Shown here piece by piece: positions 1 to 46,531 of a DNA stretch of 46,531 bases. A program made the position numbers and the translations under genes. The DNA comes from a virus. The stretch spans positions 1 through 46,531 of the IMG/VR virus record IMGVR_UViG_3300027659_000054. One strand, given 5' to 3'. The notes below the pieces were generated by a model. The model saw nothing but the letters and a program-made list of their open reading frames with translations. It had not been told where the DNA came from and ran no database searches. Within the stretch, counting starts at the first letter, position 1; each line of letters opens with the position of its first letter.

Positions 1-308
1 GGGGGGGGGGGTGTCTGAAAAAAAATCTCTCCCCTCTCTCTCAGCGGCCTACCCCCTCCCCTGTTTTGAGCAGGCGGTATCGCGGCGGTGTTTCCGGGAC
101 GGCGGCGCGTAGCGGGAAAAGATGGCCCGCAAAGGGCGTTCTAGGGGGCCGGAAAGGGGGCCGGGTGAAGAGCCGAAAGTGCATTCCAAACGCGCCTAGC
201 GCAAAGAAAAAGGGCTTAGCACAAAGGCTAGCTCGCCTCAAGCTCACCGCCGGAAAACAGATGAAAGGGAATAGAGGATTATCCCCCTATTCCCTCAACA
301 TCTGCCTT
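1..308. other. Left end, no gene supported
   Basis: This stretch starts with eleven G residues and a short A run. The rest is GC-rich, with short open frames on both strands that lack convincing protein character. The G run at the very end looks like a sequencing or assembly artefact rather than a phage terminus. I see no matching sequence at the right end that would prove circularity. Confidence 0.4.
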
Positions 309-809
309 CTAGGCTAGCATGGTTTTTTCAGTTTCCGCAATCAAGCCTGCGATGTCCACTTTCTCCACTGGCTTTTTACCAGCATGCTTCTCGGCAAATG
401 CGCGCGTTGCTCCATCATCAACCATTGCTTGCACCTTTTTCTCCCATGTAGCCAAGCGAGTCGCGAAGGAGAAACCACCGCCGGCATTCTCACGTTCACC
501 ATAAAGGCGCAACGTTTCGAGGTACTCCTCAGTATCTTCCGCTGTCCAGTTATGCACTGGAATGTCCTTCATTCCTTCCTTCCATGCCACACTCCCCGGT
601 GGCGTGTAAGCCATAACTTCCTGTGCTTTCGCATTTAAGCCATAGTCAAACATGAGTGCCTTCAGCTTGCCTTCATTAGCTTCCAGAACTGCTTTCACGA
701 TTTTATCCGCTTCCACTCCTGCGATAGCGATATTAACAACTCGGCCACCGAGCTTTTTACCATTGATGGTTTCCTGTCCGATCTTACCGATAACGATTGT
801 ATTCTTCAT
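309..809 (-). CDS. Hypothetical protein, leftward gene at left end
   Basis: This 166-residue protein is unrecognised. It begins with a short hydrophobic strand pattern (MKNTIVIGKIGQ) and ends in a charged, probably helical segment rich in Ala, Glu and Lys. No membrane segment or catalytic motif is visible. The start is preceded by AACCACACTATG, the A/C-rich leader seen before many other leftward genes here, which supports the chosen ATG. It is the only leftward gene in the left arm. If the genome is circular or circularly permuted it would belong to the leftward early arm that ends at the right edge of the window. Its function is unknown. Confidence 0.7.
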   Translation of the reverse strand: MKNTIVIGKIGQETINGKKLGGRVVNIAIAGVEADKIVKAVLEANEGKLKALMFDYGLNAKAQEVMAYTPPGSVAWKEGMKDIPVHNWTAEDTEEYLETLRLYGERENAGGGFSFATRLATWEKKVQAMVDDGATRAFAEKHAGKKPVEKVDIAGLIAETEKTMLA

Positions 810-1109
810 AGTGTGGTTAGAACGTAGGAAAAAGCACCGTTATAGAATAGCCTATAACCGCCATGCCGCTCTACGCTCTATGCACACTAAGGTGCGACGA
901 TGGACACTGCCACCGACCGTTCATCATCGCTTACTAGGCGTGACTGCTTTATATACTGCCAAAGAACAATAGGCAACCCCAGGTTACCCGCGCCGGATGG
1001 ACTACCGTACCACCTCCCGCGCCCCGACCATTCCAGCCGGGACAGAACTATAGCACATCCCCGCTATCCTGTCAATGACTTTCCCCCCTTTCCCCTAAAA
1101 TGCTACTGC

Positions 1110-1154
1110 GTCTCAGTCTCAACAGGCCAGTTTCCATGAGACTGAGACTCAGTC
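1110..1154. repeat. 12-bp inverted repeat with nested palindrome
   Basis: GTCTCAGTCTCA at 1110-1121 is matched perfectly by TGAGACTGAGAC at 1137-1148 across a 15-base loop. The right arm overlaps a second palindrome, GACTGAG-A-CTCAGTC at 1140-1154, so two alternative hairpins compete for the same bases. No T-run follows on either strand, which argues against a simple terminator. An operator, origin or packaging-related site is possible. Confidence 0.6.
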
Positions 1155-1180
1155 GCAACCTAGCCGCGTGAGAGGTCCCT

Positions 1181-1210
1181 TTGCCCACCGGGGGGTCGGG
1201 GTTCTATATT
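1181..1210 (+). promoter_or_regulatory. Possible sigma70-like promoter
   Basis: TTGCCC at 1181-1186 and TATATT at 1205-1210 are separated by 18 bases and point toward the rightward genes. The match is fair rather than strong, and the first rightward start lies about 270 bases downstream, which would give a long leader. It is kept as a candidate because it overlaps the only AT-rich island in this gap. Confidence 0.25.
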
Positions 1211-1478
1211 ATATAACTAACACTCGCGCGGACAAAAACCCAAAGGGGACTTCCCAGAAAGAGCATTCTCCTTTCCCGCTTGCACTTCCCGCTTAACCGC
1301 CTACTGTTCCCGCATGCCCGCTCTACGCCCACAGGTCAAACCGCTCAGTCTCCCAGCCGTGCCCACAATTTTCTTCATCCGGGACAGCTCAAAAGCTCCC
1401 GCTAGTCCGGCTCCGGCGGGTGGAAACTTGAATCCTACCTAACAGTAACCCACTCGGTCAACCACACTTACCCACCGC

Positions 1479-1625
1479 ATGCAACTTTCACTTTCACTGA
1501 GCCTTTCGGCAGGATTTCCTGGGGATTCAACACCGGGTGGGAGTGATTCTGCTTTGCTGCTGGTGGATGGGGTCAGTGGGCTGCTGCTGGCTGATGGTTC
1601 TTCATTCCTTCTCTTAACCGTTTAA
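1479..1625 (+). CDS. Small fibre-type protein (48 residues)
   Basis: A 48-codon frame starts at ATG 1479 and stops four bases before the next gene. The protein has a Leu/Ser alternating start (LSLSLSLS), a Gly-rich middle and an end of repeated units like LLLVDG and LLLADG. Such leucine triplets followed by (A/E/V)DG or similar turns occur in short repeats of phage fibre and other virion proteins, so a small virion or fibre component is the best guess. Tight spacing to the fibre-like gene downstream supports co-expression. A chance open frame is not excluded. Confidence 0.5.
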   Translation: MQLSLSLSLSAGFPGDSTPGGSDSALLLVDGVSGLLLADGSSFLLLTV

Positions 1626-1629
1626 CTTT

Positions 1630-2685
1630 ATGCCTGACTCCGCACTCTCTGCACTTACCGCCAGCACCCCTGGAACAGCCGGTTTGCTCTACACCGTCCA
1701 AGGCGGCGCGGATCGGAAGCTAGCCATGACCGCAGCGGGAGCACAAATGCTTGAGGCTGCTAATGCGGCGGCGCAGCATGCACTGCTCGGAGCACTCGCG
1801 CAGACGTTTAGTGCAGCCGGTGCAACGTCCGTTCCTGCTGTCAAACTCAGTGGCGCATGGAAGGTGGCCACGGCGGCTACGGTGGCTCAGATGTTGCTGG
1901 AAGACCCAACAGGCTCACCAACTGTCTTTGCTGGCGCGGCAGCGGGCACGGGGCTGGGAATGAACATCAAGACGTTTACGGGGAACTATCTGGATTTCCA
2001 ACTCAATGGGCTTAGCCAGTTCAGCCTTTCAAGTTCGGTGCTGAGCTTTCAAGCTGTGGCAAGTAGCACGCATGGACTGACCATTACTTGCAACGGCTCC
2101 GGCGCAATCATCCAAGGGCTTTATAACGGGTCGGCGGTCTCCCGTGGGAGTTTGTCACTGAATGCAGGCCCGACTGCCAACGCCGTGACAGCCATTGGTG
2201 TGGCTGGTTCGCCTTCCTTCTGCATTCAGAGCGGCAATGGCGCGGCTGCCGCCAGTTTGCATGGCTCTTTTATCGGAAACTCAGTTTATACTTTTGAAGT
2301 CCGGCCAACTCACAAAGACGCCTGGGGTGCTTACACGGGCGCAGGCCATGCAATGTCTATCACAGGAGGAAAAGCCTCGGTGACGACGACAGGCGGGGCT
2401 GGTGGTGCGCTGAACCTCACTGGTGGCGCGGCGGGCAGTGCAGGTGCAGCCACAGACAACAACGGCGGGGATGTTTGCCTCGTCGGTGGTGCAGCTACGG
2501 GCACGGGAACCATTGGGGCGCTTAAATTCGGCACAGCGACCAGTCAACTCATTGGGTTCTGGAACGTCACGCCGGTCACTCAGCGCACCGGCTGCGCAGT
2601 GCCTACCGACCTTGCCACCGCCATCACCGCCATCACCGCGCTGCGCACCGCCCTTAATGAGCTTGGACTCACCACCGTCGTTTAA
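1630..2685 (+). CDS. Tail fibre-like virion protein
   Basis: This 351-residue protein is rich in Gly, Ala, Ser and Thr. Its N-terminal part contains an alanine-rich stretch (roughly residues 30-60) of the type found where fibre proteins attach to the particle. The middle is made of short beta-strand-like repeats. Around residues 240-290 lies a Gly-rich tract with repeated GGA/GGAA units. The C-terminal part ends in a predicted helix with Ala/Thr repeats (AITAITALRTAL), which may form a trimeric coiled coil. Composition and layout fit a phage tail fibre or head fibre, but I cannot assign a family. The leader AACTTTATG lacks a Shine-Dalgarno sequence. Confidence 0.6.
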   Translation: MPDSALSALTASTPGTAGLLYTVQGGADRKLAMTAAGAQMLEAANAAAQHALLGALAQTFSAAGATSVPAVKLSGAWKVATAATVAQMLLEDPTGSPTVFAGAAAGTGLGMNIKTFTGNYLDFQLNGLSQFSLSSSVLSFQAVASSTHGLTITCNGSGAIIQGLYNGSAVSRGSLSLNAGPTANAVTAIGVAGSPSFCIQSGNGAAAASLHGSFIGNSVYTFEVRPTHKDAWGAYTGAGHAMSITGGKASVTTTGGAGGALNLTGGAAGSAGAATDNNGGDVCLVGGAATGTGTIGALKFGTATSQLIGFWNVTPVTQRTGCAVPTDLATAITAITALRTALNELGLTTVV

Positions 2686-2692
2686 CACTCTT

Positions 2693-2938
2693 ATGCTCAC
2701 ACCCGAACAAACATCCATCGTCACTGAAAACCTCGCTGCTCACAACAGCGCGACGAACGAAAAACTCACCGTTGATGCCTTCGTTGCCGAAGTCGGTATG
2801 CGTCAAATCCGCTCATGGCAGCAGGAACGCGCCACACGCAAAGGGCTGGCAATGGTGGAGGCCGTGATGACCCTACCAGAAGCCACACGGCTCACGGCAA
2901 CCGCTCAGATCGAAACCATCATCGCAGCCCTTAAATAA
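2693..2938 (+). CDS. Small hypothetical protein, possible fibre accessory
   Basis: This is an 81-residue, probably all-helical protein. The frame is open further upstream, but that part overlaps the fibre-like gene. The ATG at 2693, seven bases after the upstream stop, gives a natural start (MLTPEQTSIV). It is rich in Ala, Thr and Glu with no membrane segment. Similar length and helical content to its downstream neighbour suggests a pair of small accessory proteins, perhaps assembly helpers for the fibre. No family was recognised. Confidence 0.6.
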   Translation: MLTPEQTSIVTENLAAHNSATNEKLTVDAFVAEVGMRQIRSWQQERATRKGLAMVEAVMTLPEATRLTATAQIETIIAALK

Positions 2939-2945
2939 TCCCACC

Positions 2946-3245
2946 ATGCCCCATAGCCTTAAACTCACCAACGGAACCGCTACTTTAGCCTCCTCCATCC
3001 TCAATCTGCCCGACACTTTCAAGACACCCGCGGAGATCATGCGGGCGGCTGCACTGGTCGGTCAAATTGACGCCCCTGAAAAGGTGGAGCAAACCGCTGA
3101 GTGGGCATCATCCAACGAGCGAGAAATCGCTCTTAGCGAGCAGAGCCGTGACTTGCTCAAGCGAGCGGTTGAAACCCATGCCGCCAAACTCCCACCGAAC
3201 AAATTCACGCTCTCCCTTCTGACTCAACTCGGATTTGAAGCTTGA
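2946..3245 (+). CDS. Small helical hypothetical protein
   Basis: This 99-residue protein is predicted helical, with many charged residues in its centre (SSNEREIALSEQSRD) and a C-terminal LLTQLGFEA. It lies seven bases after the previous stop and three bases before the protease gene, so it appears to be in the same transcript. No catalytic motif or signal peptide is visible. The function is unknown; its place between fibre and protease genes suggests a virion or assembly role. Confidence 0.6.
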   Translation: MPHSLKLTNGTATLASSILNLPDTFKTPAEIMRAAALVGQIDAPEKVEQTAEWASSNEREIALSEQSRDLLKRAVETHAAKLPPNKFTLSLLTQLGFEA

Positions 3246-3248
3246 TCT

Positions 3249-3695
3249 ATGCCCGCGCTTGAAGTCATCACCTACTCAGCCCCCGCGGAGCTCGCCAAGC
3301 TGGCAGACCGCGCGGCGTCAGTGTGGAATGATGTCATGCAGGGTTTGGCGGTGCTCAAGAAAGCAGGCTACCCTCACATCACCATCAAATTCGGCTCGGT
3401 GGATCGTGCTTCCGACCCTACCCGCGTAGCCCAATGTGCCGACCATCCCGGCAAGCGGTGGACGATCACTCTCGCCAACGACATCAAATGGAGGCTTTCT
3501 TGGTGGGACAGGGTTTTTGGCCGTGGTGAGGACACGTTCGCATGCCTCGTCCATGAATTTGGCCACATCTTCGACCTTCCGCATTCCTCCGACCCGCGCG
3601 ACGTCATGCACCCGTCCATCGGCGGCAACGGCAAGCTGTCCGCCGAGGAGTCTGCCAACTATCGCGAGTTCTTCCTTAAGCACATCTCCCCATGA
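3249..3695 (+). CDS. Metzincin-like zinc metalloprotease
   Basis: This 148-residue protein carries an extended zinc site. HEFGH spans residues 102-106, the third histidine is H112 and the catalytic residue is E103. A methionine turn (DVMHP, M120) follows shortly after. HExxHxxxxxH plus a Met-turn defines metzincins such as matrixins and archaemetzincins. The usual glycine at position 8 of the motif is Asp109 here, which is atypical. No signal peptide is visible. Surrounded by virion-type genes, it may process a structural protein, be carried in the particle, or cut host surface or matrix protein. The stop overlaps the next start by four bases (ATGA). Confidence 0.75.
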   Translation: MPALEVITYSAPAELAKLADRAASVWNDVMQGLAVLKKAGYPHITIKFGSVDRASDPTRVAQCADHPGKRWTITLANDIKWRLSWWDRVFGRGEDTFACLVHEFGHIFDLPHSSDPRDVMHPSIGGNGKLSAEESANYREFFLKHISP

Positions 3696-4204
3696 TCCTC
3701 TCCATCCAGCCACTTTCCCAGGCCAACGGTGACATCATCCCACCGCCGTCCCGACTTTCCCCCACTTTCCACAATTCTCCTCCACCAAAGAACGAGATCC
3801 AGCGGGAAAAGGCCCTCCACCGCACAGCCGCCTTCCTCATCGCCGCTGGCACCAAGCCCAAAGACGCCGCCGCTGAGCTCCAGGTCGCCGAGGCCACCAT
3901 CTATAACTGGCTCCGGCAGTCTTGGTTCCAGCAAAACGTCACCCAGATCATTTCCGACCACTTCGGCGGCGATGTTTCAGCCATGTTGAAGTCCGCAGCG
4001 ACCACCGCCATCATCGTCGAAATGGACCTGATGCAGAACTCCACCTCTGACCAGGTCAAACTCAAAGCCGCACAGGACATCCTGGACCGCCACCGTGGCA
4101 AGGCCACCAATTTCATCACCGTTTCCAACTCCGCCCTCTCCGAGTCCCCTGAGAAAGAGCTCAAGCGCCTCGAGGACGAACTCGGCACCCCTTCCCTTCC
4201 CTAA
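3692..4204 (+). CDS. Putative terminase small subunit
   Basis: This 170-residue protein has a proline-rich N-terminus. A helix-turn-helix follows at about residues 50-75 (KPKDAAAELQVAEATIYNWL), then a helical region and a charged C-terminus. An HTH followed by oligomerising helices, ending with a segment like KLKAAQDILDRHRGK, is typical of small terminase subunits that recognise phage DNA and load the large subunit. The large terminase gene is not adjacent but about 4.5 kb downstream, beyond the lysis cassette. A DNA-binding regulator is the main alternative. Translation is coupled to the protease gene by an ATGA overlap. Confidence 0.6.
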   Translation: MILSIQPLSQANGDIIPPPSRLSPTFHNSPPPKNEIQREKALHRTAAFLIAAGTKPKDAAAELQVAEATIYNWLRQSWFQQNVTQIISDHFGGDVSAMLKSAATTAIIVEMDLMQNSTSDQVKLKAAQDILDRHRGKATNFITVSNSALSESPEKELKRLEDELGTPSLP

Positions 4205-4236
4205 CCTAACCTTCAGTCCCTCAAACCCACAACTAT

Positions 4237-4635
4237 ATGGCACTCACTACACAACCCTCAGAATCAATCGGTCTCACTAACCTCTACGACGTTCCCGCCT
4301 TCGGTTACATCGCTAACGGCGTCAGCGCTGTCACCCAGATCACCAGCCGCTCAACCGGAGTCACCCTCTCTTCCTACTCCGGCACAATCACAACCGACAC
4401 CACCTCCCTTGCTGCCCTCGCCGTTGCTACCTTCACCGTGACCAACACCAAGGTCGCAATCGGAGATGTCATCGTCGTCTCCAAGCGCTCTGGCTTCACC
4501 AACACCAAGACCGACGTCCGTGTCACCGCCGTCGCCGCTGGCTCCTTCGACATCTCCGTCCACAACATTGACGCCTCCACTGCCGAAGTCGGCGCTGGGA
4601 TCATCAACTTCATCGTCCACAAAGTAACCGTCTAA
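4237..4635 (+). CDS. Probable virion decoration or fibre protein
   Basis: This 132-residue protein is rich in Thr, Val, Ser and Ala, with alternating hydrophobic residues that suggest an all-beta fold. It has one cluster of charges in the middle and no Cys or membrane helix. Small beta proteins of this type often decorate capsids or form fibre knobs. It is the last gene before a strong terminator, so it closes the first rightward transcript. The start follows ACAACTATATG, a typical leader here. No family was recognised. Confidence 0.5.
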   Translation: MALTTQPSESIGLTNLYDVPAFGYIANGVSAVTQITSRSTGVTLSSYSGTITTDTTSLAALAVATFTVTNTKVAIGDVIVVSKRSGFTNTKTDVRVTAVAAGSFDISVHNIDASTAEVGAGIINFIVHKVTV

Positions 4636-4648
4636 CCACCCTCCACCC

Positions 4649-4693
4649 GGCCTGGGTAACTCATCCTTACCCAGGCCTTTCCTCTTTTTTCTT
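4649..4693 (+). terminator. Rho-independent terminator
   Basis: GGCCTGGGTAA (4649-4659) pairs perfectly with TTACCCAGGCC (4667-4677) around a 7-base loop. A pyrimidine tract TTTCCTCTTTTTTCTT follows and runs directly into the ATG of the next gene. This is the strongest terminator in the window. There is no room for a promoter before the next start, so downstream expression needs read-through or RNA processing. Confidence 0.85.
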
Positions 4694-4939
4694 ATGACTC
4701 GTGATCACTCAGACTATGGTTTTGTTGTTGTTGCTGACACTAATGCGGTCGCGACGGGGAGGTATTATGGCTATCAAGCGTGGACTGCCACGGTGATTGC
4801 CGCTATTACTTATGAGCCGGGGTATGAGGGTGATGCAGACCTTGTGGGCAAGACCCTGCCCGCTGGCCTTTATCGCCCGATGAGGTTCACCACTCTCACG
4901 CTTACCTCCGGCACTGGAGCCTGCGAACGTGCTTCCTAA
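4694..4939 (+). CDS. Small virion-type protein
   Basis: This 81-residue protein has a beta-rich pattern: aromatic residues (GRYYGYQAW), then TVIAAITYEPGY, then LPAGLYRPMRFTTLTLTSGTGA. The segment before the C-terminus (LPAG.Y.P..FT.L.LTSG) resembles small phage proteins encoded near capsid or fibre genes, although this is recognition by eye only. The start codon lies immediately after the T-rich tail of the terminator. It precedes the PAS-domain gene, and its own role is unproven. Confidence 0.5.
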   Translation: MTRDHSDYGFVVVADTNAVATGRYYGYQAWTATVIAAITYEPGYEGDADLVGKTLPAGLYRPMRFTTLTLTSGTGACERAS

Positions 4940-4960
4940 TCAAGTCCCTGCTGCTATGAC

Positions 4961-5509
4961 ATGTCGTTACAAGATTTTCCAAGTTCACTCTGGCGTGCCA
5001 GCTTCTTCGACGAGTCTCCCATTCCATGTGCACTTGTGGCTAATGGCGGTGGCTTTCTGCATGTTAATAGCAGCTATTGCGAACTCACTGGTTATGCGGA
5101 GGACGAGCTCCTTGCCCTTAAATGGCAGGACATCACCCATCCAAAGGACATTGCCGGAGACCTTGCTGGAACCAAGCGGGTTTACGAGCATACCCGTGAC
5201 GAGTACACAATGCTCAAACGTTACATCCGCAAGGATGACGAGACCATTTGGATCAATCTCCACGTTCGAGCCTACTCCATCCGTGGGCAGTTCCAGTGCT
5301 TTACCGTCCACGCCGTCCCTGTTGTTGGGGCCGGAGCATCCAGGGCTCGAGACGATGGAAAGCTTGAGGTTATCGCCAAAACCGATTGGGTCCGACTGGT
5401 CGTTGATAATCCCTGGCAGTCCCTCAGCGCCTTCCTCGCCTTCGCCTTTATCCTCGGACGGGAAAACTTCATCCAGCTTATTGAACGATTAACCCAGATT
5501 GGAAAGTAA
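4961..5509 (+). CDS. PAS-domain protein with C-terminal hydrophobic segment
   Basis: This 182-residue protein contains one PAS domain at about residues 17-122. The typical features are the SPIPCALV start, the NSSYCELTGYAEDELL helix, W-QDITHPKD, and the late strands KRYIRKDDETIWINL and FTVHAVPV. A hydrophobic segment near residues 153-167 may insert in or touch the membrane. There is no kinase, cyclase or HTH part. PAS domains sense ligands, redox state, light or oxygen, or mediate protein contacts. No cofactor ligand is obvious. The stop is three bases before the holin start, so it is probably co-expressed with holin and endolysin and could time lysis; that role is inference. Confidence 0.8.
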   Translation: MSLQDFPSSLWRASFFDESPIPCALVANGGGFLHVNSSYCELTGYAEDELLALKWQDITHPKDIAGDLAGTKRVYEHTRDEYTMLKRYIRKDDETIWINLHVRAYSIRGQFQCFTVHAVPVVGAGASRARDDGKLEVIAKTDWVRLVVDNPWQSLSAFLAFAFILGRENFIQLIERLTQIGK

Positions 5510-5512
5510 TCT

Positions 5513-5746
5513 ATGAATTCTATAACTGAAACCGCTACTGTTGAGGTGGCCACGAAGCCGTTCAAGCTTGTTGTGCTTGAAGGTAGCCTTTATTTCACAA
5601 TTTCCGCACTGTCACCTGTTGTGTTGGTGTTGGAGGGTGACAAGGTGCTGGATACTCGGCATGTTGTCGCCCTTGTTCTCGCAGGTCTTGTCGCTGGCTG
5701 CACCAGTCTTAAAGCATTCTTTTCCCAAAGTAATTCCTCCAAATGA
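5513..5746 (+). CDS. Putative holin
   Basis: This 77-residue protein has two hydrophobic segments (about 20-43 and 48-66) joined by a short charged turn (EGDKVLDTRH). The tail is short and polar and ends in SNSSK. Two membrane segments, small size and a 4-bp ATGA overlap with the endolysin gene match class II holins, which permeabilise the inner membrane and release endolysin. The first segment is weakly hydrophobic and contains Ser, Pro and Glu. The assignment rests mostly on topology and neighbours. Confidence 0.7.
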   Translation: MNSITETATVEVATKPFKLVVLEGSLYFTISALSPVVLVLEGDKVLDTRHVVALVLAGLVAGCTSLKAFFSQSNSSK

Positions 5747-6234
5747 AAATGTCCCAAGCAATGGTTGTCCTCGCCAATAAAGAGGTCGGAGTTGAAGAGA
5801 TTGACGGGACCAACTGTGGTCCCCGTGTGAACCAATACAAAGCAGCTACCAATCTTCCTGCTGATGAGGAGTGGCCTTGGTGCGCGGCTTTTGTGTGCTT
5901 TATTACACGGGAGGCTATGAATGCGTGTGGCATCAAAGAAACTGCTGGGTTCAAACGTCCGACCACTGCTGGTGCTTGGGCCTTCGAGCAGTGGTCACTC
6001 AGGCAGGACAACACCACCCAGACCAGGCGCCTTCACCACGGGGACATCGAGGCGGGTGACATTGTGGTTTTCACGTTCTCCCATATTGGTATTGCCACAG
6101 GACCGCCTGTTGACGGTCGGGTTCCTACGATCGAGGGCAACACCGATGGCCAAGGCTCGAGAGAAGGCGGCGCGGTTCTCCGCAAGTCCCGCCGTGTTGA
6201 ACAAATCAAATGCAGAATCCGCTTCACCGTCTAG
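5743..6234 (+). CDS. CHAP-type endolysin
   Basis: This 163-residue protein matches cysteine, histidine-dependent amidohydrolase/peptidase (CHAP/NlpC-like) domains. The catalytic Cys47 is in WPWCAAFV, His114 is in FSHIGIAT, and a polar third residue lies in the IEGNTDG segment (E131/N133). Such enzymes cut peptide or amide bonds in peptidoglycan at the end of infection. No separate cell-wall-binding domain or signal peptide is visible, so it should depend on the upstream holin for export. It is the only lysis enzyme recognised in the window. Confidence 0.8.
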   Translation: MKMSQAMVVLANKEVGVEEIDGTNCGPRVNQYKAATNLPADEEWPWCAAFVCFITREAMNACGIKETAGFKRPTTAGAWAFEQWSLRQDNTTQTRRLHHGDIEAGDIVVFTFSHIGIATGPPVDGRVPTIEGNTDGQGSREGGAVLRKSRRVEQIKCRIRFTV

Positions 6235-6235
6235 C

Positions 6236-6949
6236 ATGACTCTCTTTCAAACCCTCGGAACTCCCGACCCGACGCAGCGGATCTTCCGCATCACGGTGCA
6301 GGACATCCACATCAAGCCTTCAAACTTTCCTACGCTCGGCGTAACTTACGCGAACTGGGCGTTTGATGCTAAGGAACGCCTTGATGATGGCTGGAATGCC
6401 TACGTCTACATCGGCCCTGATGAGGCACCTGTGGGGCGCTCTGCCTTTCTCTTCGGCCCTGCCACAGCAGGCACTGCGCGAACCCGTACAAATATCATCG
6501 AGAGCTACCCTTGGCCAGACGTGCTAACAGCTATTGTTGCCCAGCCTAAATACCACGTCTCTGGCTATGTGGCTGACTACTTCTGGGTGCCCACGCTGAA
6601 GACTTACAACGGCCCAACCAAGACAGTCATAACGGAGATTTGGTCCGCACAGCCTCATACTATTACCGTTCCGGCGACAGTGATGAAGCCACTGCCTATT
6701 GACATTCTTTACTATCAAAACGAATACCATCTTCACCCTACACTCCATCCATCCTACGGCCCGGTGGACCTCGTTACCGCGGGCTCAATAGACCATCCAA
6801 CCTGGGGAGATACTGGAAACCTCGGTTATACCATCCCTGCTACGACAGTAATCGACTGGCCCTCTACCGTCACCATCTCTGATCGCCAGGAACCAGAAGC
6901 CGGTGGCTGGCTAAGGAGAAGTGTAATCGCCTACGCCCCTGGAACATGA
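6236..6949 (+). CDS. Hypothetical virion protein
   Basis: This is a 237-residue protein. The frame is open earlier, but the ATG at 6236, one base after the endolysin stop, is the sensible start ([15 protein letters not shown]). It is rich in aromatic residues, Pro, Thr and Ile, suggesting a beta-rich fold, and has several WP/YP turns. No catalytic motif is visible. Its stop overlaps the collagen-like gene by four bases. It could be the base or adaptor to which the collagen-like fibre attaches, but that rests on position alone. Confidence 0.55.
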
Positions 6950-7824
6950 ACGCTTACTCTAGTCTTCAAAGGATCCCCGATTGGGATTATCTGCGGAACA
7001 TTGATCGGCCTGCGATTGCGTTTGCCGAGTTTCAAGGCGGCGCCGAGAGTGCAGAAACACCGTCGCCGCGAGTTGTTATATCATCTGGTGTGGGGTCTTT
7101 TATTGGCCCCGCAGGACCCGCGGGTCCCACAGGTCCTACAGGCCCCACCGGTCCACTTGGTCCTACAGGTCCTACTGGTCCTACAGGTCCCACCGGAGTT
7201 GACACTGCAACAATTATTGCCACTGCAACTGCAGCCGAGCCAGACGTGTCCGTCGCTTTGGTGGGAACTGATCTTCAGTTTAACTTTACGCTTTATGCCT
7301 TGGCTGGCGCTGATGTTGTCAGTAGCACCACAGGCCCTGCTAGCTCCGCCAGTGTAGAGTTAAATATAGCCACTAACATGCTTGAGTTTGAGTTCACCTT
7401 TGGCCCTGGCCCCACTGGCCCTGCTTTGGGCGCAGCCATTCACTCGGTAGGCACCGGAGAGTCAGCTGAAGCCTATGTCGAGGTGATTGACGATGTGCTT
7501 CAATTCGACTTCACCCTCCCTGTTGCTATCACTGATGCCTATGTGATCGCCACAGCCACTGGCCCTGCGGAGGCTTCGTGCTCGTTGGCTGGGACTTCGG
7601 TAGGATTTTACTTTACACTGCAGGAGGGACCCACGGGGCCTGATGGACCTGAAGGACCCGCTGGACCCACAGGCCCCGCAGGTGATCCTGGTCCCACTGG
7701 TTCCACTGGTTCCACAGGCCCCACCGGCATCGGAACTGGCACAGCCTCTATTACCTATGTCGATTCCATCAACTTTGGAACATCCAGTTACACCACCCAG
7801 ACCATCACCGTCGTCATCCCATGA
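6946..7824 (+). CDS. Collagen-like virion fibre protein
   Basis: This 292-residue protein has two Gly-X-Y tracts. The first is about ten triplets near residues 54-84, mostly GPT. The second is about eleven triplets near 225-258 with GPD, GPE, GDP and GST units. Between them are three beta-rich modules of similar pattern, with segments like LQFNFTL, LEFEFTF and LQFDFTL. Collagen-like repeats form rigid trimers and are common in phage fibres. Thr in the Y position is a plausible glycosylation site. The gene overlaps a glycosyltransferase gene by four bases, suggesting that the fibre is glycosylated. Confidence 0.8.
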
Positions 7825-8717
7825 AGTTATCTGTTGCAATTATTTGTAAGAATGAGGAAAAGCTCATCGCCCGCGCCCTCCTTTCCGTGAAGACTGCGGA
7901 TGAGATTGTGATCCTCGATACTGGGAGCACAGATGAGACTGAATGCGTGGTTGCTAGTTTGGGCCTGCCCAATGTGCGGTTTCTGAAAGAGCTTTATACC
8001 TGGAAGGATGACTTTTCCGACGCCCGCAACGCTTCCTTATCTCACTGCACTGGTGACTGGGTTCTTTGTCTTGACGCTGATGACTTCATGTCGGAAACTT
8101 CGGTGAGTGAAATCCGTTCCACGCTAGAAGCGGCCCCTTGGTCGCGGCGTACTTACAGCTGTCTAATCTCTGACGAAGGCAACACACAATACACCTATGT
8201 CTACCCAAAGATCATCCGCCTCAATGCGGGCGTGAAATTCACGGGGGCCTGCCACGAAGGGACTAACATCAACGACATGGGCGCGCCAGTGGGCCGTATG
8301 TTTCTCGGGCACTCCGAAAACCACAACACCGATCCAAATCGAGTTCTTCGCATACTTTCAAAAGAGCTAGCCTCTAACCCATTAGCCCCTCGGCTGAACT
8401 ACTACGCGGGCAGAGAACATTTACACAGCAAGAATTATCTAGCTGCCGTTCATCATTTTGAACTTTGCATCAAGCATTCCAGCCACCTAGCGGAGCGAGC
8501 TGACGCTTATCTCTATCTCTCCAAGCTTTACAGCCATCTGAAACGCTCCGATGACGCTCGCACTGCCTGTTCTCAGGCCCTCGTTATCAACGCTAACTTC
8601 AAAGAGGCTCTTATTTTTATGTCCAAACTCTCCTTTGAACATAACGCAAGGCAATGGCGTGCAATGGCTGAGCTGGCCACTAATGAAGGAGTCCTCTTTG
8701 CTCGCAGTCTTGCTTAA
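7821..8717 (+). CDS. Family 2 glycosyltransferase with C-terminal TPR region
   Basis: This 298-residue protein has an N-terminal GT2 (GT-A fold) domain. It starts [10 protein letters not shown], continues with [14 protein letters not shown] (about 28-41) and has the metal-binding DAD at 85-87 in [11 protein letters not shown]. The C-terminal part (about 205-290) is helical, with two or three TPR-like units, as in the SunS-like and TPR-fused glycosyltransferases that modify proteins or peptides. There is no membrane segment. It is translationally coupled to the collagen-like gene, so that fibre is the likely substrate. The sugar donor cannot be told from sequence. Confidence 0.85.
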
Positions 8718-8732
8718 CCTCCGTAACAATAT

Positions 8733-8762
8733 TTGACCCACGTCAAGGCACTTAGCTAGAAT
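8733..8762 (+). promoter_or_regulatory. Promoter candidate overlapping an FNR/CRP-like palindrome
   Basis: TTGACC (8733-8738) and TAGAAT (8757-8762) with an 18-base spacer resemble a sigma70 promoter. The start site would fall at or next to the terminase ATG (8769), predicting a leaderless message. The -35 is also the left half of a perfect 5-bp inverted repeat, TTGAC-CCAC-GTCAA (8733-8746), which resembles FNR/Dnr-type boxes. The 51-base gap is one of few real gaps between rightward genes. Confidence 0.45.
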
Positions 8763-8768
8763 CCTCCC

Positions 8769-10319
8769 ATGACCATCCCCACCACCGTTGACCCAGATCT
8801 ACAGGACCGTCTTTCCAAGCTCCGCCGTCTTCGCCAGCTCCGCTCAGCCTATGGCCTTTACGCCTATCGCCCGCACTCCAAGCAATCCCTCTTCCACGCC
8901 GCCGGCAATCACAAGCGCCGTTACCTCCGCACAGGCAACCGCTTCGGCAAGTCCACCTGCGGTGCTGCTGAGGACGTCGCCTTCGCCATCGGTGCGAGAC
9001 TGTGGCTTGATGAATCTGACCCCGTGCGTAGTCTTGGAATACCCAGTAGGTCCACTAAAGGGTTAATTTTAGTGGCGGATTGGGATAAGGCGAGCGAGGT
9101 TTTCACGAATCGTGAAGAGGGGCAGGCTCAAGGGAAGCTTTTCAAGCTGATTCCAAAGGATCGTATTGGCCATGTTCATAAGAATCAAGCGGGAGAGATC
9201 TCGATGATTGAGGTTAAGAATATCTTCGGGGGGGTGTCGACGATCTATTTGGATACGGTTAAGAGTTATATGAGCAATCCCTTGGGCCAGGAGTCCTCCC
9301 AGTGGGACTGGATTCATGTGGATGAGCCGATTCCGAAGAAGATGTGGGAGGCTAATGCACGTGGTCTCATCGATACCCACGGAAGCGCTTGGTTTACTTG
9401 CACGCCGATCAGCGAGCAGTGGATTAATGAGGAATTCTTGCCGGTTAAGCTGATGAAGAATTCGTTTGAGCAAGGGTTTGTGTGGGAGAAAGGCGATTTG
9501 AAGAAGGACTCTCGCCCGTGGACACTCACGGGTTCGTCCTATGACAACACCACGGTGTCGAAAGAAGGGATTGATGACTTTTGCTCTAGCCTTGATACAG
9601 CTACTCGGCAGAGCCGCATCTATGGTCTTCCTAAAAGCTCGCAAGGACTTGTCTATCCAGAGTTTGACCAAGATCGTCATGTTTATACTGATTTGCCTAT
9701 TGGGTGGAAAGATTTTGACCAACCGCCAGCTAACTATACGATCCGAGTTTTTATCGACACCCATCCGCGCACACCCCATGCGGTGCACTTTTGGGCAACT
9801 GCGCCGACTGGGCAGGCTTTTCTTTACAATGAAATCTTCTCTACCTTTGATGGATTGATTTCTGGGCTGTGTGGTGGGATCATTGAGACCCTTGGCACAC
9901 GGGTTCCCCATGGAATCTTCATTGAACCGGCCGCTTTTACCCCCAATCCCACCGATGGGAGGTGTTTTGCGGATGTTTTCCTGGAGCACAATCTTGAGGT
10001 TGAACCAGCCCCCAAGGAGCTTCGCTCGGGGATCACGAAAGCCAAGCAGGCACTCAACCAGCCGGGATTCATTTACGTTAATTCCTGTTGCACGCGCACT
10101 CTCAAAGAGTTCTACACCTACGTGTGGGATAAAGACAAAGAAAAACCAGTTGACAAAGACGACCACATGATGGAATGTTTCTACCGCGCCTGCACGATTG
10201 GCCTTGAATGGGCTGATCCACAGGACGCGAAATACGACCAGCGGGTGCTGCGTTACTCCAATGAAACCTGTGACTTAACTTCCTTTAGTGGAGGAAACCT
10301 TTCCCGCATAGCTGCCTAA
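8769..10319 (+). CDS. terL: Terminase large subunit
   Basis: This 516-residue protein is the ATP-driven packaging motor and nuclease. Walker A is GNRFGKST at residues 56-63, and Walker B is WIHVDE at 181-186 with catalytic E186. A coupling-type TCTP follows near 210. The RNase H-like nuclease domain starts with FIDTHP (D330), and its last acidic cluster is DKDDHMMEC (462-470). Length and motif spacing match phage large terminases. It acts at the portal during head filling. A promoter-like element lies directly upstream. The small-terminase candidate lies upstream of the lysis cassette, an uncommon separation. Confidence 0.93.
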   Translation: MTIPTTVDPDLQDRLSKLRRLRQLRSAYGLYAYRPHSKQSLFHAAGNHKRRYLRTGNRFGKSTCGAAEDVAFAIGARLWLDESDPVRSLGIPSRSTKGLILVADWDKASEVFTNREEGQAQGKLFKLIPKDRIGHVHKNQAGEISMIEVKNIFGGVSTIYLDTVKSYMSNPLGQESSQWDWIHVDEPIPKKMWEANARGLIDTHGSAWFTCTPISEQWINEEFLPVKLMKNSFEQGFVWEKGDLKKDSRPWTLTGSSYDNTTVSKEGIDDFCSSLDTATRQSRIYGLPKSSQGLVYPEFDQDRHVYTDLPIGWKDFDQPPANYTIRVFIDTHPRTPHAVHFWATAPTGQAFLYNEIFSTFDGLISGLCGGIIETLGTRVPHGIFIEPAAFTPNPTDGRCFADVFLEHNLEVEPAPKELRSGITKAKQALNQPGFIYVNSCCTRTLKEFYTYVWDKDKEKPVDKDDHMMECFYRACTIGLEWADPQDAKYDQRVLRYSNETCDLTSFSGGNLSRIAA

Positions 10320-10323
10320 CTTT

Positions 10324-10707
10324 ATGGAACTTAATGATTACAACGCTGTTCTTCAGCAATTAGTTTCTATTCCCGGCTTACAAGAGCAATTACAGAAGCA
10401 GTTTGGCCTAAGCGCTGCCATGTCAGTAATCAATAGAAATTCGCGGCCGCCTACAGATCCTTTAAGTGAGTTTAATTTGAGTAAAGGGATGACAACAGCC
10501 GCAGCTCTTATGACTGATGATGAAATTCAGGCTTTGCCTTATCAAACTGGATCGGCTCCTGGGCAAACTTGGCCTGGTGATCCGAATTGGAAAGGCCAGC
10601 CAAAGGCAAATCCAGCACGAGAAGCCATGATTCTTAACTATTTGCGCCAACAGCCTGGCTTCCAGGTTCCTAAATTCCAGTTGCCTAAAGCTCCAATGCT
10701 CCAATGA
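10324..10707 (+). CDS. Hypothetical protein between terminase and portal
   Basis: This 127-residue protein has a Gln/Leu-rich N-terminal helix region (residues 7-30), a middle rich in Pro, Gly and Trp (GQTWPGDPNWKGQP), and a Pro-rich tail. It starts four bases after the terminase stop and overlaps the portal start by four bases (ATGA). Codon choice is somewhat more AT-rich than in the portal. Its position suggests a head or packaging accessory. No motif was recognised. Confidence 0.6.
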   Translation: MELNDYNAVLQQLVSIPGLQEQLQKQFGLSAAMSVINRNSRPPTDPLSEFNLSKGMTTAAALMTDDEIQALPYQTGSAPGQTWPGDPNWKGQPKANPAREAMILNYLRQQPGFQVPKFQLPKAPMLQ

Positions 10708-12620
10708 CCCCCGAAATCACAAAGCTTCTCTCCCAGGAGATCGAACCACCGATGATCGCTGCCCTCCGGCAGTATCTCGTGAAGAGCGTTAACCGCTCGC
10801 GGTCATCCATGTCCAAGTTCTACACGGATTGGGACAAAGCCCTGGACGTTTACCGCTCGGTGCGTTCCCGTGATGCTGACGATGCCCGCGCACGCAACAA
10901 ACGCGAGCCGGAGAAGATGACAGTGCCGATGTCATACGCCCAAGTCAACACTCTCGTCACGTTCCTGTTCCTCGCCTACACCCAGAAAGACTCCATCTTT
11001 GAACTGTCCCCCACCGGCAGTGAGGACTACGGCAAGGTCCGTGACGCCTGCCAAGCTGTGATCGACCGTGAGCTCCGCCAAACCAACTACCAGTCCAAGC
11101 TCGTCGCCGCACTGCTCGACATGGCCCGATTTAACATCGGGGTTATGAAAACCTCGTGGAAATATGACTCCTTTGAAGTCGAGCCTGAGATCGACGCTCT
11201 GTCAATGCTCTTTGACCTCAACTCCGGGATGTCGTTAGAAAGTCCCCAAGGTTTGTCAGCGCCGATGACCGAGGAAGTGATTGCTTACGAGGGCAACTAT
11301 GTGGAGAACATTTCCCCGTGGAGCTTCTTCTACGACACGCGGTTGCCGCTTGCTCGCTGGAAGGAAGGGCGCTTTGCTGCTGATGAGACTACTTTTCACT
11401 TTCAAGACCTTCGGGAAATGGAAGAGAATGGGAAGCTGGCTGGTACGGAGCATATTAGCCCTTTCCTCCGGGAGCATTGGGGTAAGCGGGCTGAGATGAA
11501 CCGGCTCACGGGGATTGAACCTGCTGCACAAAAGAAGGGCGCGGCTAATAAAGACTATATGGTGGCGGTTACCACGGTCCAGGCCAAGATTGTGCCTAGT
11601 GACTATGAGCTAACCGACAGCAAACAGCAGGAACTGTGGGTTTTCACGCTGGCGAATGACAACCGGATGCTTTCCGCTGAGCCGTTGAACGCTCCACATC
11701 GGGAGTTTACATATGACATCTTGACAATGTCTCCCGATCAGCACACGGAGCTGTCGGACAGTCTTTCGATGCTTATTGACCCCATGCAGGAGGTGGTTAC
11801 TTGGTTGTTCAATGCCCGCATCGCTGCGGTGCGACAGAACATTGAGGGTCGAATTGTTGTTGATCCCACGTTTGTTGACGTTGCCACCCTGACCGCGGGG
11901 AACAAGTATATCATGATGAAGAAGAACACCCCAAGGCTGGGTGTTGATAAGTTCTTGCAGCAGCTTCGCACGGTGGACCCTACCACAACACACTTGCAAG
12001 ACGCTGAGTCGATCATGCGGATGATGCAGACGGTCAGTGGTGTGAATGAGAACTCAATGGGCCAGGTTGCCACGGGTCGCCGGAGTGCTACCGAGAACCG
12101 TGCAGCCAATGCTGGTGCAGCTTCCCGCATGAAGCTTAACGCCATTACAATTTGGATGGACGCGCTATCTCCACAGGGGCGGAAGATGTTGCTTAATTGC
12201 CGACAGGATCTGTCCTTTGAGACTTTCGAGAAAATCCTCGGGCCGATGGATGCGGCTGAGGTGTGGGACCTGTTCCATCCTATGAACCCTGCGATGCTGG
12301 TGGCTAATGAGGACTATTTCTCCTATGATGGCACGCTGTCCAGCGAGAAGAACTACATCGCACAATCGCTTCAAGAGCTTATTGGTATCCTTGCTTCCAA
12401 CCCTGAGGTGCTCGCCTCCACCGGCCTAGACCTCGTCGCGATGATTGAGGAAGTCCAGTCCCTCCGGGGTATCAAGAATCTTTCCCGCTTCCGTCTCCCA
12501 CCCCCACCACCAGTCAATGAACAATCCCTCGCCCCAGGAGGCTCACCGTCAGGTGCGTCAGTCGCTGCTCTCCCTGGAGCAGTTAATCCAGAATCCGGAG
12601 TTTCAGCTCTTCTTAGCTGA
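10704..12620 (+). CDS. Portal protein
   Basis: This 638-residue protein has the size and helical, Asp/Arg-rich N-terminus of phage portals. Visible portal-like segments are the opening KFYTDWDKALDVYRSVRS, the conserved-looking NISPWSFFYDTR near residues 205-220, and a long amphipathic region around 330-420. The C-terminal part is rich in Met and Ala, followed by a Pro-rich tail. Portals form the dodecameric ring through which DNA is packaged and ejected. Position directly after the terminase supports the call. The last 104 bases overlap the next gene in another frame. Confidence 0.85.
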   Translation: MTPEITKLLSQEIEPPMIAALRQYLVKSVNRSRSSMSKFYTDWDKALDVYRSVRSRDADDARARNKREPEKMTVPMSYAQVNTLVTFLFLAYTQKDSIFELSPTGSEDYGKVRDACQAVIDRELRQTNYQSKLVAALLDMARFNIGVMKTSWKYDSFEVEPEIDALSMLFDLNSGMSLESPQGLSAPMTEEVIAYEGNYVENISPWSFFYDTRLPLARWKEGRFAADETTFHFQDLREMEENGKLAGTEHISPFLREHWGKRAEMNRLTGIEPAAQKKGAANKDYMVAVTTVQAKIVPSDYELTDSKQQELWVFTLANDNRMLSAEPLNAPHREFTYDILTMSPDQHTELSDSLSMLIDPMQEVVTWLFNARIAAVRQNIEGRIVVDPTFVDVATLTAGNKYIMMKKNTPRLGVDKFLQQLRTVDPTTTHLQDAESIMRMMQTVSGVNENSMGQVATGRRSATENRAANAGAASRMKLNAITIWMDALSPQGRKMLLNCRQDLSFETFEKILGPMDAAEVWDLFHPMNPAMLVANEDYFSYDGTLSSEKNYIAQSLQELIGILASNPEVLASTGLDLVAMIEEVQSLRGIKNLSRFRLPPPPPVNEQSLAPGGSPSGASVAALPGAVNPESGVSALLS

Positions 12621-12804
12621 GAATGAGGAGAAGAAAGCCCAGAGCCTTCTTACTCTCCTCAATATTACTCCATCTAACCTGGAAGACTTCATAACCCGCG
12701 AGCGCCTTATCGGTGCTCTGTCGGAACAAGAATACTTCGCTACGTTTTTCACGCAGCGCAATCAAGAGCTTCAAGCTCTACTAACCCCACAAAACCCACA
12801 ATAA
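12517..12804 (+). CDS. Small hypothetical protein overlapping the portal gene
   Basis: This 95-residue, Gln/Glu/Leu-rich helical protein is likely a coiled coil. The start at 12517 lies inside the portal gene in a different frame, so the two overlap by 104 bases. The proline-rich portal tail may be a by-product of that overlap. It ends one base before the scaffold gene start. Position and composition suggest a helper in procapsid assembly or an accessory of the scaffold. An alternative start further upstream is possible. Confidence 0.6.
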   Translation: MNNPSPQEAHRQVRQSLLSLEQLIQNPEFQLFLAENEEKKAQSLLTLLNITPSNLEDFITRERLIGALSEQEYFATFFTQRNQELQALLTPQNPQ

Positions 12805-12805
12805 T

Positions 12806-13528
12806 ATGCCTGCCATAAATGATGATCTCGATGAAGATCTCGATGAAGACGTTGATCTTCAAACCACAGAGGTTGAAGACGATCTCGATGAAGACGAGGA
12901 GCCCACAGTGCCCGCCTTCACTCCTGCCGATGCCGCTCGCTTCGGCGTTGAGGCTGCTCTTGCAGCCCAACGACAACAGCCCCAACAGTTCTCCCAAGAG
13001 GAGATCGACATAAGGCTCCAACGCTTCAAGGTCACCGAGGATCATATCAAAAAGATCTTCGACGCTGAAGCCCCACCGGCGGCTAAAATGGCCGCTCTTC
13101 AAGAAATGCTCGATGGTGCAGCGCGACACGCTGTGACCTCCAGCCAGGTGCTCATGCAGGGCGCCCTCTCCCCAATGCAACAGCAAGTTGCAGCCTTCGA
13201 CGCTTTCCAGCGCGATGCCAAAATCAAGACGCTCACGAAACATGTTGAGACAAAGTTCCCAGCTCTGGCAGGGAAGAAAAAGGTGATCACTGATGCTATC
13301 CAAGAACTGCTCGCCAGCGGATATGCTCCACCTAACGGCTCCAAAAGTGCCGTTCAGACCGCCATTGCTAAACTCGCTGGACAAAAGATCCGTGCTGTCG
13401 ACCCGACGTTCTCCCTCAAAGGTAACGCCCAGCGGCAAGCATCCAGCATTGGAACCCGCCGCTCCTCAGGTCCTGCCCCAGTGCAAGGCTCCTCCGGTGC
13501 GAGGTCATTCCTGGATCACCTTCATTAA
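12806..13528 (+). CDS. Putative scaffolding protein
   Basis: This 240-residue protein starts with a very acidic region (about residues 5-32, rich in Asp and Glu). It continues with long helices rich in Gln, Ala and Lys, and ends in a basic Ser/Gly-rich tail. Acidic N-terminus, coiled-coil middle and basic C-terminus are typical of podovirus scaffolds, where the basic tail binds the coat protein. The place between portal and coat gene fits exactly. Short DNA repeats encode the acidic part. There is no protease motif, so it probably leaves the capsid intact or is degraded by another enzyme. Confidence 0.75.
   Translation: MPAINDDLDEDLDEDVDLQTTEVEDDLDEDEEPTVPAFTPADAARFGVEAALAAQRQQPQQFSQEEIDIRLQRFKVTEDHIKKIFDAEAPPAAKMAALQEMLDGAARHAVTSSQVLMQGALSPMQQQVAAFDAFQRDAKIKTLTKHVETKFPALAGKKKVITDAIQELLASGYAPPNGSKSAVQTAIAKLAGQKIRAVDPTFSLKGNAQRQASSIGTRRSSGPAPVQGSSGARSFLDHLH
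12824..12894 (+). repeat. Three copies of GATCTCGATGAAGA
   Basis: The 14-mer GATCTCGATGAAGA occurs at 12824-12837, 12836-12849 and 12881-12894 and encodes the DLDED-type acidic units of the scaffold N-terminus. The first two copies overlap by two bases. This looks like recent expansion of a short coding repeat. Confidence 0.8.
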
Positions 13529-13552
13529 CAAACAATTCAATAACACAACAAT

Positions 13553-14944
13553 ATGCTCGGACTAATGTCGTCCTCAGACCTTGAGGCAACGTATTCAGAA
13601 AAATCAATTCGCTCTATCTTTTGGAAATATCCACAAGGTAAAGCTATCTTCACTTACCTTCTTTCTTTGATGGAGAGTGACGAAACGGACAAGCCGAAAT
13701 TCGGCTGGTGGGAACAGGCACACGAACACGCGGAAAGCACCACGCTCACCTCTGGCTCCCTCGGCGGCGGTGGGGCAGGACCGTTTACCAATAGTGCGCT
13801 GACGGTGTCGGCGGCTGCTGCTGGTTGGACGTTCACCGCCGGCACATCCTACGGGGTGTTTGTCACAGATGCGAGTAAGTTCCGCGTCGATGATGTCGTG
13901 TGGTTTAAACGCGTGCCAAACGCTGCGGCCAATGCATTCCTTGAACTCAAGGGCACGGTTACTGCGCTGGACACGACCGCCAACACGCTGGTTATCCGCG
14001 CGCTCGCTACCGTTGCAAGTGTCACAAATGACACCGATGGTAACGGCCTGACACTTATGGTAATCGGCAAAGCCAGTGCGGAGAACGATCGCTCCCGTCA
14101 GGGTGGTTATAAGTTCCCGGTGGAGATTGAGAACTACACTCAGATCTTCCGTGAGACCATTGGACCGTTCAGCCGTAACTCCTTGAAAGAGGGTCAACGG
14201 TTTGATAAGTCGGGTGTGTATGAGAGCGCGGTTAAGCAGGGTGCCCTGAGGGTCACCGAAGCTATGGAAATGGCTTGCTTCTTCTCGCATCGTTCGGTCG
14301 CCACGGTGACCAACCAGAACGGCCAGTCCACTCCGAATCGGACGATGGGTGGTATCCTGTGGTTCCTCGAACAGTATGAAAAGGGTGACATCGGCAACGG
14401 TGGTATCTTTGATTACCGTCTCGGCGGTGATGACATCACGTCGTCCAGCTGGGCCACTGAGGAACTCAAGCGTGTGATTAAGATCAACGGGGCGGTCACT
14501 TGTGACCAGTTGGAAATGCTTGCACGTCGTGCGTTTGACAACACCGCTGACAGCGGATTTGAGAAGATCATGCTTTGCGGCCCGACGCTCTACAATGTGT
14601 TCCAGAAGTACTTCAAGCTTAACAGCTACAAGACCACCACGTTGAGGACCAAGGAAGAGTCCTACGGGATGAACATCACTGAGTGGGAATCGCCATCTGG
14701 CATTCTCTATCTCAAGAGTCATCCTCTGTTCCAGCGCACGTCTCTCCGCTCTAGTGGCTTTGTCATTGACATGGGCTGCACGGGCTGGACGGATTTCCAG
14801 GACAGCGAGCTGACTCTGCTCAAGAATCGCCAGAACAACGACGATGACGGCCGCAAGGACGAATATCTCGGTGAAGGTGGTCTTGTGCTCAAGGCTCCAG
14901 AGAACCACATGTACCTGGAGGGCATCACTGACGTTACAGTGTAA
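13553..14944 (+). CDS. Major capsid protein candidate
   Basis: This 463-residue protein follows the scaffold and is the best coat protein candidate by size, position and composition. A Gly/Ala/Thr-rich beta domain covers about residues 65-165. The mixed alpha/beta remainder includes segments like NYTQIFRETIGPFSRNSLK and EMACFFSHRSV. The C-terminal half contains TDFQDSELTLL and GGLVLKAPENHMYLEGIT, a pattern I associate with HK97-fold coats of podovirus-like phages. The extra beta domain may be an insertion on the outer capsid face. The start follows AACACAACAATATG; an ATG four codons later is also possible. Confidence 0.75.
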   Translation: MLGLMSSSDLEATYSEKSIRSIFWKYPQGKAIFTYLLSLMESDETDKPKFGWWEQAHEHAESTTLTSGSLGGGGAGPFTNSALTVSAAAAGWTFTAGTSYGVFVTDASKFRVDDVVWFKRVPNAAANAFLELKGTVTALDTTANTLVIRALATVASVTNDTDGNGLTLMVIGKASAENDRSRQGGYKFPVEIENYTQIFRETIGPFSRNSLKEGQRFDKSGVYESAVKQGALRVTEAMEMACFFSHRSVATVTNQNGQSTPNRTMGGILWFLEQYEKGDIGNGGIFDYRLGGDDITSSSWATEELKRVIKINGAVTCDQLEMLARRAFDNTADSGFEKIMLCGPTLYNVFQKYFKLNSYKTTTLRTKEESYGMNITEWESPSGILYLKSHPLFQRTSLRSSGFVIDMGCTGWTDFQDSELTLLKNRQNNDDDGRKDEYLGEGGLVLKAPENHMYLEGITDVTV

Positions 14945-14947
14945 TTT

Positions 14948-15277
14948 ATGGCTGATCTTGCTTCCTCCGCCGTTACAGTCTCCACAGGCTGGATTAACAT
15001 GGCGACACCAATTAAGGTCACTTACAAGCAGCTTACGCTTGTATTGACAGGCCAGGGCGATGCGACCGACACAATCGACGCAGCAACTCTGGGATTTACG
15101 AAACTGCTGGGTTCCACGTGGGCGCAAGAGAGTGATGACTCTCGTGCATTGCCGACGTGTCCATCCTATGCAGGTGCGTATTTGTTCTTCTACAACCCTG
15201 CAAATGCCACCGACGCAAGTCGTGACGATCCCTACGCCGCAACCGGCACCTTCAGACTGACCGTCTGGGGAGTCTAA
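14948..15277 (+). CDS. Accessory head protein, probable decoration protein
   Basis: This 109-residue protein has mostly beta pattern: VTYKQLTLVLTG, an acidic middle, YAGAYLFFYNP and GTFRLTVWGV. It begins three bases after the coat stop. Small beta proteins right after the coat gene are often capsid decoration or stabilising proteins. No family was recognised. Confidence 0.6.
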   Translation: MADLASSAVTVSTGWINMATPIKVTYKQLTLVLTGQGDATDTIDAATLGFTKLLGSTWAQESDDSRALPTCPSYAGAYLFFYNPANATDASRDDPYAATGTFRLTVWGV

Positions 15278-15303
15278 ACTCAAACCCACAAACACAACAC
15301 ACA

Positions 15304-15486
15304 ATGAAAACTGCAATGGATAGCTATGATGGCGCGCCTTCAAAAGCCCGCGATGTGAAAGACACCAAGATGCTGGAGCCAGGAGCTCGCGAGAGCGCCA
15401 AGCGCACCACCGGCACGCCTAACAATGACCGCTCAACGGTCAAACATAAGGCATTTGGCGCTCTGGGCGTTCGAGGCCACGCATAA
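15304..15486 (+). CDS. Short charged protein (60 residues)
   Basis: This small hydrophilic protein is rich in Lys, Arg, Ala and Thr, likely unstructured, and has no membrane segment. The ATG follows AACACAACACACA, the A/C-rich leader used by other genes here, which supports that it is translated. It lies between the decoration candidate and the adaptor candidate. The function is unknown. Confidence 0.55.
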   Translation: MKTAMDSYDGAPSKARDVKDTKMLEPGARESAKRTTGTPNNDRSTVKHKAFGALGVRGHA

Positions 15487-15510
15487 CCCGTAACAACCTG
15501 AGGTAGCCCT

Positions 15511-16281
15511 ATGACTATTGGACAGATCAAAGCTCTTGTTGCCAAGTATCTCCACAAGCCGGTAACGGACTTCGTGGCTGGGACTGGCGCCACAGAGGTG
15601 GACATGCTGCTATTAGCGTTAAACAACGCGAGAAAAGCCGCTGAGAAGTTCCACGACTTTTCTGTCTGCCGGAAACGGGGCTACCTCTCTATTACCACGT
15701 CGGCAAGCTGGGCCACGCCGACTTGGTTTTCCGTCCCATCGCCCACCGTGGTGATGAGGAAGGTGAAAAACTGGTCCCTGAGGTGCTCTGGCACTTCAGC
15801 CGATGGGGAGTTTGGCGGAGTGGATCGGGTTCTACGGGCAGTGACCCAGGACCAGCTCGCTCAAGTCTATGCTCGCCAAGATTACATGGACGCTCCGATG
15901 CACGCGGCAGACCGCTATGCAAGTGATGCGTCGGTTTCGACGAGCGATGATCCGCTGTTGAGCCAAAATTTCGTTATCATCGACGGGCAGAGGGCTTCGC
16001 TGAATCCTGTGCCCACAGCTGCTCAGACCGTCATTGTTGATGGGTATTTCTGGTGGACCGATTGGAGCCTCGATGCTAACACCGATTGGTGGACCACGTA
16101 TGGGAGTGAATACTTGATTTTCCAAACAATGGTTGAGGCTAACAGGTTGAACTCTCTCTTTGTGTCCAACTTAGAAGGTGCGCTTCCTCCGCCGATTAAG
16201 GAGGCCAAGGAGGCGCTCGCTGGCCTCATCTCTCTCGATCAAGACTCAACTGAAGGCTCAATTCACATTTCTGACTTATGA
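15511..16281 (+). CDS. Head-tail adaptor-like protein
   Basis: This 256-residue protein begins with a helical segment (TIGQIKALVAKYL) and a run with aromatic and charged residues. It ends in a helical C-terminus (EYLIFQTMVEANRLNSLFVSN, then KEAKEALAGLIS). The general pattern of N-terminal helices, central beta part and C-terminal long helix resembles portal-ring adaptors of podoviruses such as gp4- or gp11-like proteins. The position after head genes fits. The start is preceded by AGGTAG at normal distance, one of the few Shine-Dalgarno-like sites in the window. Its stop overlaps the next start by four bases. Confidence 0.55.
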   Translation: MTIGQIKALVAKYLHKPVTDFVAGTGATEVDMLLLALNNARKAAEKFHDFSVCRKRGYLSITTSASWATPTWFSVPSPTVVMRKVKNWSLRCSGTSADGEFGGVDRVLRAVTQDQLAQVYARQDYMDAPMHAADRYASDASVSTSDDPLLSQNFVIIDGQRASLNPVPTAAQTVIVDGYFWWTDWSLDANTDWWTTYGSEYLIFQTMVEANRLNSLFVSNLEGALPPPIKEAKEALAGLISLDQDSTEGSIHISDL

Positions 16282-16880
16282 ATCCTAATATCAACTACGA
16301 TCCAATGGGGCAAGCAATGCAGATGCTCCAATTTCTTAATCAACGCAGGGCGCAACAAGGCAATCTGGAGCTTGGACAACAGGAGCTTGCCCTCCGCCAG
16401 CAGCAAATGGCTCAGCAGGGCCAACAGTTTGACCAGCGGCATATGTTTGACGAGCAGCAGTTCGCCCAGCAGGGGGAGCAGTTCAACCGCAGGCAAGGGT
16501 TTGATGAGGAAAGTTGGCGGGCACAGCAAGAACGCAACGCTAAACTAGACCCTATGCAACTGGCCGCTATGCAGTTGCAGCAAGAGGAAGCTAAGGTTAA
16601 GCTGGCTGCCCTTCCACGGCAACTGGCTATGGAAGAGGGGAACTATGGCATGCGCGGGGTTGAATTGACCCAGCGAACTGGACAACAGGGCCTGATGCAG
16701 GATGAGCAAACTATTAATATGTTGGGATTGCTGCCTCCAACCATTAATCCAGTAACCAAGCAGTATAGCAATCCTGCAGAAGCAATTCTTCGTGCGATGC
16801 TTATGAAACGAGGCATTGATCTAACTCCGCCTCCGCTTTCTCCCAACGACCAAGCTCGGCTTAACATTCTTCCTAAATAA
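16278..16880 (+). CDS. Gln-rich coiled-coil virion protein
   Basis: This 200-residue protein has an extremely Gln-rich N-terminal half with repeats like QQELALRQQQMAQQGQQF and FDEQQFAQQGEQF (about residues 25-85), clearly a long helix or coiled coil. The rest is Leu/Met-rich and ends with a Pro-rich tail. Internal virion proteins and ejection proteins of podoviruses are often rich in Gln and Ala and lie in this position, so an internal or ejected protein is the leading idea. Start and stop fit the surrounding operon. Confidence 0.65.
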   Translation: MNPNINYDPMGQAMQMLQFLNQRRAQQGNLELGQQELALRQQQMAQQGQQFDQRHMFDEQQFAQQGEQFNRRQGFDEESWRAQQERNAKLDPMQLAAMQLQQEEAKVKLAALPRQLAMEEGNYGMRGVELTQRTGQQGLMQDEQTINMLGLLPPTINPVTKQYSNPAEAILRAMLMKRGIDLTPPPLSPNDQARLNILPK

Positions 16881-16900
16881 CAACTTCACAAACTAACAAT

Positions 16901-18001
16901 ATGGGCAGCAAAATCGAATGGACAAAGGACGCACAAGGTAACTGGGTTAAGTCGGAAACGGCGACACCGCAGCAAGACCGTAAGACCGTTGCACGGGTTA
17001 AATCTCGCAGGCAGCAACCTCAACAGCAAAACAACTCCGGCGTGGACGAAATCAATGCTCTCTACCGTGGGATGCAGGGGATGCCATCGCCACAGGGATT
17101 CAAGAAGCCCATCGTCCGCCGCACGATGTCTGGCAACATTGAAGGTCAGGGCACGCTAGAAGGCCTGGACAAGTTCTACGGCCAGAACCCTCATCTTAAA
17201 GGTGCCGCCGACCGCCAAGCTCAATACGACGCCCAAGGCAAGCGCGACATGCTCGGTAATGCGCAGTCTGCCATCCAGGAGCGCAAGGCCCTCCGTGGAA
17301 TCCAGTCAGCTAATCCCAACTTGGTAAAGGGGAATGACGGATACATGTCGCTGTTTGATGGGAAGGGTGGGGTGATTGGGACTACGAAGCCTGTGAGGTC
17401 TAATGAGCCGTGGAGCCAGGATAATGCTATCAACCGTGGCACGGCCACGCGAGGCGAGCAAGCTGGATTCCGTGATGCGATGGCCAACACCGCTCGTTCC
17501 AGCGCTGGCAGTGAGCTCTTCGTCCCTCCTGCTCCTAAATCTTCCTCACCTGGTGTCACTCCTAACGCGGCATTGGCTGGACGCGATGGGAGTGCGGGAG
17601 CACCGGGTGGGGATCTCTTCCAGGGTTATAAGAATCCTAGCTTACCTTCTTCACCTACTTCGCGTGGTGATCCTGATGTTCCACAAGGACCACAGCTCTT
17701 CCGTAACAATATGGAGAGTATGCAGAATGATGCTAGGAATGTTAGCCCTTTTGAGCACCGTGCGCCTTATATGCCACCTGAGCTTGCACAATTTAATGGT
17801 CCAACGCCTCTTTCCTTTGATCAAACAGCAGCCCTTAGTAAATTGAAAGGCTACGGTGGAAACATGAATGCAAGAATTTCAGACATCTGGCCTGGAGTGA
17901 ATGACTATGATTACTTGCAGTTACTATTCCCTTGGATCAATCCTGCGGACTATCAAGGAACGAACTCCTTGCTTGATGCTTATCGCAACATTGCTCGCTA
18001 A
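16901..18001 (+). CDS. Low-complexity hydrophilic virion protein
   Basis: This 366-residue protein is rich in Gly, Asn, Pro, Gln and Arg and probably mostly unfolded, with a folded C-terminal part of about 60 residues (ISDIWPGVNDYDYLQLLFPWINPADYQ). It lies between the Gln-rich protein and the giant protein, a place that in podoviruses often holds ejection or internal proteins. Codon use becomes more AT-rich toward the end. No motif was recognised. Confidence 0.6.
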   Translation: MGSKIEWTKDAQGNWVKSETATPQQDRKTVARVKSRRQQPQQQNNSGVDEINALYRGMQGMPSPQGFKKPIVRRTMSGNIEGQGTLEGLDKFYGQNPHLKGAADRQAQYDAQGKRDMLGNAQSAIQERKALRGIQSANPNLVKGNDGYMSLFDGKGGVIGTTKPVRSNEPWSQDNAINRGTATRGEQAGFRDAMANTARSSAGSELFVPPAPKSSSPGVTPNAALAGRDGSAGAPGGDLFQGYKNPSLPSSPTSRGDPDVPQGPQLFRNNMESMQNDARNVSPFEHRAPYMPPELAQFNGPTPLSFDQTAALSKLKGYGGNMNARISDIWPGVNDYDYLQLLFPWINPADYQGTNSLLDAYRNIAR

Positions 18002-18013
18002 CCCACCTCCCCC

Positions 18014-21000
18014 ATGCCCACCTTCCAGCAAATCTACAACAGTTTCAACGAGGCTAAAACCCAAGGCATCGTCACGCCTGAGGAGTCCCTTGCGACTTAT
18101 GCCCGCAGGGCGATGAACCTTACTGGTGATCCGAGCTATCAGAGCGTGGCGGAAGGTGGGTGGCTGGGGAATTCGTTGCGCTCAAGAAGTGCTGATCTTT
18201 CCAACCTTGTTGAAAGCGGCCCTGTGGATGAATGGACAAGTTCCGCCACCGGCTGGTTGGGTGATCAGTTCGGGATCAATCCAGACACCTCCCGCTCGGT
18301 GGGCAAGAGCCTTCCCCGCATGGCGGTTGATATGCTGCCAATGACAGTTGGCGCTGCCGTGACTGGCGGTGCAGCTCCAATCGCGGGGGCCATTGGCCTC
18401 GGAGCTACGAGCCTTCTCAGCGGGGCTAACGCTTATGAACAGTCTGGCCGCCCATTGGATGCAGCCATTGGCTTAGCTGCTCCGTCAGTTGGTGGTGCAC
18501 TGTCACGGGCTGGATCAACAGCGGCGCTGAACCTTGCAGCTCGGTCGAAGGTTCTGCAAAACATGGGCTTTACTGGAGGGACTAAATGGACTGGACAAGC
18601 TCTCAATGCAGCGGATGATGCGATTCTCAAAGGCCAAGGCTTCACTGACGGCCTCATCGGCCAGACCACCAAATCCTTCACCCGCCTTGACCGCCCAATG
18701 GATAAAGTCCTCGGTTATCTCGGTGGTGAGGCTGCTGCAAACGTGGGTTTCACTGGGCTTGACGTGATCCAACAAGGCACCGATGCGGTGTTCAATAGGG
18801 ACTATCTGTTCGCCAATCTCGTGTCCAACATTCCGTTCGGCGTGGCTGACCTTGCTGGCTCGATGGGAAATCGTCAGATTGGCCAAGCTACTTATCAATC
18901 CCCTGAAGCTCCTTCGGTCTATCTTTCCCAAGGCGAACAGCGCGCCGTTGAAGCCGCAGCTGCCTTTAAACTCTTCCGTGATGACCCTATCAAGCAGCAA
19001 GAACTCCGCCGGAAATACGGCCTTGACATTGCGGACATCACCATGAGGTCGTCGGACATTCGGGACGCCCTTAACGCGAAGAAATTCGGACTGCCAGAGG
19101 AAGAATCCAAGTTCGCTGCTGAGTGGAATGCCTTCCGTGACAGCGTGCCTGAAGCCCAGGCCATGTTCCCGGCTATCCAGCGCGGTGGAGCCTTTGGTTC
19201 TGAATGGGTGGGAATGAAAGAAGTCCTCGGTAATAAGGAATTACCGATAGACGCTCAGAAGATCGTGGATAAGTTTGAAGCTGGGAAGGCGGTGTTGGAT
19301 GCGAAGTATAATGCAGCGGTGGGCAAGATGGCCACGCCAATCAATCTTGACGAGAGCCTGCCACGGGTGCTGATGGATTTGAACCTGGGAGAATTCCTTG
19401 ACACTCCCATCGACCAGCGGGACTATGCCGCTGCGCTGAAGAGTTCGTTCCTGTCACTGGACGGGGTTGATCTTGTGCGGGATATTCACCGCCAACAAGC
19501 GGGATTGGAGCCTTTGAACAAGCAGTTGTTCCAAGAGTATCTAGACCTGTATGCGGGCAAGCCGATGAACTTCACGCCGGATAAGCGGGTGGAGTTGGCG
19601 GTGGCTGCGAGCTTGGCGAGGGGTGCGGTGCCGGATATGGCTAAAGTCCGCAAGGCTGCTAAGCAGGCTCGACGTGAGGGACAGAAGAATCCTGTCGAAG
19701 CTGGGATCAAAGAGATGGAGGCAGACAATGCTCCAATGATGGAACCTGTTGTGCAGAAAGGCCTTTCAGAGCAACTAGGTAAACTCCAGGCCGAATTTGA
19801 TTCGCTCTCTAGCAAGCTCACTCAAGCACAGACAGAAGGTCGTCAGCAGGATTTGACTGGCCTGCAAGAGCAACAGACTGTTATTTTGGATCAAATGGAT
19901 CAAGCACATGCTAGGCAGGCTGCTTTTGATGAGCTTAGAAAAGTTAAACCGGAGGTGAAAGCTGAGGTTCCTGTGGAAGCTGCGATTCCTCAAGTTGAAC
20001 CCACAACTATAGAACGCTTGGTTGCTTCCATGCCTCCCGCTTGGACGCCGGAAGTCCGCGCTGTGGTTGAACAGTTTTACAGAACTGGCGATGACACTTT
20101 GCTGCGCCCGCTTGGTAACACAACAGCAGCTAAGGCTGCAAGGCGTAATCTAATCGAGGCATCTCCTGAGTATGATGCTCGGACGAAAGCGGAGTCTGAG
20201 GCTGCGATTAAGAAAGAAGCTAGGGATAAAGCTATCCGTGAAAAGCCTTCGGTTAAGATCGACACGGGGGAGGACCCGTTGCTCACCAAGATTCTCTCCG
20301 ATAACAAGATCGAGCAGGAAGTCATCCCGCTTGATGGGGACTTCTTCCGCGCAGAGGACTGGGCTAAGGCTGTGGACCAGAATGGCACGGAGCACTTGGT
20401 GCCGCTGCCAGATGGGGAACTCCAGCGGGTGGAGGCGTTTGCGAGGAATATCATGTCGAAGGTTGTGCAGGAAGGCTCGCCCGCTTGGGGCATGGACTTG
20501 GTGGATTTGGCGAAGCTGCTGAATAACCCGGAGGTGCTGTATAGCGGGGTGGGGAAGATGGTGAGTGCGAAGGGTGACACCCAGTTCGCCCGTGCATCTG
20601 CCGGTTCGTTTGACTTTGGGATGGCGGAGGTTCGCAACGGTGCTATCCAGCGCCCAAACGGTAAACCACTGGCTGGTGATAAGCAGGGGATGATGACAGA
20701 GCTGGCGTTCAGAGTGAACGGTGGGGATCTTGGCGCGCCCTTGCAGAAAGATGAAGTAGCGTTTTATAAGCAACTAGTGCCGGAGGCTTTTGGGAAAGAC
20801 TCAAGAGGGGAAGATGCCGTGCATTTGCAGAAGCTGTGGGACGGGCTGGGGAAAGTGGGTGAGCAGGTGAAGGTGGTGACGTATGGGCAGGATGGCAATT
20901 CCAGTGAGGCAAAACGTAAGCTGGATAAGTTAACACACGACTGGTTTGACACGCTTCCTCAGAAGGCGCAGGCTGATGTGCAAGGCTTTATCAATAATGT

Positions 21001-24000
21001 CGAGTTTCCCGACATTCAGAACAAAATCAGTCAGAGGCTCTTTGTTGACTTTGGCGTGAGACCAGAGACCGTTTCTGAGTATGCCACTTTAAGCTCTCAA
21101 GTCGCCAAAGAACCCCGCGACACCGGCCCACGCGCAACCGCCTACTACAACACCATCTCCCCATTCGACACGAAGAAGTATCCTGTGGTGCGGGTGGATG
21201 TGGTGTTACCAAATAAACTTGGTGAAAACCAAGAGTTTGTAAAGCAAGAACAAGAAGCTATTCAAGAGTTGCAGCGCAGAAATTATTCTCCTGTTCGAGA
21301 TCAAGAAGGCAGAATTGTTAAGCTCAAAGACAATACGGCTGGACAAGAAGTCGAGCTTAACAATCTTTCTGTTGCTCTTAATAGTGTTGTTGAATCTGCA
21401 AATGAGGCCAGTATACTGAAAAGTCGCAATAAAGACAAAGAAATTACATTGTGGCACCCCGACAACCTCCACGAAAACCTCCCAAACACTCTCGGCTGGG
21501 CTATGGTTCAAATCGTCCCGCATCCAGTGACGGGGGAGAAGGTGATGTTTGTGGGGGAACAGCAGTCAAGGTGGGGGCAAGCCAAGAACAAGCAGCTAAA
21601 AGTCGATCAAGCTGAGAGAGTTCGATTGGAAGACGAGTTTGGTGTAATCCCTGGAGACGAGTATCGTGAAATCCCAGGACACCCATTGCTGCCTGTCCAG
21701 CACTCTCTCATACTCAAATCTCTCATCAAGGAAGCACAGAAGCAGGGTGTGACGAAGATTGTGCTGTCGGATTCAAAGAGTGCGATGATTACAGAGAAGC
21801 TGGACGGCAAGGAGAACTTGAAACTCGGCCCGTTTTCCGAGCAGAATCAAGCCTTAGACAAAGCTCTTGAAATGGATCGTAAGTTTTTTGGTAACGATCC
21901 TAGCAAGCGTGGCTTTGCTGTGGGAAATGTTGACGGCGTTTATGAGATTTATCTGCAAAGTGACGCTCTTCAAGTTTCTACAGAGCAGTTAAAAGAAAAC
22001 GGCTTTAGGCTTGACCGTGAAGCTGGCTTCGATGTCCACTACGACACCACCCTCCCTTCCGTAATGCGGAAGCTCACAGGGAGTGAAGGGGAGAAGGTGG
22101 ATATGGGGGTGCATAAGAACATTGACACCTCTAAGAATCAATACTTTAACACGAAAGAGGACGCTGAACAAGCCGCTGCTGCGTTTACTGGTAAGGTTCA
22201 GTTTAAAGGGAAGAACTCACAGGGCCAAGAAATCTGGGAAGTTAAACGTTCCGGCTCCCCCACCTTCCGCACGTCCGATCCTCAAAACTTAAAGTTCAGC
22301 ACTGAACAAGAAGCTGCGGTGCGCGCCTCAGCTCTCAGTGCCGAATGGAAAGCTGCAAAGGTTGGAGAGGCCTGGGTGGCTCAGAAAGCTAAAGATAATA
22401 TCACTGGTTTATCTTTCGACATCTCCAATCCATCTCCCCGTGTCAACACCCTTTTCGCTCGGAACCAAGGCACCATCTACGGCACGGCTTCCTACAAGCT
22501 CAAGCAAATCCTAATCAACTCCAAAGCGTTCCAGGGCCTTCGAGCCTCCGACCGCCTTGGTTTTATCTTCGCCCATGAGCAGTCCCACATCTCCTTCGCT
22601 AAAGCTCTCGACGGTTCCTACGGTCCGGAAGCTCTCGCCCACGCTAACCGCGCACAGGAATGGGTAAGTGCGGCTGATCCACAGGCGAAGAAGGCGGTGG
22701 AGGATGTTATTCGCGAGCTTCATTTGGATAAAGAGCTAGCTAAAATGGACGGTGTGCGGGATGTGCTAGGCAACCCAGACCCTAACGAGTGGCTGGCGAA
22801 TAACATGGCGATGTTTGCATTTGGCACGATGAAAGCTCGGCAGCCCAAAGTTGCATTCGCTATGCTGCCAAAGCCCATCCGGGAGTTCTTTGAGTGGAGC
22901 GTGCAAGGGATGCAGAATATGCTCAAAGGTGCCCAAATGTGGATGAAGCTGGGAGGGAAGGACTATAAGGCTGCGAAGAATATGCAGAAGCTTATGGATT
23001 CCATCCGGCGGTCGTTCCGGCAGGCGGAGTGGGATGCAGCACAGGCCCAGGAGTTCTTGTCGATTCAGCCGAGTGATCGGATGGCAGGGATTGCTGACAC
23101 ACAGTTTGCAAAGAGTGATGACGCTGGAGCGCAGCCATTTTTAGATGATCCTAAGTCATGGCTGTGGCATAGAGGCAGTCAAGTGGTTCAATCCTTACAT
23201 GGCCTAGCTCGGATGCATGAAGGCCTTGTGGAGCCTGCAATGGCAGTGTTTCAGAAAGAGACTGACGTGGCCAACGCGGTTGCAGAGAATTATAAGATCA
23301 TTGCTGGAGAGGTTAATTCCTCAGATAAGGTGGTGATGACTAATCCTTCTTTTAAGAGGGTTCTTGGTTCCGAGCCGTTGAGCAAGCTACATGATGCTAT
23401 TCAGATTCACGCCCGTGTGAAGAACCAGCGGATGATCCGTGTGGAAGATCCATTGGCTAATCCTCAGAAGGTGATTATGGATGTGGAAGCGTTGAGCTCA
23501 GAGCTCCGTGGGCGGTTGGCTCAGTTTAACCCAGAGGCCCAGCACGCGCTGGCTACGTTTTTAGCTCAGACAGAACGGGCAAATGCGTTCACGCAAAAGA
23601 AATTCTCTGAGTCAGCGCATGTTAGGGCGACGCATATTTTAGCTTCGATCATTAACATGCGAGCATCATTTGACCGGGCGCAATTTAAACTTGCACCGCT
23701 GATTGCTGAGGGGGTTATTAAAGATCTGGAGCTTAACGATCTTGCTTCAGCAATGCAGAAGTTGTCGGGCTTGAGCGAGGCTGATAGGGTTAATACTTTT
23801 GAGCACGCCCGAGTTCTTCAGGGTCATCTTGCTAAGCTGGATGATTACTATGCGAAGCATCCGAACTTTATCTCGGTGCGCCGTTATGGTAAACTAAAGC
23901 AGAGGATCACTAAAGACGGGGAATCTCCAGATGTTATTGATGGAGACACTCAGCTGGAACTTGACGCTGCTTTGGCTCCAAAGCTAGAAGCCGGCTGGGT

Positions 24001-26206
24001 GAAAAAGGGTAGCCTAATCCGTGAGAAGGACAAGAAGCTCATTGATAAATATGGCATCGCTGATGAACTGCTGAAAGTCATGCAGTCTGGAGAAGCGAGT
24101 TATAAGTCAATGATTGAGAAGGACTTGGGATTCACACCGGAGCAGAAGGAAAATCTTCTTGCTAACCATTCAACCTCGGACATCTTGATTCGGGAGTTGA
24201 ATGGTAGCGAGCTCTACCGCCCAACGGGGAGCACTAAATTCTCTGGAGACTTGACAAGGTTTACCTGGTGGGACCAGTTTCAGCAATATATGCCAGCAGC
24301 TATCTCAGCAGCGTCTAACCATGCAATGAATGCGAAAGTGAACTTCTGGATGAAGAACCCAGAGCTTGACGGTTTGCAGACAGCGAAGGATCAGTTCAAT
24401 GCACTGTTTGAACAGAGCAAGACTGCTGACCCTGCATGGGCGAGGAACTTGAATAAAGTGAACGCGCTGTGGCATATTGCTTGGAACTTGCCTGGTCATA
24501 TGGCAGAATTATTTCAGCCAATGGTTTCTGGCGTGGCCGAGCTTGCTGCTAAAGGGAACAGTATTCCTGGAGCTCTGAAGGCAATGTTGAAGTCTGAGGC
24601 ACAGGTATTGAAGGTTCAACGGGTGCGAGCTAAGAATGTGCTGAGGGAGACTAAACCGATTAAGATTGGCGATGAAACTTTTGAAGGCTTCTCCGCTAGC
24701 TGGCTGGAAGCTCATGGTAAAGAAGGGGACAATGTGGAAATCGCACGGATGTTCCATAACCTTAGCCATCGTTATCAGAAGGCTCCGCTGAGCGAGATTC
24801 AAAACGAGCTTGGAGCAAAACAAGTACGGTTGCAGAGGATGATTGAAGGAAAGCCGGAGACAGAGTTGATTGATATTGTCAAACGCCCGTTCCATCTTTG
24901 GGGAAAAGGTATGGACATTTATTCACAATTCACTATGCACAATAGTGTGGTGACTTTGCTTGCAGCTTATCGAAATGCAAGAAAGCACGGAGAAGACCCA
25001 GTGAAAGCTACCCGCTCGGCGGAACTCTTTGATCTCACAGCGAATAACTCCGGTGGCCGGCTTGAACGCTCAGAGATGTTTGGTAAACTTGGCGCAGCTG
25101 GGCATGTGGTGTTCTCATTGTCAAGCTTCTTACGCGGGAGATTCAGCCAAGCGGCTATCTACTATCGCCACGGGTTTGATGCGGAGTCGTTTAAGAATAA
25201 GCTCACTCCAGCACAGATCAAAGATGCTAAGAGGGCGTTCCAATACAGCGTGTTGGCTCAGCTCGGTGCAGCGGGGCTTCTCGGCTTGCCATTCGTTGGA
25301 GCAGGGATTGCCCTCATGGAAGACATGCTGGATGAGGACATCAAGGGAAAGATGTTCAACGCGCTGGATGAGTTCACGGGGGATCCTCTGTTGACACGGA
25401 CCCTCACCCACGGCATGGCTGCAACGATGACGGAGAGCCTGGGCCTTCCAGCTGATATGCATTCCCGACTCTCCCTCAGCTCCTTCCTCGGCAGCAATGC
25501 TTACGACGGGGTGAGCGCGAAGAGTTTGCTAGGACCGTCGGTTGCGATGTTTGATTCTCTCTGGAAGCTCGGCGGGGCGTTGGCTCAAGGCCAGCCGGTG
25601 GGGCAGGCACTCACTGTTGGTGGTCCAGGTGGGGTCAAACGCCTGGCGGAAGCGCTTAGTGAAGACTTCCAACGTGACAACCCAGACGCCAGCTTGGCAG
25701 CCAGCGCGCTGGGCTTCCGTTCCAGCCAGCAGTTCAAACGGAAAGAACTCGCGGCGATCATGGACAAGCAGGCGATGTCAGCGAGAAGGGACATGGACAC
25801 CTCCGCACAGCGGATCATGGAATCCATGAGTGTCAATCCAGCGGCTGCACAAAGAGCCTTGCTTATGGAAGCTGATCGACTTGTGCCAGAGGAAATGGAC
25901 CCGCTCCAACGGGAAGCTCAGCGGGCACAGAATGTCAAGGACCTTGTGAACAAAGTCAGCACAATGGCGGCGGATAAAGTCGCGCCGAAGGACCTCCGCT
26001 CGGAAGCCACAGGGCGCACGGGTGCCAGTGCCTCTCGCACGGCTCAGTCAATGGGTGTTCAGATGCCCGATCCAATGGAGCTCGCCCGCGCGCTGGCACA
26101 ACAACAAACGCGTTCCTCGTTGGGCCAGCCGATAAGCCAGAAGCCAATGAAGAACGCGTTGTTGAGGGATTTACAGTGGGGGCAGAACCCGTGGGAGTTT
26201 CGTTAA
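18014..26206 (+). CDS. Giant polyvalent protein with zincin-like site, likely ejected virion protein
   Basis: This 2730-residue protein takes up 18% of the window. Hydrophobic Gly/Ala-rich stretches near residues 100-145 could enter a membrane. Residues 580-680 are coiled-coil-like. A segment around 1160-1240 with VGEQQSRWGQ (1180-1189) resembles the EEIQSDWGQ region of large phage polyvalent proteins. A metallopeptidase-like site follows: HEQSH at 1521-1525, with a possible third ligand at E1592 in NEWLANN. The helical C-terminal third (about 2090-2500) has the SSFLRGRFSQAAIYY region seen in PLxRFG-type proteins. Such proteins are packaged and injected to act early on the host. No lysozyme domain is visible. 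Confidence 0.75.
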   Translation: MPTFQQIYNSFNEAKTQGIVTPEESLATYARRAMNLTGDPSYQSVAEGGWLGNSLRSRSADLSNLVESGPVDEWTSSATGWLGDQFGINPDTSRSVGKSLPRMAVDMLPMTVGAAVTGGAAPIAGAIGLGATSLLSGANAYEQSGRPLDAAIGLAAPSVGGALSRAGSTAALNLAARSKVLQNMGFTGGTKWTGQALNAADDAILKGQGFTDGLIGQTTKSFTRLDRPMDKVLGYLGGEAAANVGFTGLDVIQQGTDAVFNRDYLFANLVSNIPFGVADLAGSMGNRQIGQATYQSPEAPSVYLSQGEQRAVEAAAAFKLFRDDPIKQQELRRKYGLDIADITMRSSDIRDALNAKKFGLPEEESKFAAEWNAFRDSVPEAQAMFPAIQRGGAFGSEWVGMKEVLGNKELPIDAQKIVDKFEAGKAVLDAKYNAAVGKMATPINLDESLPRVLMDLNLGEFLDTPIDQRDYAAALKSSFLSLDGVDLVRDIHRQQAGLEPLNKQLFQEYLDLYAGKPMNFTPDKRVELAVAASLARGAVPDMAKVRKAAKQARREGQKNPVEAGIKEMEADNAPMMEPVVQKGLSEQLGKLQAEFDSLSSKLTQAQTEGRQQDLTGLQEQQTVILDQMDQAHARQAAFDELRKVKPEVKAEVPVEAAIPQVEPTTIERLVASMPPAWTPEVRAVVEQFYRTGDDTLLRPLGNTTAAKAARRNLIEASPEYDARTKAESEAAIKKEARDKAIREKPSVKIDTGEDPLLTKILSDNKIEQEVIPLDGDFFRAEDWAKAVDQNGTEHLVPLPDGELQRVEAFARNIMSKVVQEGSPAWGMDLVDLAKLLNNPEVLYSGVGKMVSAKGDTQFARASAGSFDFGMAEVRNGAIQRPNGKPLAGDKQGMMTELAFRVNGGDLGAPLQKDEVAFYKQLVPEAFGKDSRGEDAVHLQKLWDGLGKVGEQVKVVTYGQDGNSSEAKRKLDKLTHDWFDTLPQKAQADVQGFINNVEFPDIQNKISQRLFVDFGVRPETVSEYATLSSQVAKEPRDTGPRATAYYNTISPFDTKKYPVVRVDVVLPNKLGENQEFVKQEQEAIQELQRRNYSPVRDQEGRIVKLKDNTAGQEVELNNLSVALNSVVESANEASILKSRNKDKEITLWHPDNLHENLPNTLGWAMVQIVPHPVTGEKVMFVGEQQSRWGQAKNKQLKVDQAERVRLEDEFGVIPGDEYREIPGHPLLPVQHSLILKSLIKEAQKQGVTKIVLSDSKSAMITEKLDGKENLKLGPFSEQNQALDKALEMDRKFFGNDPSKRGFAVGNVDGVYEIYLQSDALQVSTEQLKENGFRLDREAGFDVHYDTTLPSVMRKLTGSEGEKVDMGVHKNIDTSKNQYFNTKEDAEQAAAAFTGKVQFKGKNSQGQEIWEVKRSGSPTFRTSDPQNLKFSTEQEAAVRASALSAEWKAAKVGEAWVAQKAKDNITGLSFDISNPSPRVNTLFARNQGTIYGTASYKLKQILINSKAFQGLRASDRLGFIFAHEQSHISFAKALDGSYGPEALAHANRAQEWVSAADPQAKKAVEDVIRELHLDKELAKMDGVRDVLGNPDPNEWLANNMAMFAFGTMKARQPKVAFAMLPKPIREFFEWSVQGMQNMLKGAQMWMKLGGKDYKAAKNMQKLMDSIRRSFRQAEWDAAQAQEFLSIQPSDRMAGIADTQFAKSDDAGAQPFLDDPKSWLWHRGSQVVQSLHGLARMHEGLVEPAMAVFQKETDVANAVAENYKIIAGEVNSSDKVVMTNPSFKRVLGSEPLSKLHDAIQIHARVKNQRMIRVEDPLANPQKVIMDVEALSSELRGRLAQFNPEAQHALATFLAQTERANAFTQKKFSESAHVRATHILASIINMRASFDRAQFKLAPLIAEGVIKDLELNDLASAMQKLSGLSEADRVNTFEHARVLQGHLAKLDDYYAKHPNFISVRRYGKLKQRITKDGESPDVIDGDTQLELDAALAPKLEAGWVKKGSLIREKDKKLIDKYGIADELLKVMQSGEASYKSMIEKDLGFTPEQKENLLANHSTSDILIRELNGSELYRPTGSTKFSGDLTRFTWWDQFQQYMPAAISAASNHAMNAKVNFWMKNPELDGLQTAKDQFNALFEQSKTADPAWARNLNKVNALWHIAWNLPGHMAELFQPMVSGVAELAAKGNSIPGALKAMLKSEAQVLKVQRVRAKNVLRETKPIKIGDETFEGFSASWLEAHGKEGDNVEIARMFHNLSHRYQKAPLSEIQNELGAKQVRLQRMIEGKPETELIDIVKRPFHLWGKGMDIYSQFTMHNSVVTLLAAYRNARKHGEDPVKATRSAELFDLTANNSGGRLERSEMFGKLGAAGHVVFSLSSFLRGRFSQAAIYYRHGFDAESFKNKLTPAQIKDAKRAFQYSVLAQLGAAGLLGLPFVGAGIALMEDMLDEDIKGKMFNALDEFTGDPLLTRTLTHGMAATMTESLGLPADMHSRLSLSSFLGSNAYDGVSAKSLLGPSVAMFDSLWKLGGALAQGQPVGQALTVGGPGGVKRLAEALSEDFQRDNPDASLAASALGFRSSQQFKRKELAAIMDKQAMSARRDMDTSAQRIMESMSVNPAAAQRALLMEADRLVPEEMDPLQREAQRAQNVKDLVNKVSTMAADKVAPKDLRSEATGRTGASASRTAQSMGVQMPDPMELARALAQQQTRSSLGQPISQKPMKNALLRDLQWGQNPWEFR

Positions 26207-26209
26207 GGG

Positions 26210-27454
26210 TTATTCTTTCTTCTTAAAACTCATAAAATACTCCGGTGTTGTCAGCGCTGATAGCACTTGCCCGTTGTCAAACTTCATACTCACCTGCTTG
26301 ATCTGGTCGATGTTTGTCATCTGATCAATCAGCGTGTCGATGTCTTTCTGTGATGCGTGATTCAGAAAGTTTCCATAAACCTTTTTCCTCGTCACATAAT
26401 GCGGCGAGCTCTCACACTGGATTTTAATAAACATCTGGATTCCAGCCATCGTGGCGGCATGTGGGTTCCGACCGATCCCAGCGAAGATAGTGTTGATGTG
26501 CTGTTGGGCGTTGGTGACGAGTGCCTCCGCCAGCACAAAGTCATCATCGTCAATAACCAACTCATCGGAATAAGACAACCGCGCGAGCATAGCCACCTTG
26601 AGAATCTGCTGGGACTTGCTTTGGAGGAAGTTCGCCTCCGCTGCACTAACCGATCCCTTCTTCGCTTCATAGTTGGAGATATACCAAGTGTCATATAACC
26701 TCGTGGCACTGTCGGTAAGACTGAATGACCCAGAGAGGGCTTGGATTTGTCGTCCTCTCTCGACGAGGAAAGCTTCGGCTTCTCGCTGGGCATCGGTTTT
26801 CACTGGGCGGGGGATGGGAGGGCCACCTTTGTTGGCGTAGAGGTAGATCACTCGTCGGGAGAAACCACCGGAAAGGGCGTTCTCGTTGATGAGGGATTTC
26901 GTGAGGTCTGGCGTCATGCAGCCGAGGAGGGTGATGTAAGGATAAGGTAACTCTGTCATCCCACGGGAGATCAGTGCGCTCTCAAATGACACTTGGGGGT
27001 TATAGATTTGAGTTAGCAGCTGCACCCAGCCGAGTGGATCACCTCCGACTTGTACAAGGTTCACGAATTCGTCGGAGAGGATGATGCACTTGGTGTATTT
27101 GCAGGCTTTTTTGTTGACTTCGAACACCATGCGGCAGGGAGATTTCTCATCTGACATGTGTTTGATGAAAGCTTCTTTGGAGGCGGACTCTGGAGCGATG
27201 GGGATGGGGTGCTTGGAGGTGGAGATTTTATGGAGCAGGCGCTTTGCGATGTCTTTCGCAGTGGACTTAGCTATGCCCGGCGGTGTGACATACATGATGT
27301 AGAGGTTCGGCTGGATGTTGCCGATGATTCCCATATCGAGCCAGAGGTTAGGGCCACAGCAGGCGGAGAGCACAGCGAAGGCGGCCCAGTCGTGGAAGTA
27401 TTGCGGGGCTTCGTTGCCAGAGGAGTAGGTGTGGTAGGCGGAGAGGAAGGTCAT
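26210..27454 (-). CDS. DUF3987-like AAA ATPase, putative replicative helicase
   Basis: This 414-residue protein matches the DUF3987 group of P-loop ATPases. The N-terminal HDWAAFAVLSACCG segment precedes NIQPNLYIMYVTPPG. The Walker A is TPPGIAKST (57-65) and the Walker B is CIILSDEF (123-130). Such proteins occur as primase-associated helicases in plasmids and phages, so DNA unwinding at the fork is the likely role. I see no separate primase. It is the last leftward gene and meets the giant gene with a three-base gap. Its start overlaps the upstream stop (ATGA). Its first 17 bases repeat those of the upstream gene. Confidence 0.75.
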   Translation of the reverse strand: MTFLSAYHTYSSGNEAPQYFHDWAAFAVLSACCGPNLWLDMGIIGNIQPNLYIMYVTPPGIAKSTAKDIAKRLLHKISTSKHPIPIAPESASKEAFIKHMSDEKSPCRMVFEVNKKACKYTKCIILSDEFVNLVQVGGDPLGWVQLLTQIYNPQVSFESALISRGMTELPYPYITLLGCMTPDLTKSLINENALSGGFSRRVIYLYANKGGPPIPRPVKTDAQREAEAFLVERGRQIQALSGSFSLTDSATRLYDTWYISNYEAKKGSVSAAEANFLQSKSQQILKVAMLARLSYSDELVIDDDDFVLAEALVTNAQQHINTIFAGIGRNPHAATMAGIQMFIKIQCESSPHYVTRKKVYGNFLNHASQKDIDTLIDQMTNIDQIKQVSMKFDNGQVLSALTTPEYFMSFKKKE

Positions 27455-27696
27455 TGGAGATCGGGACGAAGGGAGAAAAAAACGTTGACGATTTTACCGT
27501 TGTGGAATATTTGGCTTTTCCATTGGCCTGAGCTGTAAAAGCACTCGATGTATGAGCTCAGCCAGCTACAATTTATGTAGATTGGAAAGCCGAATAGAAG
27601 AAAATCTAGCTGGCCTATGCCATGCTTATTGATATGTAGTTTCATATTAATCAAGTATCGCTTCAAGCGTTGGGTTTGAGCGGAGAGGAAGGTCAT
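27451..27696 (-). CDS. Small hypothetical protein sharing the helicase start sequence
   Basis: This 81-residue protein is rich in Leu, Ile, Phe and Tyr, with a hydrophobic middle (LDFLLFGFPIYI) and no clear motif. It begins with the same 17 bases as the helicase gene (MTFLSA in both) and is joined to its neighbours by ATGA overlaps on both sides. Codon use is more AT-rich than in the helicase. It may be a recent insertion whose start was copied, or the copy may have arisen by recombination at the start. Confidence 0.6.
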   Translation of the reverse strand: MTFLSAQTQRLKRYLINMKLHINKHGIGQLDFLLFGFPIYINCSWLSSYIECFYSSGQWKSQIFHNGKIVNVFFSLRPDLQ

Positions 27697-27962
27697 TTAC
27701 GATAGGTGATAAGATATGGGCATTCGATAGGGCCGTTCTTCAAGAGTTGAATTTGAATAAATTCATTGTTTATTGGAATGCTGAAGACCTCCCCAGCGGT
27801 GGCATTGATTGGAAGCAGTTCACCAGCGAATTCATTGATTGCTTTTCTTAGTTCTGCTGCGGCTTTTGATAAAGCATTTTCTGCAAGACCTAGAGATATA
27901 GTTGCTCTCTTCCAGTTTTGGAATTTGAGGTCTAAGGATTCGTTTAAGATAAGTGTTGGCAT
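27693..27962 (-). CDS. Small hypothetical protein
   Basis: This is an 89-residue protein. A longer frame starts at 28028, but the ATG at 27962 follows directly after the ligase stop in the junction TAACCATATG, which recurs elsewhere in this genome, so I prefer it. The N-terminal half is helical, with NALSKAAAELRKAINEF, and the C-terminal half is beta-like. No motif was recognised. It lies between ligase and helicase, so a minor replication role is possible. Confidence 0.6.
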   Translation of the reverse strand: MPTLILNESLDLKFQNWKRATISLGLAENALSKAAAELRKAINEFAGELLPINATAGEVFSIPINNEFIQIQLLKNGPIECPYLITYRK

Positions 27963-27966
27963 ATGG

Positions 27967-28824
27967 TTAGTCAAGTATTGCTTCAATTCTCCCTTGAAGT
28001 GGGGCACCTCGATCTGAGAGCATTTCAAAACGGATCTTCGCTAGGAATCCTGCGGGGTTGTTTTTGGCATAGTAATCTTGTTCGGGTTGGGACAGCCCTG
28101 AGCCTACGTTAAACTCGACCCCTGCGTCGGTTTGACACGTAAGCTGGAACCCTTGGTTACCTTTCTCTCCTTCCGTGAGGGTGAAGTCGAGGATGGTGAA
28201 CTCATCGTCGATCCAGCCTTTGCGTTTGAGCAGGTGCTTCCAGCGGTTTTCTTGGTTGCCGCACTCCTCCGCGAAGCCATAAGGAGAATCGGGAGCACGA
28301 TACATAAGTCCTTCGTATCCCTCGGCTCGGTATTGTCCATAGAGTGTGTCGTCCAGTCCTGGGCTATGGATAAAAGTTGTTGGGACCACTGCAAGAGCTG
28401 AGGTCGAATGGATAACCAGCTTCTCTGATAGCGACTGGAGAAGGGCAGCACGGTGGTGGAAGCTGAGATGAAGACGCTCGGTGTCAATGATGTCGAAGAT
28501 GTGGTATTTGATTTCATGGGTTTTGTCAGAGGGTGCCGTGCGCTTTACTGCGATGGCGGAGTTGATTTGTTGGAGGGATTTGCCGTGGCAATAGAGTTCA
28601 CCGTCTAGGAGCCAATGGGAAGGGACTGCGCGGTTGAGGTCATAGGTGAAGTGCTCAACCACCGCTGGATTCCACACCTTGCCTTCTTCTTTGTTGAGTC
28701 CACGGGATTGCATGACTCCTTGGTGGTAGAGCGCGCGGACTCCGTTGAGCTTAGGTTGGACATAGAAGGGGAGGAGGAGTTTGTGTCGGTGATCTTGCCA
28801 TTTGAAGGCGCACATGGGTTTCAT
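27967..28824 (-). CDS. ATP-dependent DNA ligase
   Basis: This 285-residue protein has the nucleotidyltransferase motifs. Motif I is KLNGVR (25-30) with the adenylated Lys25, motif III is LDGELY (73-78), motif IV is EGLMYR (171-176) and motif V is LLKRKGW (198-204). Motif I has Asn where most ligases have Asp (KxDG), an allowed but less common form. The C-terminal OB-fold part is present but short. It seals nicks in replicated DNA. A four-base overlap couples it to the PLD-like gene upstream. Confidence 0.88.
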   Translation of the reverse strand: MKPMCAFKWQDHRHKLLLPFYVQPKLNGVRALYHQGVMQSRGLNKEEGKVWNPAVVEHFTYDLNRAVPSHWLLDGELYCHGKSLQQINSAIAVKRTAPSDKTHEIKYHIFDIIDTERLHLSFHHRAALLQSLSEKLVIHSTSALAVVPTTFIHSPGLDDTLYGQYRAEGYEGLMYRAPDSPYGFAEECGNQENRWKHLLKRKGWIDDEFTILDFTLTEGEKGNQGFQLTCQTDAGVEFNVGSGLSQPEQDYYAKNNPAGFLAKIRFEMLSDRGAPLQGRIEAILD

Positions 28825-29243
28825 ATAATAGTAGTGACTGCTTTATGTTTTGAAAAAGTTACGATTGTCTTAAACCAAGAGATCGCGCGCTTAGCCTGGG
28901 CTGGGCTAAGTTTAAACATGAGGTTTAGAATGGTGTCATCGCAGAGATTTGTAGAGCCTGCGTAAACAGTGCTGCCAAAAGCCCAAAGCTTTGCGTGGTT
29001 CCATGGGGTTAAATGACAATGAAACTTACATTGGCTTACTGTGTAATCCGCTGGGAGCTTTGCAGCTAATACAATAATATCGTAAGTATCAGCCAACCGA
29101 TTTAGCTCTTCAATAACCGCAGCAGAAATTGTGAAAGTGCTCAGTAAAAGCTGCTTACACTTTTTATGCTTTTTTAACAGTGCAAAGACTGGGCAAGGCT
29201 TTTGTGTTATTGCACTTCTTATATCTAATTTGAGAGGTTCCAT
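28821..29243 (-). CDS. PLD-like protein with one HKD-type motif
   Basis: This 140-residue protein contains H83-x-K85 in WNHAKLWAFG and then GSTN at 96-99. This matches the core of the phospholipase D superfamily (HxK, GSxN). The usual Asp of the HKD signature is Gly at the expected place, and only one motif is present, so a dimer would be needed. Small PLD-like proteins of phages include nucleases and possible tyrosyl-DNA or lipid-acting enzymes. The place between ligase and polymerase genes favours a DNA role. A Lys-rich stretch near 24-30 would suit DNA binding. Confidence 0.65.
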   Translation of the reverse strand: MEPLKLDIRSAITQKPCPVFALLKKHKKCKQLLLSTFTISAAVIEELNRLADTYDIIVLAAKLPADYTVSQCKFHCHLTPWNHAKLWAFGSTVYAGSTNLCDDTILNLMFKLSPAQAKRAISWFKTIVTFSKHKAVTTII

Positions 29244-29247
29244 ATGG

Positions 29248-29514
29248 TTATAGGCCGAGGATGATTACAGGTTCAGAGATGGGGTAGGACAGTCCCACCC
29301 AGGTAATGAGGGTTTTACAGTCGTCACGGAAGATGCCGGACTGCACGAAGGTTTCAACGGAAAGCTGCCAGGACTTGGCAAAGCGTTGGAGCTCGTCGAA
29401 TCCTCCGAAGATATGCCGGATGAAGCGAGAGTCAATGATGACAGTCGGTTCGGTCTGGAGGTCTCGGAGGATTTGGAACCTGAGCTTAGAGGCTTCGTGG
29501 GAGGAGAGGGTCAT
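29248..29514 (-). CDS. Small hypothetical protein
   Basis: This is an 88-residue protein. The frame is open to 29595, but the ATG at 29514 overlaps the upstream stop by four bases, the rule in this operon. It has a charged helical first half (SSHEASKLRFQILRDLQ) and a beta-rich second half ending in ISEPVIILGL. It is followed by the recurrent TAACCATATG junction. No motif was recognised. Confidence 0.6.
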   Translation of the reverse strand: MTLSSHEASKLRFQILRDLQTEPTVIIDSRFIRHIFGGFDELQRFAKSWQLSVETFVQSGIFRDDCKTLITWVGLSYPISEPVIILGL

Positions 29515-29708
29515 GGCAATTGGAATAGAGCAAGCTGCGTGCAGAAGAGTTCCATTTTGCGGGCGTTGCTGGTGGAGGGGTTTTGGATTGCCCACAGGTT
29601 GAACTTGTTGACGTGACGGGAAAGGAGGTTCACGTCCTCGTGGCCGTGACGGGTTGGGTGCTCGGTGATTCGAGCGATTGTTCCAGGGATGTATTCGATG
29701 TAGTGCAT
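29511..29708 (-). CDS. Small hypothetical protein
   Basis: This is a 65-residue protein. The start at 29708, one base after the polymerase stop, gives MHYIEYIPGTIARITEHP; longer versions overlap the polymerase gene. It has several His and Asn residues but no metal motif that I can name. ATGA overlap couples it to the next gene. The function is unknown, and the place right after the polymerase suggests a replication accessory. Confidence 0.6.
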   Translation of the reverse strand: MHYIEYIPGTIARITEHPTRHGHEDVNLLSRHVNKFNLWAIQNPSTSNARKMELFCTQLALFQLP

Positions 29709-29709
29709 G

Positions 29710-32175
29710 TTAGATTTCTCCGGTTCTATAGTCTTCTTTAGTGTGTAGCCACGATGGGCCGTAGCCGCCTTCATACGGGATTACGATGCGCTCGTTTCCG
29801 ATGGAGAGGGTGTTGTTAAAATAGGATCGCACCTTGTCAACTGCCCACTCAGTCCGGTCAATGGGAAACTGTCCGCAGAGGGCATCGTGGACGGAGTGGA
29901 GCGGTTGTATAATAAGATCTCCTGAGCTACTGCGGTTTTCAGGGTCTTGCCACAATTTCTGCATTGCCAGATTTGTTGCATAGGTAGTGTTTGCTTGGGG
30001 TTCGTGTGCATAAGCTGCTTTGAATGTTTGATCGTTTCCTGGCCGTCCGAAGAACGTGCGGATGTGACCGCTGGCACAGGAGAGGGTTTTGCCTTTGTTG
30101 AGTTGTTGCTGCACCCAGCGGTGCCATTCCAGCACACCGGGGTAGCGCTTGAAGAAGACGATTTGAATTTTCTTACAGTCACCTGGTGGAACCCAGAGAA
30201 CTTTGAACTCAGGGGACTTCTTGAAAGTCTGAATAAGGATATTGTTCGCCATGGTGTTGACTCCCATATCATACGAGCTTCCATGCAAGGTTGCTTTACA
30301 AACCGCATAGAGGGAGTTGGGAATGTCGACGGTTTTCGTCAGGCGCTTAACCTCCGCGCGGGGTAGGTCATTCACGTTTACCGACACGCCAGTGAGCTGG
30401 CCTTGCATTTGCATATACATCAGGGCTATGATCTTTGCAGGTTTGATGCCAGCCATGAGGTCGTCGAGCATAGTGGGATCACCGAGCATCGCTGCGCGGG
30501 AGGCTACTGTCCAGCCGTCTGCGCCGGAAAGATCGCATTGGAAGAAATGCTGTCCGACATCGGGGAGGTAAAGATCACGTAGTTGCTCGGTAATTGTTTG
30601 AAGGTTTGTCCCAGACCCTGTAACCGAGCCAGAGCAAGAGAGGCGGCCTGTTTCTGTGCCAACGAGGTTATAGGAGCAACGAACTCTTCCATCTTGGTCT
30701 GTCTCCAGTTCGAGTTGCTTCCGAACGCCTTCGAGCTTCTTCCATCCGAGGGCGCAGGCCAAGAATGGATGCGTATGGTTTCCTTGTTTGATGATGATTT
30801 TAAGCATTGCATCGGCGTTGGCTGTGAGGCGGGTTGTTTTACGGCCAGCTTCTTTGATGAACTGCGGCTCGAAGCCGAAGCGCTTGTAGAGCAGGTCGCA
30901 CATCTGTTTGGGCGAGTTGAGGTTGATTTCACTGTTGGCATGGTTGTTGCAAGCCATCTGGAGTTCTTTCATTTTGACTGAAAGTTCACCGAGCTTGACC
31001 TGTGCGTGGTTGGTGTCGTAACGGATTCCTCGCAGCGACATGTATTGTAGCGAGGGGATTAGGGACATGTTGAAGTCGTAGTGGTCGCGCTGGGCGGGAG
31101 ACATCGCGGCCATGTGGTTCTGGTGGATTTCTAAGGTAACGGCTGCGTCTTTGCAGCAATAGGTTCGATGGGTAACCTTAGCACTGTCGTCATCGTGGGA
31201 GAGTTTGCCCTCGAATTTGTAATAAGGCTCTTTGGACCAGATGGACGCTTGCGTGCCAAGGCCTTTCGGAAGCTCCGGATAGATCTCCCATCCTGATAAC
31301 ATGGTGTCATGAGAAATATTTCGAGCGTTGATGTGCCAGAGTTTGGCGAGGACGACGTAATCATAGAGGGAGTTTTGTAGAACTTTAGGGATTGCGGGGT
31401 TGGACATCATCTCGTTGAACTTCTGCATCACGATGCCCTTGGTGGGGTCGTCAAAGTCAGAGAGGTTGATTGTCCAAGCGGAAGACGGATCGGTGGAAAT
31501 GCCGATGCAGGTGACGCCATCTAGGTTTTTGTATTTGTCGGCAGTGGGGTTGGGATAGCCGCCTTCGATGTCAACGGAGACCAGCTGTCCTGCTGAGATA
31601 CTGGCCAAGCGGGATAGGCATTCACTGGCAGTGAGGGAGGGCTCGAGCTTTCTATTGGGGAGATTGATACCAACTTGACTGGCTTCTTCCACTGCACGTC
31701 CAATGTCAAATTGAAAGAGTGGAGTATCGTCCCAGACTTTTTGGACATACCCTGGAGAGAATGTCGAAACGCATTTATGGCGGTTATCAAATCCGTTGAA
31801 GATAGTCCCTCGATATACGTTGACTTTGTGGTAAACTCCAGCAGCCCAGAGTGCGGTGCCTCCGAGGAGTAGGACACAGTTTGGTTGGAACTTGTTGAGG
31901 TCATTTTTAAGTATGGTTAGTGAGGTTTGGAAGTCGCTGTCGGATTTGTTGATTTGTTCAATGTCCCCGCCGGGTGGGACTTGGTTATAGATGTAGCCAC
32001 GGAAGCATTGGGAGAGAGTGAGGCCGCTGTTTTCCAGGGCGGCGCTGAGGAGGCCAGAAGACGGTCCAGCGAAGGGTCGTCCCTGGGCTAGTTCATGTGG
32101 TCCAGGCGCATCGCCGATGACAGCTAAGCGGTGGGAAGATGGGGAGAGGGGGAAGGCGTTGGGAAGGTGGGTCAT
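29710..32175 (-). CDS. Family A DNA polymerase with N-terminal uracil-glycosylase-like domain
   Basis: This is an 821-residue protein. Residues 15-165 resemble family 4/5-type uracil-DNA glycosylases: GDAPGPHE at 21-28, GRPFAGPSSGLL, VLLLGGTALW, and FSPGY at 139-143, where the catalytic HPS-type His is replaced. A 3'-5' exonuclease follows: DIE at 202-204, N268-D272, and Y339xxxD343. The polymerase part has motif A (D548), motif B near 611-638 (KATLHGSSYDMG) and motif C HSVHD (760-764). Motif A has Gly-Ala-Asp instead of Gln-Ile-Glu. It should be the replicative enzyme. UDG-like fusions to PolA are known in some phages. Confidence 0.9.
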   Translation of the reverse strand: MTHLPNAFPLSPSSHRLAVIGDAPGPHELAQGRPFAGPSSGLLSAALENSGLTLSQCFRGYIYNQVPPGGDIEQINKSDSDFQTSLTILKNDLNKFQPNCVLLLGGTALWAAGVYHKVNVYRGTIFNGFDNRHKCVSTFSPGYVQKVWDDTPLFQFDIGRAVEEASQVGINLPNRKLEPSLTASECLSRLASISAGQLVSVDIEGGYPNPTADKYKNLDGVTCIGISTDPSSAWTINLSDFDDPTKGIVMQKFNEMMSNPAIPKVLQNSLYDYVVLAKLWHINARNISHDTMLSGWEIYPELPKGLGTQASIWSKEPYYKFEGKLSHDDDSAKVTHRTYCCKDAAVTLEIHQNHMAAMSPAQRDHYDFNMSLIPSLQYMSLRGIRYDTNHAQVKLGELSVKMKELQMACNNHANSEINLNSPKQMCDLLYKRFGFEPQFIKEAGRKTTRLTANADAMLKIIIKQGNHTHPFLACALGWKKLEGVRKQLELETDQDGRVRCSYNLVGTETGRLSCSGSVTGSGTNLQTITEQLRDLYLPDVGQHFFQCDLSGADGWTVASRAAMLGDPTMLDDLMAGIKPAKIIALMYMQMQGQLTGVSVNVNDLPRAEVKRLTKTVDIPNSLYAVCKATLHGSSYDMGVNTMANNILIQTFKKSPEFKVLWVPPGDCKKIQIVFFKRYPGVLEWHRWVQQQLNKGKTLSCASGHIRTFFGRPGNDQTFKAAYAHEPQANTTYATNLAMQKLWQDPENRSSSGDLIIQPLHSVHDALCGQFPIDRTEWAVDKVRSYFNNTLSIGNERIVIPYEGGYGPSWLHTKEDYRTGEI

Positions 32176-32297
32176 AGGGTCATGTCCACAAGCTGGTTGA
32201 GGAGTTGGATGATCTGCCGCAGTTGACTGTGGAACTGGATCAAGATGAAGTTAAAGTAGGTGAAACAAGCGATGAAATAAAGACCTGGGAATTTCAT
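32172..32297 (-). CDS. 41-residue small membrane protein
   Basis: A 41-codon frame fits exactly between the methyltransferase and the polymerase. Its ATG overlaps the methyltransferase stop and its TGA overlaps the polymerase ATG, both as ATGA. The first half (FPGLYFIACFTYFNFILIQF) is a membrane segment; the second half is a Gln/Leu amphipathic helix. Dual overlap at both ends and lack of any other gene in the gap make translation likely. It could anchor replication to the membrane or be a toxin-like peptide; nothing in the sequence decides this. Confidence 0.65.
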   Translation of the reverse strand: MKFPGLYFIACFTYFNFILIQFHSQLRQIIQLLNQLVDMTL

Positions 32298-33760
32298 GAA
32301 AACTGCACATTCCCTCCGAGCATATTTTTATACGTATCCTTCACCCGGTCTTGCAACTCAGGAAACCGCGCAGTGTCAATCTCACAGGCCAGAATCTTAC
32401 AGCCCTTAAGAATCCCCGCCCGCACAATGCTACCCGCTCCTGCAAATGGATCAAGCATTGTCATACCTGGGAAGAACACAGGATCAAGGAGCATCTTGTC
32501 CACGAACTCCAAAGGCTTAGCGAACGGGTTAGACTGCATACGTTTTTCAGGCATAGCATCGACAATCATATGACAGAGGGTCATGGGTTTAGCCAAGCGT
32601 GGGGAGCCTTTCTTCATAACCATCACCGGCTCGTAAGACTTAGTGGGGTTCTGATGTGGTGCGTTGTTCTTGCAGCTGTGCGGTTTGAGCCAGAGCATGT
32701 TCCAATCCAGCACCTTGAACCCCACCTCCCGCCCCCAGTTTGCCAGCTTCTCTTGATGCTGTTGCGCATAGAAGAAGAACAGATATGTGTCGTCTTTCAG
32801 CACACGGAATGCGCCCTCAAGAAACGGCCTCATCTGCTCCACGTTCTGAGCCACATCATGGGTGGACCTCATAGCATCAACACCGTGAATGTCCTCAATC
32901 AGGTTCATGTCGATGCCATATGGGATGTCGGTGATGATCACATCAACCGAGCTTGGAGCAAGGACGTTCATCATCAGTTCCACGCAGTCCATATTAAACA
33001 GCCTGTCTGACAACTTGATCTGTCGCATTTCCCTCAGCTGTTCTGGGGAAGCGGAGATTACCGAGGGTGTGGCGAGGGGATCTCCTAATGAAATCGAGAT
33101 GATGCCGGTGGGCTTGGTGGTTTTGTTGGGTTGTGGGATGGTGAGGACAGCGCCGGAGAGCTTGGCCTTGGCGGCCATCGCGGCGTTCTCTTTTCGCTGG
33201 AGGACAATTTGTTTGGCGTTCTCGAGGTTTTTGGCATCCCAGATTTCTTTGTCGTTGTGCTGAAGGAGTTTGGCGATGATGATGCAGTCGGCGACGTAAC
33301 TGTGGGACTGTCCGACGAGCTGGCCGGTGGCACGGGTGCCCCATTTCTCCTTGCGGTCGGCTGAGACTTTGTCATTGGTTTCGTGGACCTTGGCGATACC
33401 GAGGGTTATGTCCTGCCAGCACATGGCGCGGCGCTGCATGTTCTCATCGAGTTCGATCATGAGTTCCATAGCGCGCTCGAGCTTGACTCGGCGGACGATG
33501 GGGACTTCTGTCTGGCCGAGGAGCTTGTAGGCTTCGAGGCGACACTCTCCGGCGATGAGCTCGTTGTCGGAGTTTAGGAGCAAAGGGGTGATGGGGCCGA
33601 CGAGGATGATAGACGCGGCAATGCGCTCCGCGTTGGCCTTGACTTCCTTGGGGTCTTTCCGCTGGCGCTCGGAGCGGTTGAGGACGATGGAGGAAATGGG
33701 GAGATAGGTGGCGTCTTCGAGGCGCTTGATCTTGCGAGGTTCAGGGGAGGGAGAGGACAT
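32294..33760 (-). CDS. ParB-like/DNA methyltransferase fusion
   Basis: This 488-residue protein begins with a ParB/Srx-like domain: PISSIVLN, then NSDNELIAGECRLEAYKLLG at about 63-82. A helical linker follows, and then a DNA methyltransferase domain with DIPYG at 278-282 (motif IV, DPPY type), KPLEF at 415-419 and LDPFAGAGS at 436-444 (motif I). The order motif IV before I marks the beta class of N4-cytosine or N6-adenine enzymes. Such fusions are common in phages and may protect DNA from restriction. No cognate nuclease is seen. A hairpin lies directly upstream of the start. Confidence 0.85.
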   Translation of the reverse strand: MSSPSPEPRKIKRLEDATYLPISSIVLNRSERQRKDPKEVKANAERIAASIILVGPITPLLLNSDNELIAGECRLEAYKLLGQTEVPIVRRVKLERAMELMIELDENMQRRAMCWQDITLGIAKVHETNDKVSADRKEKWGTRATGQLVGQSHSYVADCIIIAKLLQHNDKEIWDAKNLENAKQIVLQRKENAAMAAKAKLSGAVLTIPQPNKTTKPTGIISISLGDPLATPSVISASPEQLREMRQIKLSDRLFNMDCVELMMNVLAPSSVDVIITDIPYGIDMNLIEDIHGVDAMRSTHDVAQNVEQMRPFLEGAFRVLKDDTYLFFFYAQQHQEKLANWGREVGFKVLDWNMLWLKPHSCKNNAPHQNPTKSYEPVMVMKKGSPRLAKPMTLCHMIVDAMPEKRMQSNPFAKPLEFVDKMLLDPVFFPGMTMLDPFAGAGSIVRAGILKGCKILACEIDTARFPELQDRVKDTYKNMLGGNVQFS

Positions 33761-33774
33761 GGGGGGAAAGAGGC

Positions 33775-33799
33775 GGCACGAGAATAAAGCCCTCGTGCC
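33775..33799 (-). terminator. Intergenic hairpin with pyrimidine tail
   Basis: On the minus strand GGCACGAG pairs perfectly with CTCGTGCC around a 9-base loop and is followed by GCCTCTTTCCCCCC and then the methyltransferase ATG. It follows the upstream gene's stop through TAACCCACACC. The short T-run makes it a weak terminator or a processing or attenuation site rather than a strong stop. Confidence 0.5.
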
Positions 33800-33817
33800 A
33801 GAGGCGGGTGGTGTGGG

Positions 33818-34147
33818 TTAGCGTTGCGCGTCAAGTTCAAGCTCGCGGGTGATGGCGAGGTTGATTTGAGCGAGTTCTTTTTTCTGACACTGGATCGTGA
33901 GCTTAACCTGATGCACTACTTTTTCATAGTGATCGAGTTCATACTCAGTGCCGGAGATGCGTTCGAGGAGCTCAGCACGGTCATCGTAGATCGTGCGGGC
34001 GGCTTTCGCGCGGGAGACCTCGCGTTCAATCATGTCGTCGACTTCATCGACGGGGATAGAACGGCGGGGTTTTGCATCTGTACAGTAGCCTTCATCTGTT
34101 GTTGGAAAGCTACGAGCTATTGGTTTACGCTTTGTTTTTGTTTTCAT
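33818..34147 (-). CDS. Small coiled-coil hypothetical protein
   Basis: This is a 109-residue protein; I use the ATG at 34147, preceded by CCCACTATG, rather than one seven codons upstream inside the hairpin. The N-terminus is basic (MKTKTKRKPIAR). The rest is a long charged helix (residues 45-109) with heptad-like Leu spacing. A DNA-binding or structural accessory is possible. It is flanked by hairpins on both sides, so its expression may be set separately from its neighbours. Confidence 0.6.
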   Translation of the reverse strand: MKTKTKRKPIARSFPTTDEGYCTDAKPRRSIPVDEVDDMIEREVSRAKAARTIYDDRAELLERISGTEYELDHYEKVVHQVKLTIQCQKKELAQINLAITRELELDAQR

Positions 34148-34159
34148 AGTGGGAAAAGA

Positions 34160-34181
34160 GGCAGACATTGTCCGGTCTGCC
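34160..34181 (-). terminator. Intergenic hairpin with pyrimidine tail
   Basis: On the minus strand GGCAGAC pairs perfectly with GTCTGCC around an 8-base loop, followed by TCTTTTCCC and then the ATG of the next gene. The upstream stop reads TAACCCAAACC. The same architecture occurs at 33775-33799 and 44295-44323. It is likely a weak terminator or RNA processing site. Confidence 0.5.
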
Positions 34182-34195
34182 AGCGGAGGTTTGGG

Positions 34196-34672
34196 TTAGC
34201 CAATGGCGCTGACCGACTTCACTTCAGAACGCTCGCCGAACTCGTCGGAATCGTCCTTGGGTTTAGAGGTTTTGATGTTGCCGATGACGTTGACACCTGC
34301 GAGGGAGCTGATGTATTCCTCGTTGAACTCAGGGAGGGAGGCTTTGTTCTCCGGGGTGTCCTTGAGGTTGGCAGCCGCCAGCATGAAGAGGCAGAGGCCA
34401 CGGCTGTAGGATTCCTTCTGCTCACCGTCGCCGAATTCAGTGCCGGGGATCGGCAGCATGTAGCGTTGAATGAGAGGGAAGCCGGGGTCGATGGACTGAC
34501 CTTTGGAACCAGTGGAGGGTTCCACGGTTTGGTAAGTCACGGCGAGGAAGGTGCCTTTGCCGGACTTGGAGGGGATGGCCTCGGCTTTGGCGATGACGAG
34601 TGGGCACTTGCCTTCGACGAGGATCGGGAAGGAAGTGTCGGTGTCGTTGAGTTTGAGGGATAGAGGTAGCAT
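34196..34672 (-). CDS. DUF669-like ssDNA-binding protein candidate
   Basis: This is a 158-residue protein. The region about 18-70 (VEGKCPLVIAKAEAIPSKSG, then TFLAVTYQTVEP) resembles the beta-rich core of DUF669-type phage proteins, which lie next to Sak4-like ATPases and are thought to bind single-stranded DNA. The C-terminal tail is acidic and flexible (KPKDDSDEFGE), as in SSB proteins. A cleft tail of Asp/Glu could contact partner enzymes. The start leader is AACATAACACAATG. The match is by pattern, so confidence is moderate. Confidence 0.55.
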   Translation of the reverse strand: MLPLSLKLNDTDTSFPILVEGKCPLVIAKAEAIPSKSGKGTFLAVTYQTVEPSTGSKGQSIDPGFPLIQRYMLPIPGTEFGDGEQKESYSRGLCLFMLAAANLKDTPENKASLPEFNEEYISSLAGVNVIGNIKTSKPKDDSDEFGERSEVKSVSAIG

Positions 34673-34723
34673 TGTGTTATGTTGTTTTGTGTTTGTTGTT
34701 CGAGAGCATGATGCTCAGGAAAT

Positions 34724-34816
34724 TGGACGGGGAGTCAGGGATCGCACCTGAATGACTCTTACGAGAAGACTGTTCGACCATTGAACACAGCCTCAGAAGC
34801 ACTAGCTCCCTCCCCA
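34724..34816 (-). tRNA. tRNA-like element with encoded CCA, isotype unclear
   Basis: On the minus strand an acceptor stem TGGGGAG/CTCCCCG (one G-U) is followed by T and an encoded CCA. The T-arm is TCAGG-TGCGATC-CCTGA with a perfect stem, but the loop has G where T55 is expected. GTTC-AATGGTC-GAAC is a classic D-arm sequence followed by a loop CTCGTAA (anticodon CGT, Thr). Alternatively, as a type II tRNA, it would be the anticodon stem with a non-T33 loop. The type I reading leaves extra bases in the 5' half. It may be a degenerate or unusual tRNA. Confidence 0.45.
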
Positions 34817-34827
34817 GTTGGTTAAAG

Positions 34828-35010
34828 TTATGGCAGTGGGAATCCGATGTCGAGCGCACTTATAGCTGGCTCGGTCATCTCGGATGCCCAAGGACGGCAG
34901 GAGGTGGCTGGGATGCCGTCGAGGGTGAGGGATTCAAGGATGTCGTCGGCGGTGGCGTTGAGGTCGTCGGAGGGGGAGATGTCAACGGCGAGGAGGAATG
35001 TGCGGGTCAT
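34828..35010 (-). CDS. Small acidic hypothetical protein
   Basis: This is a 60-residue protein. The ATG at 35010 overlaps the stop of the small membrane protein upstream (ATGA), so I prefer it to the longer frame reaching 35103. It is acidic, with VDISPSDDLNATADDILESL, and has no motif that I recognise. It is the last gene before the tRNA-like element. Confidence 0.55.
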   Translation of the reverse strand: MTRTFLLAVDISPSDDLNATADDILESLTLDGIPATSCRPWASEMTEPAISALDIGFPLP

Positions 35011-35123
35011 GGGCGGGTGAAGAAGTCTTTGATTGCGAAGCTGATATAGATTAACATCACTGTGGTTAATACGATTAATCCAACAGCATCGGAGAGGGTC
35101 CAAACGAATAGAGCGAGGTTCAT
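35007..35123 (-). CDS. 38-residue small membrane protein
   Basis: A 38-codon frame sits between the Sak4-like gene and the 60-residue gene, joined to both by ATGA overlaps. The segment LSDAVGLIVLTTVMLIYI is a clear membrane helix followed by a short basic tail (KDFFTRP), predicting the C-terminus in the cytoplasm. It is the second tiny membrane protein held between replication genes here. The function is unknown. Confidence 0.65.
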   Translation of the reverse strand: MNLALFVWTLSDAVGLIVLTTVMLIYISFAIKDFFTRP

Positions 35124-35896
35124 GGGGCGGTGGGGTTAAGGGCTTTGAGGATGTTCACCATGTCAGCAGGGAAGGAGGTGCCGAGCTGGGCGGCGGATTT
35201 GAGGCCGAGGTTCTTGTCTCGTGGTCCGGGGGATGTGATGATCCGGCGCTCGGTCTTAGCGGTTGCACCGAGGCCAGTGGTTGTAACGTCCATCAGCCAG
35301 ACTTCTTCAAACCACCCGGCGAGGATGTGCTTGAGGTTGCCAGGGATGGCGAGGAAGTTGGTGAGCACACCAGTGAGTTCTTCTTTGTCAACGGTCATGT
35401 GGGCTTCCACGCAGAGACGTTTGCCGGAGGACTTGAGCCAGAAGATCAGCTGCCGCATGATGGAACCGAAGGCTCCCCACTGGGCGAACTCGAACTTGGG
35501 GTCGATGGTGCGCTTGTAGTCGCCGAGCTTCTGGTTGGTCATCTTGTAGGTTTGGATGTAGGCAAGCTCGATGAGAGAGGAGAGGGAAGAGATGACGATG
35601 GTGTCAACGTCTTTGCTGGAGCAGGCTTCGAGGAGCAGGTCTTGCACGCGGGACCATTGATCTTCGCGCGGGCAGGCGGTGCCAGCGGCTGTGGTCATGG
35701 GAGTGTCATAGAACCACGTCTTTGGGAGGAGTTCTTTGGCTTCAAGATACCGCACAGGCCCATTGAGATTGCCGTCGCAGTCAAGGATGAACGGGCGCGG
35801 GAGCTGGAGTGAGACGGTGGTTTTCCCACTGCCCGGTGGGCCGATGAGGAGGAAGGATTGCGGGAGGCGCGGGAGGAAGTCGGTGGAGGATTTCAT
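35120..35896 (-). CDS. Sak4-like RecA-fold ATPase
   Basis: This 258-residue protein has a P-loop (GPPGSGKTT, 19-27) followed by FILDCDGNL (36-44). A Walker B-like strand TIVISSLSSL lies near 99-108, and the middle contains AFGSIMRQLIFWLKSSGKRLCVEAH. This pattern matches AAA_24/Sak4-type ATPases, single-strand annealing recombinases of phages that depend on an SSB partner. The neighbours, a DUF669-like protein and a Cas4-like nuclease, form the usual recombination set. Confidence 0.75.
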   Translation of the reverse strand: MKSSTDFLPRLPQSFLLIGPPGSGKTTVSLQLPRPFILDCDGNLNGPVRYLEAKELLPKTWFYDTPMTTAAGTACPREDQWSRVQDLLLEACSSKDVDTIVISSLSSLIELAYIQTYKMTNQKLGDYKRTIDPKFEFAQWGAFGSIMRQLIFWLKSSGKRLCVEAHMTVDKEELTGVLTNFLAIPGNLKHILAGWFEEVWLMDVTTTGLGATAKTERRIITSPGPRDKNLGLKSAAQLGTSFPADMVNILKALNPTAP

Positions 35897-36174
35897 TGTA
35901 GGAGTGTGGTTAGTTGGGAGTTCAGTTCCGCGAGTTCTTTCAACGCCAAGGTGGGATCAGTGGCGAAGATGGTTTGTACCCGCTGGGCTGCGCGGTGGAA
36001 GTCGGTGTAGATGGAACGGAGGATTGTTTTGTCCTGCTCGGCGTGGGAGTGTTCACGGAAGCGGGTGGTTTCTTCGGAGGTTATGGAGAGGATGGAGGTG
36101 TGGAGCCAGTGGGTGGGGTAGTGGGGGTGAGGGGCGGTGGAGTGCCCGATGACTGGGACGGAGAGGGAGATCAT
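35893..36174 (-). CDS. Small hypothetical protein between ATPase and nuclease
   Basis: This is a 93-residue protein; the ATG at 36174 overlaps the nuclease stop by four bases and is preferred to one four codons upstream. It has a His-rich N-terminal part (GHSTAPHPHYPTHW) and a helical C-terminus (PTLALKELAELNSQLTTLL). No zinc motif can be named. It is coupled to the ATPase by another ATGA. A partner of the ATPase or nuclease is a fair guess, not shown. Confidence 0.6.
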   Translation of the reverse strand: MISLSVPVIGHSTAPHPHYPTHWLHTSILSITSEETTRFREHSHAEQDKTILRSIYTDFHRAAQRVQTIFATDPTLALKELAELNSQLTTLLQ

Positions 36175-37301
36175 ACAGGTTTCCAAGTGTTGTTGATGTA
36201 GTTGTCGGAGTTGAGCATGTCAAGGCGGCTCTCCGGTGGTAGCGCACAGACGTCGAAGAACGGGCACTTGCCATACTTGCCGATGCACCATTGGGTCTTG
36301 CGAGGGAAATACTTATTCGTTATGTTAGCGAAGAGTTCTTCAGCGAGGGCGAGGGCGTCCTGCTTGAACTCGGTCACGTGCCAGTCGTGGTATTGATACT
36401 GCCGGCGATGGGGTTCAAAGGGCTTGGAGGTAGTCGGGCGGCCACCTTTGGTGATAGCGGCGACAGGCTTACGGCAGGCCAGCACGTTGGCCATGAACCC
36501 TTTGATTGGGAGGTCAGGGAAGGCAGCCCGCATGGCGGCGAAGTAACCCGTGGGCTGCATGGCGATCTCAAACCCGTCGAAGAAGTCTTGGGAGATGATG
36601 GAGGAGGTCTTGTGATCCACTACGTAGAGGGAACCGTTGACTTCGGCTAGCATATCAATGATGCCGGACCATTCGATGTGGACAGTCAAGGGCTTTTTAG
36701 GTAGTTGCGTGCCGTAAGTGGTGCTAAATTTAACCTCAGAGTCACAGGCAAGTTCCTTCGCTGCATCATTCGTCAGGGTGCCGTAGCCCCAGGCTTTAAA
36801 CATCCCAGTCGGTAATTCCACCTGACCGAGAGGAAAAGCGAAGCTGAACTCAACTAGCGGTTTGCCTTCGTGGACGTAGGGGGTCATGACCTCGTCTTTG
36901 TAGTGGGTTATGTAGGAGTGGAAGGATTGGACGGCGTAGGCAGATGTGCGGTAGTCGGGGAAGAGCGAGGGAGGGGATTCGGCGAAGGTGGATTCGATGG
37001 CGGAGTAACAGCGGGAGAGAAGAGCTTGGCGGAGGTCTTCGTTGTGGGTTTGGTCTTTGTTCCGATACCACACCTCTAGTCCTGCGTGGATGGCCGCGCC
37101 GAAGGTGAGAGCGGAACGGCTGCCTCCTTGGCGGGAGCGGACGAGCTTGTATTCAGCGGAACGGTTGCAACCGAGGAGGGATTCAATGGAGGACCAGTCA
37201 ACGCGGAAGGTGAGGGAACCGTCAGGCTGCCAATGGAATAGTTTCCTGATAGGAAGGGACGATGGAGGGTGCGAGGGGCCGGAGAGGGAGAGTGCGATCA
37301 T
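36171..37301 (-). CDS. Cas4-like PD-(D/E)XK nuclease
   Basis: This 376-residue protein has the Cas4/RecB-type arrangement. H72 lies in AAIHAGLE, the active site is D216 in GIIDML plus D229 and K231 in VVDHKTS, and Q249xxxY253 follows. The four cysteines C45, C339, C346 and C352 are spaced for an iron-sulfur cluster. Such enzymes are single-strand exonucleases that make overhangs for recombination. It lies with a Sak4-like ATPase and an SSB-like protein. No cas1 or CRISPR array is near, so a role in phage DNA processing is likelier than adaptation. Confidence 0.8.
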   Translation of the reverse strand: MIALSLSGPSHPPSSLPIRKLFHWQPDGSLTFRVDWSSIESLLGCNRSAEYKLVRSRQGGSRSALTFGAAIHAGLEVWYRNKDQTHNEDLRQALLSRCYSAIESTFAESPPSLFPDYRTSAYAVQSFHSYITHYKDEVMTPYVHEGKPLVEFSFAFPLGQVELPTGMFKAWGYGTLTNDAAKELACDSEVKFSTTYGTQLPKKPLTVHIEWSGIIDMLAEVNGSLYVVDHKTSSIISQDFFDGFEIAMQPTGYFAAMRAAFPDLPIKGFMANVLACRKPVAAITKGGRPTTSKPFEPHRRQYQYHDWHVTEFKQDALALAEELFANITNKYFPRKTQWCIGKYGKCPFFDVCALPPESRLDMLNSDNYINNTWKPV

Positions 37302-37416
37302 GAGGATAGAGGATGGTGTCGAGGCAGGGGCCGGTTATGCAGATGTAGGTGTGACCTAGGCGAGTGATGTGGACTGTGGCGAGGCAGAGCCAACGATGGA
37401 AGAGGGCGGTGAACAT
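37222..37416 (-). CDS. Small overlapping frame, uncertain
   Basis: This 64-codon frame would bridge the gap between the nuclease gene and the gene upstream, overlapping both. The N-terminal part (MFTALFHRWLCLATVHITRL) has plausible protein composition with some hydrophobic residues and several Cys. The start follows CCACCAATG. The 80-base overlap with the nuclease start makes it doubtful. A short leader or no gene is the alternative. Confidence 0.3.
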   Translation of the reverse strand: MFTALFHRWLCLATVHITRLGHTYICITGPCLDTILYPHDRTLPLRPLAPSIVPSYQETIPLAA

Positions 37417-37583
37417 TGGTGGCGTTTAAGTTTCAAGCGAAGTTTCTTGGACATGCGAATGCGAGGGAGGATGGTGCCGTCGGGGAGACAGCGGCGGACG
37501 CCTTGCGAGGTGCGCTTGTAAAGCTGGCCGTCGCTGGACTTGTAGTAGGTGGATGGAGAGGAAGGAGCTGGTGAGTATGTCAT
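37356..37583 (-). CDS. Small basic hypothetical protein
   Basis: This 75-residue protein has a Ser/Pro-rich start, then YYKSSDGQLYKRTSQGVRRC and a strongly basic stretch (RMSKKLRLKLKRHQ). The centre looks like a small beta-hairpin of a DNA-binding protein. The start is preceded by TAACCATATG, the recurrent junction in this genome, right after the stop of the upstream gene. No family was recognised; a nucleic-acid-binding role fits the charge. Confidence 0.55.
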   Translation of the reverse strand: MTYSPAPSSPSTYYKSSDGQLYKRTSQGVRRCLPDGTILPRIRMSKKLRLKLKRHQCSPPSSIVGSASPQSTSLA

Positions 37584-37587
37584 ATGG

Positions 37588-37824
37588 TTACATCAAATGT
37601 GAAAGGTCTGCGCTGGCGGCGGTGATGGTTTTCTTCTTGCCAGTGATTTCCCTGGTTGCGGTGGTGCGGAGTTTCTTCTTAACAGAAGGGGCGACGCGGA
37701 CTGCGCGGGTGGTTTTGATGAGAGCTTCTAGTTCCTTCTCATTCATCTGGGAGATGTCTTTACCTTCGAGCTCGTGGAAGGGCACGCCATCGAAGAGATG
37801 TTTGAGGTGGGTTTCGGTGGTCAT
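37588..37824 (-). CDS. Small basic hypothetical protein
   Basis: This 78-residue protein has an acidic helical first half (ELEGKDISQMNEKELEALIKTT) and a Lys-rich second half (SVKKKLRTTATREITGKKKTI). The split charge suggests a small nucleic-acid or protein-binding regulator. It starts one base inside the previous gene's stop region (start 37824 shares a base with the next frame's end), so the genes are tightly packed. No motif can be named. Confidence 0.6.
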   Translation of the reverse strand: MTTETHLKHLFDGVPFHELEGKDISQMNEKELEALIKTTRAVRVAPSVKKKLRTTATREITGKKKTITAASADLSHLM

Positions 37825-38090
37825 TAGAATTGGAAGGTGGTGGTTGCTAGGAACTGGTTGAAGCGGGCTTCGTTGGAGGCTATCTCTTCGGAGCTGGTGG
37901 GGATGGGGAGGTTGGCTTTAATGCCGGTGACGAAGAGGGAGAAGAGGGAAGCACAAGCGGCGTCGACTGCCCCGTGGGACTGGAAGCGCATTCTGAACTG
38001 GAGGTAGTCATCGCGGGAGGCGTCGAAGCAGACTTCTCTGGTTTCGTCTTGGCGGACTTTATATGGGGACTTGATGGTGGAGTTGTTCAT
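37824..38090 (-). CDS. Small hypothetical protein
   Basis: This 88-residue protein has a pattern of Arg/Asp-rich helix (RDDYLQFRMRFQSHG) followed by a hydrophobic Ala/Phe segment (VDAACASLFSLFVTGI). The start overlaps the stop of the upstream gene by four bases. No motif is recognised. Confidence 0.6.
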   Translation of the reverse strand: MNNSTIKSPYKVRQDETREVCFDASRDDYLQFRMRFQSHGAVDAACASLFSLFVTGIKANLPIPTSSEEIASNEARFNQFLATTTFQF

Positions 38091-38599
38091 AAGATGGTGA
38101 ATGAGCCGTCGGTGTTACGAAGCAGCTCGATGTTAGGGTAGGTGGAGTCGGTGTCGATGGGGGCAAGGATGTTGTGGAGGGTTAAGGGGACTGGGATGTG
38201 GTCGAAGTTCTTGAGGTGGAGGACGGCGGCGAGGGTCACGGGATCGGAGCAGTCGATGGAGGGGAGGCGAGGGGATGGCGGGGATGAGGCTCCAGATTCT
38301 GCACTCGCGATTGTGATAGGCGCTTGAGAAATTCTCTTGCGCTTGGGGCCGATGTAGATTGAGCCATCAGGGTTTGGAGAGAAGACGAATTCTCTGGCAA
38401 CGAGCGCGGCTTGATCACGAGGGATAATGGACGTGATCCCTTCGTTTGCAACGAACACACGTAGAGCCAGTGAAAGGGCTTGCCGCACGGTGCCAGGAGC
38501 ACGTCCCGCGCAGGCGACACTGGAGGCGGAGGGGTAGCGGGAGATGATCTCGTGGAGGGAGGCTTCATATGGGCGGAATAGGTGTTCGAGTGGGTGCAT
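38087..38599 (-). CDS. Hypothetical protein
   Basis: This 170-residue protein has an Ala-rich helical first half (RQALSLALRVFVANEG), a basic strand GPKRKRISQ, a flexible Ser/Pro-rich linker (SGASSPPSPRLPS), and a second helical/beta part ending with NIELLRNTDGSFTIL. No catalytic motif is visible. It is the first gene of a transcript that starts downstream of a long non-coding, tRNA-like region, so its promoter may lie there. Confidence 0.6.
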   Translation of the reverse strand: MHPLEHLFRPYEASLHEIISRYPSASSVACAGRAPGTVRQALSLALRVFVANEGITSIIPRDQAALVAREFVFSPNPDGSIYIGPKRKRISQAPITIASAESGASSPPSPRLPSIDCSDPVTLAAVLHLKNFDHIPVPLTLHNILAPIDTDSTYPNIELLRNTDGSFTIL

Positions 38600-38619
38600 G
38601 GTGGAGGGTGGGGAAAGGG

Positions 38620-38713
38620 TGCCAACTGGTGGACTCGAACCACCTAGAGCTTTTATACAGCAAGTAGCGAACCGGCTGTGTCGCGATTACTCTTCCTCCG
38701 TAGGATAGTTGAC
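38620..38713 (-). tRNA. tRNA-like element, isotype unclear
   Basis: On the minus strand a canonical T-arm, GGTGG-TTCGAGT-CCACC, is followed by acceptor strand AGTTGGC, which pairs with GTCAACT 94 bases upstream (one G-U). A possible D-arm AGC-CGGTTC-GCT and a loop CTGTATA (anticodon GTA, Tyr) lie between, but the anticodon stem has mismatched ends and the 5' half has extra bases. No CCA is encoded. It may be degenerate, or it may be a tRNA-like structured RNA. The T-arm and acceptor are the strong parts of the evidence. Confidence 0.45.
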
Positions 38714-39228
38714 ATTGAAATTGGTGAAGCCACGATCCTTACCGTCCCCCTACAGTTGCATGCAGGTGCAGGCATCGAACCTGCTTTGTCGCTTCAAGTT
38801 GGTGACTCAGGCCAGAATTGCACTGGCTGGTAAAGGAAGGTTCAAAGTCCCGCCTTGCGTGTCACTGTCCACGCCGCTGAGTCGAAATTGGTGCCCGTCG
38901 TTACAGTGACGGAGCCGAGGCTGGAAGGTTCTAAGGCAACCTACAATCGAGTCATGGGTTAGGTAACGAGAGCGTGATCTCCGTCGCTTCGGCCGTCCCT
39001 TTGGCCAGTGGGAGAGGCAAATCTCTGGTGAGGATGGAGGGCTCAGGTGGGTGAGCCACACCCTCAAATCAACACACTGGTCAGGTCGCTCACAGAAGTC
39101 TTGTGCTGCATCTAAAGGAAACTTTAATTCCCATGTGCCCTCACTGCAATGTGCTGATTTGAAGGTGAGCCTTTTAACGTCAATGCTCAGGACGGTTATC
39201 GGTCATGCGCTCTTCCCGAGCGGAGTGA
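38714..39228. other. Non-coding region with tRNA-like and hairpin elements
   Basis: Over 500 bases with no convincing gene on either strand. On the minus strand 38768-38784 reads GCAGG-TTCGATG-CCTGC, a perfect T-arm, followed by ACCTGCA, but no good 5' acceptor partner is found. GCCAG-TGCAATT-CTGGC nearby forms a 5-bp stem with a 7-base loop. GTCACTGT (38861-38868) and ACAGTGAC (38903-38910) form an 8-bp inverted repeat. The set suggests structured RNA, perhaps decayed tRNAs. Promoters for the flanking leftward genes could also be here. Confidence 0.5.
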
Positions 39229-39894
39229 TTACATGAGCCCAAGTGGCAGTTCCATCTGGCGGCGCTTCTCGTCGATTTCAATCGCGCGAGCAATGCCGTC
39301 TTCGGTCCAGCCGCCGAGGTTCTCGAACAGATAGCCAGGGTTGGCAGCCTGCCAGCGAGTGACGAAGTAGGCTTCGTCGAACGGGGTGGCACCGTCGGAA
39401 GCCAGCGCGCCGGACTCTGCTTTCGCGAGCACGTTGCGGGCGAGGGAGAAGAAACGAGCATCGGGCTCGGCTTCCTCTTCTGCCTTGGACACCTCGAACG
39501 GGATGGTGTCTGCGACTTGCTGACCGAGGACAGCGTAGTCGGTTTCACTGATTGCCGGAGCTTGGTAGTCGGCGTCACCGGGGGAACCTTTACCTTGAAG
39601 GACGAGCTTGATGTAGTCGCCTTCGGAGATGAGGATTTCGGAGATGTCACCCGCGCGGTTCTTCTTCTGTTTGCCTGAGGAAGGGATGGCAACGCCGGTG
39701 GTTTCGACGAGCTTGGCCACCATAGCTTTGCGGTATTTATTGTTCCAGCCTTGGTAGAAGCTGTGCTTGACCGCGGCGAAGTGGACATTGGCGGGGTTGC
39801 TGGCGGCGATGAGATCGTCGAGGGTCACGGGGACTTGGACGTAGCAATCGACACCTAGGGTGCGGTTTTTATAAGGAGCAGTTTTGACTGACAT
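39229..39894 (-). CDS. Hypothetical protein, possibly DNA-binding
   Basis: This 221-residue protein is unrecognised. It has a beta-rich start (GVDCYVQVPVTLDDLI), a basic helical segment (WNNKYRKAMVAKLVE), a Lys/Gly loop (SSGKQKKNRAG), and an acidic helical C-terminus (SKAEEEAEPDARFFSLARNVLAKAES). It could be an abundant early protein given its long leader with A-rich start context (ACACAACACTATG) and its own promoter candidate. Its general composition is like that of the leftward gene at the far left end, but I see no clear homology. Confidence 0.65.
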   Translation of the reverse strand: MSVKTAPYKNRTLGVDCYVQVPVTLDDLIAASNPANVHFAAVKHSFYQGWNNKYRKAMVAKLVETTGVAIPSSGKQKKNRAGDISEILISEGDYIKLVLQGKGSPGDADYQAPAISETDYAVLGQQVADTIPFEVSKAEEEAEPDARFFSLARNVLAKAESGALASDGATPFDEAYFVTRWQAANPGYLFENLGGWTEDGIARAIEIDEKRRQMELPLGLM

Positions 39895-39925
39895 AGTGTT
39901 GTGTGTTTGTTTGGGTTTGTGGTTT

Positions 39926-40018
39926 CCAGCGGTTGCTGGATTGTTTGCCTTGTGGCAAGATGGGAAGATAGGCGAAAGCGGGGAAATTGCAAGGGGAAAA
40001 GGCGGCGAAAGGATTATA
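39926..40018 (-). promoter_or_regulatory. Promoter candidate and leader with two hairpins
   Basis: On the minus strand TATAAT lies at 40018-40013 without a clear -35, giving a leader of about 110 bases to the next ATG at 39894. The leader contains two hairpins spaced six bases apart: TTGCC-ACAA-GGCAA (39958-39945) and CCAGC-AACC-GCTGG (39939-39926). Two short tetraloop stems in a leader could control translation or stability. No promoter can be proven without RNA data. Confidence 0.35.
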
Positions 40019-40068
40019 AATTACATAAGGAACCCGCCACCACGTTTGAAGTCGTCCGTAAGTGGGAG

Positions 40069-40383
40069 TTACGGAGGAGTTGGAGAACTGTCGTCACCAA
40101 CCTGTATAAAGCCCTCGTTGTGGTAGGCTGTTGCTAGCTTGACTAGAGGTTCTCCTCTCAGCTTTTCTAGCCGGCCGAGACCAATACGCTTTACGATGTT
40201 GTCCTCCCGCATAGTGTTACAGGCGTTTAAAAGGTTGTTGAGGAAGTCGTTTGACGTTTCAAGCCCCCAGAGGACAAGGGCTAGATGATATTTAACCGCC
40301 CAGAGGATTGAGGTATCTGCGTGTGGGCTGCTGGTTGTGCGGACGAGTTCGGCTAGAGAGGAGGCTTCGGATTTTGTGATCAT
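40069..40383 (-). CDS. Small hypothetical protein
   Basis: This is a 104-residue protein. A longer frame exists, but its first 59 residues are low-complexity Thr/Pro/Ser and overlap another gene; the ATG at 40383 gives MITKSEASSLAELV. It is mainly helical (LVLWGLETSNDFLNNLLNACNTM), with a C-terminal GDDSSPTPP. No motif was recognised. It ends before the promoter candidate of the next gene. Confidence 0.55.
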   Translation of the reverse strand: MITKSEASSLAELVRTTSSPHADTSILWAVKYHLALVLWGLETSNDFLNNLLNACNTMREDNIVKRIGLGRLEKLRGEPLVKLATAYHNEGFIQVGDDSSPTPP

Positions 40384-40396
40384 GGTGGTGTGGATG

Positions 40397-40615
40397 TTAG
40401 TGTTGAGAATTGTATGCGCCGGGTAGGGTGATAGGCCGCCAGTGGGTGGCTTTGCTCCGCTCGGAGGCTGAGGCGAAATTGCCTTGCCAGATGTCGTGTT
40501 CGTTGGCGAATTCGATGTCACAGTATTCGTTGACGTCGTCAAGGGTAACTGGGGTGTCAATGGGGCGCCAGCGGAGGAGGGAGAGTTCTTGCTCGGGGGT
40601 GAGGGTGGGGCTCAT
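40397..40615 (-). CDS. Small hypothetical protein
   Basis: This 72-residue protein is rich in Trp, Glu, Asp and Arg, e.g. LLRWRPIDTPVTLDD and ERSKATHWRPI; two WRPI units are separated by about 43 residues. It starts with a four-base overlap with the upstream gene. The repeated WRPI may be an interaction motif. No family was recognised. Confidence 0.55.
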   Translation of the reverse strand: MSPTLTPEQELSLLRWRPIDTPVTLDDVNEYCDIEFANEHDIWQGNFASASERSKATHWRPITLPGAYNSQH

Positions 40616-40971
40616 GAGTTTGGGCTTATTAGTTGGAGTTCTGCTTGAAAGGCATCGAAGTCTTTGAGGAGTTGAGTCCAGCGGGCAAAGGTCTCGTCGG
40701 GGACTTCATATTTTGTGTATGAGTTAGCCCAGGCACTGTTGTCGTGTTCTCGTGGGGTGAGGACAGGATACAATTCGTCGGTGGTGATAAAGATTGTTTT
40801 CATATGCTGCCCGCGCGGTGGACAGGTGGGAAGTGGAGCGAAGAGTTCAACTGTGGCAGCGGTGAACTCAGGGTCGTTGGCTTTTTGGTCAGTGGCAGGG
40901 TGGTCGATGTATGGGTTCATGGGTGTTGTTTTGGAGTGTAGATTCCGTTGAAGGTGGATTTGGGATTGCAT
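40612..40971 (-). CDS. Hypothetical protein
   Basis: This is a 119-residue protein starting four bases after the zinc-ribbon gene's stop (TAACACCATG). Internal ATGs at 40920 and 40803 also have A/C-rich or ATATG contexts, so the true start may be later. The last 60 residues (TIFITTDELYPVLTPREHDN and on) look like the folded core. No catalytic motif is visible. Confidence 0.5.
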   Translation of the reverse strand: MQSQIHLQRNLHSKTTPMNPYIDHPATDQKANDPEFTAATVELFAPLPTCPPRGQHMKTIFITTDELYPVLTPREHDNSAWANSYTKYEVPDETFARWTQLLKDFDAFQAELQLISPNS

Positions 40972-40975
40972 GGTG

Positions 40976-41242
40976 TTATTGTTGTGGCGTTAATAGTTCA
41001 ACGAGTTCTTCCATTAGGCTGTTAACTCGTTCGGCATGGGTCGGAACAGGCTTACTCGAATCGATGGGTTTTGGTGGAGCATATTTTGAGTAGAGCTTCG
41101 TCCAGCATCCGGAACAGAACTCAAAGCTTGTGCCTTGGCTGTCATAATGTCCGACGTGGATTTTTACCTTTCGGGCGAAGTTATGTTGATCCGAAGGGAT
41201 CACTTCATTGCACTTATCGCAGGTTCTGATGGTGGTTATCAT
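40976..41242 (-). CDS. Zinc-ribbon protein
   Basis: This 88-residue protein carries CDKC (residues 8-11) and FCSGC (42-46), a four-cysteine zinc-binding pair typical of small zinc ribbons. The C-terminal helix (AERVNSLMEELVELL) may dimerise. Zinc ribbons of phages can bind DNA, RNA or polymerase. Its neighbour upstream is a UvrD-like helicase, with the TAACCCATATG junction between. The exact role is unknown. Confidence 0.65.
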   Translation of the reverse strand: MITTIRTCDKCNEVIPSDQHNFARKVKIHVGHYDSQGTSFEFCSGCWTKLYSKYAPPKPIDSSKPVPTHAERVNSLMEELVELLTPQQ

Positions 41243-41247
41243 ATGGG

Positions 41248-42888
41248 TTATTCTTCTTCAACAGTGATTTCATACAGGGTTTCCTTCGCGCGGGTGATCG
41301 CGACGTAGATGAGGTTTTGTTCTTGCTCTTCCATCCAGGGTTGGGTGGCGAACTTGGAGGGCATGTAGGCGTTGCGGCCCAGGAGATAGACCGTAGGCCA
41401 TTCGAGGCCTTTGGACTTGTGGACACTGGAGAGGGTCAGCTTGGAGGGCTTGGTGGGATCGTAGTCACTGAAGAGGGTTTCGATTTGCTTGAACAGCTGG
41501 GTGATGGAGGTGATGAAGGGGAGCTGGATAACTGTGGAGATGGCGGCGATCTTGTCCTGAAGAACGTCGTATTTCCACGGAGAGAGTTTAGCTGCTTGCT
41601 CGCGTAGGTGGGCGGTGAGGTTGATTGCCAGCTGCTGCTTGGTGTCTGTGGCCTCGCTGTGCTTTTTGCAGAGGCGGATGAGATCTGCGCCGATGTCCTT
41701 GCCTTCAATGCGGCAGGGGATTTGTTTGCTCAAGAGCTGGAAGGCTAGGGAGATAAGTGGGGCGTTCTTACGGCATAGGATGGCGCTGTGCTGCATGTCA
41801 TAGCCCAGCCCGGTGGAAAAGAGGTTCTCGTGGAAGTTATACTCTGGCATGTCGAGGTTGACCTCGCCCTCGATCGCTCCGACCTTCGGGTGGATGTGGG
41901 AGACGATCTTCCGAGCGTGGGCGATGACAGCTTTGGAACAGCGGAAGCACACGGAGAGAGGAAGCTCTGCGGCGTGGAACTCCCGCTTGAGGATGTCCAG
42001 CGCGTCGTTGTCCGCACCAGTAAATCCATAAATTGCTTGGTGCCGGTCTCCTACAGCGATGAGGCGACCGACAGTTAGCGGGGTATCATGGATCATGCCA
42101 TGATTCTCGGGATACAGTTGTTGCTTGAGCATCCTCCTTGCCACTTCCCTCCTCGTGGCGTTCGTATCCTGTGCCTCATCAATGAACACGAAGTCAAACT
42201 GGGGGAAGGGGAGATTCTCCACCAGTGGGAACCAGATCATGTCACTGAAGTCAATCTTGTCGGTATTCTCGGATGACAGTCGAAAGAGGTCGGCGGCCAG
42301 GTTGATGAACGCGCCGAAGGGGAGCTTGTCCTCGTCCCAGGAGATGTCGTGGTAGTCGATGAGCTTTTTCCACTCGGCGGTGCAGTTGGTGAAGAACAGG
42401 CCCATGCCGGTGTCTTTGGCTATGGCGACCGCTTGGCAGATGGGCTTGGAGAAAGACCAGTTCAGGCGGTGGGACTTGAGTATTGGGTCGAGGAGGTCAT
42501 TGAGCTTGTAGGAGTTGGGCTTACGGGGACCGTGGGCGGACTTGAAGGCGGAGAAGCCGAAGCCGTGGACGGTGTTGACCTCCACCCATTGGCCCAACCC
42601 GAGGGCCATGATGCGAGCTTTGAGCTCATCACGGACTTTGGCGTTGAATGACATCAGGGCGATGAGCTTGCGGGGACTGATGCCTCGCTTGATTGCTTCC
42701 AGGACGATAGCTACACACATTTCGATGATTGTGTAGGTCTTACCGCTGCCGGCGACTGCTTCGAGGATGAGATTGCCGGTGGACTGGTGGGTCCAGTTGA
42801 TGGCGGCGAGCTGTTCGTCGGTGCAGCTGGGGGATTGGACGGGGAGCGGGGAGGGAGGCGGAGTGAGGGAGGCGGAGAAGGTGATCAT
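41248..42888 (-). CDS. UvrD/Rep-like SF1 helicase
   Basis: This 546-residue protein has clear superfamily 1A motifs. The Q-motif region lies near Q26, and motif I is EAVAGSGKT (43-51). A Ic-type TVHGFG is at 106-111 and motif II is FIDEAQD (235-241). Motif III is VGDRHQAIYGFTGAD. Motifs V and VI are LSSVHKSKGLEW and NLIYVAITRAKETLY. It unwinds DNA 3'-5', likely for repair, replication restart or recombination with the nuclease and ATPase above. It is shorter than UvrD (about 720), so the accessory 2B region is probably reduced. Confidence 0.9.
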   Translation of the reverse strand: MITFSASLTPPPSPLPVQSPSCTDEQLAAINWTHQSTGNLILEAVAGSGKTYTIIEMCVAIVLEAIKRGISPRKLIALMSFNAKVRDELKARIMALGLGQWVEVNTVHGFGFSAFKSAHGPRKPNSYKLNDLLDPILKSHRLNWSFSKPICQAVAIAKDTGMGLFFTNCTAEWKKLIDYHDISWDEDKLPFGAFINLAADLFRLSSENTDKIDFSDMIWFPLVENLPFPQFDFVFIDEAQDTNATRREVARRMLKQQLYPENHGMIHDTPLTVGRLIAVGDRHQAIYGFTGADNDALDILKREFHAAELPLSVCFRCSKAVIAHARKIVSHIHPKVGAIEGEVNLDMPEYNFHENLFSTGLGYDMQHSAILCRKNAPLISLAFQLLSKQIPCRIEGKDIGADLIRLCKKHSEATDTKQQLAINLTAHLREQAAKLSPWKYDVLQDKIAAISTVIQLPFITSITQLFKQIETLFSDYDPTKPSKLTLSSVHKSKGLEWPTVYLLGRNAYMPSKFATQPWMEEQEQNLIYVAITRAKETLYEITVEEE

Positions 42889-43193
42889 GGGTTGCGGCGT
42901 TGATAGTCAGCTTGAATCATTGAAGAAATTATAGTAGCGTTCCAAGGTTGGTCTTTTGGATAGCTGGGGTTATGCTTATAGAAATTCTCTAGAAACCGTT
43001 GCTGGGTTATTAATTGTCCAGCGGGGTTATAAACAGGGAAGTAGCGAGCTTCTGGGTTGGTCGGTTCGATAACATTGCCTTCTACGTCCATGAACTCTTT
43101 ATTGAGCTCACAGATGTAATGAAGGTGTTCAGCTAAACGATAAGGGTCGAAGGTGATCATTGGAGTAGGTGTTGGATTGCGGTTAGGTTTCAT
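42885..43193 (-). CDS. Hypothetical protein
   Basis: This is a 102-residue protein; the start at 43193 overlaps the upstream stop by 11 bases, and an ATG at 43160 (MITFDPYRL) is an alternative. It is hydrophilic, with several Tyr, Asn and Pro residues and the phrase PVYNPAGQLITQQRFLENFY. Its stop overlaps the helicase start by four bases. No motif was recognised. Confidence 0.55.
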   Translation of the reverse strand: MKPNRNPTPTPMITFDPYRLAEHLHYICELNKEFMDVEGNVIEPTNPEARYFPVYNPAGQLITQQRFLENFYKHNPSYPKDQPWNATIISSMIQADYQRRNP

Positions 43194-43461
43194 CGAATTT
43201 CACAGGTTGGCTGTTGATAGGCATGAGTTCGATTTTAACCGCCATCTTGTTCACCAGCACAAGGGTTGAGCCGTCGAGTTGGTAGAAAGCACAAACCCCG
43301 GTGATGAGGTTGATGATCGCTTGGTGGTAGCGGATGCCCCGGTAGGTGATGCCGGGGAAGGTAATGTTGAGGTCGTCCGTGTGGATGCGGTCGTCTCGGC
43401 GGGAGGCTTCAGCGTGGGAATCGACGGAGAAGAGCTGGGAGGGGATGGATGCGGAGGTCAT
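43183..43461 (-). CDS. Hypothetical protein
   Basis: This 92-residue protein has a mixed alpha/beta pattern with strands ITYRGIRYHQAIINLI and STLVLVNKMAVKIELM. The start has a four-base overlap with the 53-residue gene upstream. No motif was recognised. Confidence 0.55.
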   Translation of the reverse strand: MTSASIPSQLFSVDSHAEASRRDDRIHTDDLNITFPGITYRGIRYHQAIINLITGVCAFYQLDGSTLVLVNKMAVKIELMPINSQPVKFDET

Positions 43462-43619
43462 TGGCGTGTGGGTGGGGTTAGTTCTTGGATGTGTTCGAGG
43501 ATCTTGGCGATTTGGGTCATGTGTTTCTCATGCACCCAGTTAAGGGTGATGAGTGTGATGGCATTGTTGGCGTAGGCTAGAGCCGCGCGGAGGGCGAGGT
43601 TTTCTTCTTCAGGGTTCAT
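43458..43619 (-). CDS. Small helical protein (53 residues)
   Basis: This 53-residue helical protein starts at ATG 43619 (MNPEEENLALRAALAYANNA) and has some His residues. The open frame continues upstream through the hexanucleotide repeats, where it would read Met/Leu/Val runs, but the ATG at 43619 gives a normal protein and is preferred. ATGA overlap with the next gene. The function is unknown. Confidence 0.55.
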   Translation of the reverse strand: MNPEEENLALRAALAYANNAITLITLNWVHEKHMTQIAKILEHIQELTPPTRQ

Positions 43620-43674
43620 AAGTGTGCAAGTGAAAGCAGTGCGATGACTCTGGCGCCTTGGGTGTCGTAGCCAG

Positions 43675-44280
43675 TTATAACGTAGGATCAAGCAAAGATG
43701 CTTCAAGAAAGCTAATGACCGTGTTATTTTTAAGCTTCCTGCAAGCACAAGCACAAGCACAAGCACAAGCATAAGTATAAGCATGAGCATGAGCATGAGC
43801 ACGAGCACTAGCACTAGCACTAGCACTAGCATTAGCATGAACATGAACCTGAGCATGAGCATGCTTTTCTGACTCAATTGATCTGTCAATATTAGATAGC
43901 CAATTATCTGCCCACTTCAACCAGATAGTTGAAGGATTTGCTAACTGCTTTGCACAGTTTATAGCTACATACTGCTTTTGTGCGGGACTTAACGATGGAA
44001 GCATGAGTTCTTCTACTAATGTTTGCGATTTGCATGCAAACTTTAATTCATCCTGAGCTACGATCTCACTAGTTTCAATCTTAAACAGCCTAGGTTTGTC
44101 TATGCTAGCATGTATAGGATTAAACATAACTGCCATCAACGGGTGGTTGTAAAAATGCAGAACCTGAGCTGAGCACATTCTTGTGCCTTCCTGTTCAGCT
44201 GTTTGAGCTTCTCCGAGTTTCCATTTAAGCCCCCCGTGAGATGTCATGTCTTGGGTTAAAAGCTTGTATCCGATATTCAT
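43675..44280 (-). CDS. Protein with DUF7666-like N-terminus and alternating-Ala tail
   Basis: This is a 201-residue protein. The N-terminal part (about 1-90) resembles a family I associate with segments like DMTSxxG..W..GE...C...LHF..HPL (DUF7666-like, by eye), possibly a small-molecule or peptide sensor. Residues about 141-180 form an alternating X-Ala tract in which X is His, Ser, Arg, Tyr or Cys, coded by hexanucleotide repeats, followed by RKLKNN and a hydrophobic end. The tract could change length by slippage in six-base steps, keeping frame. A hairpin lies directly before the start. Confidence 0.6.
   Translation of the reverse strand: MNIGYKLLTQDMTSHGGLKWKLGEAQTAEQEGTRMCSAQVLHFYNHPLMAVMFNPIHASIDKPRLFKIETSEIVAQDELKFACKSQTLVEELMLPSLSPAQKQYVAINCAKQLANPSTIWLKWADNWLSNIDRSIESEKHAHAQVHVHANASASASASARAHAHAHAYTYACACACACACRKLKNNTVISFLEASLLDPTL
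43744..43861 (-). repeat. Hexanucleotide tandem repeat encoding X-Ala dipeptides
   Basis: About twenty six-base units in tandem. On the plus strand they form blocks AGCACA, AGCATG and AGCACT with variants; on the minus strand they read GCT followed by a variable codon. Blocks of identical units (four to five each) suggest several rounds of local expansion. The repeat lies within the coding frame, so six-base steps preserve reading frame. Confidence 0.85.
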
Positions 44281-44294
44281 AAAAGAAAGAGGTT

Positions 44295-44323
44295 GCTCTC
44301 GGTAAGGGTGAGTTACCGAGAGC
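44295..44323 (-). terminator. Intergenic hairpin terminator candidate
   Basis: On the minus strand GCTCTCGGTAA pairs perfectly with TTACCGAGAGC around a 7-base loop, followed by AACCTCTTTCTTTT and the ATG of the next gene. The upstream stop reads TAACCCACC. Stem and T-rich tail suit a rho-independent terminator, but the downstream ATG is so close that read-through must be normal. Confidence 0.7.
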
Positions 44324-44329
44324 GGTGGG

Positions 44330-44653
44330 TTAACTAATTGCTTCGAGTTGGCGCTGAATAGCGTTCAGCCGTGTGTTGAAATTTTTGAGCGATTGCTCGC
44401 AGCAGCAGGCGATGTTTACTTCGTTGTCTGCCTCAGCACGTTGTTTTGCCTTTGTGCAGGAGTTGATGCTATGGAGGAGATCTTCCCTGCGGGATTTGAG
44501 AATCACCTTGCGACGGAGTTTCCGGCGAGCTTTGTGCGCGATTTCGGTGGGAGTGAGAGCGCCGAGGATAGGCGCTCCTAATTGAGGGCCGTATGGATCG
44601 TTACGGTTTTCAATTCGACGGCGTTGTTTACATTGTGCGTGTGATGCGATCAT
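44330..44653 (-). CDS. Basic hypothetical protein
   Basis: This 107-residue protein is strongly basic with Arg/Lys-rich helices (KARRKLRRKVILKSRRED), a C-terminal amphipathic helix (LKNFNTRLNAIQRQLEAI) and several Cys (ACCCEQ). Charge suggests nucleic acid binding. The start follows AGCAATATG. No family was recognised. Confidence 0.6.
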   Translation of the reverse strand: MIASHAQCKQRRRIENRNDPYGPQLGAPILGALTPTEIAHKARRKLRRKVILKSRREDLLHSINSCTKAKQRAEADNEVNIACCCEQSLKNFNTRLNAIQRQLEAIS

Positions 44654-44743
44654 ATTGCTATATGTTTGATGTGTGTGAGTGCTCTATCTCTTCAGTGCTG
44701 GTAGAGCGAGGTTCCAGCAGACGGCACGAGGGCCGTTTCGATG
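44654..44743. other. Short intergenic region with hairpins
   Basis: GCTCTAT (44681-44687) pairs with GTAGAGC (44701-44707), and ACGGC (44721-44725) with GCCGT (44732-44736). A GGTAGAGC segment in plus orientation resembles a tRNA D-arm end, but no full tRNA can be folded. It is likely a terminator or processing region between the small genes. Confidence 0.35.
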
Positions 44744-44899
44744 TTATTTCACGTCGTGGTTGGTGGTGAGGAAGTGCTTGCCCACCTCGGTGGTGATGAC
44801 CTTGGGCCAGCCATGGATTCGCAGGGAGCGGAGGAGTTCTTGGGCGATGGAGTTGGAGGATTTGAGGAGTTCGAGTTGCTGCTGGGTGATGGGGATCAT
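44744..44899 (-). CDS. Small hypothetical protein (51 residues)
   Basis: This is a 51-residue helical protein; the start at 44899 overlaps the upstream stop (ATGA) and is preferred over a longer low-complexity frame. It begins MIPITQQQLELLKSS and ends with TNHDV-, a segment also found, with 18 identical bases, near the end of the gene at 45971-46417. The rest is not similar. The function is unknown. Confidence 0.55.
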   Translation of the reverse strand: MIPITQQQLELLKSSNSIAQELLRSLRIHGWPKVITTEVGKHFLTTNHDVK

Positions 44900-45042
44900 T
44901 TTGTTTGTTCGGTGAGGTTGGTTGCTGGGCGGTTGAGTGCGTTGAGCTGGATGAATTTCTTCCTCCAGAGATTGGTGTTGTCTTGCTCGCGGGGGAGCGG
45001 GAGGAACGCGCGATGGGCGGTGAGCAATGCTTGGTGGTTCAT
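44896..45042 (-). CDS. Small hypothetical protein (48 residues)
   Basis: A 48-codon frame joined at both ends by ATGA overlaps to its neighbours. It is basic and hydrophilic (MNHQALLTAHRAFLPLPREQ), with a helix and no membrane segment. The start follows CCAAACACTATG, the typical leader here. Its tight fit makes translation likely though no function can be given. Confidence 0.55.
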   Translation of the reverse strand: MNHQALLTAHRAFLPLPREQDNTNLWRKKFIQLNALNRPATNLTEQTK

Positions 45043-45218
45043 AGTGTTTGGACTGTGGTGGTTGTTGTGCGCTCGGTGATGGTGATGCGGTAGAGCGGGT
45101 GGAGTTCCTCCAACACGATGAGAGCTTCGTCAGGTTCCATCCAATCCGTGCGGAAGAAGAAGTGATAACGCTGGTCATGGTTTGCCAGTCTGCTGATCGA
45201 GAGTTGAATCTGGGTCAT
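45039..45218 (-). CDS. Small hypothetical protein (59 residues)
   Basis: A 59-codon frame starting at 45218, preceded by CTAAACATATG; an upstream ATG adds 14 residues but has a poor context. The protein has a beta-like start (TQIQLSISRLANHDQRYHFF), an acidic centre (EPDEALIVLEELHPLY) and a Thr-rich end. No motif was recognised. Confidence 0.55.
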   Translation of the reverse strand: MTQIQLSISRLANHDQRYHFFFRTDWMEPDEALIVLEELHPLYRITITERTTTTTVQTL

Positions 45219-45281
45219 ATGTTTAGATTGGTTAGGTGTTTGCTTTGTGATCTCCCGCACCTAGCGGTGCTGAGGAAGGAA

Positions 45282-45384
45282 TGGTTCGGGACGCTGGGTT
45301 TGCACCAGCTCAGCTCGCTATGCTTTCAGGATTTGCACCTGTATTCAACTGCTTGCAGCAGCGCCACGTCTTGTGGTATCCCAT
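45282..45384 (-). tRNA. tRNA-like element with encoded CCA, isotype unclear
   Basis: On the minus strand GCTGG-TGCAAAC-CCAGC is a perfect T-arm with G in place of T55, followed by acceptor strand GTCCCGA, A and an encoded CCA. The best 5' partner is ATGGGAT about 100 bases upstream (six pairs, two G-U, with the first pair unmatched). A second T-arm-like hairpin, CAGG-TGCAAAT-CCTG, lies between. A complete standard cloverleaf cannot be drawn by hand. It may be a decayed tRNA or a fusion of two. Confidence 0.35.
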
Positions 45385-45417
45385 GTTTGTTAGTTGTCTC
45401 CACCCCGCTCCGCGTGG

Positions 45418-45930
45418 CTAGGTGTGAGCGACCTCTCCGTTGAGTTTCATTTCCACCAGCTTAAGTGTCACAAGGGCTTTATCCTTACGGGTGGCTTCGG
45501 GGAGAGCAAGGAGCAATTCCAGTCCGAGGCTCTTGAGGGTCTTACTGACACCTCCGAGGATGTGGAACTTCCGCACGAGGGCTTTGTCCACCTGCCAGAA
45601 GAGTTTGTTCTCCAGCTTAACTCGGATTCTCTCGAGCTCCTTGGTGTCCTGTTCACTGGCCGTGTCCCAATACCAGTGGCTGGGTTTGTCAGCTGACATT
45701 CCCGCTCCGAGGTTCCTGAGGCCACACTTAATCCTTGCTCTCTCGGTAATCTCCGCTTCCCGAGAGGCGATGTCTTGGCGCTGGTGGATCAAGCTGATCT
45801 CACGGTTCATCAGCTTGGCGTTTGCTTTGATCCTGTCTTCGATCAAGGCTTTGAAGAGAGGATCATTGGTTGTGGAGTGTCGGGCTTTCAATTCCCGATC
45901 TAGTTTCTGGGCGGTTATCAGTGGTGACAT
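45418..45930 (-). CDS. Coiled-coil hypothetical protein
   Basis: This 170-residue protein is mostly helical with high Lys, Glu and Leu, including two clear coiled-coil regions (about residues 8-70 and 95-150). No catalytic or membrane motif is seen. The start follows CCAATATG. A structural or oligomeric scaffold for DNA proteins is conceivable. Confidence 0.65.
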   Translation of the reverse strand: MSPLITAQKLDRELKARHSTTNDPLFKALIEDRIKANAKLMNREISLIHQRQDIASREAEITERARIKCGLRNLGAGMSADKPSHWYWDTASEQDTKELERIRVKLENKLFWQVDKALVRKFHILGGVSKTLKSLGLELLLALPEATRKDKALVTLKLVEMKLNGEVAHT

Positions 45931-45970
45931 ATTGGATGTTTGCTGTGCGGGTTATATAAGCTCGCGGGGC

Positions 45971-46417
45971 TTAGACGTCGTCGTCTGAAATTTGTGGGAG
46001 AGAGATAGGAGGTGTCACGTCGTGGTTGGTGGGCTCGCGGAGTCCGAGGGCCACCAACCAGTGCTCGCTCACGACCAGCTCATGATTTGTGGGGAGGATA
46101 ACCACTTCGGGCTCGGTGGTGATTTCTCGTTGGTTCAAGTAAGCTCTAACGTCCTCCAAGGGGCACCAGATTCCGCCTTCAATGGCTCGTTGAATCCAGT
46201 GGCCACTGGTTAGGCGGACGGTGCCAATAACACACTGCATCATCGTGCCGAGGTGCCAGATTTGAAGCTGTGCTTTGTCGAGCGTGTGCCCCGCTAGCAG
46301 TTCACGTTTCACCTTTTCTGTGATTATCCAGCCGTAATGCGGGTGGTTTTGCACCGTGTTTACGAGGCTAACGGCGGCTGGGCGGGGAGGGCTGTGGATT
46401 GATTGTGGAAGGGACAT
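45971..46417 (-). CDS. Hypothetical protein at right end
   Basis: This is a 148-residue protein; the ATG at 46417 (MSLPQSIHS) is used, although the frame is open nearly to the window end. It is mixed alpha/beta, with GWIITEKVKRELLAGHTLDK, QIWHLGTMMQCVIG and a C-terminal EHWLVALGLREP, and ends in an acidic tail. Its tail shares 18 identical bases with the small gene at 44744-44899. A DNA-binding or regulatory role is possible but not shown. The gene may extend beyond the window if the contig is incomplete. Confidence 0.55.
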   Translation of the reverse strand: MSLPQSIHSPPRPAAVSLVNTVQNHPHYGWIITEKVKRELLAGHTLDKAQLQIWHLGTMMQCVIGTVRLTSGHWIQRAIEGGIWCPLEDVRAYLNQREITTEPEVVILPTNHELVVSEHWLVALGLREPTNHDVTPPISLPQISDDDV

Positions 46418-46531
46418 TGCAATTGGTAAGGGTGAAGGACGGAGAGAGGTTAGAGCGGGTGGGCGGGATGTCAAGGGGCGCGGGTTCGCGGTTTGGGTAA
46501 CGGCGCCGCCATACCGCGCCCGCAAAGAGGG

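Follow-up and report, generated by a model that had tools for sequence, protein, structure and literature searches.

Holin timing is usually viewed as a clock internal to the phage, determined by the holin allele and its expression, and the main known external input to lysis timing is lysis inhibition of the T4/N4 type. In phage T4, the antiholin RI uses a membrane-linked soluble domain to couple an environmental cue, believed to be superinfection, to the holin T (PMC8385771, PMC6832632). Extra membrane genes beside the holin also tune lysis timing in phage P1 (LydA/LydB, PMC9025707) and in mycobacteriophages (LysF1a/LysF1b, PMC13056207); these are small transmembrane (TM) proteins for which the text consulted reports no PAS domain. 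Here, we analysed a gene that may follow both patterns, encoding a soluble domain linked to a putative membrane segment and lying beside a holin-like gene. Unlike these systems, its soluble part is a PAS domain, which has not been reported for T4 RI either, and while RI is periplasmic (PMC8385771, PMC6832632), this domain is predicted to be cytoplasmic. The gene lies in IMG/VR virus record IMGVR_UViG_3300027659_000054, positions 1 to 46,531, the 46.5-kb stretch of DNA analysed as a whole and called the window below.

An earlier note on this DNA knew of no described phage lysis module with a PAS regulator. Our search of the literature, mainly of openly accessible papers, likewise retrieved none, and a survey of viral lytic proteins published in 2025 makes no mention of PAS (PMC12596118). 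Since BFVD contains 'PAS domain' proteins of uncultured phages under automatic names, phage PAS proteins as such are not new; what appears to be new is the definition of a family and its linkage to lysis. Matches to PAS-like folds also lie near lysis genes in the Cellulophaga phages phi18:3 and phi19:1 (BFVD S0A2B2 and R9ZZL0; E 1.3e-3 and 2.6e-5, weak to moderate matches). In phi18:3, gp090 (L234, NC_021794, 39102-39620) precedes a GH108 endolysin by two genes, and its TM segment is N-terminal, in contrast to the C-terminal helix of the window family; in phi19:1, gp108 (L236, NC_021799, 6203-6925) lies five genes before a lysozyme and its 240-aa length fits R9ZZL0. We rejected gp090 and gp108 as sequence homologues, homology not being detected, and treat them as a lead at the level of the fold only. 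Both phages are cultured viruses and offer a possible experimental entry point.

The PAS gene and its neighbours in the window

The left-hand part of the window contains, in order, a small terminase-like gene (3692), a 132-aa gene, an 81-aa gene, the PAS gene, a 77-aa gene, a CHAP gene and a 237-aa gene, after which come genes for a collagen-like fibre, a glycosyltransferase, the large terminase (8769), the portal (10704) and a capsid assigned by position (13553). The PAS gene had been placed three bases before a holin-like gene and its coupled CHAP endolysin gene, on one strand, and the arrangement is indeed as described: the PAS stop codon occupies 5507-5509, the next ATG begins at 5513, and the stop codon of the 77-aa gene overlaps the CHAP start by 4 nt (ATGA, 5743-5746). 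Both hydrophobic segments of the 77-aa protein are clear. It matched no family, holin or other, in Pfam or PHROG and had no relative among viral contigs except in the identical record; only its size, topology and position make it holin-like.

Table 1. Lysis region of the window, and gene orders at other loci (L numbers) carrying a related PAS gene
Locus	Feature or gene order	Position	Strand	Remarks
Window	81-aa conserved gene	4694..4939	+	Upstream; left edge of variable lysis slot in relatives
Window	PAS-TM gene (182 aa) with one PAS domain and a C-terminal membrane-type helix	4961..5509	+	Pfam PAS_3 2.9e-9; AlphaFold; 23 phage homologues of like architecture
Window	PAS domain, residues ~13-120	4997..5320	+	Conserved core present; cellular DI..RK output motif absent
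Window	C-terminal helix, residues 151-181: hydrophobic core, then GR and amphipathic tail	5411..5503	+	Putative membrane anchor
Window	77-aa protein with two hydrophobic segments	5513..5746	+	Holin-like in topology and location; begins after a 3-nt gap from PAS
Window	CHAP-type endolysin, 163 aa	5743..6234	+	PHROG endolysin 9.6e-11; Pfam CHAP 1.7e-5, slightly below cut-off
Window	237-aa conserved gene	6236..6949	+	Downstream; right edge of slot
L138/L141	PAS - 58-aa membrane-type protein - lipoprotein - CHAP			
L144	PAS; endolysin Amidase_3			PAS 98% identical to L138 PAS, but unrelated endolysin
L124	PAS - TM - multi-TM - phage lysozyme			
L100	PAS - Amidase_2 - two-TM - Rz/Rz1-like			
L116	Fibre - PAS - DUF5675 - TM - Rz/Rz1-like			DUF5675 is of unknown function in Pfam
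L120	PAS - M15 peptidase - TM			M15_3
L104	Fibre - PAS ... M15 - two-TM - lipoprotein			M15_3
L111	PAS - TM			Adjoins divergent CHAP
L147	PAS - serine hydrolase - lipoprotein			

Several other genes of the window deserve mention in their own right. A Matrixin-like metalloprotease gene (Peptidase_M10, 5.8e-9; 3249-3695) immediately precedes the small terminase gene, and the glycosyltransferase (7821-8717), of family 2, comes after the collagen-like fibre gene (6946-7824) and ahead of the large terminase. A 2730-aa protein (18014-26206), with no Pfam match at E 1e-3, is placed like a large internal virion protein. On the minus strand, a family-A DNA polymerase (29710-32175) carries a fused N-terminal uracil-DNA glycosylase domain (Pfam: UDG 1.4e-12, 3'-5' exonuclease, DNA_pol_A 2.8e-18), and an ORF at 43675-44280, which covers a low-complexity DNA repeat, encodes long runs of His-Ala and Ala-Cys dipeptides.

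The assignment of a single PAS domain to the product of the PAS gene is confirmed by family matches and by the fold. The protein scores above the curated Pfam cut-offs (in brackets) with 37.5 bits for PAS_3 (25.6), 27.5 for PAS (22.6) and 25.2 for PAS_8 (21.8), and an AlphaFold2 model of the protein, for which 16 family members were aligned, has a PAS fold with a pLDDT of 96-98 over residues 21-100. Foldseek against the PDB returned PAS domains as best matches, including the FAD-bearing PAS of NifL and other sensor PAS domains. In the model, the C-terminal helix is separate from the PAS fold, and a second family member, the L138 protein, showed the same layout when modelled. The hydrophobic C-terminal segment of the earlier note is thus predicted as a helix, but the hydrophobic stretch in the window protein is short, with a 19-residue mean of 1.33 against a TM threshold of 1.5; the label 'transmembrane' would here lean on the relatives, in most of which the segment is clear.

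A Pfam scan of the window protein gave PAS alone, with no output domain, and the linker motif DI..RK, which couples PAS to output domains, is absent. The GXNCRFLQ-type motif of LOV photosensors is also absent, the residues around C40 reading SSYCELTGY, and resemblance to LOV is confined to the fold. Rz-like inner-membrane spanins have an N-terminal TM segment and a periplasmic coiled coil; the window protein instead has its helix at the C-terminus and a PAS domain as its soluble part. Prediction of a cofactor from conserved residues was tried and rejected: the same residues are present in cellular PAS domains of the subfamily, and no cofactor was singled out.

A phage family of PAS proteins

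Scanning IMG/VR with the motif pattern [FWLC]QDITHP, followed by two alignment-based scans, gave 24 distinct phage proteins of 153-245 aa, that of the window and 23 further ones; a last scan with the PAS subfamily added no new lineages. Once near-copies are merged, pairwise identity within the family is at most 51%, and it is 22-36% to the window protein. Nearly all members consist of a lone PAS domain, a linker and a C-terminal hydrophobic segment, the exceptions being L113, where an overlapping coiled-coil and TM gene comes next, and L117. The family has no dedicated PHROG, its members matching just the PAS segment of a 1030-column family, and no close isolate relative was present in the 50,697-record phage collection searched. 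With the window PAS as a single query, viral contigs and isolate phages yielded no close homologue beyond the identical record; a consensus PAS query matched 13 records of isolate phages, mostly sensor proteins or host-type genes.

The nearest cellular proteins are bacterial multi-domain PAS_3-type signalling proteins of the ..Y.MEKRYIRKDG..VW.. subfamily, with which the phage proteins share the PAS fold and the N, THP.D, D and Y.M.KRY motifs (common core N36, T59, H60, D67, Y82, K86, R87 and Y88). The cellular proteins are large and multi-domain (among the best 80, the median is 796 aa and one is under 260 aa) and have DI..RK after the last strand, whereas the phage proteins lack this motif and have a membrane-type helix at their C-terminus. 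When 25 phage and 30 cellular domains were placed in one tree, two changes sufficed to explain the phage and cellular labels, and none of 500 shuffles was as low. The window protein groups in this tree with L147, L095 and L111, and more loosely with L138 (SH-aLRT 80-89), on a short alignment with weak overall support. The phage proteins form a phage-specific family, in near-complete separation from cellular PAS proteins. Two phage contigs also encode PAS-EAL proteins of the same PAS subfamily (L148:7977-9119 and L151:3075-4178; EAL 1e-43 and 2e-44), which are probable c-di-GMP phosphodiesterases.

Both the membership in a subfamily of cellular signalling proteins and the loss of the output motif fit the main rival to a role in lysis, namely that this is a late accessory gene ('moron') acting on host signalling, for instance as a membrane-tethered decoy that pairs with host PAS proteins. 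We regard this explanation as rather unlikely, though it deserves serious consideration; a soluble decoy would hardly be expected to conserve a membrane helix at its C-terminus, and the genomic contexts described below bear on it from both sides.

Distribution among relatives and genomic contexts

A search with the large terminase (TerL) gave 80 loci, one of them the identical record, and the closest isolate terminases, from LUZ24-like Pseudomonas phages, have 24% identity. Several relatives at 58-75% terminase identity share the order small terminase, 132 aa, 81 aa, variable slot, CHAP, 237 aa, with other membrane proteins and a lipoprotein instead of PAS in the slot; in L005, for example, CHAP is immediately preceded by a multi-hydrophobic protein of 210 aa and a lipoprotein of 68 aa. 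Among 50 TerL-related contigs, many of them fragments, PAS_3 was found in the identical record alone and was absent from the other 49, so the PAS gene is not conserved across this phage lineage.

The endolysin gives a similar picture. In a CHAP tree, the window CHAP groups with the CHAP proteins of the PAS-bearing L138 and L111 (99/99), two loci that entered the tree because they had been found through PAS. When loci were scanned by CHAP alone (best 80 loci, with the L138 contig outside them), PAS was absent within 3.5 kb in 78 of the 79 other CHAP relatives among the matches listed. We reject strict co-inheritance of the two genes; with PAS near one of 79, the PAS gene is an optional accessory rather than a fixed partner of this endolysin. 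CHAP identity to the window is 68% in L138/L141 and 61% in L111, and no TerL or major capsid homologue was detected in these contigs (L111 being a 7.5-kb fragment), which fits an exchange of lysis genes between unrelated phages. The same gene order, looked for in related phages, was recovered in part: several unrelated phages have PAS beside holin-, endolysin- or spanin-type genes, but close structural relatives are without PAS.

Across the family, about nine of the 24 members, the window and about eight other lineages, adjoin lysis genes. The enzymes at these loci are unrelated, comprising CHAP, Amidase_2, Amidase_3, GH24 lysozyme and M15 peptidase, and were confirmed by Pfam, the serine hydrolase match of L147 being weaker; the adjoining holin candidates are not one family. 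From the PAS stop to the next start, the spacing at lysis-adjacent loci is -4 to +10 nt. With the window excluded, five of 13 independent lineages lie within four genes of a lysis enzyme against 1.5 expected (P=0.010), and on contigs under 70 kb the count is five of ten against 1.36 (P=0.006). This test treats lineages as independent, with 0.75 kb per gene, and its P values depend on approximate gene counts and on our own reading of the contexts. The linkage to lysis is above chance, real but moderate. At least half of the family sits among tail/baseplate, tail/fibre, terminase, other late or unrelated genes, mainly on large T4-like contigs.

For an accessory gene acting on host signalling, adjacency to lysis genes would arise only because the fibre/lysis junction tolerates insertions. 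Its sporadic presence among relatives is in keeping with this, as are the copies that come after tail-fibre or tail-tip genes (L097, L099, L102, L104 and L116), and the T4-like copies among structural genes fit either such a gene or a broader late function; what the explanation accounts for poorly is that tight coupling with non-homologous lysis enzymes recurs in several lineages, above expectation. That the protein serves in the virion, in assembly or in another late step unrelated to lysis seems very improbable. It would suit the T4-like copy of L107, between tube and portal genes, and the copies of L097 and L139, which precede baseplate-wedge-like genes (identities read from sequence), but small phages repeatedly put the PAS gene in lysis modules with spanin-like genes.

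The contexts also bear on whether the PAS protein could itself be the holin or a holin subunit, with the PAS domain oligomerising and the C-terminal helix making the membrane lesion. A single membrane helix with a self-associating domain could suffice for this, and in L147 no other holin-like TM gene was seen between the PAS gene and the hydrolase and lipoprotein genes. Yet a separate small TM protein is found nearby in nearly all other lysis contexts, and three of the proteins (window, L138 and L147) have a marginal helix; we consider a holin function improbable.

A possible modulator of the holin

The earlier proposal of a link to lysis is partly supported, by the PAS fold, the tight same-strand coupling and the recurrence in several unrelated phages, but weakened by the relatives without PAS and by the large share of the family located elsewhere. 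The reading we prefer, at somewhat short of an even chance, is that the PAS protein is an optional, membrane-tethered accessory of the lysis module that modulates the holin. Judged from sequence features, a membrane-tethered modulator of the holin best accounts for its anatomy: PAS comes first and the helix last, there is no output domain, and the gene lies in a probably late operon, coupled to genes for a holin-like protein and an endolysin.

The lysis/structural operon would express such a protein late in infection. Its PAS domain would most likely be cytoplasmic, because the C-terminal anchor comes without a signal sequence, and the helix would lie within or against the inner membrane. In this position the protein may act as an antiholin-like or holin-partner accessory, contacting the holin. 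Binding between PAS domains, or between PAS and a partner, possibly responsive to a ligand or to a redox or energy cue, could then alter holin assembly and, with it, the timing of lysis. The more specific idea, that a family of phages carries a membrane-tethered PAS sensor dedicated to gating the holin in response to the redox, energy or ligand state of the host, is in our judgement unlikely. If true, it would represent a direct metabolic input to lysis timing that is so far undescribed, and a recurring membrane-tied PAS module in lysis cassettes would be a concrete candidate for a link between cell physiology and the time of lysis.
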